64,000 nucleotides of DNA, taken from positions 1 through 64,000 of the forward strand of contig NZ_JAERVJ010000011.1 of the NCBI RefSeq assembly GCF_016745395.1, in the 5' to 3' direction. This document shows, one piece after another, positions 1 through 64,000 of the stretch; position 1 is the first letter of the stretch, and each line of letters starts with the position of its first letter. The notes beneath the pieces were generated by a model, which searched no databases, was not told the origin of the DNA, and was given only the letters and a program-made list of their open reading frames with translations. The stretch comes from Methylocystis sp. Sn-Cys (lineage in GTDB: Bacteria > Pseudomonadota > Alphaproteobacteria > Rhizobiales > Beijerinckiaceae). Position numbers and translations under genes: made by a program.

Positions 1-54
1 GACGAATAAAGTTCGGAGCCGCGCTGACCTTCTACGATGTGTGAATCCGATAGC

Positions 55-84
55 GCTTTAGCGGGGGAGGGACAGGGAGGGGGC
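55..84. repeat. Partial copy of intergenic repeat family R4
   Basis: This GC-rich stretch ends in the same purine run (GGGGGAGGGACAGGGAGGGG) that closes the full copies at 8633-8748 and 21124-21241. Only one half is present here. The rest of positions 1-181 holds nothing else I can recognise. Confidence 0.6.
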
Positions 85-181
85 GCCTCTCATTGTCGAT
101 GGCTATGAAGGCTTGCATCGCGCGGCGTCTACAACAAGGCGGAATACGAACCGCAGGAATGAAACCCGACAGGAAGTTCGA

Positions 182-718
182 ATGGACATTGTCGAAACCG
201 ACCGGCTGATTTTGAGAAACTTCAGGCAGGGCGACGCCGCCGATCTCTTTGCCTATCTGCGTCAACCCAGGTCGAATTGTTTCGTCTCACTCAGACTTGC
301 GGATCTCGACGCCGCGCAAGCGGAAGTGGAGACGCGCAGTCGCAGTGATGAGCATATCGCTGTGTGCTTGCGGGGCGTCGACAGGCTGATCGGCGATTTG
401 TTCTGCGTCCATGAGCCGCCCGACACATTTTCTGTGGGGTGGAATTTCAACGCGGATTTCGGCGGCGCCGGTTACGCCACCGAAGCCGCGCGGGCGCTCG
501 TCGAGTATTTGTTCACGGTGAAGCAGGCCCGGCGTCTCTACGCTTATGTGGAGGAAGACAATTTCGCCTCGCAGCGCCTGTGCGAAAGATTGGGGATGCG
601 GAGGGAGGGGCTGTTCAGAGAGTTCGTGTCCTTCGTGACCGATGACGACGGCGCCCCGATATTCGAGAACACGATGCAATACGCCATCCTGCGTAAAGAG
701 TGGACGGCGCGACGATAA
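182..718 (+). CDS. GNAT-family N-acetyltransferase (RimJ/RimL-like)
   Basis: The 178-residue product opens with the pattern ETDRLILRNF, typical of the N-terminal strand of RimJ/RimL-type acetyltransferases, and carries the acetyl-CoA-binding region around GGAGYATEAARALVEYLF followed by ASQRLCERLGMRREG. Such enzymes move an acetyl group from acetyl-CoA to an amine on a protein or small molecule; the substrate cannot be told from sequence. I chose the ATG at 182 rather than the in-frame ATG at 113 because homology begins there and an AGGAAG ribosome-binding site lies just upstream. It is convergent with the transporter operon that follows. Confidence 0.85.
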   Translation: MDIVETDRLILRNFRQGDAADLFAYLRQPRSNCFVSLRLADLDAAQAEVETRSRSDEHIAVCLRGVDRLIGDLFCVHEPPDTFSVGWNFNADFGGAGYATEAARALVEYLFTVKQARRLYAYVEEDNFASQRLCERLGMRREGLFREFVSFVTDDDGAPIFENTMQYAILRKEWTARR

Positions 719-747
719 CCGTCCAGGTCTTCCAGCTTGTTGTTCGA

Positions 748-1500
748 CTATGAAGGCTCGCGACGCGCCGCGGCCAACGCCTCGCGCGCTTGCGCCTCCA
801 GCGTCTCGGCCGCTTCCTTGCTGAGCCGCCCCCGCGGCGTCGCAATGTCGAGCGTCGCGACGACGCGGGCGGGGCGCGGCGAGAGCAGGAAAATCCGGTC
901 CGCGAGCGCGGTCGCCTCGGCAAGGTCATGCGTCACGATCAGCGTCGTGATGTGTTTCTCCTCGATCAGCGCCGCGATCTTGTCGCGCAGCGCGCGCGCG
1001 AGCGCGGCGTCGAGCGACACGAGCGGCTCGTCGAGAATGAGAAGATCGGGCTTTACGGCGAGCGCCCGCGCGAGCGCTGCGCGCCGCGCCAGGCCAAGCG
1101 ACAATTCGCCCGGATAATGTGTCGCATGCTCGCCAAGCGAGAGTTCGTCGAGCAGCGCGGCGATCTCATCCTCGCTCGCCTCCGGCGCGGCGATGCGGAT
1201 GTTGTCGGCGACGCTGCGCCAGGGCAGCAGGCGCGGCTCCTGAAACACCATGCCGAGCCGGCCATGGGCGGGCAAATGAATATCGCCGGCATAATCATGG
1301 TCGAGCCCGGCGATCAGCCGCAGCAAAGTCGTCTTGCCGCAGCCCGAGGGGCCGACGAGGGCGCCCGCCTGTCCGATCGGCAGAGTCAGGCGCAGATCGT
1401 CGAGCGCGCGCAACGCCCGCCCGTCGGCGCTCCTGTGATCCTTATGCGCGATCGCGACGTCGAGCGCCGCCGCGCCGCCAGCGGGCGACATGTCGTTCAA
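748..1500 (-). CDS. ABC transporter ATP-binding protein, SsuB/TauB-like
   Basis: This 250-residue ATPase belongs to the nitrate/sulfonate/taurine importer class. Walker A is GPSGCGKTT, the Q-loop is MVFQEPRLLPW as in SsuB/TauB, Walker B is LLILDEP and the H-loop is IVTHDLAEA. The signature motif reads LSLGLARR instead of the usual LSGGQ/M-x-QR, which is atypical. The start overlaps the end of the permease gene by 59 bases, so translational coupling is likely. It would energise uptake through the permease encoded upstream. The substrate is unknown; there are no desulfonation or nitrate-reduction genes beside it. Confidence 0.85.
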   Translation of the reverse strand: MNDMSPAGGAAALDVAIAHKDHRSADGRALRALDDLRLTLPIGQAGALVGPSGCGKTTLLRLIAGLDHDYAGDIHLPAHGRLGMVFQEPRLLPWRSVADNIRIAAPEASEDEIAALLDELSLGEHATHYPGELSLGLARRAALARALAVKPDLLILDEPLVSLDAALARALRDKIAALIEEKHITTLIVTHDLAEATALADRIFLLSPRPARVVATLDIATPRGRLSKEAAETLEAQAREALAAARREPS

Positions 1501-2197
1501 GGGGTTGCACCAGAAAGGTTTCGACGGCGAGCATGAGGCCGACGAAGGGAAGAGCGTAGGCGAACAGCAGCTTCATGTCGAATTGCTGGAACGCCATATT
1601 GATCTCGAAGCCCACGCCGTTGGAGCGCCCGAGCAGCTCGACGACGAGCACGATCTTCCACACGAGCGAGAGGCCTGAGCGCGTCGCCGCGGCGAAATAG
1701 GGCGCAAGCTGCGGCAGGACGACGTGCTGCAACCGCATGGCCGGTGAGAATTTGAAGGCCTGCGCCATTTCCTCGAGCTGCGGATCGAGCGCGCGGGCGC
1801 CTTCGCGGATCATGACGACGGCGTTCGGCAGCTTGTTCAGCGCCACGGCGCCGATGGCGGCGGCCTCCGTCAAGCCCGCCCAGACATAGGCCAAGACGAT
1901 CACGACCAGCGCCGGCAGATTGAGCAGCGCGACGAGCCAGGGGTCGAGCAGGCGGTCGGCGATCCTGTTGCGGCCCATCAGATAGCCGATGGCCGCGCCG
2001 AGGCTCATGGCGAGAACGAAGGCGGCGATCACGCGGGCGAGCGTGATGGCCAGATTAGAAAACAGCGCGCCGGAACGCGCTTCCTCCATGATCGCCTCGA
2101 ATACGAGCGCCGGCCCCGGCAAGCGCCGCGGCTCAGAGAGCCATGCGCCAATCTGCCAAAGGCCGAGAAGCGTCGCGAGCGATATGAGGCGGATCAA
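1442..2197 (-). CDS. ABC transporter permease, SsuC/TauC-like
   Basis: The 251-residue protein is an integral membrane permease with an N-terminal membrane segment and several further hydrophobic helices. The cytoplasmic coupling loop is visible at about residues 130-165 (LEEMAQAFKFSPAMRL, the EAA-type loop that contacts the ATPase). The start codon overlaps the stop of the binding-protein gene by four bases (ATGA), and its end overlaps the ATPase gene. Together the three form a complete binding-protein-dependent importer transcribed on the minus strand. Confidence 0.85.
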   Translation of the reverse strand: MIRLISLATLLGLWQIGAWLSEPRRLPGPALVFEAIMEEARSGALFSNLAITLARVIAAFVLAMSLGAAIGYLMGRNRIADRLLDPWLVALLNLPALVVIVLAYVWAGLTEAAAIGAVALNKLPNAVVMIREGARALDPQLEEMAQAFKFSPAMRLQHVVLPQLAPYFAAATRSGLSLVWKIVLVVELLGRSNGVGFEINMAFQQFDMKLLFAYALPFVGLMLAVETFLVQPLERHVARWRRGGARRRDRA

Positions 2198-3162
2198 CGC
2201 GCGGCGGCCTCGCCGCCCTTGTAGAAGGTTCCCGGCGCGAGGGTCTTGCCGGGGCCGACGAGCTTCTCGCCCCCGGTTTCGGCCAGCACCTTGTAGAGCG
2301 CGGCGGCGTCCGCCTCTTCCTCCGCGATCGGTCGCTTGGGAATTCCCGCGACATAGCGCTTGCGGTAGATGTCGAGCGTCGCGGCGTCCTTTTGGCCGAT
2401 ACGGCTTGCCGCCGCCGCCCAGGCTTTGTCGTCCGTGGCGATGAGCGCTTTGGCCTTGCCCGTCATCACGAAAAACCGGGCCAGCGCGTCCTTGTTTTTG
2501 GCGGCGAAAGCGTCGTCGAACACATAGCCGGTGATGACGACATTGCCTTTGGCGCCGAGCGCCTTCTCCACATCGACGATGTCGATCGCGCGCGCGAAAC
2601 CCTTGCCTTCGAGATCAGCCGCGAAATTCCAAAATTCCAGCGCCGCGTCGATTTCGCCCTGCAGGGCCTTTTCGGCGATGAGCGGCGGCGCGCCATAAAG
2701 GATGGTGGCGCTTTTCGCGAGATCGACGCCTTGCTTCAGCGCGAAGGCTTCGAGCATCAGCCAGCTCTTATCCAAAGGCCCGCCAGCGACGCCGAGCTTC
2801 TTGCCGACGAGATCCTTCACGCTTTTGATCGAGGCGTCCCGCGTCATCACCGCGCCGACCCCGGTGGAGTAGGGGTAAAGCGTGAGCTTCGCGCCCTGGG
2901 CGCGCTCACGCGCGACCCAGAGCCAGTCCGAAACGATAAGATCCGCGCTTCCGCCCTGAATGGCGATCTTGCCGGCCTCCGGCGAGGCCAGCTCCGTCAC
3001 CTCGAGCTCGAGTCCCGCCGCCTTGTCGAGGCCGAAGGCTTTCACGGCGGCCATCTCCCAGCCGGTCGTGCCGGTCTTCTGCAAGGCGAGGCGCAGTTTC
3101 TCCGCCTGCGCCGGCGCGGCGAGAAGAAGAGCGGCGGCGAGAAAGGCGAGGCGGCGTTTCAT
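2194..3162 (-). CDS. ABC transporter periplasmic substrate-binding protein, SsuA/TauA-like
   Basis: From the ATG at 3162 the product has 322 residues and a clear signal peptide (MKRRLAFLAAALLLAAPAQA). Longer in-frame starts would add a charged, non-homologous leader, so I reject them. The mature part has the NMT1/SsuA-type fold pattern: ALQKTGTTGWEMAAVKAFGLD, then IQGGSADLIVSDW and KDLVGKKLGVAGGPLDKSW. It should capture a small anion-like or aromatic substrate in the periplasm and deliver it to the permease. Substrate identity is not visible. It heads the three-gene importer operon. Confidence 0.85.
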   Translation of the reverse strand: MKRRLAFLAAALLLAAPAQAEKLRLALQKTGTTGWEMAAVKAFGLDKAAGLELEVTELASPEAGKIAIQGGSADLIVSDWLWVARERAQGAKLTLYPYSTGVGAVMTRDASIKSVKDLVGKKLGVAGGPLDKSWLMLEAFALKQGVDLAKSATILYGAPPLIAEKALQGEIDAALEFWNFAADLEGKGFARAIDIVDVEKALGAKGNVVITGYVFDDAFAAKNKDALARFFVMTGKAKALIATDDKAWAAAASRIGQKDAATLDIYRKRYVAGIPKRPIAEEEADAAALYKVLAETGGEKLVGPGKTLAPGTFYKGGEAAAR

Positions 3163-3220
3163 GTGCTTTCCTGGATTAGCGGCGGTGGTCTTACCGCAGG
3201 AAAAGCCCTGCGTCGATGCG

Positions 3221-4453
3221 CTACCGGGTCGCGCGCGCGAGCATTCGATCATAGACCGCAAGGGTTTCCGCGACATGGCGCTCCAGCGTCGCCGGCGACG
3301 CCCAATAGGCGTCATAGGCCTTGTTCGACATTTGCGCGATCACCGCGTCGTTTCTCAGCTCGCGGATGGCGGAGGCCAGCGACTCCACGTCGCCGCTCTT
3401 GAACCATAATCCGGTAACGCCATCCTCCACCGCCTCGCGCGCCGCGCAGCCGTCGGCCACGATAACCGGCGTGCCCGTCGCTTTCGCCTCCAGCGCGGTG
3501 AGCCCGAAGGTCTCGTACCAGAGCGAGGGAAACACCAAGGCGCGCGCCGCGCGCATCGCCGCGCGCACCTCTGCCGGCGAGCGCCAGCCGAGGAGTTGCG
3601 CTTGCGGATAGCGCGCGGCAAGCTCCCCGGCGATCGGGCCGTCCCCGACGAAGATCGGCGTCACGCCCGCCCGCTGCGCCGCTTCGGCGAAGAGAAACGC
3701 GCCCTTTTCGGCCGAAAGCCTGCCCACGAAAAGGAAGCCGCCGTCCGTCGGGTCGCCCTTATGGCCCAGCGGCTCGGCTTCCACCGGATTGGTCACGCGA
3801 TGGATGGCCGCGCCCGGCGGCAGGCAGGAGGCGAGCACTTTCTCCTGCAGATCCGAGAGCAGCAGAATATCGGAGAAGGTTTCGGCCAGATGCGCGACAT
3901 GCTCGGCGATGAAAAGGCGGATGTTGCGCCAGAGTTTGAATGGATAGTTGCGCGAGTCGCAATGCGTCCTCCAGCAGGCCAAGGACATGGGCTTCAAGGG
4001 GCAGACGTCGTTTTTCTGGAAATTATAGAATCCGCCATTCGGGCAGCTCAGGAAGAATTCATGCATCGTATAGGCGGCAGGCAAGCCGCTCGCCTGTATC
4101 GGCCTGGCGATCGACGGCGACAGCGCCTTCGCCCAGCCATGCACATGGACGATCGCTCGCTCCCTCGCGAGTGCGCTCAGCGTCTCGTCGAGCGCCTTTG
4201 CGGCTTCGAAATTCCAGATTCCCTGCCGGGCCGCGTCGAGGCGGGAGGGATTGCCGAGAATATCATGCTGGCCGAGACTAACGGTTTCGACGCCGGCCGC
4301 CTCTAAGCGCGCATCGGCCGGGCCGCAGGCGGAAAAGAAAATCACCCGGGCGCCCGCGGCCTTCAGGCCCAGCGCGCTTTCGATCGCGACCTTGGATTGG
4401 CCGCCGCTGACAAAGGCATGATCCACGCAGATGACGACGGTGAAAGGGCGCAT
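3221..4453 (-). CDS. Glycosyltransferase family 4 protein
   Basis: The 410-residue protein has the two-domain layout of GT-B retaining glycosyltransferases: an N-terminal acceptor domain (VDHAFVSGGQSKVA) and a C-terminal donor domain with FLFVGRLSAEKG and the E-x7-E region ETFGLTALEAKATGTPVI. Such enzymes transfer sugars from nucleotide-sugars to lipopolysaccharide, exopolysaccharide or glycolipid. The 58-base gap to the importer operon on the same strand would allow co-transcription, but no shared function is evident. No other polysaccharide genes lie nearby. Confidence 0.8.
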   Translation of the reverse strand: MRPFTVVICVDHAFVSGGQSKVAIESALGLKAAGARVIFFSACGPADARLEAAGVETVSLGQHDILGNPSRLDAARQGIWNFEAAKALDETLSALARERAIVHVHGWAKALSPSIARPIQASGLPAAYTMHEFFLSCPNGGFYNFQKNDVCPLKPMSLACWRTHCDSRNYPFKLWRNIRLFIAEHVAHLAETFSDILLLSDLQEKVLASCLPPGAAIHRVTNPVEAEPLGHKGDPTDGGFLFVGRLSAEKGAFLFAEAAQRAGVTPIFVGDGPIAGELAARYPQAQLLGWRSPAEVRAAMRAARALVFPSLWYETFGLTALEAKATGTPVIVADGCAAREAVEDGVTGLWFKSGDVESLASAIRELRNDAVIAQMSNKAYDAYWASPATLERHVAETLAVYDRMLARATR

Positions 4454-4672
4454 GGCGGCTCCAGGGAAAAGACGCGGAACCTTACCGAGGCGAGCTTGCG
4501 CGGGCGTAAATGCGGGGCGCCCCTCAATGTATTCATAGGTTTAAAGCTAAGCTTTATTAATCTTTTGCGCGCAATTTTGAGAGCTGTGCAATTATCGAGT
4601 GCTTTGTCTGCGAAACGCGTTGCGAGCGAGAGACAATTCATTTGATTTTAGCGCGGGCACGGGAAGCGCTTC
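4454..4672. other. Divergent intergenic region
   Basis: This 219-base gap separates divergent genes (glycosyltransferase and GGDEF-EAL protein). It is locally AT-richer around 4535-4600, as expected for promoters in both directions, but I cannot assign a specific box. No repeat or RNA was seen. Confidence 0.4.
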
Positions 4673-6538
4673 ATGGATAGGGCGGACATGGACTGCAGCG
4701 GCTGCGGGAAGCCTTCCATGCTCGGGCTGAAAGCAATACAGCACGCGGCTCTGGAAGGCGTCGCGCGCGACCAGCCCGTGAAGGCGATCATGAACCGGCT
4801 CTGCCTTCAGGTGGAGCGGCTGGCGCCCGGCGTCATCTGCTCGATTCTGTCGGTGGACCCTCTGGGAAAATTGCGTGTGCTGGCGGCGCCCAGCCTGCCG
4901 GAGGATTATTCCGCCGCGATCGACGGTCTGCTGATCGGCCCGTCGGTCGGCTCCTGCGGCACGGCCGCCTATTTCGGCAAATCCGTCGAGGTGACGGACA
5001 TCGCCACCGATCCGCTCTGGGCGGATTTCAAGGATCTCGCTTTGCCGATCGGGCTGCGCGCCTGCTGGTCGTCGCCCATACGCGCCTCCGACGGCCGGGT
5101 CATCGGCGCATTCGCCTTCTATTACCGCACCTGCCGTGGCCCGAGCGCGCTCGACCGCACCATTGTCGAGGCCTGCATAAACCTTTGCGCCATCGCTCTG
5201 GAGCAGGAGGAGCGCAAAGCCAGCATCCATCGCCTCGCTTATTTCGACGGCCTGACCGGGGTCGCCAATCGCGCGGCGTTCGAAAAACGTGGACGCGAGG
5301 CGGTGTCGGAGGCGGTCAAGAACGACTCCAGCCTCGCCATCCATTGGATCGATCTGGACGGCTTCAAGAATATCAACGATACGCTCGGCCACGGGGCCGG
5401 AGACGCGGCGCTGCAAATCATCGCCAAGCGGATTGCGGACGTGCTGCGCTCTGGAGAGTATCTCGCCCGGATCGGCGGCGATGAATTCGTGGTGCTCCAG
5501 CAAGCCGCCGGCAAGCAGGAGGATGTAGAGGCGCTCGCCCGCCGGCTGATCGCGGCGGCGAGCGAGCCCGTCGATTTCGGCTTCGGGGTCTTCACCTCCA
5601 TCGGCGCCAGCATCGGGGTCGCGCGCGCGCCGCAGGACGGCCTGGCGCTTCCCGATCTGATGAAAAAGGCCGACCTCGCGCTCTATGAGGCAAAGCTCGC
5701 CGGCCGCAGGCGGTTCTGCTTTTTCGACGCCGAGATCGAAGCCCATTTCGCCTCGCGCTGGCAATTGGAGCAAGATCTCAAGCTGGCGCTCGCCCGTCAG
5801 GAGTTCGAGCTCTATTTCCAGCCGATCGTCGATCTTGCCGAGGCGAAGCTCGCAGGCTTCGAGGCGCTGCTGCGCTGGCGCCGGCCGGGCCACGGTTTGC
5901 TGAGCCCGCCGCTGTTTCTCGACATCGCCGAACGCATGGGGCTGATCAACGACATTGGCGCCTGGGTTTTGAAGGAGGCCTGCACATGCGGGGCGTCGCT
6001 GCCGCACCCGCTTCGCGTCGCCGTCAATCTCTCGCCGACGCAATTGCTCAAGCCCGGCTTTGCGCTGGAGGTGGCCAGGATCGTCGGTGAAAGCAAATTC
6101 TCCCCACGCCGGCTCGAGCTCGAAATCACAGAATCGGCGCTTTTTCTGGAGAACAGCGCCACGCTCGCTTGCCTGAAGGATCTGCGGCGCCTCGGCATTT
6201 CCGTCGCCCTCGACGACTTCGGCACGGGATTTTCCGCCTTGTCGCATCTGCGGGTTTTCCCGGTCGACCGGATCAAGATCGATCGGTCCTTCGTGCAGGA
6301 GGCCGACAAAAACCCCGAAACGGCGTCGATCATCCGCGCCATCACCGGGCTGGCGCGGGAGCTCGGGGTCAGGACAACGGCCGAGGGGATCGAAACCGAG
6401 GCGCAGTTGCGCAAGCTCAAGAGCCTGGGCTGCGACGAAATCCAGGGCTATCTGGTCAGCCGCCCCAAGCCGCTCGGGGCCTTCCAGAATTTGGAGGAGC
6501 TGGCGGTCGGCGGCTCCCGCCCGGCGAAGACGGCGTAA
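4673..6538 (+). CDS. GAF-GGDEF-EAL protein, cyclic-di-GMP synthase/phosphodiesterase
   Basis: The 621-residue cytoplasmic protein has an N-terminal GAF sensor domain (about residues 25-175), a GGDEF domain (about 185-345) and an EAL domain (about 360-605). The GGDEF active-site motif RIGGDEF is intact. In the EAL domain the key elements are present: FEALLRW, NLSPTQL, LEITESAL, DDFGTGFS, IKIDRSFV and TAEGIE. Both activities could therefore operate, with the GAF domain setting the balance. There are no transmembrane helices. The N-terminus carries a CSGCGKP motif that could bind metal, which is speculative. It appears monocistronic. Confidence 0.92.
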   Translation: MDRADMDCSGCGKPSMLGLKAIQHAALEGVARDQPVKAIMNRLCLQVERLAPGVICSILSVDPLGKLRVLAAPSLPEDYSAAIDGLLIGPSVGSCGTAAYFGKSVEVTDIATDPLWADFKDLALPIGLRACWSSPIRASDGRVIGAFAFYYRTCRGPSALDRTIVEACINLCAIALEQEERKASIHRLAYFDGLTGVANRAAFEKRGREAVSEAVKNDSSLAIHWIDLDGFKNINDTLGHGAGDAALQIIAKRIADVLRSGEYLARIGGDEFVVLQQAAGKQEDVEALARRLIAAASEPVDFGFGVFTSIGASIGVARAPQDGLALPDLMKKADLALYEAKLAGRRRFCFFDAEIEAHFASRWQLEQDLKLALARQEFELYFQPIVDLAEAKLAGFEALLRWRRPGHGLLSPPLFLDIAERMGLINDIGAWVLKEACTCGASLPHPLRVAVNLSPTQLLKPGFALEVARIVGESKFSPRRLELEITESALFLENSATLACLKDLRRLGISVALDDFGTGFSALSHLRVFPVDRIKIDRSFVQEADKNPETASIIRAITGLARELGVRTTAEGIETEAQLRKLKSLGCDEIQGYLVSRPKPLGAFQNLEELAVGGSRPAKTA

Positions 6539-6612
6539 GCGCGACCATTCGTCCGCCAATCCTTTGGCTGGAGCCTCGCGCATCCCCTTCCGAATCGCGC
6601 TAAGATGGCCGC

Positions 6613-8628
6613 ATGGCCACGAAACCCGATCTTTTCGGCGGCGCGCCGCGCAAGGCGCCCGCGCCCAAAACCGCCGCGAAACCGACCCCTGCGGAATATG
6701 ACGCCGGCTCCATCGAGGTGCTCGAGGGGCTGGAGCCCGTCCGCCGGCGCCCCGGCATGTATATCGGCGGCACGGACGAGACCGCGCTGCACCACCTCTT
6801 CGCCGAGGTGCTCGACAACGCCATGGACGAGGCTGTCGCCGGCTACGCCACCTTCATCGAGGTGACGCTGGAGCCCGATGGCTGGCTGACGGTCAACGAC
6901 AATGGCCGCGGCATCCCGGTCGGCCCGCATCCCAAGATGAAGGACAAATCCGCGCTGGAGGTCGTCATGACCGTCCTTCACGCGGGCGGCAAATTCGATT
7001 CCGGCGCATATCAGACCTCCGGCGGCCTGCACGGCGTCGGCGTGTCGGTTGTGAATGCTTTGTCAGAGAAGGTGGAAGTCGAGGTCGCGCGCGAGCAGCA
7101 GCTCTACCGCATGGCGTTCTCGCGCGGCCTGCCGCTCGGCAAGCTCGTCAATGTCGGCAAGATCAACAATCGCCGCGGCACGCGCGTGCGCTTCAAGCCG
7201 GACGCGCAGATTTTCGACGCGAACGCCCATTGGAAGCCGGCGCGGCTCTTCCGCATGGCGCGCTCCAAGGCCTATCTCTATGGCGGCGTGGAAATCCGCT
7301 GGCGCTGCGACCCCTCGCTCATCGAGCCGGGTTCGGACGTCCCCGCCGAGACGGTGCTGTGCTTCCCCGGCGGGTTGAAGGATTATCTCGCCCGCGAGAC
7401 GCACGATAAGGAACTCGTCACCGATCAACCCTTCTCCGGCAAGGTGACGCGCGAAGGCGGCCATGGCTCGCTCGAATGGGCGGTCGCCTGGTTCGCCGAG
7501 GACGACGGCTTCATCCATTCCTACTGCAACACGGTCTGGACGCCCGACGGCGGCACGCATGAGGCGGGTCTTCGAAACGCGCTATTGAAGGCGCTCAAGG
7601 ACCACGCCGATCGCACTGGTCAGACAAAGCGCTTCAAGGATGTGACCGCCGACGATCTGATGAGCCAGGCGGCGGCGATGATCTCCGTCTTCATCCGCGA
7701 CCCGCAGTTCCAGGGCCAGACCAAGAACCGGCTGATGAGCGCCGATGGCGCGCGCATCGTCGAGGGAACGGTGCGCGACGCCTTCGACCATTGGCTCGCC
7801 GCCGCGCCGACGCAGGCCAATAAGCTCCTCGACTTCGCGGTGACGCGCGCCGAAGAGCGCCTGCGCCGCAAGGCCGAGAAAGACGTCGCCCGCAAGACCG
7901 CGACGCGCAAATTGCGCCTGCCGGGCAAGCTCGTCGACTGCACCAATAATTCGGCGGAAGGCTCCGAACTGTTCATCGTCGAAGGCGATTCGGCCGGCGG
8001 CTCGGCGAAGGAGGGCCGCAATCGCACGATGCAGGCCATTCTTCCCCTGCGCGGCAAAATCCTCAACGTCGCCTCGGCGACGAAGGACAAGCTCCTCGCC
8101 AATCAGCAGCTCGCCGATCTCACGCAGGCGCTGGGTTGCGGGCTCGGCGCGCATTATCGCGAGGAGGAGCTTCGCTACGAGAAGGTCATCGTGATGACCG
8201 ACGCCGACGTCGACGGCGCCCATATCGCCTCGCTGCTCATCACCTTCTTCTACCGGCAGATGCCGCGGCTCATTGAGAACGGCCATCTCTATCTGGCGCA
8301 GCCGCCGCTCTATAAGCTCACGCAAGGCGCGAAGACGGTCTATGCGCGCGATGACGCCCATCGCGACGAGCTGATCCGCACCGTGCTCACCGGCAAGGGT
8401 AAGGTCGAGACCAACCGCTTCAAGGGCCTGGGCGAAATGAGCGCCGCCCAGCTCAAGGAAACGACCATGGACCCGGGAAAGCGCACGCTGCTCAAAGTGG
8501 TTCTGGTCGGCGAGGAGCGCGAGGAGGTGGCCGATTGCGTCGAGCGGCTGATGGGCAACAAGCCCGAGGCGCGCTTTGCGTTCATCCAGGAGAAGGCGGC
8601 CTTCGCGACGGAATTGCTGGATATTTGA
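6613..8628 (+). CDS. parE: DNA topoisomerase IV subunit B
   Basis: The 671-residue protein is full length for ParE. The GHKL ATPase domain shows EVLDNAMDEAVAG, NDNGRGIPVGPHP and the GGLHGVGVSVVNALS loop. The TOPRIM domain shows EGDSAGGSAKEGRNR and the metal-binding TDADVDGAHI. A C-terminal RFKGLGEM motif completes the family pattern. With ParC it decatenates replicated chromosomes using ATP. I prefer ParE to GyrB because of the short length without the GyrB insertion and the N-terminal extension style of alphaproteobacterial ParE; parC is not in the window. Confidence 0.92.
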   Translation: MATKPDLFGGAPRKAPAPKTAAKPTPAEYDAGSIEVLEGLEPVRRRPGMYIGGTDETALHHLFAEVLDNAMDEAVAGYATFIEVTLEPDGWLTVNDNGRGIPVGPHPKMKDKSALEVVMTVLHAGGKFDSGAYQTSGGLHGVGVSVVNALSEKVEVEVAREQQLYRMAFSRGLPLGKLVNVGKINNRRGTRVRFKPDAQIFDANAHWKPARLFRMARSKAYLYGGVEIRWRCDPSLIEPGSDVPAETVLCFPGGLKDYLARETHDKELVTDQPFSGKVTREGGHGSLEWAVAWFAEDDGFIHSYCNTVWTPDGGTHEAGLRNALLKALKDHADRTGQTKRFKDVTADDLMSQAAAMISVFIRDPQFQGQTKNRLMSADGARIVEGTVRDAFDHWLAAAPTQANKLLDFAVTRAEERLRRKAEKDVARKTATRKLRLPGKLVDCTNNSAEGSELFIVEGDSAGGSAKEGRNRTMQAILPLRGKILNVASATKDKLLANQQLADLTQALGCGLGAHYREEELRYEKVIVMTDADVDGAHIASLLITFFYRQMPRLIENGHLYLAQPPLYKLTQGAKTVYARDDAHRDELIRTVLTGKGKVETNRFKGLGEMSAAQLKETTMDPGKRTLLKVVLVGEEREEVADCVERLMGNKPEARFAFIQEKAAFATELLDI

Positions 8629-8632
8629 TTGG

Positions 8633-8748
8633 CCCCCTCCCTGTCCCTCCCCCGCAAGCGGGAGAGGGGACGCTCACGATCAGCATGGTCTATGAAGTCC
8701 GCAATCTGCCCCCTCTCCCGCGAAGCGGGGGAGGGACAGGGAGGGGGC
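8633..8748. repeat. Intergenic palindromic repeat, family R4, full copy
   Basis: About 116 bases begin with CCCCCTCCCTGTCCCTCCCC and end with its near reverse complement. The arms contain inner hairpins of the type CCCGC-AAG-CGGG. Related full copies lie at 21124-21241 and 50879-50997 and a half copy at 55-84. It sits four bases after the parE stop and may act as a 3-prime structure. The family resembles the mobile palindromic repeats common in Hyphomicrobiales. Confidence 0.85.
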
Positions 8749-8817
8749 CAACAGCCACCACCCGCTCGCGCCCGCGCCCGTCTGCCTCTATAATGCCGCA
8801 TCTCCGAAAGGTGATGC

Positions 8818-9882
8818 GTGAGCGATACGGACACATTCCCCGACGCCGGCGAGGCGCGCGGCGCGGCTTCGGACTGCGGCGCGATCCAGGATCAGGCCTA
8901 TGCGCTCGAGCGCATGCAGCTCGCGCTCGACGCCGGCCGCACGGGCGTCTGGGACTGGAACCTCGTGACCGGCGCGGTGCATCTCGACGCCCGCGTGCGC
9001 CAGCTCTGGGGCCTCCACGACGACACCGAGCCGAGCTTCGACGTCTTCCGCAATGCGCTGCACCCGCAGGACAAACGCCGCAGCAAGGAGGCCGTCGGCC
9101 TCGCGCTCGATCCGACCTATGAAGGCGATTACGAGATCGAATATCGCGTCATCGGCGTGAAGGATAAGATCGAGCGTTGGGTGTCGATCCGCGGGCGCAC
9201 CTTCTTCGAGAACGGTCGGCCCGTGCGTATCCTCGGCACGGCGCGCGACATCACCGAGCGCAAAATGCGCGAGCAGCATGTGCGCGTGCTGCTGCGCGAA
9301 TTGGTGCATCGCTCGAAAAACCTCTTGGCCGTCGTGCAGGCCATGTCGCGCCAGACCGCGGCGGGCGCGCCGTCGGTGGAAGAATTTCAGCGCAAGTTCA
9401 GCGCGCGCCTTCAGGCGCTTTCCATGGCGCATGATCTTCTTGTGTCGCAGGATTGGCGCGGCGCCTCCATGCGCGAATTGGTGGGCGCGCAGCTCGCCTA
9501 TTGCATGGACGTTCCCAAAGACGACCTTCCCGAGCATGCGCGGATCGAGGGCCCGAAGATCAATCTGAAGCCGGAGGCCGCGCAGAACATCGGCCTTGCG
9601 CTGCACGAGCTCGTCACTAATGCATTGAGCTATGGCGCGCTCTCCGTGCCGGAGGGAAGCGTCTCGCTAAAATGGGGCTTCGAGGAAGACCGGCTCAACA
9701 TCGAATGGCGCGAGAGCGGCGGACCGCCGCTCGTCACGCCGCCGAAGGAAGGCTTCGGCCATAAGGTGGTCAAGAAGCTTGTCGCCCAGGCGCTCGACGG
9801 CGAAGCCACATTGAGCTTCCCGCCGGACGGGCTGATCTGGACGCTGTCGATCCCCGCGAGCTTCGCGATGATGCGCGAGTAG
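8818..9882 (+). CDS. PAS-domain sensor histidine kinase, HWE family
   Basis: The 354-residue kinase starts at a GTG. It has a PAS domain with PAC tail (about residues 25-140; DAGRTGVWDWNLVTG, GTARDITERK). The phosphoacceptor helix ELVHRSKNLLAVVQAMSRQT follows, then N-box HELVTNALSYGALS and the W-x-E element (LNIEWRESGG) that names the HWE class. No membrane segment is seen, so it senses a cytoplasmic signal such as light, redox or general stress. HWE kinases often feed the alphaproteobacterial general stress pathway, but no PhyR or EcfG gene is in view. Confidence 0.88.
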   Translation: MSDTDTFPDAGEARGAASDCGAIQDQAYALERMQLALDAGRTGVWDWNLVTGAVHLDARVRQLWGLHDDTEPSFDVFRNALHPQDKRRSKEAVGLALDPTYEGDYEIEYRVIGVKDKIERWVSIRGRTFFENGRPVRILGTARDITERKMREQHVRVLLRELVHRSKNLLAVVQAMSRQTAAGAPSVEEFQRKFSARLQALSMAHDLLVSQDWRGASMRELVGAQLAYCMDVPKDDLPEHARIEGPKINLKPEAAQNIGLALHELVTNALSYGALSVPEGSVSLKWGFEEDRLNIEWRESGGPPLVTPPKEGFGHKVVKKLVAQALDGEATLSFPPDGLIWTLSIPASFAMMRE

Positions 9883-9900
9883 CCAATCAGGCCCCGCGCC

Positions 9901-9979
9901 GTCATTGCGAGCGAAGCGAAGCAATCCAGGGCCGTAATGCGGCTCTGGATTGCTTCGTCGCTTTGCTCCTCGCAATGAC
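9901..9979. repeat. Intergenic palindromic repeat, family R1
   Basis: About 79 bases with arms GTCATTGCGAGCGAAGCGAA and its reverse complement, including GCAATCCAG/CTGGATTGC. Other copies are at 12621, 16107, 28082 and 57953. The apical bases differ between copies while the arms are kept. This copy lies between two convergent genes, where the hairpin could also end transcription. Confidence 0.88.
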
Positions 9980-9992
9980 AGCGGGTGTCGAA

Positions 9993-11366
9993 TTACTCCG
10001 GCTGCGCCGCACGATAGGCGTCGAAATCATCCTTCGTTTGCTTCGCATAGAGCATGGCAAACGAAGCCAGCGCATCCTCGAAAGCCTCGCCCTTGCCCAT
10101 ATAGCCCGCGAGCACGGCGGGCCGCGACGAGCGCGCATGGGCGCGCGCCAGCGTGCTGCCGCAGAGCTCCGCGTAGCGCGGGAAGGCTTCGTCCTTCAGC
10201 AGTTCCGAGATCGACCCGAGACGGCGCGTCTTGAGATGACGCATATAGAAGCGCCGCCCGGTTTCGGCGTCGTCCGCATGGGCGAGGAAAATATCCGACG
10301 CCGCCTGCATCACCCGCTGTCCCGTGGTCACGCGCTTTCCTTGCGACTCTTTCCAGCCTCCCTGGCCGAAACGCTCCAGCACGGAAGGCCGCGCTTCCTT
10401 GATCTGCAAAGCGAGCGGCTGGTCATCTTCCGACATATAGAGGCCGATCGCGCAGAATGTGCCGACGCTGCCGACGCCCACGGCCTTGAAGGCCGTGTCG
10501 CTGAGCCGGTAGCGCTCGAAAAGCGTGGCGAAGGGCGCCTGTAGGCCGTCTTGCACAAGATGCTCGAAAAGCTTCGGCAGATCGACGTCCGCGCCCGGAT
10601 CGCGCAGCGACTCGAGATGTTGAAGCTTCGGCGGCTTGTCGACGAAGCGCCAACCGTCGCCGACCTTTTCGATTTTCGGCAGGCCGTCGATGCGGTCCTG
10701 CGGGCCGTTCCCCTCATAGATCGCAGCGCTGAGCTTGTCGTGCAGCACGCGGTCGCGCAAAGCTTTGACAATGTCGCGCAAATGAACGCGCACGTTCCAG
10801 ACCTCGATCGGCGACATGGCCGCGAGCTCCAGCAGGCGCGCGCGATAGGTCTTTACCGTGCGGCGCGCGAATTGGCGCGCTTGGCTTTTGGAGAAATTCA
10901 TATCCAGCGCCGCCACTGCGACGCTCGTCGCCAAACGCCGCAGATCGAAGATGATGTCGACATGCGGCAGCGTCTCGTCGAAGTCGTTGACGTCGAAAAG
11001 GATGTTGCCTTCCGGCGACGAGAAGGCGCCGAAATTCATCAAATGACAATCGCCGCAGGCCTGCGCGGTCACGCCGGGCGCGAGCTGGCTTGCGAGATCG
11101 AACGCCATGACATCGGCTGCGCCGCGCAGGAACGCAAAGGCGGACTCCGCCATCGCTTTGCGCCGCATGGGCAGCAAGGATTGCAGACGCGGGCGTTCCG
11201 TCTCCGCAATGATCGCGATCGGATCGCGGATTTCGGGCGGGACAAAATCCGCGAGCGCCTCGCGCGGGACCGCCTCACGCAGGCTTTTCCCGAGCTTGTA
11301 GCAGTCGCGCCGGCCGAGGCTGGCGGCGTCGCGATGTCCGAGATCTTGCCAATCGATTTCCGTCAT
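9993..11366 (-). CDS. DUF2252 family protein
   Basis: The 457-residue protein matches the DUF2252 pattern, which has kinase-like folds. Visible elements include RRKAMAESAFAFLRGAADVM, CGDCHLMNFGAF followed by LFDVNDFDET, HVDIIFDLRRLATSV, and a C-terminal region LARAHARS. The HxxNFG and D-x-NDFDE pairs resemble the catalytic loop and metal-binding aspartate of aminoglycoside phosphotransferase-like kinases. The biochemical role is unknown. It is soluble. It forms a minus-strand group with the Nudix and lipoprotein genes upstream. Confidence 0.85.
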   Translation of the reverse strand: MTEIDWQDLGHRDAASLGRRDCYKLGKSLREAVPREALADFVPPEIRDPIAIIAETERPRLQSLLPMRRKAMAESAFAFLRGAADVMAFDLASQLAPGVTAQACGDCHLMNFGAFSSPEGNILFDVNDFDETLPHVDIIFDLRRLATSVAVAALDMNFSKSQARQFARRTVKTYRARLLELAAMSPIEVWNVRVHLRDIVKALRDRVLHDKLSAAIYEGNGPQDRIDGLPKIEKVGDGWRFVDKPPKLQHLESLRDPGADVDLPKLFEHLVQDGLQAPFATLFERYRLSDTAFKAVGVGSVGTFCAIGLYMSEDDQPLALQIKEARPSVLERFGQGGWKESQGKRVTTGQRVMQAASDIFLAHADDAETGRRFYMRHLKTRRLGSISELLKDEAFPRYAELCGSTLARAHARSSRPAVLAGYMGKGEAFEDALASFAMLYAKQTKDDFDAYRAAQPE

Positions 11367-11406
11367 GAGCGGATGTTAGCCCGCCCACATGGCGTTACCA
11401 AGTCGT

Positions 11407-11808
11407 CTACCCAAGCAGATCGATCAGCGGCGCAATGAGCGGCGCGTCGGCGGGCGGCATGTCGTATTTGCGCAAATCCCGCGCGCGCGCCCATTTCACC
11501 GCCTGGCCCTCCGCGGGCGTCACGAAGCCTTCCCATTTGCGGCAGACATAAAGCGGCATGAGGAGATGGAACTCCTCATAGGCGTGGCTCGCGAAAGTGA
11601 GCGGCGCGAGGCAGGGGGCTTTCACAGTAATGCCGAGTTCCTCCGCAAGCTCGCGGATCAGCGCATCCTCGGGACGCTCGCCGGGGTCGATCTTGCCGCC
11701 GGGAAACTCCCACAATCCCGCGAGCTGCTTGCCCTCGGGACGCTGCGCGATCAGCACGCGATTATCGGCGTCGACAAGCGCGCAAGCGACGACGAGAAGG
11801 AGTTTCAT
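11407..11808 (-). CDS. mutT: MutT-type Nudix hydrolase (8-oxo-dGTP diphosphatase-like)
   Basis: The 133-residue protein carries a complete Nudix box, G-x5-E-x7-REU-x-EE-x-GU, in the segment GGKIDPGERPEDALIREL followed by AEELGI. The preceding GLWEFP and N-terminal VACALVDADNRVLIAQRP fit MutT, which removes oxidised dGTP from the nucleotide pool. The assignment to MutT rather than another Nudix enzyme rests on length and the GLWEFPGGK context. It begins nine bases after the stop of the lipoprotein gene on the same strand, so they may be co-transcribed. Confidence 0.8.
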   Translation of the reverse strand: MKLLLVVACALVDADNRVLIAQRPEGKQLAGLWEFPGGKIDPGERPEDALIRELAEELGITVKAPCLAPLTFASHAYEEFHLLMPLYVCRKWEGFVTPAEGQAVKWARARDLRKYDMPPADAPLIAPLIDLLG

Positions 11809-11816
11809 GCCAATCC

Positions 11817-12341
11817 CTATTTCCCGGAGATGACGACCTCGACCGGCTTGGTCTCTGCGCCGGTCACTGTGGCTTCCTCATATATCAGGCCGCCTTCCGT
11901 CACAAAGGACTGCTCCGGCTTCCAGATCACCTGCGTGGACAGATAGTAGCGGCCGGGCGGCACGTTTTCGAATTTGAATTGTCCAGTAGGCCCGGCCTTG
12001 GTCGTGCGGGTGTGGGCGACATAATCCGGGTCGGGGTCGTTCTTCGGGATGGACGAGGCGGGCGCGAATTTGGCGCCGTGGAAATAATAATCGAGCCGAG
12101 CAGTAGCGTAACTCGTCGCAGGGATAAGCCGCACGACCTCGCCCATCGCGTAGTGAACATGCGCGCCCGTTTTATCCGGCAGGAAAGCCTGGCCCTGAAT
12201 CGTGGCCTTGCCGGGCTTGTCGAGAAACGCGGCCTCGGCTGCGTCGAAGCGCGCCTGTGGCGGCGAGGCGGACGTCGAATTGCAGGCGAGGAGGGGGAGG
12301 GGAAGGAGAATAAGGAAAAGTCGCGATAGAAACATATGCAA
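11817..12341 (-). CDS. Predicted lipoprotein with carboxypeptidase-regulatory-like fold
   Basis: The 174-residue product begins with a lipoprotein signal peptide whose lipobox is LPLLAC, giving a lipid-anchored cysteine at about residue 20. Towards the end the pattern GPTGQFKFENVPPGRYYLSTQ is typical of transthyretin-like or carboxypeptidase regulatory beta-sandwich domains. I chose the ATG at 12341 over 12335 because GAGG lies at a proper distance from it. Function is unknown. It probably sits in the outer or inner membrane facing the periplasm. Confidence 0.7.
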   Translation of the reverse strand: MHMFLSRLFLILLPLPLLACNSTSASPPQARFDAAEAAFLDKPGKATIQGQAFLPDKTGAHVHYAMGEVVRLIPATSYATARLDYYFHGAKFAPASSIPKNDPDPDYVAHTRTTKAGPTGQFKFENVPPGRYYLSTQVIWKPEQSFVTEGGLIYEEATVTGAETKPVEVVISGK

Positions 12342-12422
12342 CGCCTCGAAATGATTGACAGCAAAAAATGCAGGTTTCCGCGCAATCGAGTGAATAGCGA
12401 ACTGGCGAGATTAGCCCCAATA

Positions 12423-12548
12423 CCTCCCCTTTACGGGGAGGTCGGCGGCCAAAGGCCGCCGGGTGGGGCTCGCGCCGCAACCATTTCGATGGGGCTGGGC
12501 CCCACCCGACGCAGCTTCGCTGCGCCACCCTCCCCGTAAAGGGGAGGG
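12423..12548. repeat. Large palindromic intergenic repeat
   Basis: The outer arms CCTCCCCTTTACGGGGAGG and CCTCCCCGTAAAGGGGAGG are inverted, and between them lie smaller inverted repeats (GGCGGCCAAAGGCCGCC and GCAGCTTCGCTGC). The whole could fold into a branched hairpin. It lies upstream of the lipoprotein gene and downstream of argJ. Confidence 0.75.
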
Positions 12549-12620
12549 ATTAGCTCACGCCCAGCATCCACTCGATTGCCAGAAGCAGAGTTTCAGTATG
12601 GCGTGTGAAAAGCAAGCGCC

Positions 12621-12701
12621 GTCATTGCGAGCGAAGCGAAGCAATCCAGGGCCGCGCCGACGCCGCTGGATTGCTTCGTCGCTTACGCTCCTCGCAATGA
12701 C
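12621..12701. repeat. Intergenic palindromic repeat, family R1
   Basis: Same arms as the copy at 9901 (GTCATTGCGAGCGAAGCGAA and its complement), with a different apical segment rich in CCGCGCCGACGCC. It lies between argJ and the lipoprotein gene, both on the minus strand. Confidence 0.88.
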
Positions 12702-12732
12702 GGTGGATGTATTTCCGCGGCCAACCCGCGCC

Positions 12733-12774
12733 CGTCATTCCCGGCAGGCCGAAGGCCTGACCGTGAATCCAGAG
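12733..12774. repeat. Partial intergenic repeat, family R2
   Basis: This half element reads GTCATTCCCGGCAGGCCGAA and continues to GTGAATCCAGA. The fuller version is at 36148-36251. It ends about 34 bases before the argJ stop codon. Confidence 0.6.
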
Positions 12775-12807
12775 CAACGGCGACGCTCTTGCGAGCCTTC
12801 AGGAAAC

Positions 12808-14055
12808 TCAGCTCCGGTAATCCCCGTTGATCGCCACATATTCCTTCGTCAGATCACACGTCCACACAGTGGCGGCGCCGTCGCCGAGGCCGAGGTCGAC
12901 ATTGATGACGATCTCCTGCCGCTTCATGATCTCCGAGACTTCCTGCTCGTTGTAATCCGGATCGCGCAGGCCCTTGAAGGCGACGCGCACGCCGCCGAAC
13001 CAGATGGCCAGCCTGTCGCGCTCGGCATATTCGCCGGCCTTGCCGACCGCCATCACGATGCGGCCCCAATTGGCGTCTTCGCCGGCGATCGCCGTCTTCA
13101 CCAGCGGCGAATTGGCGATGGCAAGCGCAACCCGCTTCGCCGCTTTCGCGCTTTCGGCGCCGGTCACCGTCACTTCGACGAATTTGCGCGCGCCCTCGCC
13201 ATCCTTCACCACCTGATGGGCGAGGTCGAGCAGCACGGCGTCGAGCGCCTTCTTGAACTCAACGAGACGCCGGTCGCTGGCCTTTTCGATCTTCGGCGCG
13301 CCGCGCTTCTTGGCGGCGCCCGTCGCAAACAGCAGCAGCGTGTCAGACGTAGAAGTATCGCTGTCGACCGTGATCGCGTTGAACGAGCCCTGCACGGATT
13401 TGGCGAGCATCGTCTGCAGCGCTTCGGCGGCGATGGGCGCGTCGGTGAAGACGAAGGAGAGCATCGTCGCCATGTCGGGGGCGATCATGCCGGCGCCCTT
13501 GGCCATGCCGCTGATCGTCACGTCCACGCCGCCGATCGTCGCGGTGCGCGTCGCGAGCTTGGGGAATGTGTCGGTGGTCATGATGGCGCGCGCCGCCTCT
13601 TGCCAGCCGTCGGGCCGCGCCTCGGCGGCGAGCTTCTCCAGCACGCCCTCGAATTTCGTCGCGTCGAGCGGCTCGCCGATCACGCCCGTCGAGGCGATGA
13701 AGATCTGCCGGTCGCTCGCGCCCGTCGCGGCGGCGGCGATCTTGGCGGAGCGCTTCACCGCTTCGGCGCCGACCTTGCCGGTGAAGGCGTTGGCGTTGCC
13801 GGAATTGACGAGCAGCGCCTTCGCCTTGCCGCCCTTCAGTTTCGCGCGGCACCAATCGACCGGCGCCGAGGGGCATTTGGATTTGGTGAAGACCCCCGCG
13901 ACCGCGGCGCCCTCGTCCATGACGGCGAGCATTACGTCGGTGCGGCCGGCGTAGCGAATGTTCGCGGCGCCGGCGGCGAAGCGCACGCCGTCGAGCGGCG
14001 CGATTTCGGGAATGGTTGCGGGCGCGAGCGGCGAGAGGGGGGCGTCATGGGCCAT
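12808..14055 (-). CDS. argJ: Bifunctional glutamate N-acetyltransferase / amino-acid N-acetyltransferase
   Basis: The 415-residue product is full length for ArgJ, which recycles the acetyl group from N-acetylornithine onto glutamate in arginine synthesis. The autocleavage region [14 protein letters not shown] is present, with the conserved threonine that becomes the nucleophile after the chain splits. Other family marks are [34 protein letters not shown] and [11 protein letters not shown] start at the ATG at 14055 because the sequence before it is unrelated and homology begins at APLSPLAP. It is transcribed on the minus strand without operon partners. Confidence 0.93.
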
Positions 14056-14279
14056 GGTGAAAACCCTGCGTATATCGATGCGGCCGCCTGAAGAGGGCGG
14101 CGCGGAGAATGTGTTTGCAAATGGGGTTTGGCGGCATGGAGCCGCGCCGTCAAGCCGCGACGCGCGCGGCGGCGGCATTTTGCGCTGTCATTCTCCGCTG
14201 CGTGCAAAAGTTTATACTCCCGTCACGGCGGCCTGCTTGTCTGGCCCTTCGCCGCAAAGCATTTTTAAGGGAGAATGAT

Positions 14280-16043
14280 GTGTCGAAGCCTTTATACGAA
14301 ATCGGCGTGGTGTTGTCCGGCGCCATCTCGGCGGGCGCCTATTCGGCCGGCGTCATGGACTTTCTCATCGAAGCGCTCGACGCCTATGAGAGCGCCAAGG
14401 CGCATCCCGGCTGGGACGGTCCCACGCATGACGTGCGCATCCCGATCATGGCAGGCGCCTCGGCGGGCGGCATGACCGCGGCGATTTCCGCGCTCCACGC
14501 CTTTCGCCGGCCCGAGCATGTGTGGCCCGGCAAGCCGCTGCCGCTGCCGCCCGCCAACCGGCTTTATTCGAGCTGGGTTCACGACATCGACATCATGCGG
14601 CTTCTCGAGACCACCGATCTCGATGGCGCCAGGGCGGCGCAGGGCGTGAAATCGGCCTTGTGCTGCGACGTCATCGACGAGATCGTCGCTAACGCTTTCG
14701 AGCTTTCGGGCGAAATACGGCGGCCAAATTGGGTGGGACGCGGCGCCTCGCGCGATCTGCGCGTCTTTCTCACGCTCACCAATCTGCGCGGCGTGCCCTA
14801 TTCCTTCCAGCTCTTCGGCTCCGACGATCCGCGCCGATACGGCATGCTCAATCACGGCGACTACCTCGATTTCAACATCGGCGTGGCGCCGGGGCAGGCG
14901 GATGGCGCCCTGGCGCTGGACATTGGGAGCACGCAGACCGAGGGTTGGGAGCTTTTCCGCACGGCCGCCAAGGCGACGGGCGCTTTTCCGGTCGGCCTCG
15001 CGCCGCGCTTCATCCAAAGGAACGAGCTGGATTACTGGCATAGCCAGCGGGTCGGCTTCGAAGCCAATGGCGGGTTCACGCCTGTCTATCCTGATGACTG
15101 GGTAAAATCGGTCCAGCCCTATTCATTCGTCGCGGTGGACGGCGGGACGATCGACAACGAACCACTCGAGCTTGTGCGGCGTTATCTTGCCGGGACAGGC
15201 GGAAGCAACGAGCGCAGCGCCGACAGAGCGAATAGATCGATCATCCTCATTTCGCCCTTCCCCAATCTGCAGAAGACGACCCTCGAGGGCCGCGGAGAGA
15301 GGCTTCTCGACGTCCTGCCCAGATTATTCTCGACGCTGATCGATCAGGCGCGCTTCAAGCCGGACGAGCTGGCGCTGGCGCAGGACGAGCGCGTCTATTC
15401 GCGCTACATGATCGAACCGGAGCGGGAGCCCAATGCGCATCCCGACTCCAAGCTCTATCCGATCGCCTGTGGCGTTCTCGGCGGCTTCGGCGGCTTTCTG
15501 CACCAATCTTTCCGCCACCATGATTATTTGCTCGGCCGGCGCAATGCGCAGGCGTTTTTCCGCGCGAATTTCTCGCTGCCCGTCAGCAATCCGCTGTTTG
15601 CGGAATTCCCCGAGGCGTTGCGCAAAAAATGGCTCGTTCGCGACATCGACAGCGGCGATCTTCGTTTGCACGACACCGAGCGCGGCAAGGAGCCGGGCCT
15701 GCCGATCATCCCGCTCACGCCGGAGATCCAAGGGGTCACGCCCGACATGATGAAAGAAATCGCCATCGGCGCCAGCGATCTGCCGCGCCCTCAGGTCTTC
15801 GACAATCCGGTTGTCAGAGGCAATCTGCAGAGCGCGATCGAGAAGCGCGCCGCGACGGTCGTCGCCGCTTTGGTGGAAAACGATCTCAAAGCTTTCACCT
15901 CGGGACCGCTCGGCTTTTTCAAGCGTCTCGGCGCCCGGCATTTCGGAACGGATATGGTGGTCGCGAAAGCCAATAACGCCATTTTTGGCATTGGGGGCGC
16001 AATCGACAATGTCAGAAACGCTTTTTTCGAAACGAAAGTTTGA
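14280..16043 (+). CDS. Patatin-like phospholipase family protein (DUF3376-type)
   Basis: From the GTG at 14280, preceded by AAGGGAGA at good spacing, the product has 587 residues. The N-terminus EIGVVLSGAISAGAYSAGVM provides the oxyanion-loop region and MAGASAGG the G-x-S-x-G nucleophile of patatin lipases. A D-G-G motif (VAVDGGTIDNE) supplies the catalytic Asp of the Ser-Asp dyad. The large C-terminal extension distinguishes it from short patatins. It may act on membrane lipids; location and substrate are unclear. No signal peptide is seen. Confidence 0.83.
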   Translation: MSKPLYEIGVVLSGAISAGAYSAGVMDFLIEALDAYESAKAHPGWDGPTHDVRIPIMAGASAGGMTAAISALHAFRRPEHVWPGKPLPLPPANRLYSSWVHDIDIMRLLETTDLDGARAAQGVKSALCCDVIDEIVANAFELSGEIRRPNWVGRGASRDLRVFLTLTNLRGVPYSFQLFGSDDPRRYGMLNHGDYLDFNIGVAPGQADGALALDIGSTQTEGWELFRTAAKATGAFPVGLAPRFIQRNELDYWHSQRVGFEANGGFTPVYPDDWVKSVQPYSFVAVDGGTIDNEPLELVRRYLAGTGGSNERSADRANRSIILISPFPNLQKTTLEGRGERLLDVLPRLFSTLIDQARFKPDELALAQDERVYSRYMIEPEREPNAHPDSKLYPIACGVLGGFGGFLHQSFRHHDYLLGRRNAQAFFRANFSLPVSNPLFAEFPEALRKKWLVRDIDSGDLRLHDTERGKEPGLPIIPLTPEIQGVTPDMMKEIAIGASDLPRPQVFDNPVVRGNLQSAIEKRAATVVAALVENDLKAFTSGPLGFFKRLGARHFGTDMVVAKANNAIFGIGGAIDNVRNAFFETKV

Positions 16044-16106
16044 AGGCGGAAAATGCGCCGTTACTCCCGTCGGGCGAAAAGCCCGACGGAGAATCCGGCC
16101 CCCACC

Positions 16107-16186
16107 GTCATTGCGAGGAGCGAAGCGACGAAGCAATCCAGGGCAGCGAGCGTGGCTCTGGATTGCTTCGCGTCGCTCGCAATGAC
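16107..16186. repeat. Intergenic palindromic repeat, family R1
   Basis: The arm begins GTCATTGCGAGGAGCGAAGC and closes with GCTTCGCGTCGCTCGCAATGAC. It lies between the convergent patatin-like and peptidyl-prolyl isomerase genes. Confidence 0.85.
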
Positions 16187-16197
16187 GGAGCTGGTTT

Positions 16198-16242
16198 GGC
16201 TCTGGATTCCCGATCGCTCGCTTTGCGAGCGTCGGGAATGAC
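16198..16242. repeat. Half copy of intergenic repeat family R2
   Basis: The segment GGATTCCCGATCGCTCGC followed by GCGAGCGTCGGGAATGAC matches one arm of the element at 36148-36251. It directly follows a family R1 copy, so two repeat families are joined here. Confidence 0.7.
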
Positions 16243-16265
16243 ATCGACCCGGTCGAGCGATCGCC

Positions 16266-17153
16266 TTACTTCTTCTTCTCTTCCGGCTTGGCCGTCGGCG
16301 CCGGAGCCGCGCCGCCCTTGGCGGCGTCGGCCGGCTGGTCGGTGCGCTCGATCTTGGCGCCTTCGCGCAGCTTCATCACCAGCTCGCTCTGCGCCTTCTG
16401 CACGACATAGCGAGCGACCTGCTCCTTGACCTGATCCATCGGCGGGAAGGTCTTCGGGCGGGTCTCGTCGAGCTTGATGATGTGCCAGCCGAACTGGGTC
16501 TTCACCGGCTCGGAAATGTCGCCGGGCTTCATCTTCGAGGCCGCCTCGCCGAATTCCGGCACCATGCGGTCCTTGGTGAACCAGCCGAGGTCGCCGCCCT
16601 TGGAGCCCGGGTCCTTGGAGACTTCGCCGGCGACCTTGGAGAAATCCTCGCCGCCCTTCACGCGCGCGAGCGCCTTCTTGGCCTCTTCCTCGGTGGGCAC
16701 GAGGATGTGATGGGCGTGGAACTCGGTCTCGGGCTTCTGGTTCTTGGCCGCCTCGTCATAAGTCGCCTTGATGGCGGCGTCGGTCGCGGCGTTCTTGGCG
16801 ACATTGCCGAGCAGGGTCTCCATCAGCGCCTTGTCGCGCAGATAGGCCATCTTCCTGGCGAATTCCGGGGTTTCGGCGAGCTTGTCGGCCTGCGCCTTTT
16901 GCACGACGAGCTGCTCGTCGATGAGGAAGTCGATAATATAGCTGTCGCGCGCCTTGCCTTCGAGCTGACGCGGAATGCCCGGGCCGAGATCTTCCATGGC
17001 GATTTTGAGGTCGTCGTCGGTGATCTCGACGCCATTCACCTTGGCCAGCACCTTGGCCTGCGCGGGCGCGGCGGCGGCCATCAGGGCGACGAGACCGAGC
17101 GTCCCGAAGGCGACGCCGGCCAGGGAACGCGCGTTATAGCGGGCATTTGACAT
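16266..17153 (-). CDS. Parvulin-type peptidyl-prolyl cis-trans isomerase, exported
   Basis: The 295-residue protein has a signal peptide ending near AAAAPAQA, an N-terminal SurA/PrsA-like helical region (VNGVEITDDDLKIAMEDLG) and a PpiC rotamase domain (about residues 135-235: HAHHILVPTEEEAKKAL, SKDPGSKGGDLGWF, GWHIIKLDETR). It should assist folding of envelope proteins in the periplasm. The tail is rich in Ala, Pro and Lys. It is a single-gene unit on the minus strand. Confidence 0.88.
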   Translation of the reverse strand: MSNARYNARSLAGVAFGTLGLVALMAAAAPAQAKVLAKVNGVEITDDDLKIAMEDLGPGIPRQLEGKARDSYIIDFLIDEQLVVQKAQADKLAETPEFARKMAYLRDKALMETLLGNVAKNAATDAAIKATYDEAAKNQKPETEFHAHHILVPTEEEAKKALARVKGGEDFSKVAGEVSKDPGSKGGDLGWFTKDRMVPEFGEAASKMKPGDISEPVKTQFGWHIIKLDETRPKTFPPMDQVKEQVARYVVQKAQSELVMKLREGAKIERTDQPADAAKGGAAPAPTAKPEEKKK

Positions 17154-17242
17154 GATATGCTCCAGAAATCGAGGCAGAAGGCCCCAGAAAAGCCGCCGCC
17201 ACGGTCGGCGCGGAAAGTTCCTGCGTGACGAATGGGGCGTAT

Positions 17243-20221
17243 CTATGCCGGAGGCGGCGCCTCTGACAACTCCCCAGCGCCGGTAGCGGGCCCAGAAAAC
17301 GGTCCGATGACAGACAGGAAAATCTCCCGCGTTCTCTTCTGAGAATCGGCGAGCAGCGCCTCGAGATGGGAGAGATTGGGCGAATCCCCGACCCGCAGCA
17401 GCAGTTCGGTCAGGCCGCGCGGCGCGTCCGTCGCCCGGAACGGGCCGTCAACGGCAAGGCGCAGCACTTGCGTGAGCCCCTGGTAAAGGCTCGCGGCGGC
17501 GCGAAGCGTCTCGGCCGCGCCAGCGTCGAGCAGGCCGGCGTCGCGCAGCTTGCGCAGCGCCAAAGGCGTCGTCGTGGAGAAAATCTCCGGATGCGCCGCG
17601 CCATGCAGAAGCATCAGATATTGGGCGATGAATTCGATGTCGATCAGCCCGCCCGCAACCTGCTTCACCTCCCAGGGGCTGTTCGAGCCCTTGGCCTGCT
17701 CGATGCGCTTGCGCATGGCGAGCACGTCGATTTTCAGCTTTTGCGGGTCGCGCGGCCGGGTCAGCGCGGCGCGGATCGCCGCCTCGACGCGAGCCGCGAA
17801 TGCCGCCGGCCCGGCGACGACGCGGGCGCGGGTCAGCGCCATATGCTCCCATGTCCAGGCCTCTTCCGCCTGGTAAGCCTCGAAGGATTTCAGGCTTACC
17901 GCGATCGGCCCCATATTGCCGGAGGGGCGGAGACGAAAATCCGTTTCGTAGAGCGTGCCTTCAGCGGTCGGCGCCGAAATCGCGGTGATGAGGCGCTGGG
18001 TGAGGCGGGCGTAATATTGCGCCGTCGAGAGCGAACGCTCGCCCCCGATAGACTCCGCGTGCGGATCGGCCTCGTAGAGCAGCATGAGGTCGAGATCGGA
18101 GGCGGCGGTCATTTCGCGCCCGCCGAGCTTGCCCATGGCGACGACCGCCGCCGCGCCGTTCTCTATGCGGCCATGCGCCTTTTCGAACTCCTTGCAAACC
18201 TCTTCGAAGAGGCTGGCAATCAGCGTCTCGGCAAGGCGCGTATAGGCGGCGCCGGCGTCCGCGACCGAGATCGAGCCGGTCAGCACGCGCACGCCGATGA
18301 GAAACTTCTGCTCCTGGCCGAAGATGCGGGCGCGGTCCAGCGCATCTTCATAGGAGCGCGCCTCGGCGAATTGCGCCGCAAGGCGCTCACGGAGATCGGC
18401 GTCGCTCGGCAGAGTGTGGAAGAACGCCGGCTCCATCAAAGCGTCGAGCACGCGAGGCCGCTTCGAGATGGTGGCGGAGAGCTTGGGCGCCGCGCCGGTG
18501 ATGGCGGCGAGCAGCGTGAGCAGGCGCGGCTGCGAGACGAGCAGCGAGAAAAGCTGCACGCCGGCGGGTAGCTTCTGGATAAGCTTGTCGAAAGCGAGAA
18601 AGGCCTGATCGGCATTTTCCGTCGCGGCGAGGGCTTCCAGCAATTTTGGCGTGAGTTCGGTCAGGCGTTCGCGCGCGACGGTCGAGCGCGTCGCGGCGTA
18701 GCGGCCAAAGTGCCAGCCACGAATAGTTGCGGTCACCATTTTGGGGTCTTTGTAGCCCATGCGCGCCAGCGTCTCGATCGTCTCGGGATCGTCGTCGTCG
18801 CCCGTGAAGACGAGATTGCCGCCGGTGGCGGAAAGCTCGGGCGCGCTTTCGAAGAGCCGCGCATAATGGCCCTGCACGATGTCGAGCCGCTTCATGAGCG
18901 CTTCGGCAAAGTCGTCATAGCCCGCAAATCCCATCATACGGGCGATATTCTCGACGCCTTCTTTCGTCTCGGGCAGCGTATGTTTCTGCTCGTCGGCGAC
19001 CATCTGAATGCGATGCTCGACGTCGCGCAGGAAGAGATAGGCTTCCCGCAAATCGTCGCGCGCCTGCGCTTCCACCCAGCCGCTTTCGACGAGCTGGTCG
19101 AGCATGGGCAGCGTCGCGCGGCCGCGCAATCTTTTGTCGCGTCCGCCGGTGATGAGCTGCTGCGTCTGCGTGAAGAATTCGATCTCGCGAATGCCGCCGC
19201 GCCCCAATTTGATATTGTGGCCGATGACGGCGATCTTGCCGTGGCCTTTATGCGCATGAATCTGCCGCTTGATCGAATGCACGTCGGCGATCGCCGCGAA
19301 GTCGAAATATTTGCGCCAGACGAAGGGCGACAGCTCCTGCAAAAACTGTTCGCCCGCGTAAATGTCACCGGCGACGGGCCGCGCCTTGATATAGGCCGCG
19401 CGCTCCCAATTCTGGCCCATGCTTTCGTAATAGGAGAGCGCCGCCTCCAGCGGAATGGCGATGGGCGTCGCGCCGGGGTCGGGACGCAGGCGCAAATCGG
19501 TGCGGAAGACATAGCCGTCGCTCGTGCGCTCGCTCATGATCTTCACGATGCGCTTGGTGAGCTTCACGAAGAGATCGACGTCTTCGGAAGGGTCGGTGAG
19601 GCGGGCGCGGGAACGGTCGAAAAAGACGATGAGGTCGATGTCGGAGGAGTAGTTCAGCTCATAGGCGCCGCCCTTGCCCATGCCGAGGAAAATCCACCCA
19701 GAGGCGCGTTCGGGATCGCGCTGGTCGGCGAGCTCGAGCTTGCCTGCGTGCTGGGCTTGGCGCAGCGTGAAACGAATGGCGGCGGAAAGCATGGCGTCGG
19801 CGATGCGGGTGAGGGCCTCCGTCGCCTGCAAAGTGTCCCAGGCTTTGGAGAGATCGGCGAGCGCGATGACGAGCGCCGCTTCCTGCTTGATGAGCCGCAA
19901 ACGGCGCATGATCTCGGCTTCGTCGTCCGTCTCCAGCGCGCGAGCCTCTCCGATAAGCCCGTCGACGCGCGTCTGCGGATCGGCCGCGAGCGCCGTCGTC
20001 AGACGCGCCGGGTCGCGCGCCGCAAGATCGGTGAGATAGGGTGAGGAGCCGAGGACGCCGAAGAGCAGGTCGCGCGCCTTGGGGTGTGCGGCGAGGAAGG
20101 ACGCGAGCGGGCCCTTATCTTTCTCCAACACGCGATCGAGCGCCTTTTGCGCTCTTTCGGCGTCGGCGGGGGAGATGATGATTTTCGCACGGGAGAGCAG
20201 GGCGTCGGCGTCGAGCGTCAA
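17243..20221 (-). CDS. glnE: Bifunctional glutamine synthetase adenylyltransferase / adenylyl-removing enzyme
   Basis: At 992 residues this is full-length GlnE, which attaches or removes AMP on the tyrosine of GlnA in response to PII and glutamine. Both nucleotidyltransferase domains are intact: the N-terminal removase has GMGKGGAYELNYSSDIDLI and the C-terminal transferase has AMGKLGGREMTAASDLDLM. The start is a TTG at 20221 preceded by AGAGGAC; the in-frame stop before it leaves no upstream alternative. Its target glnA (28337) and PII partner glnB (29845) also lie in this window. Confidence 0.94.
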   Translation of the reverse strand: MTLDADALLSRAKIIISPADAERAQKALDRVLEKDKGPLASFLAAHPKARDLLFGVLGSSPYLTDLAARDPARLTTALAADPQTRVDGLIGEARALETDDEAEIMRRLRLIKQEAALVIALADLSKAWDTLQATEALTRIADAMLSAAIRFTLRQAQHAGKLELADQRDPERASGWIFLGMGKGGAYELNYSSDIDLIVFFDRSRARLTDPSEDVDLFVKLTKRIVKIMSERTSDGYVFRTDLRLRPDPGATPIAIPLEAALSYYESMGQNWERAAYIKARPVAGDIYAGEQFLQELSPFVWRKYFDFAAIADVHSIKRQIHAHKGHGKIAVIGHNIKLGRGGIREIEFFTQTQQLITGGRDKRLRGRATLPMLDQLVESGWVEAQARDDLREAYLFLRDVEHRIQMVADEQKHTLPETKEGVENIARMMGFAGYDDFAEALMKRLDIVQGHYARLFESAPELSATGGNLVFTGDDDDPETIETLARMGYKDPKMVTATIRGWHFGRYAATRSTVARERLTELTPKLLEALAATENADQAFLAFDKLIQKLPAGVQLFSLLVSQPRLLTLLAAITGAAPKLSATISKRPRVLDALMEPAFFHTLPSDADLRERLAAQFAEARSYEDALDRARIFGQEQKFLIGVRVLTGSISVADAGAAYTRLAETLIASLFEEVCKEFEKAHGRIENGAAAVVAMGKLGGREMTAASDLDLMLLYEADPHAESIGGERSLSTAQYYARLTQRLITAISAPTAEGTLYETDFRLRPSGNMGPIAVSLKSFEAYQAEEAWTWEHMALTRARVVAGPAAFAARVEAAIRAALTRPRDPQKLKIDVLAMRKRIEQAKGSNSPWEVKQVAGGLIDIEFIAQYLMLLHGAAHPEIFSTTTPLALRKLRDAGLLDAGAAETLRAAASLYQGLTQVLRLAVDGPFRATDAPRGLTELLLRVGDSPNLSHLEALLADSQKRTREIFLSVIGPFSGPATGAGELSEAPPPA

Positions 20222-20308
20222 GGCTGTCCTCTAGTTTTTGTATCAGCGCGGCATCGCCATCCGCGCTAATCCCTCCTCTTAACACGCGAAAGCGGGGTCG
20301 GAACCCAC

Positions 20309-20364
20309 GGACCGCGAGCCTTCAGGCTCGCATATCGCAGAGCGAGCCTGAAGGCTCGCGGTCC
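20309..20364. repeat. Perfect inverted repeat, 22-base arms
   Basis: The arm GGACCGCGAGCCTTCAGG (then CTCG) is repeated perfectly in reverse after a 12-base loop. It lies upstream of the glnE start on the other side of its promoter. Nested palindromes (GAGCCTTCAGGCTC) make this a likely cruciform or mobile palindromic repeat. Confidence 0.8.
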
Positions 20365-20399
20365 AGGGCGCCCGGCGATCCGGCGATCGGCTGCTTATG

Positions 20400-20637
20400 A
20401 TCCCCAAACGCGGGGCTCTCCCCTTCTCCCGCTTGCGGGAGAAGGTGGCCCTCGCGTCAGCGAGGGTCGGATGAGGGCCCACTGTTTATCGTTCCCGCTC
20501 ATCCCCCAAGCCCCTCACCCACCCTCTCCCCGCGCTGTGCGCGGGGAGAGGGGCAGAGCGCGGCCGTCGCAAAGAATTTCGCCCCCTAATTTATCCCCAC
20601 CCTCAAAAACCGCCTTATCCTTCCCCCGCCTCGTCAA
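20400..20637. other. Gene-free, hairpin-rich leader of the large dispersed repeat
   Basis: There is no credible gene. Hairpins include CTTCTCCCGCTTGCGGGAGAAG near 20423 and a CTCTCCCCGCG/CGCGGGGAGAG hairpin near 20524. From about 20497 onward the sequence is related to the reverse complement of 51481-51618, with many substitutions, in contrast to the nearly invariant core that follows. It could hold the promoter of the candidate RNA, although no clear -35/-10 pair stands out. Confidence 0.5.
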
Positions 20638-21094
20638 CTTGCAGGGGCGTCGTCAGGGTCGGCGGCGTCGGCGGGGTCGGTTAAGCGCGGGACGCGACCC
20701 TCGTTCCGTGCGGGACTCCGGCGCCGCCCGCCGGGTCTCTCCTTCGTGGGGAGATTGCGTGGAGAAATCCACGCAAAGGCTGGGCATAGTTTTCGCGCCC
20801 GCGACACGCGGCCCGAGTACCGAAAGGGAAAGCGCCGGCGGGCCGGAGGCGGCGCATGTCGAGGCCCTTGCGACGCGCTCGGGAGGTTCAAACCTCCCGG
20901 GAAAGAAGCAGGCGCCGTCTGGCGGCTGCGCCGGACGGAGGAACCGCCACGAGATGGCGCTACTTCGGCCCGGAAAGGTGCGCGCGAATAAAGACCGCAG
21001 CCGGGACGCTCTGGCCCCGATGCGCTTATTTTTCACGCTACCGGCCGAACGGGGCCGGGGCGTCCCGGCTTCCTGTATCGCCTCGCGTCGGAAA
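20638..21094 (+). ncRNA. Candidate structured non-coding RNA, copy 1
   Basis: This 457-base block recurs in reverse orientation at 51024-51480 with only three substitutions. Several hairpins can be drawn on the plus strand: 20714-20737 with one bulged base; 20755-20776, nine perfect pairs closed by a GAAA loop; 20880-20899; 20915-20938 with a GCUG loop and one U-G pair; and a long stem 21001-21019 with 21050-21068 containing two U-G pairs. In copy 2 two of the three changes fall in this stem and turn C-G into U-G pairs. On the opposite strand these would be A-C mismatches. A long open frame crosses it, but the substitutions change an amino acid and the product is Arg-rich and unlike any family I know. 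Promoter and ends are not defined. Confidence 0.55.
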
Positions 21095-21123
21095 TCGGCG
21101 GCGGGATTTGTGGCGCTGCATTG

Positions 21124-21241
21124 CCCCCTCCCCAACCCTCCCCCGCTTCGCGGGAGAGGGGGTAGATTGTGGCCTTCATTGAGAATGCTGATCGCGAGTG
21201 TCCCCTCTCCCGCTTTAGCGGGGGAGGGACAGGGAGGGGGC
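21124..21241. repeat. Intergenic palindromic repeat, family R4, attached to candidate RNA copy 1
   Basis: It has the same outline as 8633-8748, with outer arms of C-rich and G-rich runs and internal hairpins such as CCCGCTTCGCGGG. It lies 29 bases after the RNA core. The equivalent position after copy 2 holds its near-identical inverted partner at 50879-50997, so RNA block and repeat were duplicated together or are functionally joined. Confidence 0.85.
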
Positions 21242-21344
21242 GTTTCAGTGATGTGAAGGAAGGATGCACGTGGTCACACCCGCCAGCGCCCCACACGCAA
21301 TTTGCGATAAGGTTGCGCTCGAGATTTTTGTTTAGGACGCCCCA

Positions 21345-22193
21345 ATGTCGAAAAAGAATATCGCCGCCCATCTTTCCCGCATCGCCGACGCGCTCGAGCG
21401 CCTCGCGCCGCCCGCGCCATCGGCGCCGGATTTCTCGGCCGCCGAAGCCTTTGTCTGGCGCGCGGCGGGCTCGGTCTTCCATCCGGTGGAGCGGATCAAC
21501 CGCGTGAGCCTTGGCCTGCTCGAGGGGATCAACCTTCAGCGCGATATTCTCTTTTCCAACACCGCGCGTTTCGCCCAGGGCCTGCCCGCCAATAACGCGC
21601 TGCTCTGGGGCGCGCGCGGCATGGGCAAATCCTCGCTCGTCAAGGCCGTGCATGGCGCGCTGGCGGGGGAGGGGCGGCTCAAGCTCGTCGAAATCCATCG
21701 CGAGGACATCGAGGCTCTGCCCGATCTGCTCGGCGCCCTCGCCGGCGCGCCCTACCAGTTCATCGTCTTTTGCGACGATCTCTCCTTCGACGGGCCGGAG
21801 ACGAGCTACAAGGCGCTCAAAAGCGCGCTGGAGGGCGGCGTCGAAGGGCGCCCTGGCAATGTCCTCTTCTACGCGACGTCGAACCGGCGCCATCTCATGC
21901 CGCGCGACATGATGGAAAATGAAAGCGCCAACGCCATCCACGGCAAGGAGGCGGTGGAGGAGAAGGTCTCGCTCTCCGACCGTTTCGGTCTTTGGATCGG
22001 TTTCCACAACTGCAATCAGGATGATTACCTCGCGATGGTCTTCGGCTACGCCCGCCATTATGGGCTGGAGGCGCCGGAGGCCGATATACGCGCGCAGGCG
22101 CTGGAATGGGCGATGACTCGCGGCGCGCGCTCGGGCCGCGTGGCGTGGCAATTCGTGACCGACCTTGCCGGGCGGTTGGGGAAGACGCTGTAG
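21345..22193 (+). CDS. DUF815 family AAA-type ATPase
   Basis: The 282-residue protein has a Walker A motif in LLWGARGMGKSSLVKAVH, a Walker B-like strand FIVFCDDLSF, and the sensor segment VLFYATSNRRHLMPRDM, all typical of DUF815 proteins related to AAA ATPases. The role of the family is not established. The segment between the candidate RNA region and this gene is about 100 bases long. It is directly followed by a small membrane protein gene with no gap. Confidence 0.88.
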   Translation: MSKKNIAAHLSRIADALERLAPPAPSAPDFSAAEAFVWRAAGSVFHPVERINRVSLGLLEGINLQRDILFSNTARFAQGLPANNALLWGARGMGKSSLVKAVHGALAGEGRLKLVEIHREDIEALPDLLGALAGAPYQFIVFCDDLSFDGPETSYKALKSALEGGVEGRPGNVLFYATSNRRHLMPRDMMENESANAIHGKEAVEEKVSLSDRFGLWIGFHNCNQDDYLAMVFGYARHYGLEAPEADIRAQALEWAMTRGARSGRVAWQFVTDLAGRLGKTL

Positions 22194-22523
22194 ATGAGAC
22201 GGACGGCTCTCCTCATCGCCGCGCTGGCGATCGCTCTGCTCCTGCTTTGGCTGTTTGCGCCGAGGCCGGAGGAGGAGGCGGGCCGGCGCATCGAGGGCCG
22301 CGCCAAAATCGAACTGATTGAAGCCTGCAATCAGGCGGCCGCCGATACCGGGCGCGCCATTCGCTTCACCACTGCCGATGTCGTCGCGCCCGCTAAGGAA
22401 GCGGTCGAGACGGCGAGCGGCGTGGCGCTGCTCGCCGCGATCCTGCAAGCGCGCCGCGCGGGCCAGCTCTGCGCCTGGGACGGGATCGACCCGGCGACGA
22501 TCACGGCGGAGGCATCGAGATGA
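22194..22523 (+). CDS. Small membrane-anchored hypothetical protein
   Basis: The 109-residue product has one strong hydrophobic helix at residues 4-21 followed by a charged stretch (PRPEEEAGRRIEGR) and a soluble tail with two cysteines. It could be an N-terminally anchored periplasmic protein. The ATG immediately follows the stop of the DUF815 gene, so the two are probably translated as a unit. I recognise no family. Confidence 0.65.
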   Translation: MRRTALLIAALAIALLLLWLFAPRPEEEAGRRIEGRAKIELIEACNQAAADTGRAIRFTTADVVAPAKEAVETASGVALLAAILQARRAGQLCAWDGIDPATITAEASR

Positions 22524-22547
22524 AATCCGGCGCGCCGACACAGCGTC

Positions 22548-22664
22548 CGAGGCGGTCTCGCTTGCTCCTCAGGAAGACGCCTAAGTGTTTGGCGCAGATG
22601 CAAAATCCCCTCATGCGGAGGAGCCTGCGCAGCAGGCGTCTCGGAGCACGAGGGGCGTCGCAAC
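22548..22664. repeat. Intergenic repeat, family R5
   Basis: The stretch with GCTCCTCAGGA, CCTAAGTGTTTGGCG, and GGAGCCTGCGCAGCAGGCGT is about 105 bases long and matches 52200-52306 with scattered changes. Short inverted repeats (CCTGCGCAGCAGG, GTCTCGGAGCACGAGG) lie inside. It falls between convergent genes. Confidence 0.75.
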
Positions 22665-22687
22665 GCCGCTTTGTCAGCAGAACCGCC

Positions 22688-23149
22688 TCAGGGCGCCGGA
22701 TGCGAGTGGCCTTCGCCCTCCTTGGGCTCGGGGATCAGCGAGCCTTTGCCGTCCGGCAGGGCGGCGGGCAGCAGCTCGAAATTCAGCAGCACGACCGGCG
22801 TCTTGCCGACATTCGACGACTCATGGGTCTGGGCGCCGGTCTCGGTGAAGCAGTCGCCTGCTTTGTAGACGGTGGTCTTGCCGCCGATGGCGTAGGCCAT
22901 TTCGCCAGAGACCATGCAGCGGATGCCCGGCCCGACATGGTGGTGGGCGTGCATATAGCCGGTTTCGTCCATGGTGACCTGCGTCACGCGGATTTTGTAT
23001 TTGCCGGTGAGCTCGGAGAGATGGCCGAGGTCGGCGAGCTCCGCCAGAGCCTTGGCGTGGAAGCCCTTGAGATCGACGCCATCGGCGCGAGCGGCGCCGG
23101 CGAAGGAGAGGCAGAAGAGGGCGAGGCAGGCTGCAAGCTTATTCGACAT
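22688..23149 (-). CDS. Exported cupin-domain protein
   Basis: The 153-residue product starts at the ATG at 23149, where a signal peptide begins (MSNKLAACLALFCLSFAGAARA). The cupin core shows the metal-ligand pattern HAHHHVGPGIRCMVSGEM and later KAGDCFTETGAQTHES, so a metal centre is likely. The C-terminus is His-rich (EGHSHPAP). The protein is periplasmic; the substrate is unknown. It is monocistronic on the minus strand and faces the chorismate mutase operon. Confidence 0.8.
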   Translation of the reverse strand: MSNKLAACLALFCLSFAGAARADGVDLKGFHAKALAELADLGHLSELTGKYKIRVTQVTMDETGYMHAHHHVGPGIRCMVSGEMAYAIGGKTTVYKAGDCFTETGAQTHESSNVGKTPVVLLNFELLPAALPDGKGSLIPEPKEGEGHSHPAP

Positions 23150-23289
23150 GGCGCTTCCTTTATTTCTGGCCCGCCAGTCTATCGGAGCCCGGGCGCCCAG
23201 CAAGCGACCTTGTCGCTTTGCGCCGGCGCCAGGGGAGGCCCGCGCCGCCCCCCTTCACTCTCGCGGCCTGCTGGCCTAAGAGAAGCGCC

Positions 23290-24168
23290 ATGCGCGACAC
23301 GCCCGAGCTCACCTCCGCCGCCGACATGCTTGCCGATTTGCGCGGCGAGATCGACCGCATCGATCTCGATATGCATCGGCTGCTGATGGCGCGCGGCGAG
23401 ATCATCGACCGACTGATCGCTGCCAAGCGCGCTCAGGGCGGCGGCTGCGCCTTCCGGCCGGATCGCGAGGCGCAGATGATGCGCGCGCTGGTCGAGCGTC
23501 ACCATGGCCTGCTGCCGCTCGACGCGGTCGAGGGTATCTGGCGCGTCATCGTCTCGACCTTCACTTATGTGCAGGCGAATTATTCCGTGCATGCCGACGA
23601 CTCGGGCGGCGACGCGCAGATGCGCGACAGCGCTCGCTTTCACTTCGGCTTCACCGTGCCTTATGTGGCCCATCACGGCGCTCGCGCGGTGATCGACGCG
23701 GTTGCGGCCTCGCGCGGCGATCTCGGCATGTTGCGCGCAGCCGGCGCCCTGGAGGAGGGCGCCTGGTGGATGCGGCTCATCGGCGAGCGCGCGCCCAAGA
23801 TCATCGCGCGGCTGCCTTTCGTCGAACGCCCCGATCATCCGGCGGGTCTGCCCGTCTTCATCGTGGCGCGGCTCGCCGCGGACGCCGCGTCGCGCGACAT
23901 TCTTCTGCACGCAATCAATTTGCCGCATTGGACGCACGCCATCCCCGCCGTCGTCTCGGCGCTAGAGGGCGAAATCCTCGCCAGCGCGCCCCATGCCGGC
24001 GGCCTGTCGCTCATGGTGGCCGCCCCGGGCCGCGTCGAGGCCGCGCGCTTTGCGCAGGAGTTGGCGGGGGCGGGCGTGGCCGACGCCGTCGTGGAGCCCA
24101 TCGGCAGCCACGCCGAAAGATACGAACTCAGCGAAGCGCGCAGCGGCGTCTTTGCGCCCAGGAGCTAA
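23290..24168 (+). CDS. AroQ-type chorismate mutase with C-terminal extension
   Basis: The 292-residue protein begins, after a short leader, with an AroQ helix pattern: LRGEIDRIDLDMHRLLMARG then IIDRLIAAKR and FRPDREAQMMRALVERH. Chorismate mutase turns chorismate into prephenate for phenylalanine and tyrosine. The remaining 190 residues resemble the region after the mutase domain in bifunctional PheA-like proteins but no clear prephenate dehydratase catalytic TRF-type motif is visible, so I do not call it PheA. It is three bases from hisC and belongs to an aromatic amino-acid operon with the dehydrogenase downstream. Confidence 0.82.
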   Translation: MRDTPELTSAADMLADLRGEIDRIDLDMHRLLMARGEIIDRLIAAKRAQGGGCAFRPDREAQMMRALVERHHGLLPLDAVEGIWRVIVSTFTYVQANYSVHADDSGGDAQMRDSARFHFGFTVPYVAHHGARAVIDAVAASRGDLGMLRAAGALEEGAWWMRLIGERAPKIIARLPFVERPDHPAGLPVFIVARLAADAASRDILLHAINLPHWTHAIPAVVSALEGEILASAPHAGGLSLMVAAPGRVEAARFAQELAGAGVADAVVEPIGSHAERYELSEARSGVFAPRS

Positions 24169-24171
24169 GCC

Positions 24172-25284
24172 ATGACGCGTCCCATCCCTCGCCCCGGCGT
24201 CCTCGATATCGACGCCTATGTGCCCGGCAAGGCCGGCGCGCCCGGCGCAGGCCGCGTTTTCAAGCTCTCGGCCAATGAAACGCCGCTCGGCCCGTCGCCG
24301 GCGGCCGTGCAGGCGCTGCGCGACATGGCGCATCAGATCGCCATCTATCCGGAAGGCTCGTCGGCGGCGCTGCGCGAGGCGGTCGGCGCCCGCTATGGGC
24401 TCGATCCTGCGCGCATCATCATGGGGGCGGGCTCCGACAATATTCTTGAGCTGCTGGCGCTCGCCTATATCGGGCCGGGCGACGAGGGCCTCTACAGCCA
24501 ATATGGCTTCCTGGAATATAAAATCGTGACGCTCGCCGCCGGCGGCGTCCCCGTCGTCGCGCCCGAGACCGATTACACGGCGAATGTCGACGCCATATTG
24601 GAGCGCGTGACCCAGAAGACGAAGATTGTCTTCCTGGCCAACCCGAACAATCCCACCGGCAGCTATCTTCCGGCCGCGGAGGTCGAGCGGCTCGCCAAGG
24701 GCCTGCCGGCGCGCACGCTTCTCGTGCTCGACGCGGCCTACGCCGAATATGTGACTCGCGCCGATTACGAAGCGGGGATCGCGCTCGTCGACGCCCATGA
24801 GAATGTCGTCATGACGCGCACTTTCTCGAAGATCTATGGTCTGGCGGGCGTGCGGCTCGGCTGGGGCTATGGGCCGGCGCATGTGATCGATTCGCTCAAT
24901 CGCATCCGTTCGCCGTTCAACGTGTCGAGCGCGGCCTCGATCGCGGGCGTCGCCGCGGTGCAGGACACGGCGCATGTCGCGGCGGCCGTTGCGCACAACC
25001 AGAAATGGCTGCCCTGGCTTACGCGGGAAATTTCGAGCCTCGGGCTCGAGGTTTTGCCGAGCGTCGGCAATTTCATCGCCATCCGTTTCCCGCAAACGCC
25101 GGGCCGCACGGCCGCCGACGCCGATCGGTTCCTGACAGCGCGGGGCCTCGTGCTGCGCGCCATCGGCGCCTATGGCATGGGCGAATTTCTGCGCCTGACC
25201 ATCGGCTCGCAGGAGGCCAATGAAGCGGTGGTCGCCGCGCTCGGCGATTTCATGTCGGACAGGAAAGCGGCGGCCAATGGCTGA
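24172..25284 (+). CDS. hisC: Histidinol-phosphate / aromatic-type aminotransferase
   Basis: The 370-residue PLP enzyme has the class I/II aminotransferase pattern: KLSANETPLGPSP, MGAGSDNILELLALAY, LANPNNPTGSYLP, LVLDAAYAEYV and the PLP lysine in TRTFSKIYGLAGVRLGWGYG. By sequence it is HisC-like, yet its place between chorismate mutase and prephenate dehydrogenase suggests it may also or mainly act on prephenate or aromatic keto acids. It overlaps the next gene by eight bases. Confidence 0.85.
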   Translation: MTRPIPRPGVLDIDAYVPGKAGAPGAGRVFKLSANETPLGPSPAAVQALRDMAHQIAIYPEGSSAALREAVGARYGLDPARIIMGAGSDNILELLALAYIGPGDEGLYSQYGFLEYKIVTLAAGGVPVVAPETDYTANVDAILERVTQKTKIVFLANPNNPTGSYLPAAEVERLAKGLPARTLLVLDAAYAEYVTRADYEAGIALVDAHENVVMTRTFSKIYGLAGVRLGWGYGPAHVIDSLNRIRSPFNVSSAASIAGVAAVQDTAHVAAAVAHNQKWLPWLTREISSLGLEVLPSVGNFIAIRFPQTPGRTAADADRFLTARGLVLRAIGAYGMGEFLRLTIGSQEANEAVVAALGDFMSDRKAAANG

Positions 25285-26188
25285 GCCGATCTTCGACAGG
25301 CTGGCGATCGTCGGCGCGGGCCTCATCGGCTCGTCCATCGCCCGGGCGGCCCGTGACTATGGGGCGGCAGGCGAGATCGCAATTGTCGACGCCTCGCAGC
25401 AGGTCATGGCGCGCGTGCGCGAATTGGGCATTGCGGACGACGCAGGCGGCGATGTGGCGCAGGCTCTGAAGGGCGCCGATCTCATCATTATCTGCACGCC
25501 GGTCGGCGTCTGCGGCGTGGTCGCGCAAGCAATCGCGCCCCATCTCGAAAAAGGCGCCATTCTCTCCGACGTCGGGTCGGTGAAAGGCGCGGTTGTGGCG
25601 CAGATTGCGCCCCATGTGCCGGCGGGGGTTCATTTCATCCCCGCGCATCCGCTCGCCGGCACCGAATTCTCGGGCCCCGACGCGGGCTTTGCGACGCTGT
25701 TCCAGAATCGCTGGTCCATCCTCACGCCGCTCGAAGGCGCAGACGCCTCTGCGGTGGCGCGGCTCGCGAATTTCTGGACGCGAATCGGCGCGAAAGTCGA
25801 ATCGATGAGCCCCGAGCATCACGACAAGGTGCTGGCGCTCACGAGCCATCTGCCGCATCTCATCGCCTACAACATCGTCGGCACGGCGGATGATTTCGGT
25901 GAGCAGACGCGCTCGGAGGTCATTAAATTTTCGGCCTCGGGCTTTCGTGATTTTACCCGCATCGCCGCCTCCGACCCCACCATGTGGCGTGATATTTTCC
26001 TCAATAATCGCGAGGCGGTCCTCGAAATGCTCGGACGCTTCAACGAGGACTTGAGTGCGCTTCAACGCATGATTCGCCGCGGCGACGGCGAGGGACTCTT
26101 CGACTTCTTCACCCGCACGCGCGCTATTCGCCGTTCGATCGTCGAGCAGGGACAAGACACGTCCGCGCCGGATTTCGGCAGGAGATAA
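25277..26188 (+). CDS. Prephenate/arogenate dehydrogenase
   Basis: The 303-residue protein has a Rossmann NAD(P) motif at its N-terminus (LAIVGAGLIGSSIARA) and the family marks LIIICTPVGV, LSDVGSVKGAV and FIPAHPLAGTEFSG, then LTSHLPHLIAYNIVG. It carries out the oxidative decarboxylation in tyrosine synthesis, on prephenate or arogenate. The start at 25277 was chosen because homology begins there and it overlaps hisC, as in many related operons. It ends the three-gene operon. Confidence 0.9.
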   Translation: MAEPIFDRLAIVGAGLIGSSIARAARDYGAAGEIAIVDASQQVMARVRELGIADDAGGDVAQALKGADLIIICTPVGVCGVVAQAIAPHLEKGAILSDVGSVKGAVVAQIAPHVPAGVHFIPAHPLAGTEFSGPDAGFATLFQNRWSILTPLEGADASAVARLANFWTRIGAKVESMSPEHHDKVLALTSHLPHLIAYNIVGTADDFGEQTRSEVIKFSASGFRDFTRIAASDPTMWRDIFLNNREAVLEMLGRFNEDLSALQRMIRRGDGEGLFDFFTRTRAIRRSIVEQGQDTSAPDFGRR

Positions 26189-26241
26189 TCAAAACCAAAA
26201 CACAACTTAGACGAATTTAGCTTCGCCTCGAGCATTGACTG

Positions 26242-26265
26242 TGCTAGAGTGATTTTATTCTAGCA
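26242..26265. promoter_or_regulatory. Inverted repeat upstream of FixJ-like regulator
   Basis: TGCTAGA and TCTAGCA form perfect seven-base arms separated by ten AT-rich bases, in a clearly AT-richer gap. A TTGACT lies just before it. It could be an operator for the regulator gene downstream or a weak terminator for the operon upstream; no T-tract follows, which favours the operator. Confidence 0.4.
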
Positions 26266-26395
26266 GCGCGTTTTCGGTCCGCATCGAAAAATGTAGACGC
26301 CAGAAATCGCGAATTTTTCAAGAATGAAGCGCGCTTGTCGCAGAAGACTTATGAGCTTTTGCGGGTGGCGTTCTAAGACGTTCAAGGACGTCGAC

Positions 26396-26998
26396 ATGCC
26401 GACTATCTATGTCGTTGCGCAAGAGCAGGACGAACGGGCGGCTATTGCCGCGCTTGTTTGCCAGGAGTGTCGCTCCGTCGAGGTTTTCAAAGACGTGTCG
26501 GCCTTTCTCGCCCATAAGGACCCGAGCGAGCCCGGATGCGTCATTCTGGAGCTCAAAGAGCCAGCCTCCGCGTCGATTCGACGGTTGCGAGAGTTCCTCG
26601 AGCCGCTGCCGATCATCGTTGTCTCGCCGAGCGCAGTCGTTGCGCGAGCGGTGCAGGCGATGAAACAGGGCGCCGCGGATTTCCTCGCCAAGCCGCTCGA
26701 AAAGGAAAGGCTCGTTTCCGCCGTCCAGCGGGGACTCGACATCAGTTGGGCGCGAATGGAGCAGACGCGGCGCAAGCACGAGTTGCTCGCGCGATACCAA
26801 ACGCTCAGCGCGCGCGAGAAGGATGTGGTCGGCGCCATCCTCGATGGGCGCCCGAACCGGGAAGTCGCTTTGCAGCTCGGCATTCGACCACGCACCGTCG
26901 AGATTCACCGCTCGAATGCAATGGCCAAACTTGGGGCGCGAACCTTGCCCGAGCTGGTGCGCATCTGGTTCGACCTCGCAGACGGCGACATGTGCTGA
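26396..26998 (+). CDS. FixJ-family response regulator with degenerate receiver
   Basis: The 200-residue protein has an N-terminal receiver-like domain (1-115) and a LuxR-type helix-turn-helix (about 140-195; LSAREKDVVGAILDGRPNRE, GIRPRTVEIHRSNAM). By alignment with FixJ, the acidic pair DD is replaced by AQ, the phosphoacceptor Asp by Glu (VILELKEP) and the switch Thr by Ser, while the Lys (FLAKP) stays. Conventional Asp phosphorylation is therefore unlikely. I start at the ATG at 26396, where the receiver begins. No partner kinase is adjacent. Confidence 0.85.
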   Translation: MPTIYVVAQEQDERAAIAALVCQECRSVEVFKDVSAFLAHKDPSEPGCVILELKEPASASIRRLREFLEPLPIIVVSPSAVVARAVQAMKQGAADFLAKPLEKERLVSAVQRGLDISWARMEQTRRKHELLARYQTLSAREKDVVGAILDGRPNREVALQLGIRPRTVEIHRSNAMAKLGARTLPELVRIWFDLADGDMC

Positions 26999-27170
26999 AT
27001 TAAGCGCCAAAGAGGCACTCGGGAGTCATGTAAATACTTGCGAAAACCTCGTTTCACAGAGAATTAGGTATATTCCCCAAATTGAGCGGCGCGCCTGTCG
27101 CGGCTAGGTTCCGGGCCACAGTTTCGGTGTCCGCTGCGGCTTGTTCCAGCGTTTCGTGCGGGGAGTACAA

Positions 27171-27608
27171 ATGACCGAACTCGGCAAATTTGGCGTTGCT
27201 TTGGCGTTGAACGAAATCACTCTTTCAGCATCCGTTACCCCCATGCATCGGACGCTTCTTGCAAGTTATCGGATGAATGCGCATCGCGGCGAGACATCGG
27301 CGCGCGAGCTGATTCTGAGCGATCTTCGCAGCTTTCTCGATCTCGGCGCGCTCGACCGCGCCACGGACATACTGATCGTCCTGGCGCTTTTCATGAGAGA
27401 GTCGGCGCGCAATGAGCGGCGTCTGTCGCTCGCGAAAAGGCGCCATCACGACGCGATTGCCCTCCAACGCGGGCGTGGCGCCACGCGGGCGCATTATTCA
27501 GTCGGCAAGAATGCGAATGCTCTACAGCAGCCGAACCTGCGACTGGTGTCGTCCGAAAACATGCATCTCGAGGCGGTGGAAGGCGAGGGGGGCGACGCCC
27601 TTCGCTGA
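27171..27608 (+). CDS. Hypothetical soluble protein
   Basis: The 145-residue protein starts at an ATG preceded by CGGGGAG. It begins MTELGKFGVALALNEI, has a helical middle (LILSDLRSFLDLGALDRATD, LIVLALFMRES) and ends with a charged tail. I recognise no family. It follows the FixJ-like regulator by 172 bases on the same strand and its stop codon abuts the stop of the next, opposite gene. Confidence 0.6.
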   Translation: MTELGKFGVALALNEITLSASVTPMHRTLLASYRMNAHRGETSARELILSDLRSFLDLGALDRATDILIVLALFMRESARNERRLSLAKRRHHDAIALQRGRGATRAHYSVGKNANALQQPNLRLVSSENMHLEAVEGEGGDALR

Positions 27609-27938
27609 TCAGGAGGTCTTTTTTCCGGGGCCGATGCGCAGGACGTCATTCGCGTTGCGAGAGATGAAATCCTGAAGCCCGCCGGAGAGCTTGGCGAGCA
27701 ACCAGGGCAGTTGCACCTCTATCCGAACCAGCTCGGGCAGCACCGTCATTCGCGCCGTCGCGCTTTGGCCCAGCGCGGCGACGCGGACCGTGGCGACGTC
27801 GCCCGCCCAGCTTACTTCTGACTGCGCGACCTTATCCACATATTCACGCTGCAGCATCTCGATGCGCTCGGCGAGACGCTTTTTCGCGGTCTCCACTCCA
27901 AGATCATGCGGCACGGTGATCGTTATGGTGTTCGCCAT
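27609..27938 (-). CDS. Polyhydroxyalkanoic acid system family protein
   Basis: The 109-residue product starts at the ATG at 27938. MANTITITVPHDLGVETAKKRLAERI and the later LPWLLAKLSG fit the small PHA granule-associated protein family often named polyhydroxyalkanoic acid system protein. Such proteins are linked to polyester storage granules, but the biochemical role is uncertain. No phaC or phasin gene lies near it. Confidence 0.7.
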   Translation of the reverse strand: MANTITITVPHDLGVETAKKRLAERIEMLQREYVDKVAQSEVSWAGDVATVRVAALGQSATARMTVLPELVRIEVQLPWLLAKLSGGLQDFISRNANDVLRIGPGKKTS

Positions 27939-28081
27939 GAGCGCTTCTCTCTGCCCGACGCTGATGTAGGCGCCGGCGCGCCTAAAGGAAAGCGTCGCCC
28001 TCTCCCGATCTGATAGCATTTCCGTTTGAACAGCTCGCATCGAATCCAGAGCCATAAAAGCGCTGGTTTTATTCAGAGCCC

Positions 28082-28162
28082 GTCATTGCGAGCGAAACGA
28101 AGCAATCCAGGGCAGCGATGCGGCCCTGGTTTGCTTCGTCGGCTCCGCCTCCTCGCAATGAC
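28082..28162. repeat. Intergenic palindromic repeat, family R1
   Basis: A slightly diverged copy (AACGAAGC in the left arm, CTGGTTTGC on the right) of the element at 9901. It lies in the 400-base gap between the PHA-system gene and glnA. The rest of that gap contains the glnA terminator and nothing else I can identify. Confidence 0.83.
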
Positions 28163-28254
28163 GGCGGTGAGTTCCTGTGTGTCCGAGCGTCGGGGGATGG
28201 CGCCGAACCAATCGAGCGGATCTCGGATGAACTATCGCAGTAAGCCGGGCCGCT

Positions 28255-28283
28255 AAAAAAATGGGCCGCCCAGAGGGCGGCCC
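28255..28283 (-). terminator. Rho-independent terminator of glnA
   Basis: Read on the minus strand, GGGCCGCCC and GGGCGGCCC form nine perfect pairs around a three-base loop, followed by a run of seven T residues broken once. It lies about 54 bases past the glnA stop codon. Confidence 0.85.
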
Positions 28284-28336
28284 ACCGATTCTCATCCGTA
28301 AGTCTCCAGCTTCACCAGAAGCCGGCTCCTTATGGA

Positions 28337-29746
28337 TCAGTAGCTGTAATACATATCGAACTCGACCGGATGGGGCGTCATTTCGAAGCGATAGACGTCC
28401 TGCATCTTGAGATCGATGTAAGCGTTGATGAAGTCCTCGTTGAACACGCCGCCGGCCGTCAGATAGGCGTAGTCGGCCTTGAGGCTGTCGAGCGCTTCAC
28501 GCAGCGAGCCGCAAACCGTCGGGATCGCCTTCAACTCTTCCGGCGGCAGATCGTAGAGATCCTTGTCGGCCGGCGCGCCCGGATCGATCTTGTTGGCGAT
28601 GCCGTCGAGGCCGGCCATCAGCATGGCCGCGAAGGCGAGATACGGGTTCGCCGTCGGATCGGGGAAGCGAACCTCGATGCGCTTGGCCTTCGGGTTGGAG
28701 CCGAAGGGAATGCGGCAGGAGGCCGAGCGGTTGCGCGAGGAATAGGCGAGCAGCACTGGCGCCTCGAAGCCCGGGACCAGACGCTTATAGGAGTTGGTCG
28801 ACGGGTTGGTGAAGGCGTTCAGCGACTTGGCGTGCTTGATGATGCCGCCGATGTACCACAGGCACTCCTGGGAGAGGCCGGCGTATTTGTCGCCAGCGAA
28901 CACCGGCTTGCCTTCCTTCCAGATCGACTGGTGGACGTGCATGCCCGAGCCATTGTCGCCATAGACCGGCTTCGGCATGAAGGTCGCCGACTTGCCGTAG
29001 GAATGCGCCACCTGATGGATCGCATACTTATAGATCTGCAGGTGGTCGGCGACGGTGACGAGCGTCTCGAACTTCAGACCGAGCTCATGCTGGGCGGAAG
29101 CCACTTCGTGGTGGTGCTTCTCGACCTTGACGCCCATGGCCGCCATGGCGGCGAGCATCTCGGAGCGCATGTCCTGGGCCGAGTCGACCGGCGGGACCGG
29201 GAAGTAGCCGCCCTTGGTGCGGACGCGATGGCCGAGGTTGCCGCCCTCATAGGCGGTGTCGGAGTTTGTCGGCAGCTCGACCGAGTCGAGCTGGAAGCCC
29301 GTGTTGTAGGGGTCGGACGAGAAACGGACGTCGTCGAAGACGAAGAATTCGGCCTCGGGGCCGAAGAAGGCGGTGTCGCCGACGCCGATCGACTTCACAT
29401 GCGCCATGGCCTTCTTGGCGATCGAGCGCGGGTCGCGGTTGTAGGGCTGGCCGGTCGCCGGCTCCACGACGTCGCAGACGATCGACATGGTCGAGGCCGC
29501 GAAGAAGGGGTCCATGGTGACGGTCGAGAGGTCGGGCAGGAGCGTCATGTCCGACTCGTTGATCGCCTTCCAGCCGGCGATCGACGAGCCGTCGAACATG
29601 ATGCCTTCGTTCAGCGCCTCTTCGTCGACGATCGACACGTCGAAGGTCACGTGCTGCCACTTGCCGCGCGGATCGGTAAAGCGGAAGTCGACGTATTTTA
29701 CGTCGTTGTCCTTGATCTGCTTGATTACGTCCTTGGCAGTTGTCAT
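28337..29746 (-). CDS. glnA: Type I glutamine synthetase
   Basis: The 469-residue enzyme condenses ammonia and glutamate using ATP. Family marks are [17 protein letters not shown], the metal-site [12 protein letters not shown], and [13 protein letters not shown]. The tyrosine that GlnE adenylylates sits in [10 protein letters not shown], so activity should be controlled by the glnE gene in this window. I start at the ATG at 29746; a longer in-frame start at 29830 would add a non-conserved leader. It is 98 bases from glnB and shares its promoter. Confidence 0.96.
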
Positions 29747-29844
29747 GTCGATCCTTGCCTCTTCCTTGGGTTTAGTTGCATGCGTTTGCGGCGCAGCGGA
29801 GCGGCGAAACAGTCTTTCTAGGAAGCTCACGATAGCCCCGAAGG

Positions 29845-30186
<342 letters not shown>

Positions 30187-30263
30187 TTATCCCCGCTGCG
30201 CCTGAAGCTCCCGCCCGCACCCGCGCTTCGCCTTTGCCGACGCCGCCGAGCTTCTACCACCTG

Positions 30264-30279
30264 AGCGATTTCCGCGCCA
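30264..30279 (-). promoter_or_regulatory. Sigma-54 (RpoN) promoter of glnB-glnA
   Basis: On the minus strand the sequence TGGCGCGGAAATCGCT matches the consensus TGGCACG-N4-TTGCW at all but two positions, with correct GG to GC spacing. It stands about 80 bases before the glnB start codon. Transcription with NtrC would fit known regulation of glnBA in rhizobia. I see no convincing NtrC binding site. Confidence 0.65.
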
Positions 30280-30371
30280 TGGCCAATCGGTCGGCGCCGA
30301 AACCCGTGATGATGCCTGATATTTAGGCTATATGATTAAGTTATGAGCTAAATTTGCTCGATTCATCAGCG

Positions 30372-31232
30372 CTAGTCTGAATAGGATACGACCGGCAGAT
30401 CGGCGCGGGCGCCCCACTCCGACCATGAGCCGTCATAGACTGTCGCCATCGGCCGGCCAGCGGCGGCGAGGGCAAGGCTGAGGATGCAGGCGGTCATGCC
30501 CGATCCGCAGCTTGCTATCGTCCGCTTTGCAGGATCGAGGCCCGCCGCGGCGAAGGCGGCTTCCAATCCCGCTTTGTCTTTCATCTTTCCGCCCTCGATC
30601 ACCTCGCCGAAGGGCAGATTATGAGCGCCGGGCATATGGCCGGCGCGCAGCCCCGGACGCGGCTCGGGGGCGCGGCCCATGAAGCGCTCAAAGGCGCGTG
30701 CGTCGACGACCTGAGCGTCGCCGCTCGAAAGCCACGTGTCTAGCTGTTTCCAATCGGCGACGAGTTCCGGATTGAATGCGGGCGTAAAGTCGCGCGGTTC
30801 GCGGGTGACATCGCCCGTCTCGAGCGGCCGTCCCTCCGCCTTCCACGCCGGAAGGCCCCCGGAAAGGATCGAGACCTTTTTCACGCCGAAGACCTTCATC
30901 GTCCACCAGAGGCGCGGGGCCGAGAAGAGGCCGACGCTGTCGTAGATGACCGCGCGCATGCCGTCTCCAAAGCCCAGCCGGCGCATCTCGGCGGCGAAGA
31001 CCTCGGGCGAGGGGAGCATATGCGGCAGGCCGGTCGAGTGATCGGCGATCGCGTCTATGTCGAAAAAGACGGCGCCCGGGATATGCCCCGCCAAATATTC
31101 GGCCCGCGGATCGCGGTTCGCCGCCGGCATATGCCAGGACGCGTCGAAGACGACGATTTCCGGCGACGCAAGATTCTCGGCAAGCCACTGCGGCGGAACG
31201 AAAAGCGTGGAGGGGTTGATGTCAGGCGCCAT
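30372..31232 (-). CDS. sseA: Thiosulfate/3-mercaptopyruvate sulfurtransferase
   Basis: The 286-residue protein consists of two rhodanese domains. The second carries the catalytic loop CGSGMTA with the active cysteine, characteristic of 3-mercaptopyruvate sulfurtransferase. HIPGAVFFDIDAIAD and HMPGAHNLPFGEVI mark the two domains. I chose the ATG at 31232 because GAGGGAAGAAG lies just before it; the earlier ATG at 31253 is part of that ribosome-binding site. It follows the flavin reductase gene on the same strand with a 17-base gap. Confidence 0.87.
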   Translation of the reverse strand: MAPDINPSTLFVPPQWLAENLASPEIVVFDASWHMPAANRDPRAEYLAGHIPGAVFFDIDAIADHSTGLPHMLPSPEVFAAEMRRLGFGDGMRAVIYDSVGLFSAPRLWWTMKVFGVKKVSILSGGLPAWKAEGRPLETGDVTREPRDFTPAFNPELVADWKQLDTWLSSGDAQVVDARAFERFMGRAPEPRPGLRAGHMPGAHNLPFGEVIEGGKMKDKAGLEAAFAAAGLDPAKRTIASCGSGMTACILSLALAAAGRPMATVYDGSWSEWGARADLPVVSYSD

Positions 31233-31249
31233 GTATTCTTCTTCCCTCT

Positions 31250-31792
31250 TCAAGTGGCGGCGCGGGCCAGCGCGCTCGTGACGGCGGCGATTTTTCGCAG
31301 AAGCGTTTCGTTCCGGATCTCCCCGTCCGCGTCCAGCGCGTCCCGGCCAACGGGGACGTCGGCGCAGGCGGCTTCGACGACATTTGCGCCGGCCTTGTCA
31401 AGGACAAGGCGCAGCGCATGGAAGGCGTCGCGCGCGCCGCCATGGGCGGATGGATTGATCCACCCCACGGGGCGGCGGTAGAGGCTGCTTGCGCCGATGG
31501 TCCAATCCAGCAGATTTTTGAAGCTGCCCGGCAACGATCCGGCATATTCGGGCGTCGAAAACAGGATGGCGTCGGCGCGCGCGAGATCTTCTCTCAGGTC
31601 CCGCACGCCGGGCGGCGGGGCGTCATGGTCGCAATCCGGATTGAAATGCGGCAATGCGTCGAGCCCGCAATAGGGCGACATCTCGACGTCGGGGCCCGCG
31701 AGCCGCGCCGCCGCCGCAAGCACGGCCGCATTGACCGAGCCGGCGCGCAGGCTCCCGCAGATCGAAACGATTCTGGTCCGTCCTTGCGTCAT
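31250..31792 (-). CDS. NADPH-dependent FMN reductase family protein
   Basis: The 180-residue flavodoxin-like protein starts with VSICGSLRAGSVNAAVL, the FMN phosphate loop, and has the conserved PEYAGSLPGSFKNLLDW segment. Members reduce quinones, chromate, azo dyes or flavin. The start at 31792 fits the homology; the longer in-frame leader is Arg-rich and unrelated. It is probably co-transcribed with sseA. Confidence 0.84.
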   Translation of the reverse strand: MTQGRTRIVSICGSLRAGSVNAAVLAAAARLAGPDVEMSPYCGLDALPHFNPDCDHDAPPPGVRDLREDLARADAILFSTPEYAGSLPGSFKNLLDWTIGASSLYRRPVGWINPSAHGGARDAFHALRLVLDKAGANVVEAACADVPVGRDALDADGEIRNETLLRKIAAVTSALARAAT

Positions 31793-31920
31793 CCTCGCCG
31801 CCGACTCTTCACCGCCGCCCCTTCGTCGCCGTCCCTTGGGCGCCGGCGCTGCTTGCATCCAGCGCCGTCCGGGGGACAATAAGCCGATTCGATTCTCACT
31901 GTCTCCCTGGCGCGGTTATC

Positions 31921-32337
31921 ATGCTCGACATCCCCGGCAAGGCCTGCGGCCCCTGCCATTTCTGCTGCAAGGTCCTCGAAATCGAGGAGATGAAGAAGAC
32001 CGCGGGCAAGCTCTGCGAACATTGCGCCGGCGCGGGAGGTTGCGGCGTTTACGCAACGCGCCCCGAGGTTTGCCGGGATTATTACTGCCAATGGAAAGAA
32101 GATCGCGGGCTGCCGGCGACGATGCGGCCCGACAAGGTCGGGACGCTCCTCATGGACGATCCGGACAGCGACGAGTACCACGCGGTTTGCGATCCGGAGA
32201 AGCCCTTTTCCTGGCGCAATCCTCTCATATTCAGACATCTCGTCTCGGAAGCGAAAGCCGGTAGGATGGTTGTCGCCAAGGCGGGGCTGCGCGCCTGGCG
32301 CATCTATTCGGACGGGCATTGGCAGGAGTCGGCGTGA
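31921..32337 (+). CDS. Cysteine-cluster protein, YkgJ-like
   Basis: The 138-residue product has ten cysteines in its first 100 residues: GKACGPCHFCCKVLEI, LCEHCAGAGGCGVYATRP and VCRDYYCQW. This spacing fits the YkgJ/Fe-S-or-zinc-binding CxxCxxCC group of unknown function. It is divergently placed from the flavin reductase gene and 43 bases ahead of the DUF3108 gene on the same strand. Confidence 0.72.
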   Translation: MLDIPGKACGPCHFCCKVLEIEEMKKTAGKLCEHCAGAGGCGVYATRPEVCRDYYCQWKEDRGLPATMRPDKVGTLLMDDPDSDEYHAVCDPEKPFSWRNPLIFRHLVSEAKAGRMVVAKAGLRAWRIYSDGHWQESA

Positions 32338-32380
32338 GGCTTCGTTCCGCGACGCGCCACCTACTGCAGTCTTGAGCAAC

Positions 32381-33211
32381 ATGAGCCGGATCTTGAAGCT
32401 TTTCCCGCCCTCCGCGGCTTTGCCGATTGCGGCGCTGCTTTGCGCCGGCGCCGGGCCGACCGCGGCCGAAACGATCAAGGCGCACTACGCCTTGAGCCTG
32501 ATGGGGCTCTCGATCGGCAGCGCCTCCGCTTCGGGCGTGGTCGAGCCGGAAAGCTACCGCGTCGATATTTCCATGCGGACCTCGGGTCTCGCCAATCTCG
32601 TGAACAACACCAAGGGGGCGGCGACCGCGAGCGGCGGCTTGACCGCCGCCGGCCCGTCGCCTTCGGCCTACGCCAATACGACCTCGAACAACGACGAGAC
32701 GCGCACGGTGCGGATGTCGCTTGCCAGCAACGCCGTGCGCGCGGTCGAGGTGAAGCCGGAGCCTTGGGACGCGGAGATGCGCGTTCCGCTCAACGACGGC
32801 GCAAAGAAACGCATCGTTGATCCCGTCAGCGCGCTGATCATGAGCGTTCCCCAGAGCCAGGAGCTTATTGGGCCGGCCGCCTGCAACCGCACGATCTCTG
32901 TGTTCGACGGCGTGACCCGTTTCGACGTCCAGCTCTCTTTTGCGGGCGCTCACACGGCTCAGACGCACGGCTATTCGGGGCCAGTCGCCGTTTGCTCGGC
33001 GCGTTACACGCCGATCGCCGGACACCGCCCCGATAGTAAGTCGACCCGCTATTTGGCTGAGAACCGGGATATAAACGTGTGGCTCGCGCCCTTGCCGGAC
33101 GTGCATGTCGTCGTGCCGATCCATATCGACATGCGCACCGGCGCGGGCCAGCTCGTCATCGACGCCTCGGATTTCCAAATCGCGCCGCGGCGGGCCGACG
33201 CGGGCAGGTGA
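32381..33211 (+). CDS. Exported DUF3108 domain protein
   Basis: The 276-residue protein has an N-terminal signal peptide ending near AGPTAAE and a beta-rich body: AHYALSLMGLSIGSASASG, and later INVWLAPLPDVHVVVPIHID. DUF3108 proteins are periplasmic with a fold reminiscent of lipid-binding barrels; the role is unknown. The start at 32381 precedes the signal peptide directly. It runs convergently towards a small exported protein gene. Confidence 0.78.
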   Translation: MSRILKLFPPSAALPIAALLCAGAGPTAAETIKAHYALSLMGLSIGSASASGVVEPESYRVDISMRTSGLANLVNNTKGAATASGGLTAAGPSPSAYANTTSNNDETRTVRMSLASNAVRAVEVKPEPWDAEMRVPLNDGAKKRIVDPVSALIMSVPQSQELIGPAACNRTISVFDGVTRFDVQLSFAGAHTAQTHGYSGPVAVCSARYTPIAGHRPDSKSTRYLAENRDINVWLAPLPDVHVVVPIHIDMRTGAGQLVIDASDFQIAPRRADAGR

Positions 33212-33233
33212 GCCAAGCGGAGCTTTAGCCTCC

Positions 33234-33632
33234 TTAGTCGATACGCACTTCCTTGGTCTTTTTCCGGTTGCGGCGGTCGGACTCATATTCGAGGTAGCGG
33301 ATTTCCTTCGGCTCCCCGTCGGCGCGCAGGCAGAACGCCGGGCGAGGCGTAAAGCCGCCGGCCGGATTTTCGAAGCAATCGGAGAAACGCAGCTCGCACT
33401 GGAACATGGTCTCGGTTTTCGGAGCCGCCTGCGCAGCGACGGCGTGGGCTTTGTCGACCGCCTGCTTGCAGAGCCCGGAATCGAACCCCCAGGCCTGACA
33501 TTCGCTCACCGAGGACATGTATTTCCCGTCTTCCGTGCAGGCTGGGGCCGTGCGCCGCGCATAGAAAAACGAGAAGCCGGCGGCGGCCAGCGCAACGAGG
33601 ATGACGACCAATTTCAAAGGCGTGTTAGCCAT
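33234..33632 (-). CDS. Small exported protein resembling YgiB (DUF1190)
   Basis: The 132-residue protein has an N-terminal hydrophobic helix (LKLVVILVALAAAGFSFFY) that anchors or exports it. The following pattern YMSSVSECQAWG, CKQAVDKAHAVAAQAAPK and MFQCELRFSDCF resembles the cysteine-rich repeats of DUF1190/YgiB. The tail is strongly basic and acidic (ESDRRNRKKTKEVRID). Function is unknown; the family assignment is by resemblance only. Confidence 0.55.
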   Translation of the reverse strand: MANTPLKLVVILVALAAAGFSFFYARRTAPACTEDGKYMSSVSECQAWGFDSGLCKQAVDKAHAVAAQAAPKTETMFQCELRFSDCFENPAGGFTPRPAFCLRADGEPKEIRYLEYESDRRNRKKTKEVRID

Positions 33633-34037
33633 GAGCGCTCGCTTTGTTAATCATTCGGACATTAGTCGTCTGCAATACGGGCGGGCAAGCGCAATCTCCA
33701 CGGCCGTCTCGCGCGACGACAGTCCCGCGCCTGCGCATTTGCGCGCCGACAACGAGGTCGCTTGACAAGGATCAGCGACTACAATAGTTCGTTGCATCAC
33801 CGCATTTCGGAACCACGGTCGATGAGCTGTGGAAGCAAACGCTCACCGAGCGCGGACAGGGCAGAACAGATATGCGCCCGCCCTTTCGAGGATCGCGTTA
33901 AACGCGCGATGGGAACATGTCGGCGATGCGATCCTAAAACTTGGTATCTCACGATTCCGCCGGCGACGACGGATCAGATGGCAGCATGTCGGCTAATGGT
34001 TAGAACCGACAGTTAAGTGTGACAGAAGGAGGAGATA
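33633..34037. other. Gene-poor intergenic region before a small membrane peptide
   Basis: A short reading frame from 33762 has poor composition and starts with a TTG within TTGACAAGG, so I do not call it. That TTGACA and a following TACAAT look like promoter boxes but the spacing is only 12 bases. GTCGG and CCGAC arms near 33988-34012 may form a small hairpin. Confidence 0.35.
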
Positions 34038-34151
34038 ATGGGCGCTATTCTCGAACTCACCAGCTATGCGGCGACCCCCGTCGGCATGATCGCGATCATC
34101 GTGATCGGCGCGGCTGCTTACTTCGCTGCGCGTTGGGTCTTCACCGACTAA
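34038..34151 (+). CDS. 37-residue single-helix membrane peptide
   Basis: An ideal ribosome-binding site (AGAAGGAGGAGATA) is followed by ATG. The peptide is MGAILELTSYAAT, then a long hydrophobic helix (GMIAIIVIGAAAYFAA), then RWVFTD and a stop codon. It fits a small inner-membrane protein with charged residues at the C-terminal side. No family is known to me. Its isolation and the strength of the site suggest it is made in quantity. Confidence 0.6.
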   Translation: MGAILELTSYAATPVGMIAIIVIGAAAYFAARWVFTD

Positions 34152-34472
34152 ATCAGCGCTTCTAGCAGCTTACGTTCAGGCGCGACGCGTCGGCACTTGC
34201 CGATGCGGCGCGCCTTAATTTTTTTTGCGGTTGTCCTTTCGGCGTTCGTTGCCCGCGTGAGAACGCTTGCGTCTTGCCGCGCCATGAGTATTCTGGGCCC
34301 GCTTCCCAACTCGAATGGGCAGGTATCAATTCGGCGTCGCTTCGAGGACGGTCAACCAGATCAATGGCTGTCGCGATGCATATGAGGCGTTTTTTCCGTT
34401 CTCGTGGCGCCGCCATGCGAAAGTGGAAAAAATGGGAGCGCCTACCTTTTCGATCAGGGCTGGGAGGGGCGG
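34152..34472. other. Intergenic region without recognisable content
   Basis: About 320 bases separate the membrane peptide from the next regulator. Several frames are open, but none has a good start site or a plausible product. I see no repeat, terminator or RNA in it. Confidence 0.3.
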
Positions 34473-35246
34473 ATGGACAATATCCGGGCGAGCGGGGAAA
34501 GTGCGGATCTCGCGAAGACCGCTCCGCGCCCAGAAGGTGACGACGGCGCGCCGTCGCAGCAGGCCGCCAGCATCGATGTCGCCATCGCCGACAAGAGCCC
34601 GCTGATTCTTGCCGGCCTCGACAAGCTCCTGTCCGACGACAAGCGTTTCAACCTCGTCCTCAAAGTGACGGATGGCGAAGAGTTTCTCGAGGCCGCCCGG
34701 CAGCAGAAGTTCGCGATCGCGGTCATTGGCTGGCAATTGCCCACGCTGCATGCGCGCGATGTTTTACGCGCCCTCTCGCGCCAGGTCTCGGCGCCCAAGA
34801 TCGTGGTCTATAGCGGCACCAACGATCCCGCGGCGCCTGCCGAGACACTGCAGCTCGGGGGCGCGGGCTTCGTCTCGAAGCGCGCCCCGCCAGAACGGCT
34901 TCTCGACGTGCTGGCGGCGGTGGCGGCGGGCGATATGGTCTTTCCCTTCGTCGACATCCGCAAGATGCGCAGCGATCCTTTGGAGAATCTCACGTTGCGC
35001 GAGAGAAGCCTCTTGTCGGCGCTGGGGTCGGGCCACACCAACAGCCAGCTCGCCAAGGATTTCGGCGTTTCGATCAACACGATCAAATTCCATCTGCGCA
35101 ATCTTTTCGAGAAGCTCGACGTGCGTAACCGAGCTCAAGCGATCGCTTTGTTTCTCGAAATGAAGCACGGTAGCTGGCCGGGCGGCTCCGGCGGGCGCAG
35201 CATGGAGCCGACGACAACCACGCGCGGGCGGCGGCGCGCCGAATAG
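34473..35246 (+). CDS. NarL-type response regulator lacking the phosphoacceptor Asp
   Basis: The 257-residue protein starts at the ATG at 34473 after GGGAGGGG. A 30-residue leader precedes a receiver-like domain (about 33-155) and a LuxR-type HTH (about 175-235; LTLRERSLLSALGSGHTNSQ, INTIKFHLRNLFEKL). Alignment with NarL places Gly at the phosphoacceptor Asp (AVIGWQLP) and DK at the acidic pair; the Lys (FVSKR) is kept. It therefore probably responds to something other than phosphorylation. The DNA-binding half is normal. No kinase is adjacent. Confidence 0.83.
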   Translation: MDNIRASGESADLAKTAPRPEGDDGAPSQQAASIDVAIADKSPLILAGLDKLLSDDKRFNLVLKVTDGEEFLEAARQQKFAIAVIGWQLPTLHARDVLRALSRQVSAPKIVVYSGTNDPAAPAETLQLGGAGFVSKRAPPERLLDVLAAVAAGDMVFPFVDIRKMRSDPLENLTLRERSLLSALGSGHTNSQLAKDFGVSINTIKFHLRNLFEKLDVRNRAQAIALFLEMKHGSWPGGSGGRSMEPTTTTRGRRRAE

Positions 35247-35263
35247 GCGCGCGCTGCAATTTT

Positions 35264-36058
35264 TTAGGGCGCCGGAAAGAGCGTGTCGGTCTTTCCCGTC
35301 AGCCAATAGGCGGCGAGGCCCACCCATTCATGCGCCGCGAATTCGAGGAGCCCGAAGCTTCGCGACGCGTGGCGCGGCACGCTCCAGCCGCTCATCTCGC
35401 CGGCCGTGCGGTAATCGACGGGATAGGCGATCACGGGAAAGCCGGCCTTGCGGAAGATGCCGACCGAGCGCGGCATATGCATCGCGGAGGTAACAAGCAG
35501 CCAGCGCTCGCCGGGCTTGGGCTGCACGAGGTCGCGCGTAAAGGCGGCGTTCTCGAATGTGTTCCGGGATTTATCTTCGTAAAGCACGTCGCCCTGGTCG
35601 AGGCCGACTTCTCGCCAGAAACGCTGCACCGTCCCCGCTTCCGTATAGGCCGACCCGCGCAAGGCCGAGGTGCCGCCCGTGAAGACGAGGCGCGCCGTCG
35701 GATACTGCCGCTTCAAGGCGATTGGCGCGGTGAGGCGCTCCGCCGCTTCGGCTAGGGTGACACGGTTGCGCATGCCGCTCAGATTTTCGTCGACAGAGCC
35801 GCCGAGCACGATAATCCCATCCGGCGCCGGCATGTCATCGGGCGGCGGCGGAAAACGCGCTTCGAGCGGGATCGCGACGAGACCGGCGAGCGGCGAAAAG
35901 CCCATGACGAGCAGAAGGACGATCGCGCCGCCGGAGAGCGCGCAACCTGTCCTTTTGAAACGGGTGACAGAAAGTGCGACGCCGAGAGCGCCGATAAACA
36001 GCGCGAAATGCGTCGGCGTCGCGAGGAATTCGAAAATCTTGGAAAAGATGAAGAACAT
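35264..36058 (-). CDS. YdcF/ElyC-like DUF218 membrane protein
   Basis: The 264-residue protein has two N-terminal membrane helices and a periplasmic DUF218 domain: DGIIVLGGSVDENL, VFTGGTSALRGSAYTEA, DKSRNTFENAAFTRDL and LLVTSAMHMPRSVGIFRKAG. E. coli relatives ElyC and SanA affect peptidoglycan and envelope integrity. It is convergent with the NarL-like regulator and stands alone. Confidence 0.82.
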   Translation of the reverse strand: MFFIFSKIFEFLATPTHFALFIGALGVALSVTRFKRTGCALSGGAIVLLLVMGFSPLAGLVAIPLEARFPPPPDDMPAPDGIIVLGGSVDENLSGMRNRVTLAEAAERLTAPIALKRQYPTARLVFTGGTSALRGSAYTEAGTVQRFWREVGLDQGDVLYEDKSRNTFENAAFTRDLVQPKPGERWLLVTSAMHMPRSVGIFRKAGFPVIAYPVDYRTAGEMSGWSVPRHASRSFGLLEFAAHEWVGLAAYWLTGKTDTLFPAP

Positions 36059-36147
36059 GGGAACTCAGTGAGAAAAAACTTCCTCAAGCCAATGGCGCGG
36101 GGTTGGCGCCGAGAAGGGAGAGGAAGTCGAGCATCGATCGGTTCTCT

Positions 36148-36251
36148 GTCATTCCCGACGCTCGCGAAGCGAGCGATCGGGAATCCAGAACAACATTAGC
36201 GCTATTGAGGCTCTGGATTCCCGGTCGGGCTTTCAGCCCGCCGGGAATGAC
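36148..36251. repeat. Intergenic palindromic repeat, family R2, full copy
   Basis: The left part has GTCATTCCCGACGCTCGCG with its hairpin CTCGCGAAGCGAG, and the right part CTGGATTCCCGGTCGGGC to GGGAATGAC. Half copies lie at 12733 and 16198. It is positioned between two genes of the minus strand. Confidence 0.8.
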
Positions 36252-36274
36252 AAGACGCCCCAGCGGAAACGGCC

Positions 36275-37954
36275 TTACATATTCGGATAGTTTGGCCCGC
36301 CGCCGCCTTCCGGCGGAACCCAGGTGATGTTCTGCGCCGGGTCCTTGATGTCGCAGGTCTTGCAGTGCACGCAGTTTTGCGCGTTGATCACGAAGCGCGG
36401 ATCGGCCTTCGCCTCCTCATCGCCATAGACGACTTCATAGACGCCCGCCGGGCAGTAGAGTCGCGCCGGCTCGCCATAGATCGGCAAGTTTTTCTCGATC
36501 GGAATCGACGGGTCGACCAGCTTGAGATGCACCGGCTGGTCTTCCTCGTGGTTCGTGTTCGAGACGAAGACCGAGGAGAGCTTGTCGAAAGCCGGCTTCT
36601 GCGTGAGCTTCTGATAGATGATCGGGGTGACTTCCGAGAGCGGCTTCAGGCAGGCATGGTCCGGCTTGCCGTGCTTAACCGTGCCGAAGAACGAAAAGCC
36701 GAAAAGCTCGTTCGTCCACATGTCGAGGCCAAAGAGCGGCGCCCCGAGGTAAGTGCCGAGCTTGGACCAGATGGGCTTCACATTGCGCACCGGCTTGAGG
36801 TCGCGACCGATGTCCGACGCGCGCCAGGCGGCGTCGTAAGCACTCACCTCGTCATGCGCGCGGCCTTCGGCGATCGCCGCGGCCACATGCTCGGCAGCGA
36901 GCATGCCAGAGAGAATGGCGTTGTGAGAGCCCTTGATGCGCGGCACATTCATGAAGCCGGCCGCGCAGCCGATCAGCGCGCCGCCGGGGAAAACCAGCTT
37001 GGGCACGCTCTGCCAACCGCCTTCGGTGAGCGCGCGCGCGCCATAGGCGAGACGCTCGCCGCCTTCCAGCGTCGGCGCGACCATCGGATGACATTTGAAG
37101 CGTTGGAATTCGTCGAAGGGCGAGAGCGTCGGGTTCGAATAGTTCAAGTGCACGACGAAACCGACCGACACCAGCCCATCCTCGAAATGATAGAGGAAGG
37201 AGCCGCCGCCCGTGTCGGACTGCAGAGGCCAGCCGAAGGAGTGCTGCACGCGGCCGGGATGGTGCTTCTCCTTGGGGATGCGCCACAGCTCCTTGAAGCC
37301 GATGCCGAATTTCTGCACGTCGCTGTTCTTGCAGAGATCGTATTTGGCGAGCAGTTGCTTCGACAGAGAGCCGCGCGCGCCTTCCGCAAAGAGCGTATAT
37401 TTGGCGCGCAGCTCCATGCCGCGGGTGAAGCTGTCCTTTGGCGTCCCGTCGCGGTCGACGCCCATGTCGCCCGTGGCGATGCCGAGCACCTCGCCCTTGT
37501 CGCCGTAGAGAATCTCTGCGCCGGCGAAGCCCGGGTAAATTTCTACGCCCAGCGCCTCGGCCTCCGAGGCCAAGAAGCGCACGACATTGCCGAGCGAGCC
37601 GATGAAATTGCCGTGGTTATTCATCAGCTTCGGCATCAAGATATTGGGGATGCGGAAGCCGCCCTTTTCGGAAAGCAGCAGGAACTGGTCGTCGTGCACC
37701 TGCGTCTTCAGCGGCGCTTCGTCATGCGAGCGCCAGGAGGGGAGGAGGCGATCGAGGCCGATGGGATCGATGACGGCGCCGGAGAGAATATGCGCGCCGG
37801 GCTCGGAGCCTTTTTCGATGACGACGACGGAGAGATCGGGCGCGACCTGCTTGAGCCGAATCGCGGCGGCGAGGCCGGCCGGTCCCGCGCCGACGATCGC
37901 CACATCATAGTCCATGCCCTCGCGCTCAGGCAATTCCGTAATCTCTTCAGACAT
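36275..37954 (-). CDS. Electron transfer flavoprotein-ubiquinone oxidoreductase
   Basis: At 559 residues it is full length. An FAD-binding Rossmann motif opens the protein (VAIVGAGPAGLAAAIRLKQ). The C-terminal 4Fe-4S cluster ligands are C-x2-C-x2-C plus a distal Cys in NAQNCVHCKTCDIKDP, with the C before YNITW-like IKDPAQNITW. It passes electrons from acyl-CoA and other dehydrogenases, via ETF, to ubiquinone at the inner membrane. No ETF genes are near. Confidence 0.93.
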   Translation of the reverse strand: MSEEITELPEREGMDYDVAIVGAGPAGLAAAIRLKQVAPDLSVVVIEKGSEPGAHILSGAVIDPIGLDRLLPSWRSHDEAPLKTQVHDDQFLLLSEKGGFRIPNILMPKLMNNHGNFIGSLGNVVRFLASEAEALGVEIYPGFAGAEILYGDKGEVLGIATGDMGVDRDGTPKDSFTRGMELRAKYTLFAEGARGSLSKQLLAKYDLCKNSDVQKFGIGFKELWRIPKEKHHPGRVQHSFGWPLQSDTGGGSFLYHFEDGLVSVGFVVHLNYSNPTLSPFDEFQRFKCHPMVAPTLEGGERLAYGARALTEGGWQSVPKLVFPGGALIGCAAGFMNVPRIKGSHNAILSGMLAAEHVAAAIAEGRAHDEVSAYDAAWRASDIGRDLKPVRNVKPIWSKLGTYLGAPLFGLDMWTNELFGFSFFGTVKHGKPDHACLKPLSEVTPIIYQKLTQKPAFDKLSSVFVSNTNHEEDQPVHLKLVDPSIPIEKNLPIYGEPARLYCPAGVYEVVYGDEEAKADPRFVINAQNCVHCKTCDIKDPAQNITWVPPEGGGGPNYPNM

Positions 37955-38075
37955 TTCCGATCCCTTTTCGCGTCCTTTTCGCGCAGCGTCGGCGGCACTC
38001 TAGCCTTTTTCTTCGCGGCGCGCCAAAACTAGGCCCTGGAGTCGGCGGATTGGGCGGCTCGGAGGCGATCAACCG

Positions 38076-38192
38076 ATGTTTTCTTGCCTCTCCTGGCCTG
38101 CCGCAGTCTGGTTGTTTATCGCGGCGACTGCATTGCACAATCTGGAAGAGGCGCTCTGGTTGCCGGGTCCGCACGAAAGCGCGGGCGCATGA
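38076..38192 (+). CDS. 38-residue HXXEE-like peptide, translationally coupled to HlyD-type gene
   Basis: GGAGG ten bases upstream gives it a strong start. The peptide has a hydrophobic helix (WPAAVWLFIAATAL) followed by HNLEEALWLPGP, which matches the H-x-x-E-E signature near the start of HXXEE-domain membrane proteins. The family is normally about 150 residues, so this is either the remnant of a truncated gene or a leader peptide. Its stop TGA overlaps the ATG of the next gene, so ribosomes ending here could restart there. Confidence 0.5.
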   Translation: MFSCLSWPAAVWLFIAATALHNLEEALWLPGPHESAGA

Positions 38193-39181
38193 AGCGGCTC
38201 GGCCTTCTCCTTGTCATTCTTATCCTTGCCGCCGGTCTTTGGTGGGGCCTCACGCGCAACAATGGGTTGCGGCAGATTGCCTTCCTTGGCTACGTGGAAG
38301 GTGAAACCCTCTACATTGGCCCCAATGAAGGCGAGCGGCTGGCGCAGCTCTTCGTTGCGGCAGGCTCCGTGGTGAAGCCCGGCGATCGGTTGTTCAACAT
38401 GTCGACGACGCTTCTCGATCGCAGCCGCGCCGAGGCCGTCGCGCGCATTGGCCAGCTCGAGGCGCAGGTCCAGAACCTCCAGGCGGCCATTAACCGGCCG
38501 CAGCAGATCGCCGTGCTGCAAGCCGCGCTGGAGCGCGCCGAGGCGGCGCTGACCCTGTCGCGCAATGATTACGACCGCCAGCGTAAGCTCTTCGCCACCG
38601 GCGACATTCCGAAATCGACGCTCGACCGCGCCGAAATGGCGCTGAGGCGCGACGAAGCCAGCGTGAAGGAGGCGCGGCGACAGGTGGAGGCGGCGCGGAT
38701 TCCGGGGCGCACGCAGGAAATCGAGGCGGCGCAGGCATCGCTCAATCAGGCACATGCGCAATTGCAGGCGATCGACATTCGCATCGGCCGCCAGAATGTC
38801 GTCGCGCCGGCCGGCGGGGTGGTGCAGGACGTGTTTTTTCGCCCCGGCGAAGTGGTCAACGCCGGCCAACCCGTGGTGGCGCTGCTGCCGCCCGAGAACC
38901 GCAAGGTGCGGTTCTATGTGCCGGAGCCGCGCCTCGCCGGCGTCCGGCTCGGCGCGCGCGCGCGGGTGCAATGCGACGGCTGTCCGGGGGATCTCTACGG
39001 CCGCATTTCCTTCGTCGCGAGCCGGCAGGAATATACGCCGCCGGTGATTTTCAGCGACGTCGAGCGGGCGAAACTCGTATTCAAAGTGGAAGCGCGGCTC
39101 GAAGGGAAGGCGCGGGAACTGCCCTTGGGGATGCCGGTTTCAGTGACGCCGTTGGCGGAAGCGGCGGAGGCGGGGAAGTGA
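38189..39181 (+). CDS. HlyD-family periplasmic adaptor (membrane fusion protein)
   Basis: The 330-residue protein has an N-terminal membrane anchor (LGLLLVILILAAGLWWGL), a split biotinyl-lipoyl-like domain (YVEGETLYIGPNEGERLA and VVAPAGGVVQDVFFRPGEVV) and a coiled-coil hairpin between (about residues 85-190). With the following ATPase and permease it should form an efflux pump similar to the YhiI-YhiH-YhhJ or YbhG-type systems. I start at the ATG at 38189, since upstream codons are not homologous. Confidence 0.87.
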   Translation: MKRLGLLLVILILAAGLWWGLTRNNGLRQIAFLGYVEGETLYIGPNEGERLAQLFVAAGSVVKPGDRLFNMSTTLLDRSRAEAVARIGQLEAQVQNLQAAINRPQQIAVLQAALERAEAALTLSRNDYDRQRKLFATGDIPKSTLDRAEMALRRDEASVKEARRQVEAARIPGRTQEIEAAQASLNQAHAQLQAIDIRIGRQNVVAPAGGVVQDVFFRPGEVVNAGQPVVALLPPENRKVRFYVPEPRLAGVRLGARARVQCDGCPGDLYGRISFVASRQEYTPPVIFSDVERAKLVFKVEARLEGKARELPLGMPVSVTPLAEAAEAGK

Positions 39182-39224
39182 GAAAGCCGCAACTGTCTTT
39201 GGCTATTGCCGGGAATCTCTCGGC

Positions 39225-39339
39225 GTCATGCCCGGCCTCGTGCCGGGCATCCACGCCAGGCAGCCGCGGCGCCGTCGCCACATCATCAAGGTCTTTGCAG
39301 CTTCGGGGCGTGGATGGCCGGGACAAGCCCGGCCATGAC
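39225..39339. repeat. Intergenic palindromic repeat, family R3
   Basis: The arms read GTCATGCCCGGCCTCGTGCC on the left and the rearranged complement CGGGACAAGCCCGGCCATGAC on the right, with a variable middle. Related copies are at 55013 and 61792. It separates the HlyD gene from the ATPase gene without breaking the operon order. Confidence 0.8.
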
Positions 39340-39359
39340 GGCTGAGAGGCGGGCGGGCA

Positions 39360-40295
39360 ATGATAGAATCAGCGTCGCCCGATATTGCGATCGACGTCTC
39401 GGGCCTCACCAAAATCTTTGGGGAGAAGAAGGTCGTCGATAATTTCACCCTGCGCGTGCGTCGCGGCCATATCCAAGGCTTCCTAGGCCCGAACGGCAGC
39501 GGCAAAACCACGACGATCCGCATGCTCTGCGGCCTGTTGACGCCCGATGGCGGCGAGGGGCGCTGCCTCGGCCTCGACATCCGCACGCAGCAGGACGAGA
39601 TCAAGCGCCAGGTCGGCTACATGACCCAGGGCTTCTCGCTCTATCGCGATCTCACCATTCGTGAAAATCTCGAATTCGTCGCGCGCATCTATGGTCTCGA
39701 GGCGCCGGAAGACATGGCGCAGTCGGCGCTGGAGCGGCTGGGGCTCACGGCGCGGGCGGGTCAGCTTGCAGGCGAACTCTCCGGCGGCTGGAAGCAGCGG
39801 CTGGCGCTTGGCGCCTGCATTCTGCCGGGGCCTTCGCTGCTTCTCCTGGACGAGCCGACGGCCGGCGTCGATCCGAAAGCCCGCCGCGATTTCTGGGACG
39901 AGATCCACCATCTCGCCAATGAAGGCCTCACCGTCCTCGTCTCGACGCATTACATGGACGAGGCCGAGCGTTGCCACGAGATTGCGTATATTCTCGATGG
40001 GAAACTGCTGGTCTCGGGCACGATCGAGGACATTATCCGCAACGCAGGGCTCACGACCTATGTCGTCACCGGCGAAGGACTCGACGCTTTGGCGGCCGAA
40101 TTGAAACATGCGCCGGGCGTCGACATGGTCGCGCGTTTCGGCGCGGCCCTGCATGTCGGCGGTCGCGATGCGCGCGCGATGGAAACGGTCGCCGCGCGCT
40201 ACGCCGACGCCGCGCATCGCTGGACGCATGACCAGCCGACGCTGGAAGACGTCTTCATCGATCTGATGACGCGCAACCATCGGAACGGCCAATGA
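39360..40295 (+). CDS. ABC efflux transporter ATP-binding protein
   Basis: The 311-residue ATPase has Walker A GPNGSGKTTTIRML, Q-loop MTQGFSLY, signature LSGGWKQRLALG (Trp where Gln is usual), Walker B LLLLDEPTAGVD and H-loop STHYMDEAERC. It is of the drug/multidrug CcmA/DrrA type that pairs with an ABC-2 permease. Its stop overlaps the permease start by four bases (ATGA). Confidence 0.92.
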   Translation: MIESASPDIAIDVSGLTKIFGEKKVVDNFTLRVRRGHIQGFLGPNGSGKTTTIRMLCGLLTPDGGEGRCLGLDIRTQQDEIKRQVGYMTQGFSLYRDLTIRENLEFVARIYGLEAPEDMAQSALERLGLTARAGQLAGELSGGWKQRLALGACILPGPSLLLLDEPTAGVDPKARRDFWDEIHHLANEGLTVLVSTHYMDEAERCHEIAYILDGKLLVSGTIEDIIRNAGLTTYVVTGEGLDALAAELKHAPGVDMVARFGAALHVGGRDARAMETVAARYADAAHRWTHDQPTLEDVFIDLMTRNHRNGQ

Positions 40296-41473
40296 CGGAA
40301 GCGCCGAGGCACATGGATGCGCGGCCCGCGCGGCGGGGACGCCTCGCGCAATCCTGGCAGCGGCTCGTCGCCATGTTCGTGAAAGAGTTTATTCAGCTCC
40401 GCCGCGACCGGCCGACGCTCGGCATGATCGTGGGCATTCCGCTCATGCAATTGCTGCTCTTCGGCTTTGCGATCAACACGGACCCAAAGCATTTGCCCAC
40501 TGCAGTGCTGATGAGCGACGACAGCCCGATTGCCCGCGCGCTCCTCGGCGCTTTGCGGGCGACAGACTATTTCGACGTCAAATATGTCGCGAAGGGAGAG
40601 GAGGACGCCGATGCGTTGATCCTTTCCAACCGCGCGCTCTTCGTCATCCAGATCCCGCCGGATTTCTCGCGCCGGCTGGTGCGCGGCGAGCGTCCTTCGC
40701 TCCTTGTCATTGCCGACGCCACAGACCCCACGGCGACCATCGGCGCCGTTGCGGCGGCCGCCGGCGCCGCCAATCAAGCGCTCGATCGCGAGCTTACCGG
40801 ACCGCTCGCGTCACTCGCTCAAAATGCGCCGCCCTTCGATTTGCAGGTGCAGCGACGCTACAATCCGGCGGGCGAGGCGCGCCGTAATATCGTGCCGGGG
40901 CTCATCGGCACCATCCTCACCATGACGATGCTGATCTATACGGCGCTGTCGGTCACGCGCGAGACGGAGCGCGGCACGATGGAAGCGCTGCTCGCCATGC
41001 CGGTGAAGCCCGTTGAAATCATGCTCGGCAAGATCACGCCCTATGTTTTGGTTGGCGCCGTGCAAATGGCGACGATTCTGATCGTTGCGCGCTTTCTCTT
41101 TCAAGTGCCCATCGTCGGCTCGCTCTTCGTGCTCGTGCCGCTGACGCTGCTGTTCATCATCGCCAATCTGTCGATGGGCTATACGCTGTCGACCATCGCC
41201 GAGAATCAGCTCCAGGCGATTCAGATGACCTTCTTTTTCTTCCTGCCGAGCATGTTGCTCTCGGGCTTCCTCTTTCCCTTCTATGGCATGCCGGTCTGGG
41301 CGCAATATATCGGCGAGGCGCTGCCGCTCACCCATTTTTTGCGAATCGTGCGCGCTGTGATGTTGAAAGGCTCGGGCTTCGTCGATCTCGCGACGGACGC
41401 CGGCGCATTGGCGCTGTTCGCGCTTGTCGCAATGAGCATTGCCGTCATGCGCTTCCGCCAGACGCTGGATTGA
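40292..41473 (+). CDS. ABC-2 type efflux permease
   Basis: The 393-residue protein has one N-terminal helix (LGMIVGIPLMQLLLFGFAI), a large periplasmic loop, and five more membrane segments from about residue 205 on. It includes TLSTIAENQLQAIQMTFFF and FLFPFYGMPVWAQYIGEALP, typical of YhhJ/YbhR-like permeases. It partners the ATPase and HlyD-type adaptor upstream for export of drugs or metabolites. Confidence 0.9.
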   Translation: MTEAPRHMDARPARRGRLAQSWQRLVAMFVKEFIQLRRDRPTLGMIVGIPLMQLLLFGFAINTDPKHLPTAVLMSDDSPIARALLGALRATDYFDVKYVAKGEEDADALILSNRALFVIQIPPDFSRRLVRGERPSLLVIADATDPTATIGAVAAAAGAANQALDRELTGPLASLAQNAPPFDLQVQRRYNPAGEARRNIVPGLIGTILTMTMLIYTALSVTRETERGTMEALLAMPVKPVEIMLGKITPYVLVGAVQMATILIVARFLFQVPIVGSLFVLVPLTLLFIIANLSMGYTLSTIAENQLQAIQMTFFFFLPSMLLSGFLFPFYGMPVWAQYIGEALPLTHFLRIVRAVMLKGSGFVDLATDAGALALFALVAMSIAVMRFRQTLD

Positions 41474-41516
41474 CGGATGGCCGCGGACGCCTAACATTGA
41501 GACCATGGAGGCAGCC

Positions 41517-41726
41517 ATGACGAAGCCAGAAGCCGACCCGATCACGCGCTTCAACACGATTTGGAAAGTTGCATTCGTTCTCGCGCTGCTTCTCGGCGCC
41601 TATAATCTCTGGTCCTTCTTCAACAGCAGCCGCTATCAGGCCCTCTGCGGCGCCTCTTATTGGGAGTTGAGCCGCGCGCAGCTCGACGGCTGCCTGGAGC
41701 AGAAGCAAAATCTGGAAGGCAAATAG
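41517..41726 (+). CDS. Small single-helix membrane protein
   Basis: The 69-residue protein starts at an ATG with GGAGG nine bases before it. One membrane helix (IWKVAFVLALLLGAYNLWSFF) is followed by a short soluble tail with two cysteines. I recognise no family. It is 43 bases after the permease gene and may be in the same transcript. Confidence 0.6.
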   Translation: MTKPEADPITRFNTIWKVAFVLALLLGAYNLWSFFNSSRYQALCGASYWELSRAQLDGCLEQKQNLEGK

Positions 41727-41746
41727 GTCCGCGAGGGGAAATCGCG

Positions 41747-42172
41747 ATGGGCAAGACTTTCGCTTACGCCATTTGCTGTGCGCTTATGCCGGCGGCGGCT
41801 GGCGCCACCGAGATTCACCTCGATTGCGCGCGGTCGAACCAGACGGCGATGGTCGATATCGACACCGACCGGCAGTTTTTGCAGATCATGTGGGGCGAAG
41901 GCGTCGCCGAGGAATATAAGCAGGGCGACTCCTATATTTCCGGGCCGGACAAATACGGGCGCAAGGAGAAGGTCGTCTATGTGATGGGTCTCGACAAGAG
42001 CCTCGTCACCTTCGGCACGGATCGGCTCTGCATGGAGGACGGCGCCAAAAAATGCCGCGAGCAACACGTGCGCAACACACTTGACGTCGCGCGCGGCGAA
42101 ATGAAATACGATAACGGCGACGAGATCGCCGTTCTGACCTGCCATCCCGCGCCGCCGGGGCGGCGGTTTTAG
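41747..42172 (+). CDS. Small exported hypothetical protein
   Basis: The 141-residue product starts at 41747 after CGAGGGGAA and has a signal peptide (FAYAICCALMPAAAGA). The mature part has four cysteines (LDCARSN, DRLCMEDG, KKCREQH, LTCHPAP), consistent with disulfides in the periplasm. No known family was recognised. It follows the small membrane protein gene closely. Confidence 0.6.
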   Translation: MGKTFAYAICCALMPAAAGATEIHLDCARSNQTAMVDIDTDRQFLQIMWGEGVAEEYKQGDSYISGPDKYGRKEKVVYVMGLDKSLVTFGTDRLCMEDGAKKCREQHVRNTLDVARGEMKYDNGDEIAVLTCHPAPPGRRF

Positions 42173-42269
42173 GCGTAAAACCGCGCTCCCAGCTTCTGAC
42201 GGGCCCACTTTCATCCGGAAAGGCTGCGGCGTCGTAAGTCGCGCAGCTCCCTCCGTGACAAGGGCCCCT

Positions 42270-43892
42270 ATGATTCGCCTGGAAAACATCAGCAAGCAGA
42301 ACGGCTCCCAGATTCTCTTCGTCGAGGCGTCGGCGGCGCTCCTGAAAGGGGAAAAAGCCGGCCTCGTCGGCCCGAACGGCGCCGGCAAGACGACGCTGTT
42401 TCGGATGATCTCGGGCCGCGAGCTGCCAGACGAAGGCCAGGTCTCGACCGATCGCGGGGTCACGATCGGCTATTTCAATCAGGAGGTCGGCGAAATGTCG
42501 GGCCGCAGCGCCGTGGCCGAGGTGATGGACGGGGCGGGGCCCGTCAGCATCGTCGCCGCTGAGCTGCGGGAGCTCGAGGCGGCCATGGCCGATCCCGACC
42601 GCGCCGACGATATGGACGCGATCATCGAACGCTATGGCGAAGTGCAGGGCCGCTTCGAGGAACTCGACGGCTATGCGCTGGACGGGCGCGCGCGCGAGGT
42701 CCTCGCCGGCCTCAACTTCAGCCAGGAGATGATGGACGGTGACGTCGGCGCGCTGTCGGGCGGATGGAAGATGCGCGTCGCGCTCGCCCGCATCCTGCTC
42801 ATGCGGCCGGACGCCATGTTGCTCGACGAGCCGAGCAACCATCTCGACATCGAAAGCCTCATCTGGCTCGAGGCGTTTCTGAAAGGCTATGAGGGCGCGC
42901 TGCTGATGACCTCGCATGATCGCGAATTCATGAATCGCATCGTCGATAAGGTCATTGAGATCGACGGCGGCGCGCTGAATACCTATTCCGGCGATTATGA
43001 ATTCTACGAGCAGCAGCGTGCGCTGAACGAAAAGCAGCAGCAGGCGCAATTCGAGCGTCAGCAGGCGATGCTCGCCAAGGAGATCAAATTCATCGAGCGC
43101 TTCAAGGCGCGCGCCTCGCACGCGGCGCAGGTGCAGAGCCGCGTGAAGAAGCTCGACAAGATCGAGAAGATCGAGCCGCCGAAGCGCCGCCAGACCATAC
43201 TCTTCGAATTCCGGCCCGCGCCGCGCTCGGGAGAGGATGTCGCGACGCTGAAGAGCGTGCACAAGAGCTACGGCAGCCGGCGCATCTATGAAGGGCTCGA
43301 TTTCGCGGTGCGCCGCAAGGAACGCTGGGCCGTGATGGGCGTCAACGGGGCCGGGAAATCGACGCTTCTCAAGCTCATCGCAGGCGCGGCGCAGCCGGAC
43401 GACGGCGCGGTGACGATCGGCGCCAGCGTGAAAATGGGTTATTTCGCCCAGCACGCCATGGAGCTTCTCGACGGCGACCGCACGGTTTTCGAGGAGCTGG
43501 AATACACTTTTCCGCAGGCGGGGCAGGGGTCGCTGCGCACGCTCGCTGGCTGTTTTGGGTTTTCGGGCGACGACGCGGAGAAGAAGTGCAATTTTCTCTC
43601 TGGCGGTGAGAAGGCGCGGCTCGTCATGGCCAAGATGCTGTACGATCCGCCGAACTTTCTCGTGCTCGACGAGCCCACCAACCATCTCGATCTCGCGACG
43701 AAAGAGATGCTCATCGCCGCGCTCGCCGAATATGAGGGCGCGATGCTGTTCGTCTCGCATGATCGCCGCTTCCTGGGGGCGCTTTCAAATCGCGTTCTCG
43801 AGCTGACGCCCGAGGGCGTTCATAAATATGATGGGGGCTATACGGAATATGTTGCGCGCGCGGGCTATGAAGCGCCGGGATTGCACGATTGA
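42270..43892 (+). CDS. ABC-F family ATPase (translation factor type)
   Basis: The 540-residue soluble protein has two ABC domains joined by a linker. Walker A motifs are GPNGAGKTTLF and GVNGAGKSTLL, signatures LSGGWKMRVALARI and LSGGEKARLVMAKM, Walker B boxes MLLDEPSNHLD and LVLDEPTNHLD. The coiled linker (about 230-290) is where ABC-F factors touch the ribosome. It probably relieves stalled translation; resistance is possible but not implied. The ATG at 42270 fits homologs better than the upstream GTG. Confidence 0.9.
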   Translation: MIRLENISKQNGSQILFVEASAALLKGEKAGLVGPNGAGKTTLFRMISGRELPDEGQVSTDRGVTIGYFNQEVGEMSGRSAVAEVMDGAGPVSIVAAELRELEAAMADPDRADDMDAIIERYGEVQGRFEELDGYALDGRAREVLAGLNFSQEMMDGDVGALSGGWKMRVALARILLMRPDAMLLDEPSNHLDIESLIWLEAFLKGYEGALLMTSHDREFMNRIVDKVIEIDGGALNTYSGDYEFYEQQRALNEKQQQAQFERQQAMLAKEIKFIERFKARASHAAQVQSRVKKLDKIEKIEPPKRRQTILFEFRPAPRSGEDVATLKSVHKSYGSRRIYEGLDFAVRRKERWAVMGVNGAGKSTLLKLIAGAAQPDDGAVTIGASVKMGYFAQHAMELLDGDRTVFEELEYTFPQAGQGSLRTLAGCFGFSGDDAEKKCNFLSGGEKARLVMAKMLYDPPNFLVLDEPTNHLDLATKEMLIAALAEYEGAMLFVSHDRRFLGALSNRVLELTPEGVHKYDGGYTEYVARAGYEAPGLHD

Positions 43893-44092
43893 CCGGCGCG
43901 GCTTCTTCTTGGAACTATTATAAAAAGCTCAATATTTGAGCGCTCCGCCCGCTTGGCTAAATCTCGGACATGCGCCACTATGTTGCGTGTCTATATAGCG
44001 CTGGCGGGCGGCCTCCAAAGCTGGGCCGGGAGAGAAGATCGGACGCTGCTCTCTTGACCATCGGCGCGCAACCTTGATGACGGAACGCATCC

Positions 44093-44410
44093 ATGACCGA
44101 TCTGGTTGAACAACGCGCCTTACAGTCCACGCAAACGCTTCCCGGCGCCGCCCCCGCCGAAGAGCAACCCAACGCTTTTGCGAGCGGCGTCGCTCTTCAA
44201 GACACGACTGTCCTGATCCATGTGCGCTTCCGGCCGGATGGCAAGGTTTGGGAAATCGCCGAATGCCCCGACAGCATGGATAAGGACGAATGGTTCAAGC
44301 GGCTTTGCGCCCGCGCGGGTGATAAGTTCCAGACGCGCTGCGGCGCACGCGGACTCTTCCGCCTGTCGCTCGCGCAACTCGAGGCGCTGAAAGCGCCTAT
44401 TCTCCACTGA
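44093..44410 (+). CDS. Hypothetical cytoplasmic protein
   Basis: This 105-residue protein has a disordered N-terminus rich in Ala, Pro and Glu and a compact C-terminal part (TVLIHVRFRPDGKVWEIAECPD, FQTRCGARGLFRLSL). The reading is well formed and ends at a bidirectional hairpin. I recognise no family. Confidence 0.55.
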   Translation: MTDLVEQRALQSTQTLPGAAPAEEQPNAFASGVALQDTTVLIHVRFRPDGKVWEIAECPDSMDKDEWFKRLCARAGDKFQTRCGARGLFRLSLAQLEALKAPILH

Positions 44411-44420
44411 TTAAGAAGAA

Positions 44421-44449
44421 AGCGCGGCGGCGCGTTGCGTCGCCGCGCT
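44421..44449. terminator. Bidirectional hairpin between convergent genes
   Basis: AGCGCGGCG and CGCCGCGCT make nine perfect pairs around an 11-base loop, between the stop codons of two convergent genes. On the minus strand it is followed by TTTCTTCTT, a usable T-rich tail; on the plus strand no T-run follows. Confidence 0.6.
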
Positions 44450-44460
44450 GCCTGCGCGTG

Positions 44461-44883
44461 TTATCTTCCGCAAAAGACGTCATGCAGCAGCGCGATCACG
44501 CGTTGCACGCGCTCGTCCGCGAGCGAATAATAGATTGTGCGAGAGTCGCGCCGCGTCGTCACAAGGCCGTCTTGCCGCAATCTCGCGAGGTGCTGCGAGA
44601 GCGCGGATTGGCTCAGCCCAACGGCCTCCTGCAAATCTGTGACGCAGATCTCGCCCTTATGCAGCTCGCACAAAACCATGAGCCGATGCGCATTGGCGAT
44701 CGCTTTCAGAAAATGCTCGGCCTCCTCGGCCTTGGGAATGAGGGCCTGGATAACGTCGGCTTGCGGTTTCGACGTCGAGCTTCTGGCTGTCCTCTGGGGT
44801 TTCGGCAAAAGCGTGAGATCCTGAAGCGTCATATGCGTGGCCCCTTGCTGGTCAGCGGGCAGATCGCGTTCTGAAAAAGCCAT
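44461..44883 (-). CDS. ArsR-family transcriptional regulator, BigR/SqrR-like
   Basis: The 140-residue winged-helix protein has DNA-recognition helix TDLQEAVGLSQSALSQHLARL. Two cysteines sit where BigR and SqrR keep their persulfide-sensing pair: VLCELHKGE in helix 2-3 and VFCGR at the C-terminus. A sulfide or persulfide response is inferred. The usual target genes (sulfide:quinone oxidoreductase, persulfide dioxygenase, sulfite exporter) are not adjacent, and the neighbour on the same strand is an ABC exporter. Confidence 0.75.
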   Translation of the reverse strand: MAFSERDLPADQQGATHMTLQDLTLLPKPQRTARSSTSKPQADVIQALIPKAEEAEHFLKAIANAHRLMVLCELHKGEICVTDLQEAVGLSQSALSQHLARLRQDGLVTTRRDSRTIYYSLADERVQRVIALLHDVFCGR

Positions 44884-44917
44884 GTTGACGCAGTGCTAGC
44901 GCCAATCCGGACTATAG

Positions 44918-46858
44918 TCAACTAGTTCTATAGACTTTGGCAGCAACTTCTTGTTCGGCCGTCGCAACTTTGGCGTCCCGGCCTTTGCGCCCAGCGCCGG
45001 CGCCGCGTTTAGCGCGGCGAGCGGCCTTGTCGTCTGTCTGCCGGCGCCAGAGCCGCGCATAGGCGCCGCCCTGCGCCAGAAGCTGCGCATGCGTGCCGGT
45101 TTCGACGATCCGCCCGGCGTGCATCGCAAAGACCTGATCGCAGTCCACGACTGAATCGAGCCGATGGGTGACGAGCAGGACGGTGCGGCGTCTCTTGAGG
45201 CGGTGCAGAGTGTCGATCAGCCGCAGCTCGTTTTCGGGATCGAGCGCGCTCGTCGGTTCGTCTAGGACGAGGAAGGGCGCTTCGCTCACCAGCGCTCGTG
45301 CAATCGCGAGGCGCTGTCGTTGGCCACCTGAGAGATTCGCGCCGCCTTCGCTGAGGACTGTGTCGTAGCCCTCAGGGAGAGCGTCGATGAACTCCGCCGC
45401 GCCCGCGAGCGCCGCTGCGTCTTCGATCTCCGCGCTGCTCGCCGACGGCCTTCCATAGGCGATGTTCTCGGCGACGCTTGTCGGAAGCACGAGATTGTCT
45501 TGCGTCACGAAGGCGAAATGCGCGCGCAGGTCCACGAGACGCGCCCGGCGAATGTCGAGGCCGTCGAGCCGCACGGCGCCGCGAGACGGGTCGTGAAATC
45601 GCAGCATCAACTTGAGCAGCGAGCTTTTGCCAACGCCGCTCGGCCCGACGAAAGCGACCATCTCGCCCGGCGCGACTGTGGCCGTGATGTCCGACAGCAC
45701 CGGGCAGTCGCACCGATAGGCGAAGGAAACATGGTCGAAAGAGAGACGCCGCGGGCGCGGCGGCAGCGGTTGCGCGTCCGGCCTGTCCTTGATCGCCTCA
45801 GGCTCGTCCAGGACGAAAAACACACGCCGCGCGGCGGCTTCGAACGTGCGAATTTTCGAGAAAAACTCGGCGAGCCATTTCAGAGGGTCCCAAAGCTTAC
45901 GCAAATAATCCATGAAAATGATCAGCGCCCCCACCGTCATGCCGTCCGGCGTCGGCGCGAGAAACTGGTCGTGATACACGAGCCAACCGCCATAGCCGAG
46001 AATGATCGCGCCGCCGATCGAGAGGATAATGTCGCGCGCGAGCGGATAGAGCTGCTCCTGCCAGTTCAGTCGCAATAGCGCCTTTACGCTGCGCGCGACA
46101 GCGTCCTCGAAGCGGCGGAACTCGAAGGGCTCGCGTCGGAAGGCTTGCGACAGCGGCACGCGCGACATCGCCTGCTGGATATGCGCGGTGAGATCGGCGT
46201 CGATCTGCTTCGATTCGAGCGCGCGCTGGTGAATGCGCATGCCGAAACGCCAGTTGCTCCACAAGATCAGCGGAGCCACCGCATAGGCAGCGAAAGTGAG
46301 CGGCGCGCTGCGCGACAATAGTATCGCGGTCATGACGGTAAGCGTCACGGCCGCAACGGAAGTGCCGATCATAATGTCGACGACGCCCCACGGGCCGAAG
46401 GCGTCGGTGGTCAGGCGGTAGATGGAGTCGCCCAGCGGGCGCGATTGGTGATAGCCCAGATCGAGTCGTTGCAGCTTGCCGAAAAGATCGGCGCGCACGC
46501 GCGTGGTGCCCCAATAGTTCAGGTAAAAATTGATCATCATCCGCACCATCCAGGCCGAATAGCCGATGATCTGCAAAGAGAGGCCGATAATGACGAGGCC
46601 GACAATCTGCCCCGGCTTGTCCTCTGGCAGGACGGCGAGAAAATAGCCGTGCAGCCAGCCGCCTTTTGGCTCCGTTGTCAGCACCGAGTCCACGAGCACG
46701 GCAAGCGGCCAGGCTTCCAATAATCCGACGCCTACGGAAACGCCGATGAGGAAGACCAGCGTCGCGATCCAGGGCCAATTGGGCGAAAAGTAAGAGAAGG
46801 CGCGTTCGTAGACCGTGCGTTTTGCGCCGGCGTGCAGTCGCTCGTCTGTCGGGTTCAT
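44918..46858 (-). CDS. ABC-type exporter, fused membrane and ATPase domains
   Basis: The 646-residue protein has six N-terminal transmembrane helices and a C-terminal ATPase with GPSGVGKSSLLKLM (Walker A), LSGGQRQRLAIARAL (signature) and FLVLDEPTSALD (Walker B). This is a half-transporter for lipids, peptides or drugs. A Lys/Arg/Ala-rich tail extends past the ATPase domain. I start at the ATG at 46858, since the segment before it is unrelated. It lies upstream of the ArsR regulator on the same strand. Confidence 0.88.
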   Translation of the reverse strand: MNPTDERLHAGAKRTVYERAFSYFSPNWPWIATLVFLIGVSVGVGLLEAWPLAVLVDSVLTTEPKGGWLHGYFLAVLPEDKPGQIVGLVIIGLSLQIIGYSAWMVRMMINFYLNYWGTTRVRADLFGKLQRLDLGYHQSRPLGDSIYRLTTDAFGPWGVVDIMIGTSVAAVTLTVMTAILLSRSAPLTFAAYAVAPLILWSNWRFGMRIHQRALESKQIDADLTAHIQQAMSRVPLSQAFRREPFEFRRFEDAVARSVKALLRLNWQEQLYPLARDIILSIGGAIILGYGGWLVYHDQFLAPTPDGMTVGALIIFMDYLRKLWDPLKWLAEFFSKIRTFEAAARRVFFVLDEPEAIKDRPDAQPLPPRPRRLSFDHVSFAYRCDCPVLSDITATVAPGEMVAFVGPSGVGKSSLLKLMLRFHDPSRGAVRLDGLDIRRARLVDLRAHFAFVTQDNLVLPTSVAENIAYGRPSASSAEIEDAAALAGAAEFIDALPEGYDTVLSEGGANLSGGQRQRLAIARALVSEAPFLVLDEPTSALDPENELRLIDTLHRLKRRRTVLLVTHRLDSVVDCDQVFAMHAGRIVETGTHAQLLAQGGAYARLWRRQTDDKAARRAKRGAGAGRKGRDAKVATAEQEVAAKVYRTS

Positions 46859-47201
46859 GCGCCCTTCAACGCGCGGCCAAGCAAAAAGGTCGCGCTGGCG
46901 CGCTGTGCAAACATACTGGCAAACAAGAAAAAACCTGTCTTGCGGAAGCGGGGCCGGCGATCTGCCCATATGAACGTCTTGCTACGTATTCGTACTTACT
47001 TCCCATGCTCACCGCGCAAACGATCTAGCGCTGATCGCTTCGATCGTCCGGCGATCGCGACCGGCGTTTCAGTCTCTGAAGCGCCGGCGCTGTGGCAACC
47101 GGATGAGAGGCTGCTCGGCTGGAAGGATGCGCTGACCGGCTACGGCAGGGGCTGAAAGAGCCCTCGAACTTCCAGCGCAGCGGTGGAAACGGGAGGTCAA
47201 C
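46859..47201. other. Divergent intergenic region before KGG gene cluster
   Basis: This 343-base gap drives the exporter one way and the stress-protein cluster the other. It contains no ORF worth calling. I looked for an alphaproteobacterial general-stress (EcfG-type, GGAAC/CGTT) promoter and did not find a convincing match, though the cluster's content would suit one. CGATCGTCCGGCGATCG near 47040 is a short palindrome. Confidence 0.4.
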
Positions 47202-47639
47202 ATGCCACGCAGTCACGGCACGGAACAAGGCAAAGGCACCGAGAAGTCCAAGGGCACGATGACGGTTCAGGAAGCCGGCAAGATGGGCGGCGAGATCCGT
47301 AAGGAGGAACTCGGCCCGGAAGGCTATTCCGAGATCGGCAAGATGGGCGGCGAGGTCCGCAAGGAGCAGCTCGGCCACGAGGGCTATTCGGAAATGGGTA
47401 AGAAGGGCGGCGAGGCGCGCAAAGAGCAGCTCGGCCCGGAAGGCTATTCCGAACTCGGCAAGATGGGCGGCGAAGCGCGCAAGGAGCAGCTCGGTCCTGA
47501 GGGATACTCCGAACTCGGCCACAAGGGCGGGCAGCGCGTGAAGCAGCTCATCGAGGAAGGCAAGCGCGCCGAAGGCGAGGGCGCTGGCGAGGAGGAAGAA
47601 GGCGGCGAGGAAAGCCCTCGCGGCAAACCGCGCCACTGA
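47202..47639 (+). CDS. KGG-repeat stress-induced protein, four-unit form
   Basis: The 145-residue hydrophilic protein is made of four tandem copies of a unit of about 22 residues, of the form [20 protein letters not shown], and ends with a [15 protein letters not shown] cap. These are the KGG/GsiB-type hydrophilins, similar to LEA-like proteins and fungal con-10, linked to desiccation, heat and osmotic stress. Glu and Lys are abundant, with few hydrophobics, so disorder is likely. A GGGAGG ribosome site precedes it. It is the first of five clustered genes. Confidence 0.88.
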   Translation: MPRSHGTEQGKGTEKSKGTMTVQEAGKMGGEIRKEELGPEGYSEIGKMGGEVRKEQLGHEGYSEMGKKGGEARKEQLGPEGYSELGKMGGEARKEQLGPEGYSELGHKGGQRVKQLIEEGKRAEGEGAGEEEEGGEESPRGKPRH

Positions 47640-47664
47640 CGCCGACTTTTGAAGGAGAAGCGAG

Positions 47665-47862
47665 ATGGCCCAGCGGCAATCTGGTCAGGAACCCGGGAAG
47701 GCCGGCAAGGGAAAGATGACCGTCCAGGAAGCCGGCCACCTCGGCGGCGAGAAGGGCGGCCATAAGGGCGGTCAGCGGGTCAAGGAGCTGATCGAGGAAG
47801 GCAAGGAGAAAGAACAGGAACAGTCGACGGGCAAGGGCGCCCAACCCAAGCAGCGCCACTGA
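47665..47862 (+). CDS. KGG-repeat stress-induced protein, short form
   Basis: The 65-residue protein consists of MTVQEAGHLGGEKGGHKGGQ and the cap [16 protein letters not shown], hence only a single KGG unit with no long repeats. It shares the MTVQEAG box with the first protein, showing that the paralogues arose from one ancestor. A GAAGGAG ribosome site lies before it. Confidence 0.85.
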   Translation: MAQRQSGQEPGKAGKGKMTVQEAGHLGGEKGGHKGGQRVKELIEEGKEKEQEQSTGKGAQPKQRH

Positions 47863-47890
47863 CGGTGGGCCACAGGAGAAGGACGCCATC

Positions 47891-48091
47891 ATGCCGCAGA
47901 AGCACACTGAGCCCGAGAAGCCGCCGGTTCGGCACGGGCAGATGACGGTCGAGGAGGCGGGACGCCTCGGTGGCCACAAGGGCGGCCAGCGCGTGAAGCA
48001 GCTTGTCGAGGAAGGCAAGCGCGTCGAGCGCGCGGAAGGCGCCGAGGACATCGAGAACACGCAGGATGAAGAGGAGGACGGCGAAGCCTGA
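47891..48091 (+). CDS. KGG-repeat stress-induced protein, acidic-tail form
   Basis: The 66-residue protein has [18 protein letters not shown] and then an acidic tail ([14 protein letters not shown]). It is a third version of the same cap sequence. An AGGAGAAGG ribosome site is well placed. The acidic tail may change its charge balance in the protective mixture. Confidence 0.85.
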
Positions 48092-48128
48092 TCCTTGGGT
48101 TTCGCCGCAACGGCGAAAGGAACAGAAG

Positions 48129-48353
48129 ATGCCGCAGAAACACAGTGGAACGCAGGGCGGCGGGAAGTCGCCGGCCAAGCCGATGACCGTCAAGGAAGCC
48201 GGCAAGATGGGCGGCGAGATCCGCAAAGAAGAGCTGGGGCCCGAGGGCTATTCCGAGCTTGGCCACAAGGGTGGGCAGCGCGTGAAGGAGCTCATCGAGG
48301 AAGGCAAGCGCTCGGAAGGCGGCGGCCCCGCGAAGGGCGGCAAGAAGCACTAG
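48129..48353 (+). CDS. KGG-repeat stress-induced protein, one-repeat form
   Basis: The 74-residue protein combines the [20 protein letters not shown] box, one [11 protein letters not shown] unit and the cap [11 protein letters not shown], followed by a Gly/Lys tail. It is an intermediate between the four-unit and the short form. The start at 48129 follows GGAACAGAAG. Confidence 0.85.
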
Positions 48354-48371
48354 CCTCGCTAGGAGGACATC

Positions 48372-48668
48372 ATGCCTCGAACGACCGAAAACACGGGCGA
48401 GGGTCGCGGCAGCGGCCATAAGGGACCTGCGAAGGGCTTCGCCTTCGGCGTCGCATCGGTGACGCAGGCGCTCCATGGCGCAAGCTTCCCGATCTCCAAG
48501 GAGGATCTCATCCGAGAGCACGGCAAGGAGGAGGTCAACTGGACGAAGGACAGCTCCGAAAGTCTGGGCGACATTCTCAGGGACGTGGATAAGGACGAGT
48601 TCCTTTCGGTCGCCGACGTCGCTTCGGCCGTTTCCGAAGCGCACCGGGAGGAGGGGGAGGAGGAGTAG
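48372..48668 (+). CDS. DUF2795-like small protein
   Basis: The 98-residue protein has a glycine-rich start and then LHGASFPISKEDLIREHG and DVDKDEFLSVADVASAVS, fitting the DUF2795 pattern (a helical fold that often marks stress-induced genes). The tail is acidic. It follows the KGG genes by 18 bases, so it is probably the fifth member of the same stress operon. Confidence 0.7.
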   Translation: MPRTTENTGEGRGSGHKGPAKGFAFGVASVTQALHGASFPISKEDLIREHGKEEVNWTKDSSESLGDILRDVDKDEFLSVADVASAVSEAHREEGEEE

Positions 48669-48908
48669 CTTCCCCCCTCCAAGACCATCGACCAAGACCG
48701 TCGACCAGAGGGGGGCCGGCGGGCTGCTCGAAAGCAATATTCCGGAGATTGCGAAGCGTTGTTTTTTGCGCAGAAGCCGGCGGCGGAGGCTGACTGGCTG
48801 CGGCCTCGATTGCGCCGCCGCGCCCGCGGCGTTACAACGCGCTCCTTCACACATCGCCAGCGACTCACGCCGATCCGTGTCGGCGAATGAGCGCGACAGG
48901 AGCGTCAA

Positions 48909-50846
48909 ATGGTTGCGGTTACTTTCCCCGACGGGGCGTCCCGTCAGTTCGAGGCCGGCGTCACGGGCTTCGACATCGCCAAAAGCATCTCCCCCTCTCT
49001 GGCCAAGCGCAGCGTCGCCATGACGCTCGACGGCGCGCTCGTCGATCTGATGAAGCCGGTCGAGAAGGACGCAAAGCTCGAATTCGTCTCGCGCGATGAC
49101 CCCCGCGCGCTGGAGCTTATTCGCCACGACGCCGCCCATGTGCTGGCCGAGGCCGTGCAGGAGCTTTACCCCGGCACGCAGGTCACCATCGGCCCGGTCA
49201 TCGAGAACGGCTTCTATTACGATTTCCATCGCGCCGAACCCTTCACGCTCGAGGACCTGCCCGTCATCGAGAAGAAGATGCGCGAGATCATCGCCCGCGA
49301 CGCGCCGATCGTGCGCGAGGAATGGGACCGCGACCACGCGAAGACCTGGTTTATCGCCAAGGGCGAGACCTTCAAGGGCGAGCTGATCGACAGCATCAAG
49401 TCGGACGAGCCGCTCTCCGTCTACAAGCAGGGCCACTGGCTCGATCTCTGCCGCGGCCCGCATCTGCCGTCGGTCGGCAAGATCGGCAACGCCTTCAAGC
49501 TGATGAAGGTCGCGGGCGCCTATTGGCGCGGCGACTCGAGCAAGCCCATGCTCTCGCGCATCTACGGCACCGCCTGGACGACGCAGGAGGAACTCGACGC
49601 TTACCTGCATCGCTTGGAGGAAGCCGAGCGCCGCGACCATCGGCGCTTGGGGCGCGAGATGGATCTCTTCCATTTCCAGGAGGAGGGACCGGGCGCGATC
49701 TTTTGGCATCCCAAGGGCTGGACGCTTTTCCAGTCGCTCGTCTCCTACATGCGCCGCAAGCAGAAGGCCGCCGGATATACGGAGGTCAACACGCCGCAGG
49801 TGCTCGACCGCGCGCTGTGGGAGACCTCCGGCCATTGGCAGACCTATCGCGAGAACATGTTCGTCACCAAGACGGAGGACGAGCGCGTCTTCGCGATCAA
49901 GCCGATGAACTGCCCCGGCCATGTGCAGATCTTCAAGAACGGCTTGAAGTCCTACCGCGACTTGCCGGTGAAGATCGCCGAGTTTGGCGTCGTGCATCGC
50001 TACGAGCCCTCGGGCGCGCTGCACGGCATGATGCGCGTGCGCGCCTTCACGCAGGACGACGCGCATATCTTCTGCTCCGAAGACCAGATCATGGACGAGG
50101 CGCTGAAGATCAACGACCTCATCCTCACCATCTATCGCGACTTCGGCTTCGACGACGTTGTGGTGAAGCTCTCCACCCGTCCTGAGAAGCGTGTGGGCTC
50201 CGACGAAGCCTGGGATAAGGCGGAAGCCGCTTTGTCGCGCGTGTTGGATGAGCTCGCCAAGCGTGGGCTGAAGACCGGCGTTCAGGCGGGCGAGGGCGCT
50301 TTCTACGGGCCCAAGCTCGAATATACGCTGCGCGACGCCATCGGCCGCGAGTGGCAATGCGGCACGACGCAGGTCGACTTCAACCTGCCGGTGCGCTTCG
50401 GCGCTTTCTATATCGGCGCCGACAGCGAGAAGAAGGTCCCGGTGATGATCCACCGCGCGATGTTCGGCTCGCTGGAGCGCTTCACCGGCATATTGATCGA
50501 GCACTACGCCGGCCATCTGCCGCTGTGGCTCTCGCCGCTGCAGATCGTGATTTGCACGATCACGCAGGAGGCAGACGACTACGCCTATGAGGTTGCTGCC
50601 GCGGCCCGCAAGCTCGGCCTCAATGTCGATGTCGACGCCCGCAACGAGAAGATCACCTATAAGGTGCGCGAACATTCGCTGGCCAAGGTTCCCGTTCTTC
50701 TCGTCGCCGGCAAGAAGGAGGCGGCCGAGCGGACGATCTCCATCCGCCGCCTCGGCTCGCAGCAGCAGACGCAGCTCGGCATCGACGAGGCGCTGAGGCA
50801 GCTCGCCGATGAGGCGACGCCGCCGGATGTGAAGGGGGCGGCTTAG
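48909..50846 (+). CDS. thrS: Threonyl-tRNA synthetase
   Basis: At 645 residues it is full length. An N-terminal TGS domain, an editing domain ([22 protein letters not shown]), the class II catalytic core with zinc ligands around [10 protein letters not shown] and [14 protein letters not shown], and the anticodon-binding domain ([18 protein letters not shown] region) are present. AGGAG before the ATG gives the start. It charges tRNA-Thr. It is monocistronic; its end lies next to copy 2 of the candidate RNA. Confidence 0.95.
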
Positions 50847-50878
50847 GGCGCATATGCCGGGGGGCGTGTTGCTGAGGC

Positions 50879-50997
50879 GCCCCCTCCCTGTCCCTCCCCC
50901 GTTTCACGGGAGAGGGGACACTCGCGACCAGCATTCTCAATGAAGGCCACAATCTACCCCCTCTCCCGCGAAGCGGGGGAGGGCCGGGGAGGGGGCA
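50879..50997. repeat. Intergenic palindromic repeat, family R4, attached to candidate RNA copy 2
   Basis: In reverse orientation it is almost identical to 21124-21241, sharing the middle sequence ATTGTGGCCTTCATTGAGAA. It follows RNA copy 2 in the RNA's direction, as the equivalent element follows copy 1. It lies just after thrS. Confidence 0.85.
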
Positions 50998-51023
50998 ATC
51001 CAGCGCCACGACTCCCGCCGCCG

Positions 51024-51480
51024 TTTCCGACGCGAGGCGATACAGGAAGCCGGGACGCCCCGGCCCCGTTCGGCCGGTAGCGTGAAAAATAAGCGCATCG
51101 GAACCAGAGCGTCCCGGCTGCGGTCTTTATTCGCGCGCACCTTTCCGGGCCGAAGTAGCGCCATCTCGTGGCGGTTCCTCCGTCCGGCGCAGCCGCCAGA
51201 CGGCGCCTGCTTCTTTCCCGGGAGGTTTGAACCTCCCGAGCGCGTCGCAAGGGCCTCGACATGCGCCGCCTCCGGCCCGCCGGCGCTTTCCCTTTCGGTA
51301 CTCGGGCCGCGTGTCGCGGGCGCGAAAACTATGCCCAGCCTTTGCGTGGATTTCTCCACGCAATCTCCCCACGAAGGAGAGACCCGGCGGGCGGCGCCGG
51401 AGTCCCGCACGGAACGAGGGTCGCGTCCCGCGCTTAACCGACCCCGCCGGCGCCGCCGACCCTGACGACGCCCCTGCAAG
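51024..51480 (-). ncRNA. Candidate structured non-coding RNA, copy 2
   Basis: This is the reverse complement of 20638-21094 with three substitutions across 457 bases. Of these, two adjacent C-to-U changes (in RNA sense, at 51103 and 51102) convert C-G to U-G pairs within the long hairpin and keep it paired. The third (51445, U to C) lies in a region where my pairing is uncertain. The GAAA-capped stem, the GCUG-capped stem and the UUCAAA-capped stem are identical to copy 1. It runs against thrS and is free of its reading frame. Confidence 0.55.
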
Positions 51481-51778
51481 TTGGCGAGGCGGCTGGAGTG
51501 TAAGAGAGGTTTTGGGGGTGGGGATAGATTGGAGCGAAATTTTTGATGAGGGCCGCGCTCCGCCCCTCTCCCCGCGCTTGCGTGGGGAGAGGTTGGGCGA
51601 GGGGCGTGGGGGATGAGTGGACACGAAAAACGCGGCAAGGCGTTCGTGGCCTATACGCACGCCCGGGTTCCGGCGCCGTCCCCTCACCCAGCCTCGCAAG
51701 TGGGGAGAGGGGCAGATGCTCCCAAAATGCTTAGGTTGTGGTAGCTTTGGCGGGCATTTTTTGAAGCAGGTTGTCGGA
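51481..51778. other. Gene-poor flank of candidate RNA copy 2
   Basis: The first part (to about 51618) is related to 20497-20637 but with many changes. It contains CCTCTCCCC/GGGGAGAGG hairpins (51560-51600; 51700-51720). No believable gene is present until the small membrane protein at 51779. Confidence 0.4.
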
Positions 51779-52006
51779 ATGCATATTGTCCATAACGAAC
51801 GGCTGAAATTGCGCGCGGCCTTGCTCAACACAGCGGCGGGCTCGTCGTTTACCGTCGGCGTCCTTGCACCGATAGCGGCGGCATACTACTCTGCGGCTTC
51901 GACGCCGGAGCTTTGGACAATCATCCTAGGGGTGGTTATGTGGCTTTTGACCGCTGTCGTCCTACATCTATCGGCGGACTATATCCTAGGGGCGCTACGC
52001 GAATGA
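51779..52006 (+). CDS. Small two-helix membrane protein
   Basis: The 75-residue protein has a short charged start (MHIVHNERLKLRAALLN) and two hydrophobic helices (FTVGVLAPIAAAYYSA; TIILGVVMWLLTAVVLHLSA). It resembles a group of small paired membrane proteins that I have the impression of in Hyphomicrobiales, but I cannot name a family. Its stop overlaps the start of the next gene (ATGA). Base composition is noticeably lower in GC than the surroundings. Confidence 0.6.
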   Translation: MHIVHNERLKLRAALLNTAAGSSFTVGVLAPIAAAYYSAASTPELWTIILGVVMWLLTAVVLHLSADYILGALRE

Positions 52007-52098
52007 CAACCATTCAGACGTTCGCTTTCGTTGTCCTCCCGGTCATAATCATGATCGCGGGAGCTGGGATCGCCTATCTCTCAGTCAACTCGAAATGA
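52003..52098 (+). CDS. 31-residue membrane peptide
   Basis: This single-helix peptide (MTTIQTFAFVVLPVIIMIAG, then a short tail ending NSK) begins within the stop of the previous gene, giving a four-base overlap. Translational coupling of two small membrane proteins is clear. Function is unknown. Confidence 0.55.
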   Translation: MTTIQTFAFVVLPVIIMIAGAGIAYLSVNSK

Positions 52099-52176
52099 CG
52101 TCCTGTTAAGGATCAAAGCCCCATCGACGCCCCGCTCAGGCGGGGCTCTCAGGTTTGTCAACAAACCTCCGAGGCG

Positions 52177-52306
52177 GCCTCGTCCTTCGAGACGCGAGCT
52201 TCGCTCGCTCCTCAGGATGAGGCCTAAGTGTTTGGCGTAGATGCAGAAGCCCCTCATGCTGAGGAGCCTGCGCAGCGGGCGTCTCGAAGCACGAGGGGCG
52301 TCGGCG
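52177..52306. repeat. Intergenic repeat, family R5
   Basis: It contains CTTCGAGACGCGAGCTTCGC, CTCAGGATGAGGCCTAAGTG and GAGGAGCCTGCGCAGCGGGC, and matches 22548-22664. Part of the 331-base gap before the GIY-YIG gene. Between it and that gene lies a second, shorter copy. Confidence 0.75.
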
Positions 52307-52369
52307 CCTCTTAATCGAAGGCTGATGCCCGCTTGGTGGCCTCGGAAGCGCTTGCGGATGCGCCAAGCA

Positions 52370-52428
52370 GTCCTCATGCTGCATGCTGAGGAAGCGGCGA
52401 AGCCGCTGTCTCGAAGCACGAGGACTGT
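52370..52428. repeat. Short copy of repeat family R5
   Basis: CCTCATGCTG, GCTGAGGAAGCGGCGAAGCC and TCTCGAAGCACGAGGA recur here, ending just before the ATG of the GIY-YIG gene. The hairpin could affect the ribosome-binding site, for which no good Shine-Dalgarno is visible. Confidence 0.65.
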
Positions 52429-52429
52429 G

Positions 52430-52753
52430 ATGGGGATCGAAGGCGCGAGTGTCTACATCCTCCTTTGCGCCGACGGCAGCTATTACACAGGATTGACGCG
52501 CAAGGAGGTCGAAACCCGCGTCAGCGAGCACAACGCCGGGATCAACGCCGATTACACATCGCGGCGGCGACCCGTGAAGCTGCTCTGGTCCGCGCATTTC
52601 GAGCAGTTGATGGATGCTATAGCAACCGAGCGACGCATCAAGGGCTGGAGCCGCGCCAAGAAAGAGGCGCTCATGAGAGGTGATTTCGAGGCTTTGCCGC
52701 TGTTGGCGGCGCGCCGGAATAAGAAGGGCGCCGACAGGGAGTCGCCGAGCTGA
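52430..52753 (+). CDS. GIY-YIG domain nuclease-family protein
   Basis: The 107-residue protein has the fold's first strand VYILLCADGSYYTGLT, with GSYYTG in place of GIY-x10-YIG, then R and E in EVETRVSEHN and the Y-T-S-R-RP segment, and ERRIKGWSRAKKEALM at the end. This matches UPF0213/YhbQ-like proteins. Role may be DNA repair. The start at 52430 lies right after a repeat. Confidence 0.8.
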   Translation: MGIEGASVYILLCADGSYYTGLTRKEVETRVSEHNAGINADYTSRRRPVKLLWSAHFEQLMDAIATERRIKGWSRAKKEALMRGDFEALPLLAARRNKKGADRESPS

Positions 52754-52814
52754 GGGACTTCCCAATCGCGTAACCGAGGGCTGCGGGGCCGGACTGTAGG
52801 CACCGTGGCGGAGG

Positions 52815-52868
52815 CCCCTCGCCCTTCGAGACGGCCGCTTCGCGGCCTCTTCAGGGTGAGGGGCCTTG
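52815..52868. repeat. Short copy of repeat family R5
   Basis: The segment CCCTTCGAGACGGCCGC followed by TTCGCGGCCTCTTCAGGGTGAGGGG closes on itself as a hairpin. It stands between the GIY-YIG gene and the HEPN-like gene and marks the left edge of the AT-richer gene. Confidence 0.65.
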
Positions 52869-52949
52869 GAGTTGGCCCGTGAGATCATAGAATGGTTTTC
52901 AGCCGTCTAATACCGCGAAATGCGGGCGGCTCGCTAAGGACTTTAGATT

Positions 52950-53528
52950 ATGTCATTCTCAAAACTGGAAGTTCTTGAGTGGTTTAACCGACAAGATCGA
53001 TGCTATCGACTCTCTCTTTTGTGTACTTATTGGATACGAGACACAGCTCCATACAAACCTAACGTGTCTGAGGTCGCGAGAGGCCACTGGATGGAGGTTC
53101 GTGATGAATGGCGATCATTTGCCGATCTGGCAGATATGCTTGAACAACAATCGTCTCGAGATGCACTATCATCGGACTTTGCCCTCAATCAGCTACACGC
53201 ATTGATACGGGCTCCATTCGGCATTCTCGAAGCTTACTGCAAGAACTACGACAAGGCTCACACAGCACGATGCCTTTGGAAAGAAATGCAAGGCGCGCCT
53301 TGGTTCCATTTTGCAAGAATCATTAGAAATGCGATCTCGCATAATTTCCGCTTCTACTACGTTCAAAAGGATAAACCGTTGCTGCCCATCGTGTGGAATG
53401 GCATCACACTGTCTTTGGAAATGGAAGGGCAATCGGTCGTTTACGAATTGTGGCACAAAAAAGGGTATGAGTTGTTTTTTGAGATGAAGGCTTTCGCCGA
53501 GGCGTTGCCAGAAGCGACGCAGGCGTAG
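52950..53528 (+). CDS. HEPN-like protein, probably horizontally acquired
   Basis: This 192-residue protein is visibly AT-richer than its neighbours and uses codons such as TTT, ATA and AGA more often. A motif R-x4-H occurs in IIRNAISHNFRFYY, which is the catalytic signature of HEPN ribonuclease domains. Some related families act as toxins or abortive-infection proteins. No partner antitoxin gene was found next to it. The assignment rests on one motif and on the general helical pattern, so it is tentative. Confidence 0.55.
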   Translation: MSFSKLEVLEWFNRQDRCYRLSLLCTYWIRDTAPYKPNVSEVARGHWMEVRDEWRSFADLADMLEQQSSRDALSSDFALNQLHALIRAPFGILEAYCKNYDKAHTARCLWKEMQGAPWFHFARIIRNAISHNFRFYYVQKDKPLLPIVWNGITLSLEMEGQSVVYELWHKKGYELFFEMKAFAEALPEATQA

Positions 53529-53725
53529 TGTACGCCAGCCCCCATGACTTGGGATGGGCTCTACGCTACCGGAGGCCGCATTTCGGCGCCCGCGAACGGG
53601 ATGAGCTTGCTCCCGCCCAGCATTCTCTCCCTCGCCCGCTCACCCGCTTGACGACTCCGCCCCGCCATGGCCATTAAGCGCTAGGCCAAAAGGCGCGCCG
53701 TTTTGCTTCGAGGAGAGACTCCGGC

Positions 53726-54916
53726 ATGAATATCCACGAATACCAGGCCAAAGCCATTTTGCGCGAGTTCGGCGCGCCCGTCGCCGCTGGCTTTCCGGTC
53801 CTGAAGGCCGATGAGGCCGCCGAGGCCGCCAAGAAGCTTCCCGGCCCGGTCTATGTGGTGAAGGCGCAGATCCACGCCGGCGGCCGCGGCAAGGGCAAGT
53901 TCAAGGAAGAGGCGGCCGGCCCGCAGGGCGGCGTGCGCATCGCCAAGTCGATCGAGGAGGCGGAAGGCTTCGCCAAGCAGATGCTCGGCAATACGCTCGT
54001 CACGATCCAGACCGGCGAGCCCGGCAAGCAGGTCAACCGCCTCTATATCGAGGACGGCGCCGCGATCGACAAGGAATTCTACCTCTCCATGCTGATCGAC
54101 CGCGCGACCTCGCGCATCGCCTTCGTCGTCTCGACGGAAGGCGGCATGGACATCGAGAAGGTCGCGCACGACACGCCCGAGAAGATCGTCACCTTCTCGG
54201 TCGATCCGGCCACCGGCCTGATGCCGCATCACGGGCGCCGCGTCGCCGACGCGCTCGGCCTCAAGGGCGATCTTGCCAAGCAAGCGGGCGATCTCGTCGG
54301 CAAGCTCTATACGGCCTTTGTCGCCAAGGACATGGAGCTTCTCGAGATCAATCCGCTGATCACCACCAAGGACGGCAAGCTGCGCTGCCTCGACGCCAAG
54401 GTGAGCTTCGAGAACAATGCGCTCTATCGCCATCCGGAGCTGGCCGAGCTGCGCGATCTTTCCGAAGAGGACGAGAAGGAGATCGAGGCCTCGAAGCACG
54501 ACCTCGCCTATATCTCGCTCGACGGCAATATCGGCTGCATGGTCAATGGCGCTGGCCTCGCGATGGCGACCATGGACATCATCAAGCTCTATGGCGCCTT
54601 CCCGGCGAACTTCCTCGACGTCGGCGGCGGCGCCACGACCGAGAAGGTGACGGCGGCCTTCAAGATCATCACCGCCGATCCGAATGTGAAGGGCATTCTG
54701 GTCAATATCTTCGGCGGCATCATGCGCTGCGACACCATCGCGGAAGGCGTGATCGCGGCGGTGAAGGAAGTGGGGCTCAAGGTGCCGCTGGTCGTGCGCC
54801 TCGAAGGCACCAATGTCGATCTTGGCAAGAAGATCATCAGCGAGTCGGGGCTGAATGTGATCCCGGCCGACGATCTCGACGACGCCGCGCAGAAGATCGT
54901 GAAGGCGATTAGCTAA
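53726..54916 (+). CDS. sucC: Succinyl-CoA synthetase beta subunit (ADP-forming)
   Basis: The 396-residue protein begins [20 protein letters not shown] and has the ATP-grasp elements [17 protein letters not shown] and the CoA-side [17 protein letters not shown]. Malate thiokinase (MtkA) is related, but GGRGKGKF and GGIMRCD favour SucC. AGGAGAG precedes the start. The alpha subunit sucD, normally next, is absent, and a terminator follows directly. Confidence 0.9.
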
Positions 54917-54945
54917 AGCTGAGTCCGTACTTTCATCTGGCTTGG

Positions 54946-54979
54946 CCCCTCGTCCTTCCAAGGACGAGGGGTTTTTTCT
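54946..54979 (+). terminator. Rho-independent terminator of sucC
   Basis: CCCCTCGTCCTT and AAGGACGAGGGG form twelve perfect pairs with a tiny CC loop, followed by TTTTTTCTTT. It lies 30 bases beyond the sucC stop, which confirms that sucC is transcribed alone. Confidence 0.92.
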
Positions 54980-55012
54980 TTTTGCGTGACACATCTTCAT
55001 GTCGCCGCCCGC

Positions 55013-55162
55013 GTCATGGCCGGGCTTGTCCCGGCCATCCACGCCGAGCAAGTGGCAGCTAACGCTGGGAACGGGACTTCGGAGCCTTTTGTCCATAGCG
55101 ACAACGCGTCTCGGTCCGCTATGCCCCTTGGCGTGGGTGGCCGGGACAAGCCCGGCCATGAC
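55013..55162. repeat. Intergenic palindromic repeat, family R3
   Basis: Left arm CGTCATGGCCGGGCTTGTCC and right arm GGACAAGCCCGGCCATGACG are true complements over about 25 bases. The variable middle spans some 90 bases. It lies between sucC and the TPR gene; the rest of that gap (54917-55377) shows only the sucC terminator and no gene. Confidence 0.85.
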
Positions 55163-55377
55163 GGCTGTGAGATGCGTGACTCCCCTAGCGCCTATGGGGG
55201 TGAATAGCGTCAGATCGCCATTCATGCGATTGCTCGCGGGGCGTATCCTTCCGCCTTGCTTCGCGGGCGCAAAACCGCCATCTTTGGGGCCGAACCTGAC
55301 CACTCCGGCCACTCGTCCGGGCGGATGCGCCATGTCTTGCTTCAAGGACGCGCCGCCCTTTTCCTAGGAAAGCGCCC

Positions 55378-57168
55378 GTGCCTCGTTTCGCTGATCCGCT
55401 CGCTGCCGCGTCCCGCGGCGCCAGGAGCCTGTTGCTGCGCGGCGGCGTGGCGCTCGTCGCCCTTTCCGCCGCCTGGTGCGCTTTCCCGACGGCGAGCTTC
55501 GCGCTGGCCCGCGAGGGAAATCTTTCGGTCGCGCGGCCTTTCGAGGTTGGGTCGAGCATTTCCGGCAATTATCTCGCCGCCATCGTCGCCGGCGCCGAAC
55601 GCGACACGCTTGCCGCCTCGACCTTCTTCCGCGAGGCGCTGCGCGACGATCCCAATAATCAGGACCTGGTCGACCGCTCTTTCGTTGCGGCGCTCGCCAA
55701 TGGCAATATGGCCGATGCGGTGGCGCTCGCGCCGCGCGTCGTGGCCCATGACAAGGCGAACGGCCTCGCGCATCTGACCAAGGGCGTCGATCTCATCAAG
55801 AACCGCCGTTACGCGGCGGCGCGGGCCGAGCTGGCCAAGAGCGGCGGCGACCGGCGCCATGACATCACCTCGACGCTGCTGACCGCCTGGACCTATGCGG
55901 GCGCCAAGGACACGCGCAAGGCGCTCGCGACGCTCGACTCGCTGAATGACGAGGCTTTCATCGTTTTCCGCGACTATCACGCCGCGCTGATCGCCGACAT
56001 GGGCGGCAACAAGGCGGAGGCCGAAAAGCGCTTCAAATCCGCTTATGCCGCCGAGCGGAACACGCTGCGCCTCGTCGACGCCTACGCCCGCTTCCTCGCG
56101 AGTCGCGGCCAGCGCGACGAAGCCAAGAAGCTGTATCAGGGCTTCGACGAGGTGGCGCCGGGTCATCCGATCATCACGGCCGGCCTCACGGCGCTCGATG
56201 AGGGCAAGCCGCTGCCGCCTTTCGTGCGCACGCCGGAGGAGGGCGCTGGCGAAGCGCTCTATGGGCTCGGCGCGGTCGGCGGCCGCTCGGGCGACGAGCT
56301 GGCCTCGCTCATCTATCTGCGTCTGGCGCTCCATCTCGCGCCGGAGAACGCCCTCGCCATCATCACGCTCGGCGACGTCTATGAGCGCATGAAGCAGGAG
56401 GAGACGGCGATCGACCTCTATGACAGTGTGCCCAAGGACAGCGCGCTGCGGGTCAACGCCGACGTGCAGGCGGCGCTGCTGCTCGAGACCCTCGGCAAGT
56501 CGAAGGAGGCGACCGAGCATCTCGGCCAGGTGGTCGGCGCCAATCCGAAAAATCAGGAAGCGCTGACGGCGCTGGGCAATCTCCAGCGCTCGCGCAAGCT
56601 CTTCAATGACGCGGCGGCGACCTATTCGCGCGTGATCGACCTGCAGCCCAAGCCCGACAAGGGCCAGTGGCTGCTCTACTATTATCGCGGCATCGCCAAT
56701 GAGCGGCGCAAGGACTGGAAGGGCGCCGAGTCCGACCTCAAGAAGGCGCTGGAGCTGAATCCCGATCAGCCGCTGGTGCTGAATTATCTCGGCTATAGCT
56801 GGGTGGATCAGGGGATCAATCTCGACGAGGCGTTCCGGATGCTGCGCCGGGCGGTCGATCTGCGTCAGCGCGACGGCTATATCGTCGACAGCCTGGGATG
56901 GGCCTATTACCGCCTCGGCCGCTGGGACGACGCCGTGCGCGAGCTGGAGAAGGCGATCGACCTGAAGCCCTCCGATCCGGTGATCAACGACCATCTGGGC
57001 GACGCCTATTGGCGCGTGGGCCGCAAGCTCGAGGCGCAGTTCCAGTGGAACCACGCCCGCGATCTGAACCCCGACCCGGACGATCTGCCGAAGATCCTGG
57101 ACAAGATCAAGAATGGGCTGAAGGATCAGCCTGAGGTGGCGGGCGACGCGCGCAAGACCGGGGGGTAG
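55378..57168 (+). CDS. Exported tetratricopeptide-repeat protein
   Basis: The 596-residue protein starts at a GTG. A hydrophobic segment (about residues 18-42; ALVALSAAWCAFPTASFALA) should export it or anchor it. The rest is TPR helices, for example LVDRSFVAALANGNMADAVA, YYRLGRWDDAVRELEKAIDL and HLGDAYWRVGRKLEAQFQW. It is an assembly or scaffold protein of the envelope; the partners are unknown. It stands alone. Confidence 0.8.
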   Translation: MPRFADPLAAASRGARSLLLRGGVALVALSAAWCAFPTASFALAREGNLSVARPFEVGSSISGNYLAAIVAGAERDTLAASTFFREALRDDPNNQDLVDRSFVAALANGNMADAVALAPRVVAHDKANGLAHLTKGVDLIKNRRYAAARAELAKSGGDRRHDITSTLLTAWTYAGAKDTRKALATLDSLNDEAFIVFRDYHAALIADMGGNKAEAEKRFKSAYAAERNTLRLVDAYARFLASRGQRDEAKKLYQGFDEVAPGHPIITAGLTALDEGKPLPPFVRTPEEGAGEALYGLGAVGGRSGDELASLIYLRLALHLAPENALAIITLGDVYERMKQEETAIDLYDSVPKDSALRVNADVQAALLLETLGKSKEATEHLGQVVGANPKNQEALTALGNLQRSRKLFNDAAATYSRVIDLQPKPDKGQWLLYYYRGIANERRKDWKGAESDLKKALELNPDQPLVLNYLGYSWVDQGINLDEAFRMLRRAVDLRQRDGYIVDSLGWAYYRLGRWDDAVRELEKAIDLKPSDPVINDHLGDAYWRVGRKLEAQFQWNHARDLNPDPDDLPKILDKIKNGLKDQPEVAGDARKTGG

Positions 57169-57184
57169 GCGCCCCGCGCTTGCC

Positions 57185-57598
57185 TCAATCCCCGGCCAAC
57201 TCCAGCACGATCGCCCATTCCTCGTCGGTCACCGGCTGCACGGACAGGCGTGAGTTATTCACGAGCACCATGTCTGCGAGCCGGGGCTCGGACTTGATCT
57301 GCGCCAGCGTGACGGGCTTCTTCAAAGGCTTCACCGCCTTCACGTCGACCATGCCGAACTTGCCGCTCTCGTCGGTGTGGTCTGGGTAATATTCCTTGAT
57401 GATCTCGATGATCCCGACGATCGCCCGCTCTTCGTTGGAGTGGTAGAAGAAGCCGCGCTCGCCCTTCTTCATCGCCATCAGATGTTTCTTGGCGAGATGG
57501 TTGCGCACGCCATTCCAGAACGTGCCTCTCACGCCCGCCTCGACCTGCTGGTCCCAGGACCATTTCGAGGGTTCGCTCTTCAAAAGCCAATGCGCCAT
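57185..57598 (-). CDS. EVE domain protein
   Basis: The 137-residue protein is a single EVE domain: MAHWLLKSEPSKWSWDQ, GVRNHLAKKHLMAMKKGE, FYHSNEERAIVGIIEI, and KSEPRLADMVLVNNSRLSV. EVE domains bind modified bases in RNA or DNA (related to YTH and PUA folds). It starts directly after the stop of the YciI-like gene with no gap, so both form an operon. Confidence 0.88.
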   Translation of the reverse strand: MAHWLLKSEPSKWSWDQQVEAGVRGTFWNGVRNHLAKKHLMAMKKGERGFFYHSNEERAIVGIIEIIKEYYPDHTDESGKFGMVDVKAVKPLKKPVTLAQIKSEPRLADMVLVNNSRLSVQPVTDEEWAIVLELAGD

Positions 57599-57880
57599 CT
57601 ATAGCTCCGCGCCCACGACGCGCTTCCAGGCCTTTAGTTCGACGCGCTCGAAAAGGCCGGCTGCTGCGTAAGGATCCTGCGCAAGCAAGGCGCGGGCCGA
57701 GGCTTCATCCGGGCAATCCAGGATGAGCATCGAGCCGACCGGTTTGTCATTCTCGACAAACGGGCCGCCGAGCTTCACTTGCGCCGCATGCGCGTCGAGA
57801 AAGGCGAGATGGGCGGCGCGGGTGGACATGCGCAGGTCGACGTGACCGGGCTTGTCGAAGCAAAGGGCGACGAAGAGCAA
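57599..57880 (-). CDS. YciI-like protein
   Basis: The 93-residue protein has the YciI fold pattern with LRMSTRAAHLAFLDAH, LGGPFVENDKPVGSMLIL and LLAQDPYAAAGLFERVEL, including the conserved HxxF-type and D-P-Y elements. The role is unknown; members dimerise as a ferredoxin-like barrel. It precedes the EVE gene, an association also found in other alphaproteobacteria to my knowledge. Confidence 0.84.
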   Translation of the reverse strand: MLFVALCFDKPGHVDLRMSTRAAHLAFLDAHAAQVKLGGPFVENDKPVGSMLILDCPDEASARALLAQDPYAAAGLFERVELKAWKRVVGAEL

Positions 57881-57952
57881 GGGCGGGCCTCAGGGGAAAT
57901 GTTGAACGTCGCCCTTCAAATCAAAGGGCGCGACAGTGGTCAAGCCGCGGCC

Positions 57953-58031
57953 GTCATTGCGAGCGAAGCGAAGCAATCCAGGGCCGCTACGTGGTTCTGG
58001 ATTGCTTCGTCGCTGCGCTCCGCGCAATGAC
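57953..58031. repeat. Intergenic palindromic repeat, family R1
   Basis: Its arms are as in the copy at 9901, with a variable apex (GCTACGTGGT). It lies between the YciI gene and the coiled-coil protein gene, both on the minus strand. Confidence 0.88.
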
Positions 58032-58033
58032 GG

Positions 58034-59101
58034 TCAGCCGGCGCGCTCGTGGACGGGCTCGACAAGGTCCACCACACGATTGCCGAAGCTCGTGAGCGCC
58101 TCTCGCAGCGCGGCGAGGTCGGCCTGGGAGGGCTGGGCGCCGGCGAGGCGTTGCTGGGCGCGCTCGGCGCGTAGCGCCTCATTGGCGCCCTGCAGCATGG
58201 CGTTGTCGGCGCGCGCGATCTCCAGTCTGTCGGCGCCCTCGCGCGCTTCCGCCCGCGCGGCGCGCAGGGCGTTTTCGAGGCGCTCGACCTCGTTCTCGCG
58301 GCGCTCTTTCTCGGCGGCGCCATCGGCCCGCGCCTTGTCGCGCTCCTGGAGCAGAGTCTGTCGCTCGGCGTGCGTCTTTTCGAGCTCTTCCTTCGTCGCC
58401 GTCAGGTCTTTGACAAGGCCCGGGACGTGGCCCGCCTCTTCGGACACGCGGGCGAATTCCTCTTTCAGCGAGTCGAATTCGCGCTGGAGCTGCGTGTTCT
58501 GCTCGTGCAGCGCGCCGATCTTGGCTTCATGCGCGACGACGCGGCTATATTGCGCTTCCTTCTCGCGGCCGAGCTCTTCCTTGTCGGATTCGAGCAGCCG
58601 CAGGCGCTCGACCCAACGATCGGCGCGTTCGGTCATCTCATGCAGCGCAAGCTCGGTGGAGCGCAAAAGGTCGGTGCGCTCGGCCAGTATTTTCTGCGAC
58701 TCGCGCAGCCGCAATTCCATGTCGCGGTTATCCGCCTCGGCTTTTTTGCGCGCCGTTTCCGCCTCGAGGACGCGCGCGGCGTGGCGGCCGACGGCGGCGA
58801 GGTCGTCGGCCTTCGAGGCCTTCACCGCTTCCATCTCCTGCTCCAGCCGGCGCTCGCGCAGGGCGAAGTCGGCGCGCAGCAGATCGCGCTCGGCGATGAC
58901 CTCCTCCATGGACATGGGGACGAGCATTTGCAGCCGACGCATGGAGAGGCGCATGGCGCGTCGCCAGAAGGCCGGCAGGAAGAGAAGGGTGATGAGCCCG
59001 GCGACGAGAAAGCCGAGCGCGAAATACATCGCCTGTTCGATCAAGACGTCAACCTCGCGCCCCCTCGGGACTTTTGGGCGGGACGGGCCCGAGAGTGCCA
59101 T
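58034..59101 (-). CDS. Membrane-anchored coiled-coil protein
   Basis: The 355-residue product has one hydrophobic helix (MYFALGFLVAGLITLLFLPAF, truncated here) near the start and then 250 residues of heptad-rich charged coil. It is widespread in Hyphomicrobiales, with the box SMEEVIAERDLLRADFA after the helix. A TTG at 59044 preceded by GAGG would give a start closer to homologs (LIEQAMYF...) than the ATG at 59101. A cell-shape or division role is possible but not shown. Confidence 0.7.
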   Translation of the reverse strand: MALSGPSRPKVPRGREVDVLIEQAMYFALGFLVAGLITLLFLPAFWRRAMRLSMRRLQMLVPMSMEEVIAERDLLRADFALRERRLEQEMEAVKASKADDLAAVGRHAARVLEAETARKKAEADNRDMELRLRESQKILAERTDLLRSTELALHEMTERADRWVERLRLLESDKEELGREKEAQYSRVVAHEAKIGALHEQNTQLQREFDSLKEEFARVSEEAGHVPGLVKDLTATKEELEKTHAERQTLLQERDKARADGAAEKERRENEVERLENALRAARAEAREGADRLEIARADNAMLQGANEALRAERAQQRLAGAQPSQADLAALREALTSFGNRVVDLVEPVHERAG

Positions 59102-59143
59102 GTCTGGCGCGTGAAATCAAAGCATCGGCGGCTTGGTAGTGGG

Positions 59144-59563
59144 TCAGTTTGTATTTTGATCCGGTGGCGATCGAAACAGCCCCTTAGCGATGAACCCGAC
59201 AAGCCCAATAGCTGCGACGGCCGTGCTCCCGACAAGAGCGGCGAGAATGTTCTCTTCTAAAGAGAAGCCTTTCAGATGCGTCCCATGTAGGAAAACGAGA
59301 AAGCCAACGCCTAAGGAATATAGTTCTAAATATTTGAGTATGCGAGCGGCGTATGTTTTTCTCATACGACGGTCCGCTTTAACATTCTTGATCTGCGACT
59401 TCGCCAAAAGGTTCTTGAGCCGGATTCCATCCAGCTCAAGGTCTTCGCGCTCTAGCTTATCCTTCCTGTCGGGAGCGTTCTTCGCCGCTACGACCGGGAT
59501 GCCACTATCGATGGCATCAATGGTTAGCTGCGGCTGGCTGCCTTCTAATGGCGAGGTCGACAA
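59144..59563 (-). CDS. Small membrane protein, candidate toxin partner of Panacea protein
   Basis: The 139-residue protein has a charged, soluble N-terminal half and two membrane helices (YLELYSLGVGFLVFLHG; LAALVGSTAVAAIGLVGFIA) near the end. Its start lies inside the preceding Panacea gene (47-base overlap), the usual layout of two genes expressed together. Panacea proteins are known antitoxins for many different toxins, including membrane-disrupting ones. The toxin role is inferred from position only; I recognise no toxin motif. The region is AT-richer than its surroundings. Confidence 0.6.
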   Translation of the reverse strand: MSTSPLEGSQPQLTIDAIDSGIPVVAAKNAPDRKDKLEREDLELDGIRLKNLLAKSQIKNVKADRRMRKTYAARILKYLELYSLGVGFLVFLHGTHLKGFSLEENILAALVGSTAVAAIGLVGFIAKGLFRSPPDQNTN

Positions 59564-60041
59564 AGTGTTGCCTTATAAGGTCGTTCGGAATTTGTTCAAA
59601 CTTACCGAGCCCGTTCCGATAGACGTCACTCCATGGGGTTCCGGGTTGGTGCGTCAATGCGGACAATTGGAACGCGTGGAAGCGCCCATAATCGGCAAAT
59701 ACCCTATTGATAATTTGCCTTTCATTACCCGATAGCGTGGCTCGCGCCGGCGCACCAGGCGCATCCGTAAATGCCGCAGGAAAATACTGTGAGTTTGTGA
59801 TCTCATGCGTAATAGGAGATGCGCCATAGGTCCTTAGAGCGGACCTTAGCGAGCGATACACGGGTCCATATTCCCACGCTTCGGGAGCATCAACCGTCAG
59901 GGGGGCTCCAGTGATCGCAAGCGCCCATCCGTGCGCAATATAGACGAGCTTCTGGAGCTGCATTTGGGTAAAAGACTGGCCGGCCGCCTGTGCAAGGCGG
60001 ATAAATTCATTAGCAATTTCTGGCGACCAGCCGGCCATCAA
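59517..60041 (-). CDS. Panacea (DUF4065) domain protein, candidate antitoxin
   Basis: The 174-residue protein shows the Panacea pattern throughout: IANEFIRLAQAAGQSFTQ, LQKLVYIAHGWALAITG, PEAWEYGPVYRSL, and ALTHQPGTPWSDVYR. This fold is found in SocA and in PanA antitoxins. It overlaps the next gene by 47 bases, the expected antitoxin-toxin arrangement. AT-rich composition suggests it was acquired. Confidence 0.85.
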   Translation of the reverse strand: MMAGWSPEIANEFIRLAQAAGQSFTQMQLQKLVYIAHGWALAITGAPLTVDAPEAWEYGPVYRSLRSALRTYGASPITHEITNSQYFPAAFTDAPGAPARATLSGNERQIINRVFADYGRFHAFQLSALTHQPGTPWSDVYRNGLGKFEQIPNDLIRQHFVDLAIRRQPAAANH

Positions 60042-60187
60042 ACTTATCCAAATCTGTTGTCCGTCTCTTATATAGGGCCGTTAACCTGCATGATAGCCTA
60101 GTTTTTAGGCGTTTTTATAGGGGGCCGCGCTTCGTCGCTTCCTCAGGGTGTCGACATCGCCGCCGCAGCCGAAGCTGCCCCAGGCCC

Positions 60188-60772
60188 TCAGAAGGGATTC
60201 CAGGTCGAGTCCGGCGTGAATTTCAGATAGCCGAGCGCGACGCCGAGACGCGCGCCGACGCCCGAGCGCACCGGCATCACGACGACGTCCTCGTTATTTA
60301 GCGCGGTGAAGCCCAATCCGCCGACGAGATAGGCCGAGCCATTGACGCCCGCATAACGGCGATAGATCGCCTCGACGTCGGGCAGGTTGTAGACCAGCAT
60401 CATCGTTCGGTCGCCGTCGGCGCCGGCGTCGAAGCCGATCGACGGGCCCTGCCAATAGACCCGCTTCTGCCCGGCGTTGCGCGTGAACATCGTGCCTTCG
60501 CCATAGCGCACGCCGCCGATGAAGGCGCCGCCGGCTTCCTGGCCGAGGATATAGGCGTTGGGCTTGCCCCATTGCTTATTGGCGCGCTCCAGCCCCTCTG
60601 CGAGGCCGCGCGAGATGGAGCCGAAAAAGTGATGGCCATTCTCGACGATCTCGCCGCTCGTATAGGTTTCCGGGCGCTGGGCGGCGCGCGCAAGGGACGG
60701 AAGCACGGCGCTGGCCGCAGCGGCGGCGGCAAGACGGAGAAGGTCGCGGCGGGAGGAAGACGAGACGCTCAT
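60188..60772 (-). CDS. DUF1134 / EipA-like envelope protein
   Basis: The 194-residue protein has a twin-arginine-type leader (SRRDLLRLAAAAAASAVLP) and the DUF1134 core: TYTSGEIVENGHHFFGSISRG, GGVRYGEGTMFTRNAG, SIGFDAGADGDRTMMLVYNL and NGSAYLVGGLGF. In Brucella, EipA keeps the cell envelope intact. The start at 60772 gives the intact leader. It lies near cysQ and the chpT-cheA genes. Confidence 0.86.
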   Translation of the reverse strand: MSVSSSSRRDLLRLAAAAAASAVLPSLARAAQRPETYTSGEIVENGHHFFGSISRGLAEGLERANKQWGKPNAYILGQEAGGAFIGGVRYGEGTMFTRNAGQKRVYWQGPSIGFDAGADGDRTMMLVYNLPDVEAIYRRYAGVNGSAYLVGGLGFTALNNEDVVVMPVRSGVGARLGVALGYLKFTPDSTWNPF

Positions 60773-60901
60773 GATCACAAGGGCTCCAAAACGCAAATAA
60801 CCGATGCTCGACGCCTCGGCGTCGAGTGCGGCAGTCGCGCGGCGCCAATACGTCAGCCCAGCGGCGGCGTCGCCAACTTGCGTAAAAGTCGCGCGACGTC
60901 G

Positions 60902-61744
60902 TTAAGAAAGCGTTGCCGATGCGGGGTCGCCCCAGGCGATGAAGGCGCCGTTGAGATATTTCTCGCGCGATTTGTTGTAGCGCAGCGGGGCGCCCGAGGG
61001 GTCGAGCACGACGCCGCCGGCGGCGCGTAAAATGGCGTCGCCCGCGGCGGTGTCCCACTCCATGGTCGGTCCGAAGCGGGGATAGACGTCCGCTCTTCCC
61101 TCCGCCACCGCGCAGAACTTCAAGGATGAGCCGACAGACAGGCGCTCGGCGATGGGGAGGCGCGCGATAAAGGCTTGCGTTTCCGCATCGAGATGCGACT
61201 TGGAGACGAGCGCGGTCATTCCCGCCACGGGCGGCTTGCGCGTGCGCAGGCGCCGCCACTCCTGCGGCGCCGGCAAGGCGCCGCCGGGCGCGGCGTCGGC
61301 CATAAAGCTCTCGACGCCGCCGAACCATACTTTCGATCCCGCCGGCGCGGAAATGGCGCCGGCCACGGGGGCGCCGTCGACGATAAGCGCGAGATTGACG
61401 GTGAATTCCGGGCTGCGCGCAAGAAACTCGCGCGTGCCGTCGATCGGGTCGATGAGCAGGAAGGCCTCGCCATGCGTCATGGTCTCGCCGCGCGCCGCCG
61501 CTTCCTCGGCGATGATCGGCACGCCGGGAAGATCGCGCGCGAGCGCGGCCAGCAGATAATCTTCGACGCGCTCGTCCGCCTCGGTGACGGGAGATTTGTC
61601 GTCCTTGAGGCGGGACTCGAGATTGGGACGCGCCAGCACTTCCATCGCCAGCGCGCCGGCGCTGACGACGAGAGCGCCGAAAAGCCGCGCAAGCGCCTCG
61701 CGGTCAGTCGGCGAGACAGTCGGCGGCGTCCAGTGATCGGTCAT
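60902..61744 (-). CDS. cysQ: 3'(2'),5'-bisphosphate nucleotidase, inositol monophosphatase family
   Basis: The 280-residue protein has the family's metal and phosphate motifs: SPVTEADERVEDYLLA, PIIAEEAAARGE, LIDPIDGTREFLAR and EWDTAAGDAIL. The REF of DGTREF points to CysQ, which clears 3-phosphoadenosine 5-phosphate made in sulfate assimilation. A monophosphatase of another substrate remains possible. Confidence 0.85.
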   Translation of the reverse strand: MTDHWTPPTVSPTDREALARLFGALVVSAGALAMEVLARPNLESRLKDDKSPVTEADERVEDYLLAALARDLPGVPIIAEEAAARGETMTHGEAFLLIDPIDGTREFLARSPEFTVNLALIVDGAPVAGAISAPAGSKVWFGGVESFMADAAPGGALPAPQEWRRLRTRKPPVAGMTALVSKSHLDAETQAFIARLPIAERLSVGSSLKFCAVAEGRADVYPRFGPTMEWDTAAGDAILRAAGGVVLDPSGAPLRYNKSREKYLNGAFIAWGDPASATLS

Positions 61745-61791
61745 AAGAGTCAGGGCTCCGAATTCGGGTTAACGCGCAGATGTGTTCCAGC

Positions 61792-61930
61792 GTCATGGCC
61801 GGGCTTGTCGCGGCCATCCACGCTGCGCCGATGCGGAAAGCCTAAGAACATGAGCGGAGCAACGCCGCTTCTTCTTCCCGCGTGTTCGTAATGTCCTGGC
61901 GTGGATGCCCGCGACAAGCGCGGGCATGAC
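61792..61930. repeat. Intergenic palindromic repeat, family R3
   Basis: GTCATGGCCGGGCTTGTCGC opens it and GCGACAAGCGCGGGCATGAC closes it, around an unrelated middle. It lies between the divergent cysQ and chpT genes; the remainder of that gap (to 62160) has AT-rich stretches that may contain promoters, but no gene. Confidence 0.82.
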
Positions 61931-62160
61931 GGGCTGCGTAGGGTTTGTTAACCTGGATTCGGAGCCCCGTCATAAGACTATCCTTTAGTTTTTGTTTACG
62001 ACCCCGACGCTTGCGATTTGCAATCTGCGTCGCCGCAGTTACCTTTCCCGGAAACTCTATGGCGTGATTCGTTTGCTTTTTCTTTGCTGATTCGCGGCAA
62101 AGGATTTCGGGCTCGTATCACGCAACCATCGCGCGCCCGCGCGCCAAACGGGATAGCCCA

Positions 62161-62847
62161 ATGACCCAGTTCTCGCTCGACGCCCTCGATCTCGCGGCCT
62201 TGCTGTCCTCGCGGGTCTGTCATGACGTGATCTCTCCCGTCGGCGCGATCGTCAATGGGCTCGAGGTGATGGAAGACAAGGATATGGACGCCGAAATGCG
62301 CAGCCATGCGCTGGCGCTCATCAAATCCAGCGCCGGCGAGGCCTCTGCGCGGCTGCAGTTCTGCCGCCTGGCCTTCGGCGCCGCCGGCTCCAAGGGCGCG
62401 TCGATCGACACCGGCGACGCCGAGCTTGTCACCCGCCAGCTTCTCGCCGACGAGCGCACCAAGCTCAACTGGAGCGTCCCGCGCGCGTTGATGTCGAAGA
62501 ACAAGGTCAAGCTGCTGCTCAATCTGTGCTTGCTGGCGGACACGACCATCCCGCGCGGCGGCGTGATCTCGGTTTCGTCGACCGGCGACGAAGAGAATGT
62601 TTCCTTCAAGATCGAGGCCAAGGGGACGAATGCGCGTCTTGCCGCCACGATCCCTGCTTTGCTCGCGGGCGAGACGGAAGAAGGCGCGCTCGACGCCCGC
62701 GCGATCCAGCCCTATTACGCCGGCCTCGTCGCCAAGGCTTGTGGGCTCGATGTGAGCGTGGCCTGCGAGCCCGAGCTGGTGACAATCGAAGCCAAGCCTG
62801 CGGCGGCCGGCGCCGCCTCGCAGGAGCCGCAGAGCGCGGTCGCGTAA
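62161..62847 (+). CDS. chpT: Histidine phosphotransferase ChpT
   Basis: The 228-residue protein carries the phosphorylated histidine in SSRVCHDVISPVGAIVNGLE, the ChpT signature, followed by a degenerate ATPase-like domain (KNKVKLLLNLCLLAD). In Caulobacter it relays phosphate from CckA to CtrA and CpdR to control the cell cycle. In this genome type it stands beside a chemotaxis-type kinase gene, a conserved pairing. Confidence 0.9.
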   Translation: MTQFSLDALDLAALLSSRVCHDVISPVGAIVNGLEVMEDKDMDAEMRSHALALIKSSAGEASARLQFCRLAFGAAGSKGASIDTGDAELVTRQLLADERTKLNWSVPRALMSKNKVKLLLNLCLLADTTIPRGGVISVSSTGDEENVSFKIEAKGTNARLAATIPALLAGETEEGALDARAIQPYYAGLVAKACGLDVSVACEPELVTIEAKPAAAGAASQEPQSAVA

Positions 62848-62945
62848 CGCGGCGCGCCGCAAGCTTCGAGATGGGATTTCGCTTCTTTTAACCCCTCTTG
62901 CCGATACTGCGCCCATTCGCCGCAACGGCCGGCGAGGGGCGCGGC

Positions 62946-64000
62946 ATGGACGATCTGCTCAAGGATTTTCTTCAGGAGGCGACAGAGCACATCGACGCGA
63001 CGTCGGTGGAGCTGCTGCGTTTCGAGAAGGATCAGACAGACCCGGCCCTCGTCGCCAGCCTGTTCCGGCACATCCACACGATCAAGGGATCGAGCGGCTT
63101 TCTGAGTCTCCCGCGCGTTGCGCGGCTGACCCACGCCACAGAGACGCTGATCGGGCGGCTGCGTGACGGCGCGACGGCGACCTCCGCGCATGTGTCGTTA
63201 ATTCTCGCGGCGGTCGACCGCCTGTCGATGTTGCTTCTCGAAATTGCCCGGAACGAAGTCGAGCCCGAAGGCGACGACAAAGCGTTGCTGACGCAGTTGG
63301 AGCAGGGCGCGGCGAGCCTTCGACCGAACGCGACGCTTGCGCCGCACGGCGCCGATCCGCCCGCCATGGCGCCGCAAGCGGCAAGCTCGTCGGAGAATCT
63401 CTCCAGCCTCGGCGCCCGGCTGAGCGATACGGTGCGCGTGTCGGTCGGCGTGCTCGATCGTTTGGTGGGGATCGTCTCGGAGCTGGTGCTGACCCGCAAC
63501 CAGCTTCTCGAACTCTCCAGCGCTGGCGATGACGAAGTCATCAAGGCCGCCGTGCAGAATCTATCGAGCGTCACCGGCGATCTGCAGGACGCAGTGATGC
63601 AGGTGCGCATGCAGCCGGTCGAGCGGCTTTTCGCGACGCTGCCGCGCCTCGTGCGCGATTTGTCACTCGAGCTCGGCAAGAAGATCGAACTCGTCACGCT
63701 CGGCGGCGACACGGAGCTTGATCGCCAGGTCATCGAACTCATCCGCGCGCCGCTCACGCATATTATTCGCAATGCGGCTGATCATGGAATCGAGACGGGC
63801 GCGGAGCGCCTCGCTCTCGGCAAGCCGGAGGCCGGCCGCATCCGCGTCAGCGCCAATTATGACGCGGGCCAGATCACCATCGAGATCAAGGATGACGGCC
63901 GCGGCCTCGATCGCGAGGCCATCAAGGCGAAGGCGATCGCGCTGGGGCTCGCCACGAAAGAGTCGCTCGCCCGCATGAGCGACGCCGACATTTTCGAATT
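62946..64000 (+). CDS. CheA-like hybrid/chemotaxis histidine kinase, 5-prime part
   Basis: The reading frame is open from the ATG to the window edge (351 codons). The Hpt domain has HIHTIKGSSGF with the phosphoacceptor His (about residue 45). Next come the dimerisation region (VGVLDRLVGIVSELVLTRNQ and VMQVRMQPVERLFATLPRLV) and the ATPase N-box HIIRNAADHGIE. The remainder and any CheW or receiver domain lie beyond the window. It starts 98 bases after chpT on the same strand and may be co-transcribed. Confidence 0.88.
   Translation, partial: MDDLLKDFLQEATEHIDATSVELLRFEKDQTDPALVASLFRHIHTIKGSSGFLSLPRVARLTHATETLIGRLRDGATATSAHVSLILAAVDRLSMLLLEIARNEVEPEGDDKALLTQLEQGAASLRPNATLAPHGADPPAMAPQAASSSENLSSLGARLSDTVRVSVGVLDRLVGIVSELVLTRNQLLELSSAGDDEVIKAAVQNLSSVTGDLQDAVMQVRMQPVERLFATLPRLVRDLSLELGKKIELVTLGGDTELDRQVIELIRAPLTHIIRNAADHGIETGAERLALGKPEAGRIRVSANYDAGQITIEIKDDGRGLDREAIKAKAIALGLATKESLARMSDADIFE

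Follow-up and report, generated by a model that had tools for sequence, protein, structure and literature searches.

A multi-copy candidate gene for a structured RNA in Methylocystis, probably a long subclass of the Methylosinus-1 family, with copies homogenised by gene conversion

The candidate sRNA Methylosinus-1 (Rfam family RF03108) reportedly comes from the 2017 study of 224 candidate structured RNAs, and our literature search found no paper naming Methylosinus-1 or RF03108. The genes for rRNA are a known case of multi-copy concerted evolution, and a search for papers on small RNAs that evolve in concert turned up none on a bacterial RNA family, as judged by titles. Other points of comparison are the alpha-proteobacterial sRNAs EcpR1 and alpha-r45, which are intergenic stand-alone RNAs in the related host Methylosinus sporium according to excerpts of PMC12403871, and the large ornate RNAs OLE, GOLLD and ROOL, which like the RNA considered here are long, highly structured, bacterial and without a coding frame, as far as the excerpted text of PMC12286853 describes them.

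The stretch of DNA analysed here, referred to as the window, comprises 64,000 nt of Methylocystis sp. Sn-Cys (contig NZ_JAERVJ010000011.1). An initial annotation had proposed that a nearly invariant block at 20638–21094 is a new structured RNA and had suggested comparison with Rfam. No family matched the window at its gathering score. A loose-threshold search placed RF03108 over part of the block, aligned end to end (model positions 1–214) with a score that misses its gathering threshold (38.8 against 145.1 bits), and the claim of novelty stands only in part. Group I and II introns, RNase P, tmRNA, 6S RNA and known riboswitches were absent among the 18 Rfam matches obtained to an E value of 10 in 20500–21200. 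EcpR1 and alpha-r45 were absent from the Rfam results for the window at gathering score and for 20500–21200 to an E value of 10. OLE, GOLLD and ROOL likewise gave no Rfam match, which was the sole comparison made with them, and they differ from the window RNA in that the latter is multi-copy with gene conversion.

The best reading of these alignments is that the window element represents a long class or subclass of the Methylosinus-1 family in which RF03108 forms the inner part. As in the window's genome, RF03108 is multi-copy in the genomes of g159, a sister genus that is probably Methylosinus, and matches to R1, a covariance model of the 3′ half of the element, often overlap or adjoin RF03108 matches there (G464, 2.82 Mb). 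The 3′ stem also appears to be common to the g159 loci and the window element, including short and middle-sized relatives. An extra domain of approximately 100 nt (GGGAAAGAAGC...GGAAAGGTGCG), which follows the RF03108 part and precedes the 3′ stem, distinguishes the window subclass, and the Rfam model omits both the 5′ edge and the 3′ stem of the window copies. By eye, the g159 loci fall into size classes: short (the RF03108 part plus the 3′ stem), middle-sized and one long copy (G525).

The block had been reported to recur inverted at 51024–51480 with three substitutions, between more diverged adjoining bases, and our counts agree. One difference lies in 20635–20700 and two lie in 21000–21060, while the edges adjoining the block have mismatches at 4 of 22 and 8 of 23 positions upstream and at 4 of 25 downstream. 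Both the extent and the number of copies had been underestimated. The inverted copies at 20588–21094 and 51024–51530 are 97% complementary, and homology to non-orthologous copies extends over a full repeat of approximately 531 bp (about 20588–21118; Table 1). In the host genome (G000; 4.02 Mb in 20 contigs), there are six copies with at least 97% identity and a further paralogue at 76%. At another locus (C8:902521-903024) blastn aligned the ends only, and R1 scored 157.6 bits. Two more pieces stop at the ends of contigs C13 and C18 and align to the two sides of a single locus (L042) in the genome of a related species (G002), so that the host genome holds at least nine loci. In G002, copy g (L044) has lost approximately 200 nt.

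Table 1. Coordinates of features of the element and its surroundings in the window
Feature	Coordinates	Strand	Evidence
Copy 1 of RNA gene: promoter-like segment, predicted transcript, terminal hairpin	20588–21118	+	Extent of homology to non-orthologous copies
Copy 2 of RNA gene, low end approximate	51000–51530	-	Inverted repeat and genome matches
Block homogenised among six host-genome copies	20638–21094	+	98–100% within-genome identity, mismatch counts
Conserved upstream segment TATCCCCACCC...TATCCT; -10-like box 20616–20621, predicted start near 20628	20592–20621	+	Column conservation
Segment matching RF03108 Methylosinus-1, E 4.4e-7	20673–20884	+	Rfam loose-threshold search
Long-range closing helix 20678–20682/20993–20997, 98.3% of cells paired, one-side changes only	20678–20997	+	Consensus covariation
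Helix 20685–20694/20702–20711, both-side changes in 7/10 pairs	20685–20711	+	Consensus covariation
Hairpin 20880–20887/20892–20899, both-side changes in 7/8 pairs	20880–20899	+	Consensus covariation
Two extra hairpin domains, both-side changes in 10/17 pairs	20910–20974	+	15 relatives
3′ terminal stem 21000–21009/21060–21069; inner alternatives 21013–21019/21050–21056 or hairpin 21042–21046/21053–21057	21000–21069	+	Row L001 of alignment A3
Final GC-rich hairpin lacking a U-tract; its position resembles that of a terminator	21082–21105	+	Consensus fold
REP-like palindrome beside copy 1	20522–20552	.	Palindrome scan
REP-like palindromes beside copy 1	21126–21228	.	Palindrome scan
REP-like palindromes beside copy 2	50892–50993	.	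Palindrome scan
REP-like palindrome beside copy 2	51564–51591	.	Palindrome scan

A non-coding RNA under structural constraint had been put forward for the block, and this is supported by covariation, by the asymmetry of folding between the strands and by the lack of a Pfam match. The sense strand of copy 1 gave a fold z-score of -4.79, with none of 100 shuffles as low, and the opposite strand gave -1.38, with seven of 100 as low. The alignments used here comprised 24 (A1), 22 (A2), 28 (A3) and 15 (A4) copies. An RNAalifold consensus for 24 copies from eleven genomes contained 105 pairs, of which 35 had changes on both sides, and 96.5% of its 2500 cells were paired. Cells with compensatory changes on both sides numbered 206, compared with a shuffle mean of 68.1 (0 of 500 shuffles as high) and with 23–59 in six versions with slid partners, though both controls are tilted in favour of the structure, because it was derived from this very alignment and the copies share ancestry. 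The best-supported helices were those at 20685–20711 and 20880–20899, and several of the long-range helices showed one-side changes only. Two extra hairpins, recovered with 15 relatives, sit in a region that is blurred by the main alignment. Of the two stems that had been singled out for a covariation check, the one at 21001–21068 has compensated outer pairs, while the hairpin at 20755–20776 can be drawn but is peripheral and missing altogether in some lineages. When all column pairs were scanned for additional covariation or pseudoknots, lineage effects overwhelmed the signal, and that scan was discarded.

A protein-coding reading, which had already been considered weak, was rejected; 14 of the 24 copies have a stop in every plus frame (a stop-free plus frame remains in 10 of the 24), and the three open reading frames overlapping the block matched no Pfam family. 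On the comparative evidence, the block encodes a structured RNA whose orientation is that of copy 1 (the plus strand at copy 1 and the minus strand at copy 2), and covariation in the aligned copies shows a multi-branched fold closed by a long-range helix and followed by a separate 3′ stem.

Across 28 sequences drawn from two genera, the outer ten pairs of this 3′ stem were 99.3% paired, with compensation at three of the ten, and the stem is thus upheld as it was originally drawn. Two inner pairings are incompatible with each other, namely a long extension (86.7% paired in the 28 sequences) and a local hairpin (92.9%), and both are largely kept across the two genera, though these pairing percentages lean high since the 28 loci in A3 were chosen from 43 using a stem-anchored motif. 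The 15 loci left out had no usable match (L021, L022, L058, L059, L060, L062, L064, L067, L068, L071, L072, L082, L135, L147 and L148). Two of the three differences between the window copies are neighbouring C-to-U changes in the inner extension that keep the pairing as U-G, as had been noticed in the sequence. Only one of 11 RF03108-type loci in Methylocystis fitted the pattern used to select the 3′ stem, and for this reason the single-copy Methylocystis type may depart from the long class in this stem. In nine of the other ten, GGCGTCCCGG, either exact or with one base changed, lies downstream of the match to the model. As a separate observation, the conserved alternative inner pairings at 21000–21069 resemble a conformational switch.

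At the 5′ end, an alignment of 30 copies shows the columns of TATCCCCAC to be shared by at least 90% of them, and a TATnCT-like box follows. The upstream segment was tabulated for 33 copies; these are the loci that could be parsed among 44 candidates, the 11 omitted being five full-length loci without the anchor pattern and six partial ones, and the anchor pattern itself favours starts resembling TATCCCC. By its position the conserved segment is a putative promoter. A scan for sigma-70 consensus promoters and terminators at copy 1 found none, and the -35 of the Methylocystis type misfits the published RpoD consensus, which for M. sporium is TYGMSV-N17-TATAHT in the excerpted text of PMC12403871. 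Motifs of the form TTGAC(A/T/G)-N17-19-TAnnn(C/T), which resemble that consensus, were found upstream of 13 of 17 g159 loci (550 nt scanned, with no chance estimate). The same excerpts describe terminators without a U-tract as common in M. sporium, and the GC-rich hairpin at the 3′ end, which has none, may end transcription.

The suggested covariance-model search of related genomes was productive. R1 detected the element in 15 of 39 genomes of the genus (12 of them above 100 bits), in 17 of 298 genomes of the family (seven of g1, the window's own genus, taken to be Methylocystis, nine of g159 and one, a weak match, of g158) and in four of 297 genomes of the order, two of g1 and two weak matches outside it (L129, 27.6 bits, and L130, 25.5 bits). 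The element is dispensable, because the part covered by R1 is present in only 15 of the 39 genomes of the genus. RF03108 matched seven times in the host genome, six times with an identical score. Matches with an E value of 0.001 or less were found in 23 of the 39 genomes of the genus, with one of the 39 above the cut-off, and in the family 25 of 298 genomes had matches, nine of which passed the cut-off (eight of g159 and G010). Clear members were seen only in Methylocystis and the sister genus that is probably Methylosinus. Two exact-pattern matches outside these two genera, one in the MAG of a betaproteobacterium (L160) and one in a contig from IMG/VR (L167), lie inside long open reading frames, scored 14.2 and 13.5 bits with R1 and were judged to be due to chance. 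Two weak R1 matches, L112 (G004:C62:14142-14347, 29.8 bits) and G014:C70:21649-21854 (26.9 bits), may represent a further distant subclass in the genus. L129, from another family of the order, has 52% G+C and keeps GAAGC-GCGCCGTCAGGC, and is either a very distant relative or a chance match.

The initial annotation had also raised recent gene conversion as a source of the near-identity of the copies. G101, another genome of this species, served as the comparison partner for orthologues, and seven of the eight intact host loci have flank-matched counterparts in it. The core is 98–100% identical among the six G000 copies and 88–95% identical among the G101 copies. Between orthologues, core identity at loci b, c, d, e and f was 91, 92, 93, 94 and 96%, corresponding to 43, 36, 30, 28 and 20 mismatches, compared with 1, 4, 0, 0 and 9 mismatches, respectively, to the nearest copy in the same genome. 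The outer flanks of these orthologues were 95–98% identical in eight of nine alignments, the exception being the sequence upstream of e (90.8%). As the interiors follow the genome while the flanks are orthologous, gene conversion is indicated; the mismatch counts bear out the earlier suggestion and point firmly to gene conversion, rather than structural constraint alone, as the main cause of the near-identity. The repeat edges (43 nt upstream and 25 nt downstream) are far less homogenised than the core, and clearly track orthology only at d (upstream) and c (downstream), with a tie or a closer paralogue elsewhere. As in concerted evolution of the rRNA type, the interior is homogenised within a genome between orthologous outer flanks, but unlike rRNA the window RNA is accessory and patchy between species. 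For two single-copy paralogues, flank comparisons between G000 and G101 were made on one side. The core of g was 99% identical with a flank at 94.4%, and that of h was 97% identical with a flank at 97.2%, and h was thus no more conserved than its flank. Compared with another species (G002), the core of h was 98% identical and its flanks about 93%.

Copy 1 lies between glnE (17243–20221, minus strand) and a DUF815 ATPase gene (21345–22193, plus strand), and copy 2, on the minus strand, faces the 3′ end of thrS (48909–50846, plus strand); these gene names derive from Pfam domains. No protein other than the element's own frames recurred in more than two of 36 loci, barring an end ORF at L156 that was grouped with the element frames. 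REP-like palindromes were found within 130 nt upstream of 15 of the same 33 copies and within approximately 200 nt downstream of 17 of them, compared with four of 517 background tiles; because these tiles take in coding sequence, they understate the intergenic background. Locus c, with flanks that we take to be hemC and a hydrolase-like gene, is empty in G002, where 234 bp separate the flank anchors compared with 808 bp in G000. At this one empty site the junction falls within REP-like palindromes, other palindromes are present there and no target duplication was seen. Comparison at this site indicates that copies are gained or lost at intergenic positions. Synteny with G101 breaks down at copy 1. 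In G101 the interval from the element to 21217 is longer by about 2.8 kb, and the 15 kb retrieved beyond held no stretch of at least 200 nt that matches the upstream part of the window.

The main rival explanation is a non-autonomous mobile element, a 531-bp cassette mobilised at the DNA level by an enzyme whose gene lies elsewhere, with the RNA fold serving this movement, for instance by acting as guide or scaffold RNA. The dispersal of the copies (0–8 matches per genome in the genus), the presence or absence of the element at locus c and the four h-like copies in G009 versus one in G000 would all fit, but we consider it unlikely. Most intact host loci are matched by their flanks in G101, the cassette is bounded by a promoter-like segment on one side and a terminator-like hairpin on the other, no terminal inverted repeats were seen by eye in the alignment, and the difference at locus c lies within REP-like palindromes without target duplication. 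There was also no match in phage or plasmid collections, and these searches, together with Pfam, did not return the known mobile element or protein domain that the initial annotation had named as evidence against an RNA.

Very little probability is given to a cis-acting, riboswitch-like leader for the next gene. Copy 1 stops approximately 230 nt upstream of the same-strand DUF815 gene, and the 3′ domain offers two inner pairings that exclude each other, a feature also of switches, but copy 2 runs towards the 3′ end of thrS, which is on the other strand, and this reading was set aside on orientation and the absence of a constant neighbour. It is also highly improbable that the element is an unselected GC-rich repeat kept identical through recombination only, with an incidental fold. 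That copies recombine and decay, that REP-like palindromes surround many of them and that within the species the conservation of h does not exceed that of its flank are consistent with such a repeat, and against it stand the compensatory changes in many helices across lineages, the conservation of g, and of h between species, above that of their flanks, and an opposite strand that folds little better than shuffles.

We consider it likely that the element is a stand-alone structured RNA gene of approximately 460–490 nt, belonging to a long Methylosinus-1 subclass in type II methanotrophs of the Methylocystis and Methylosinus kind, probably trans-acting and with copies homogenised by gene conversion. 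Transcription is predicted to start from the promoter-like segment upstream of each copy and would stop at the last GC-rich hairpin. The RNA would most likely act in trans, as a folded RNA or a component of an RNP, a role suggested by negative evidence, namely the lack of a constant neighbour and the orientation of copy 2 opposite to thrS. Its dose may be supplied by several dispersed loci, with gene conversion keeping the copies within a genome nearly identical. More speculatively, and rather doubtfully, there may be large ribozyme- or RNP-like RNA machines peculiar to type II methanotrophs, in several size classes that would share a 5′ domain and a 3′ stem able to switch between two inner pairings, with dosage and identity maintained by rRNA-like gene conversion. 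The RNA itself might conceivably serve as the template for conversion, since the homogenised tract has roughly the same extent as the predicted transcript.

These findings extend an orphan short Rfam candidate to a family of full-length RNA genes with ends, size classes and variation in copy number, and provide an apparent case of concerted evolution in a bacterial non-ribosomal RNA. As clear members were confined to Methylocystis and the probable Methylosinus, the function could bear on life on methane. Public transcript-end data for M. sporium permit a direct test, and PRJNA1238525 is a data set for M. sporium 5 according to excerpts of PMC12403871.

The window contains other repeats. One palindromic repeat (GTCATTGCGAGCGAAGCGAAGCAATCCAGGGC...) that has no relation to the RNA is dispersed over the window, at 9898–9979, 12610–12684, 16123–16197, 28079–28160 and 57950–58031, and a second palindromic family (GTCATGGCCGGGCTTGTCCCGGCCATCCACGC) at 39220–39348, 55008–55171 and 61787–61939. 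At 47271–48326, repeats of 60–77 nt encode similar protein units (16 letters), which are reminiscent of what we take to be KGG stress-protein repeats.
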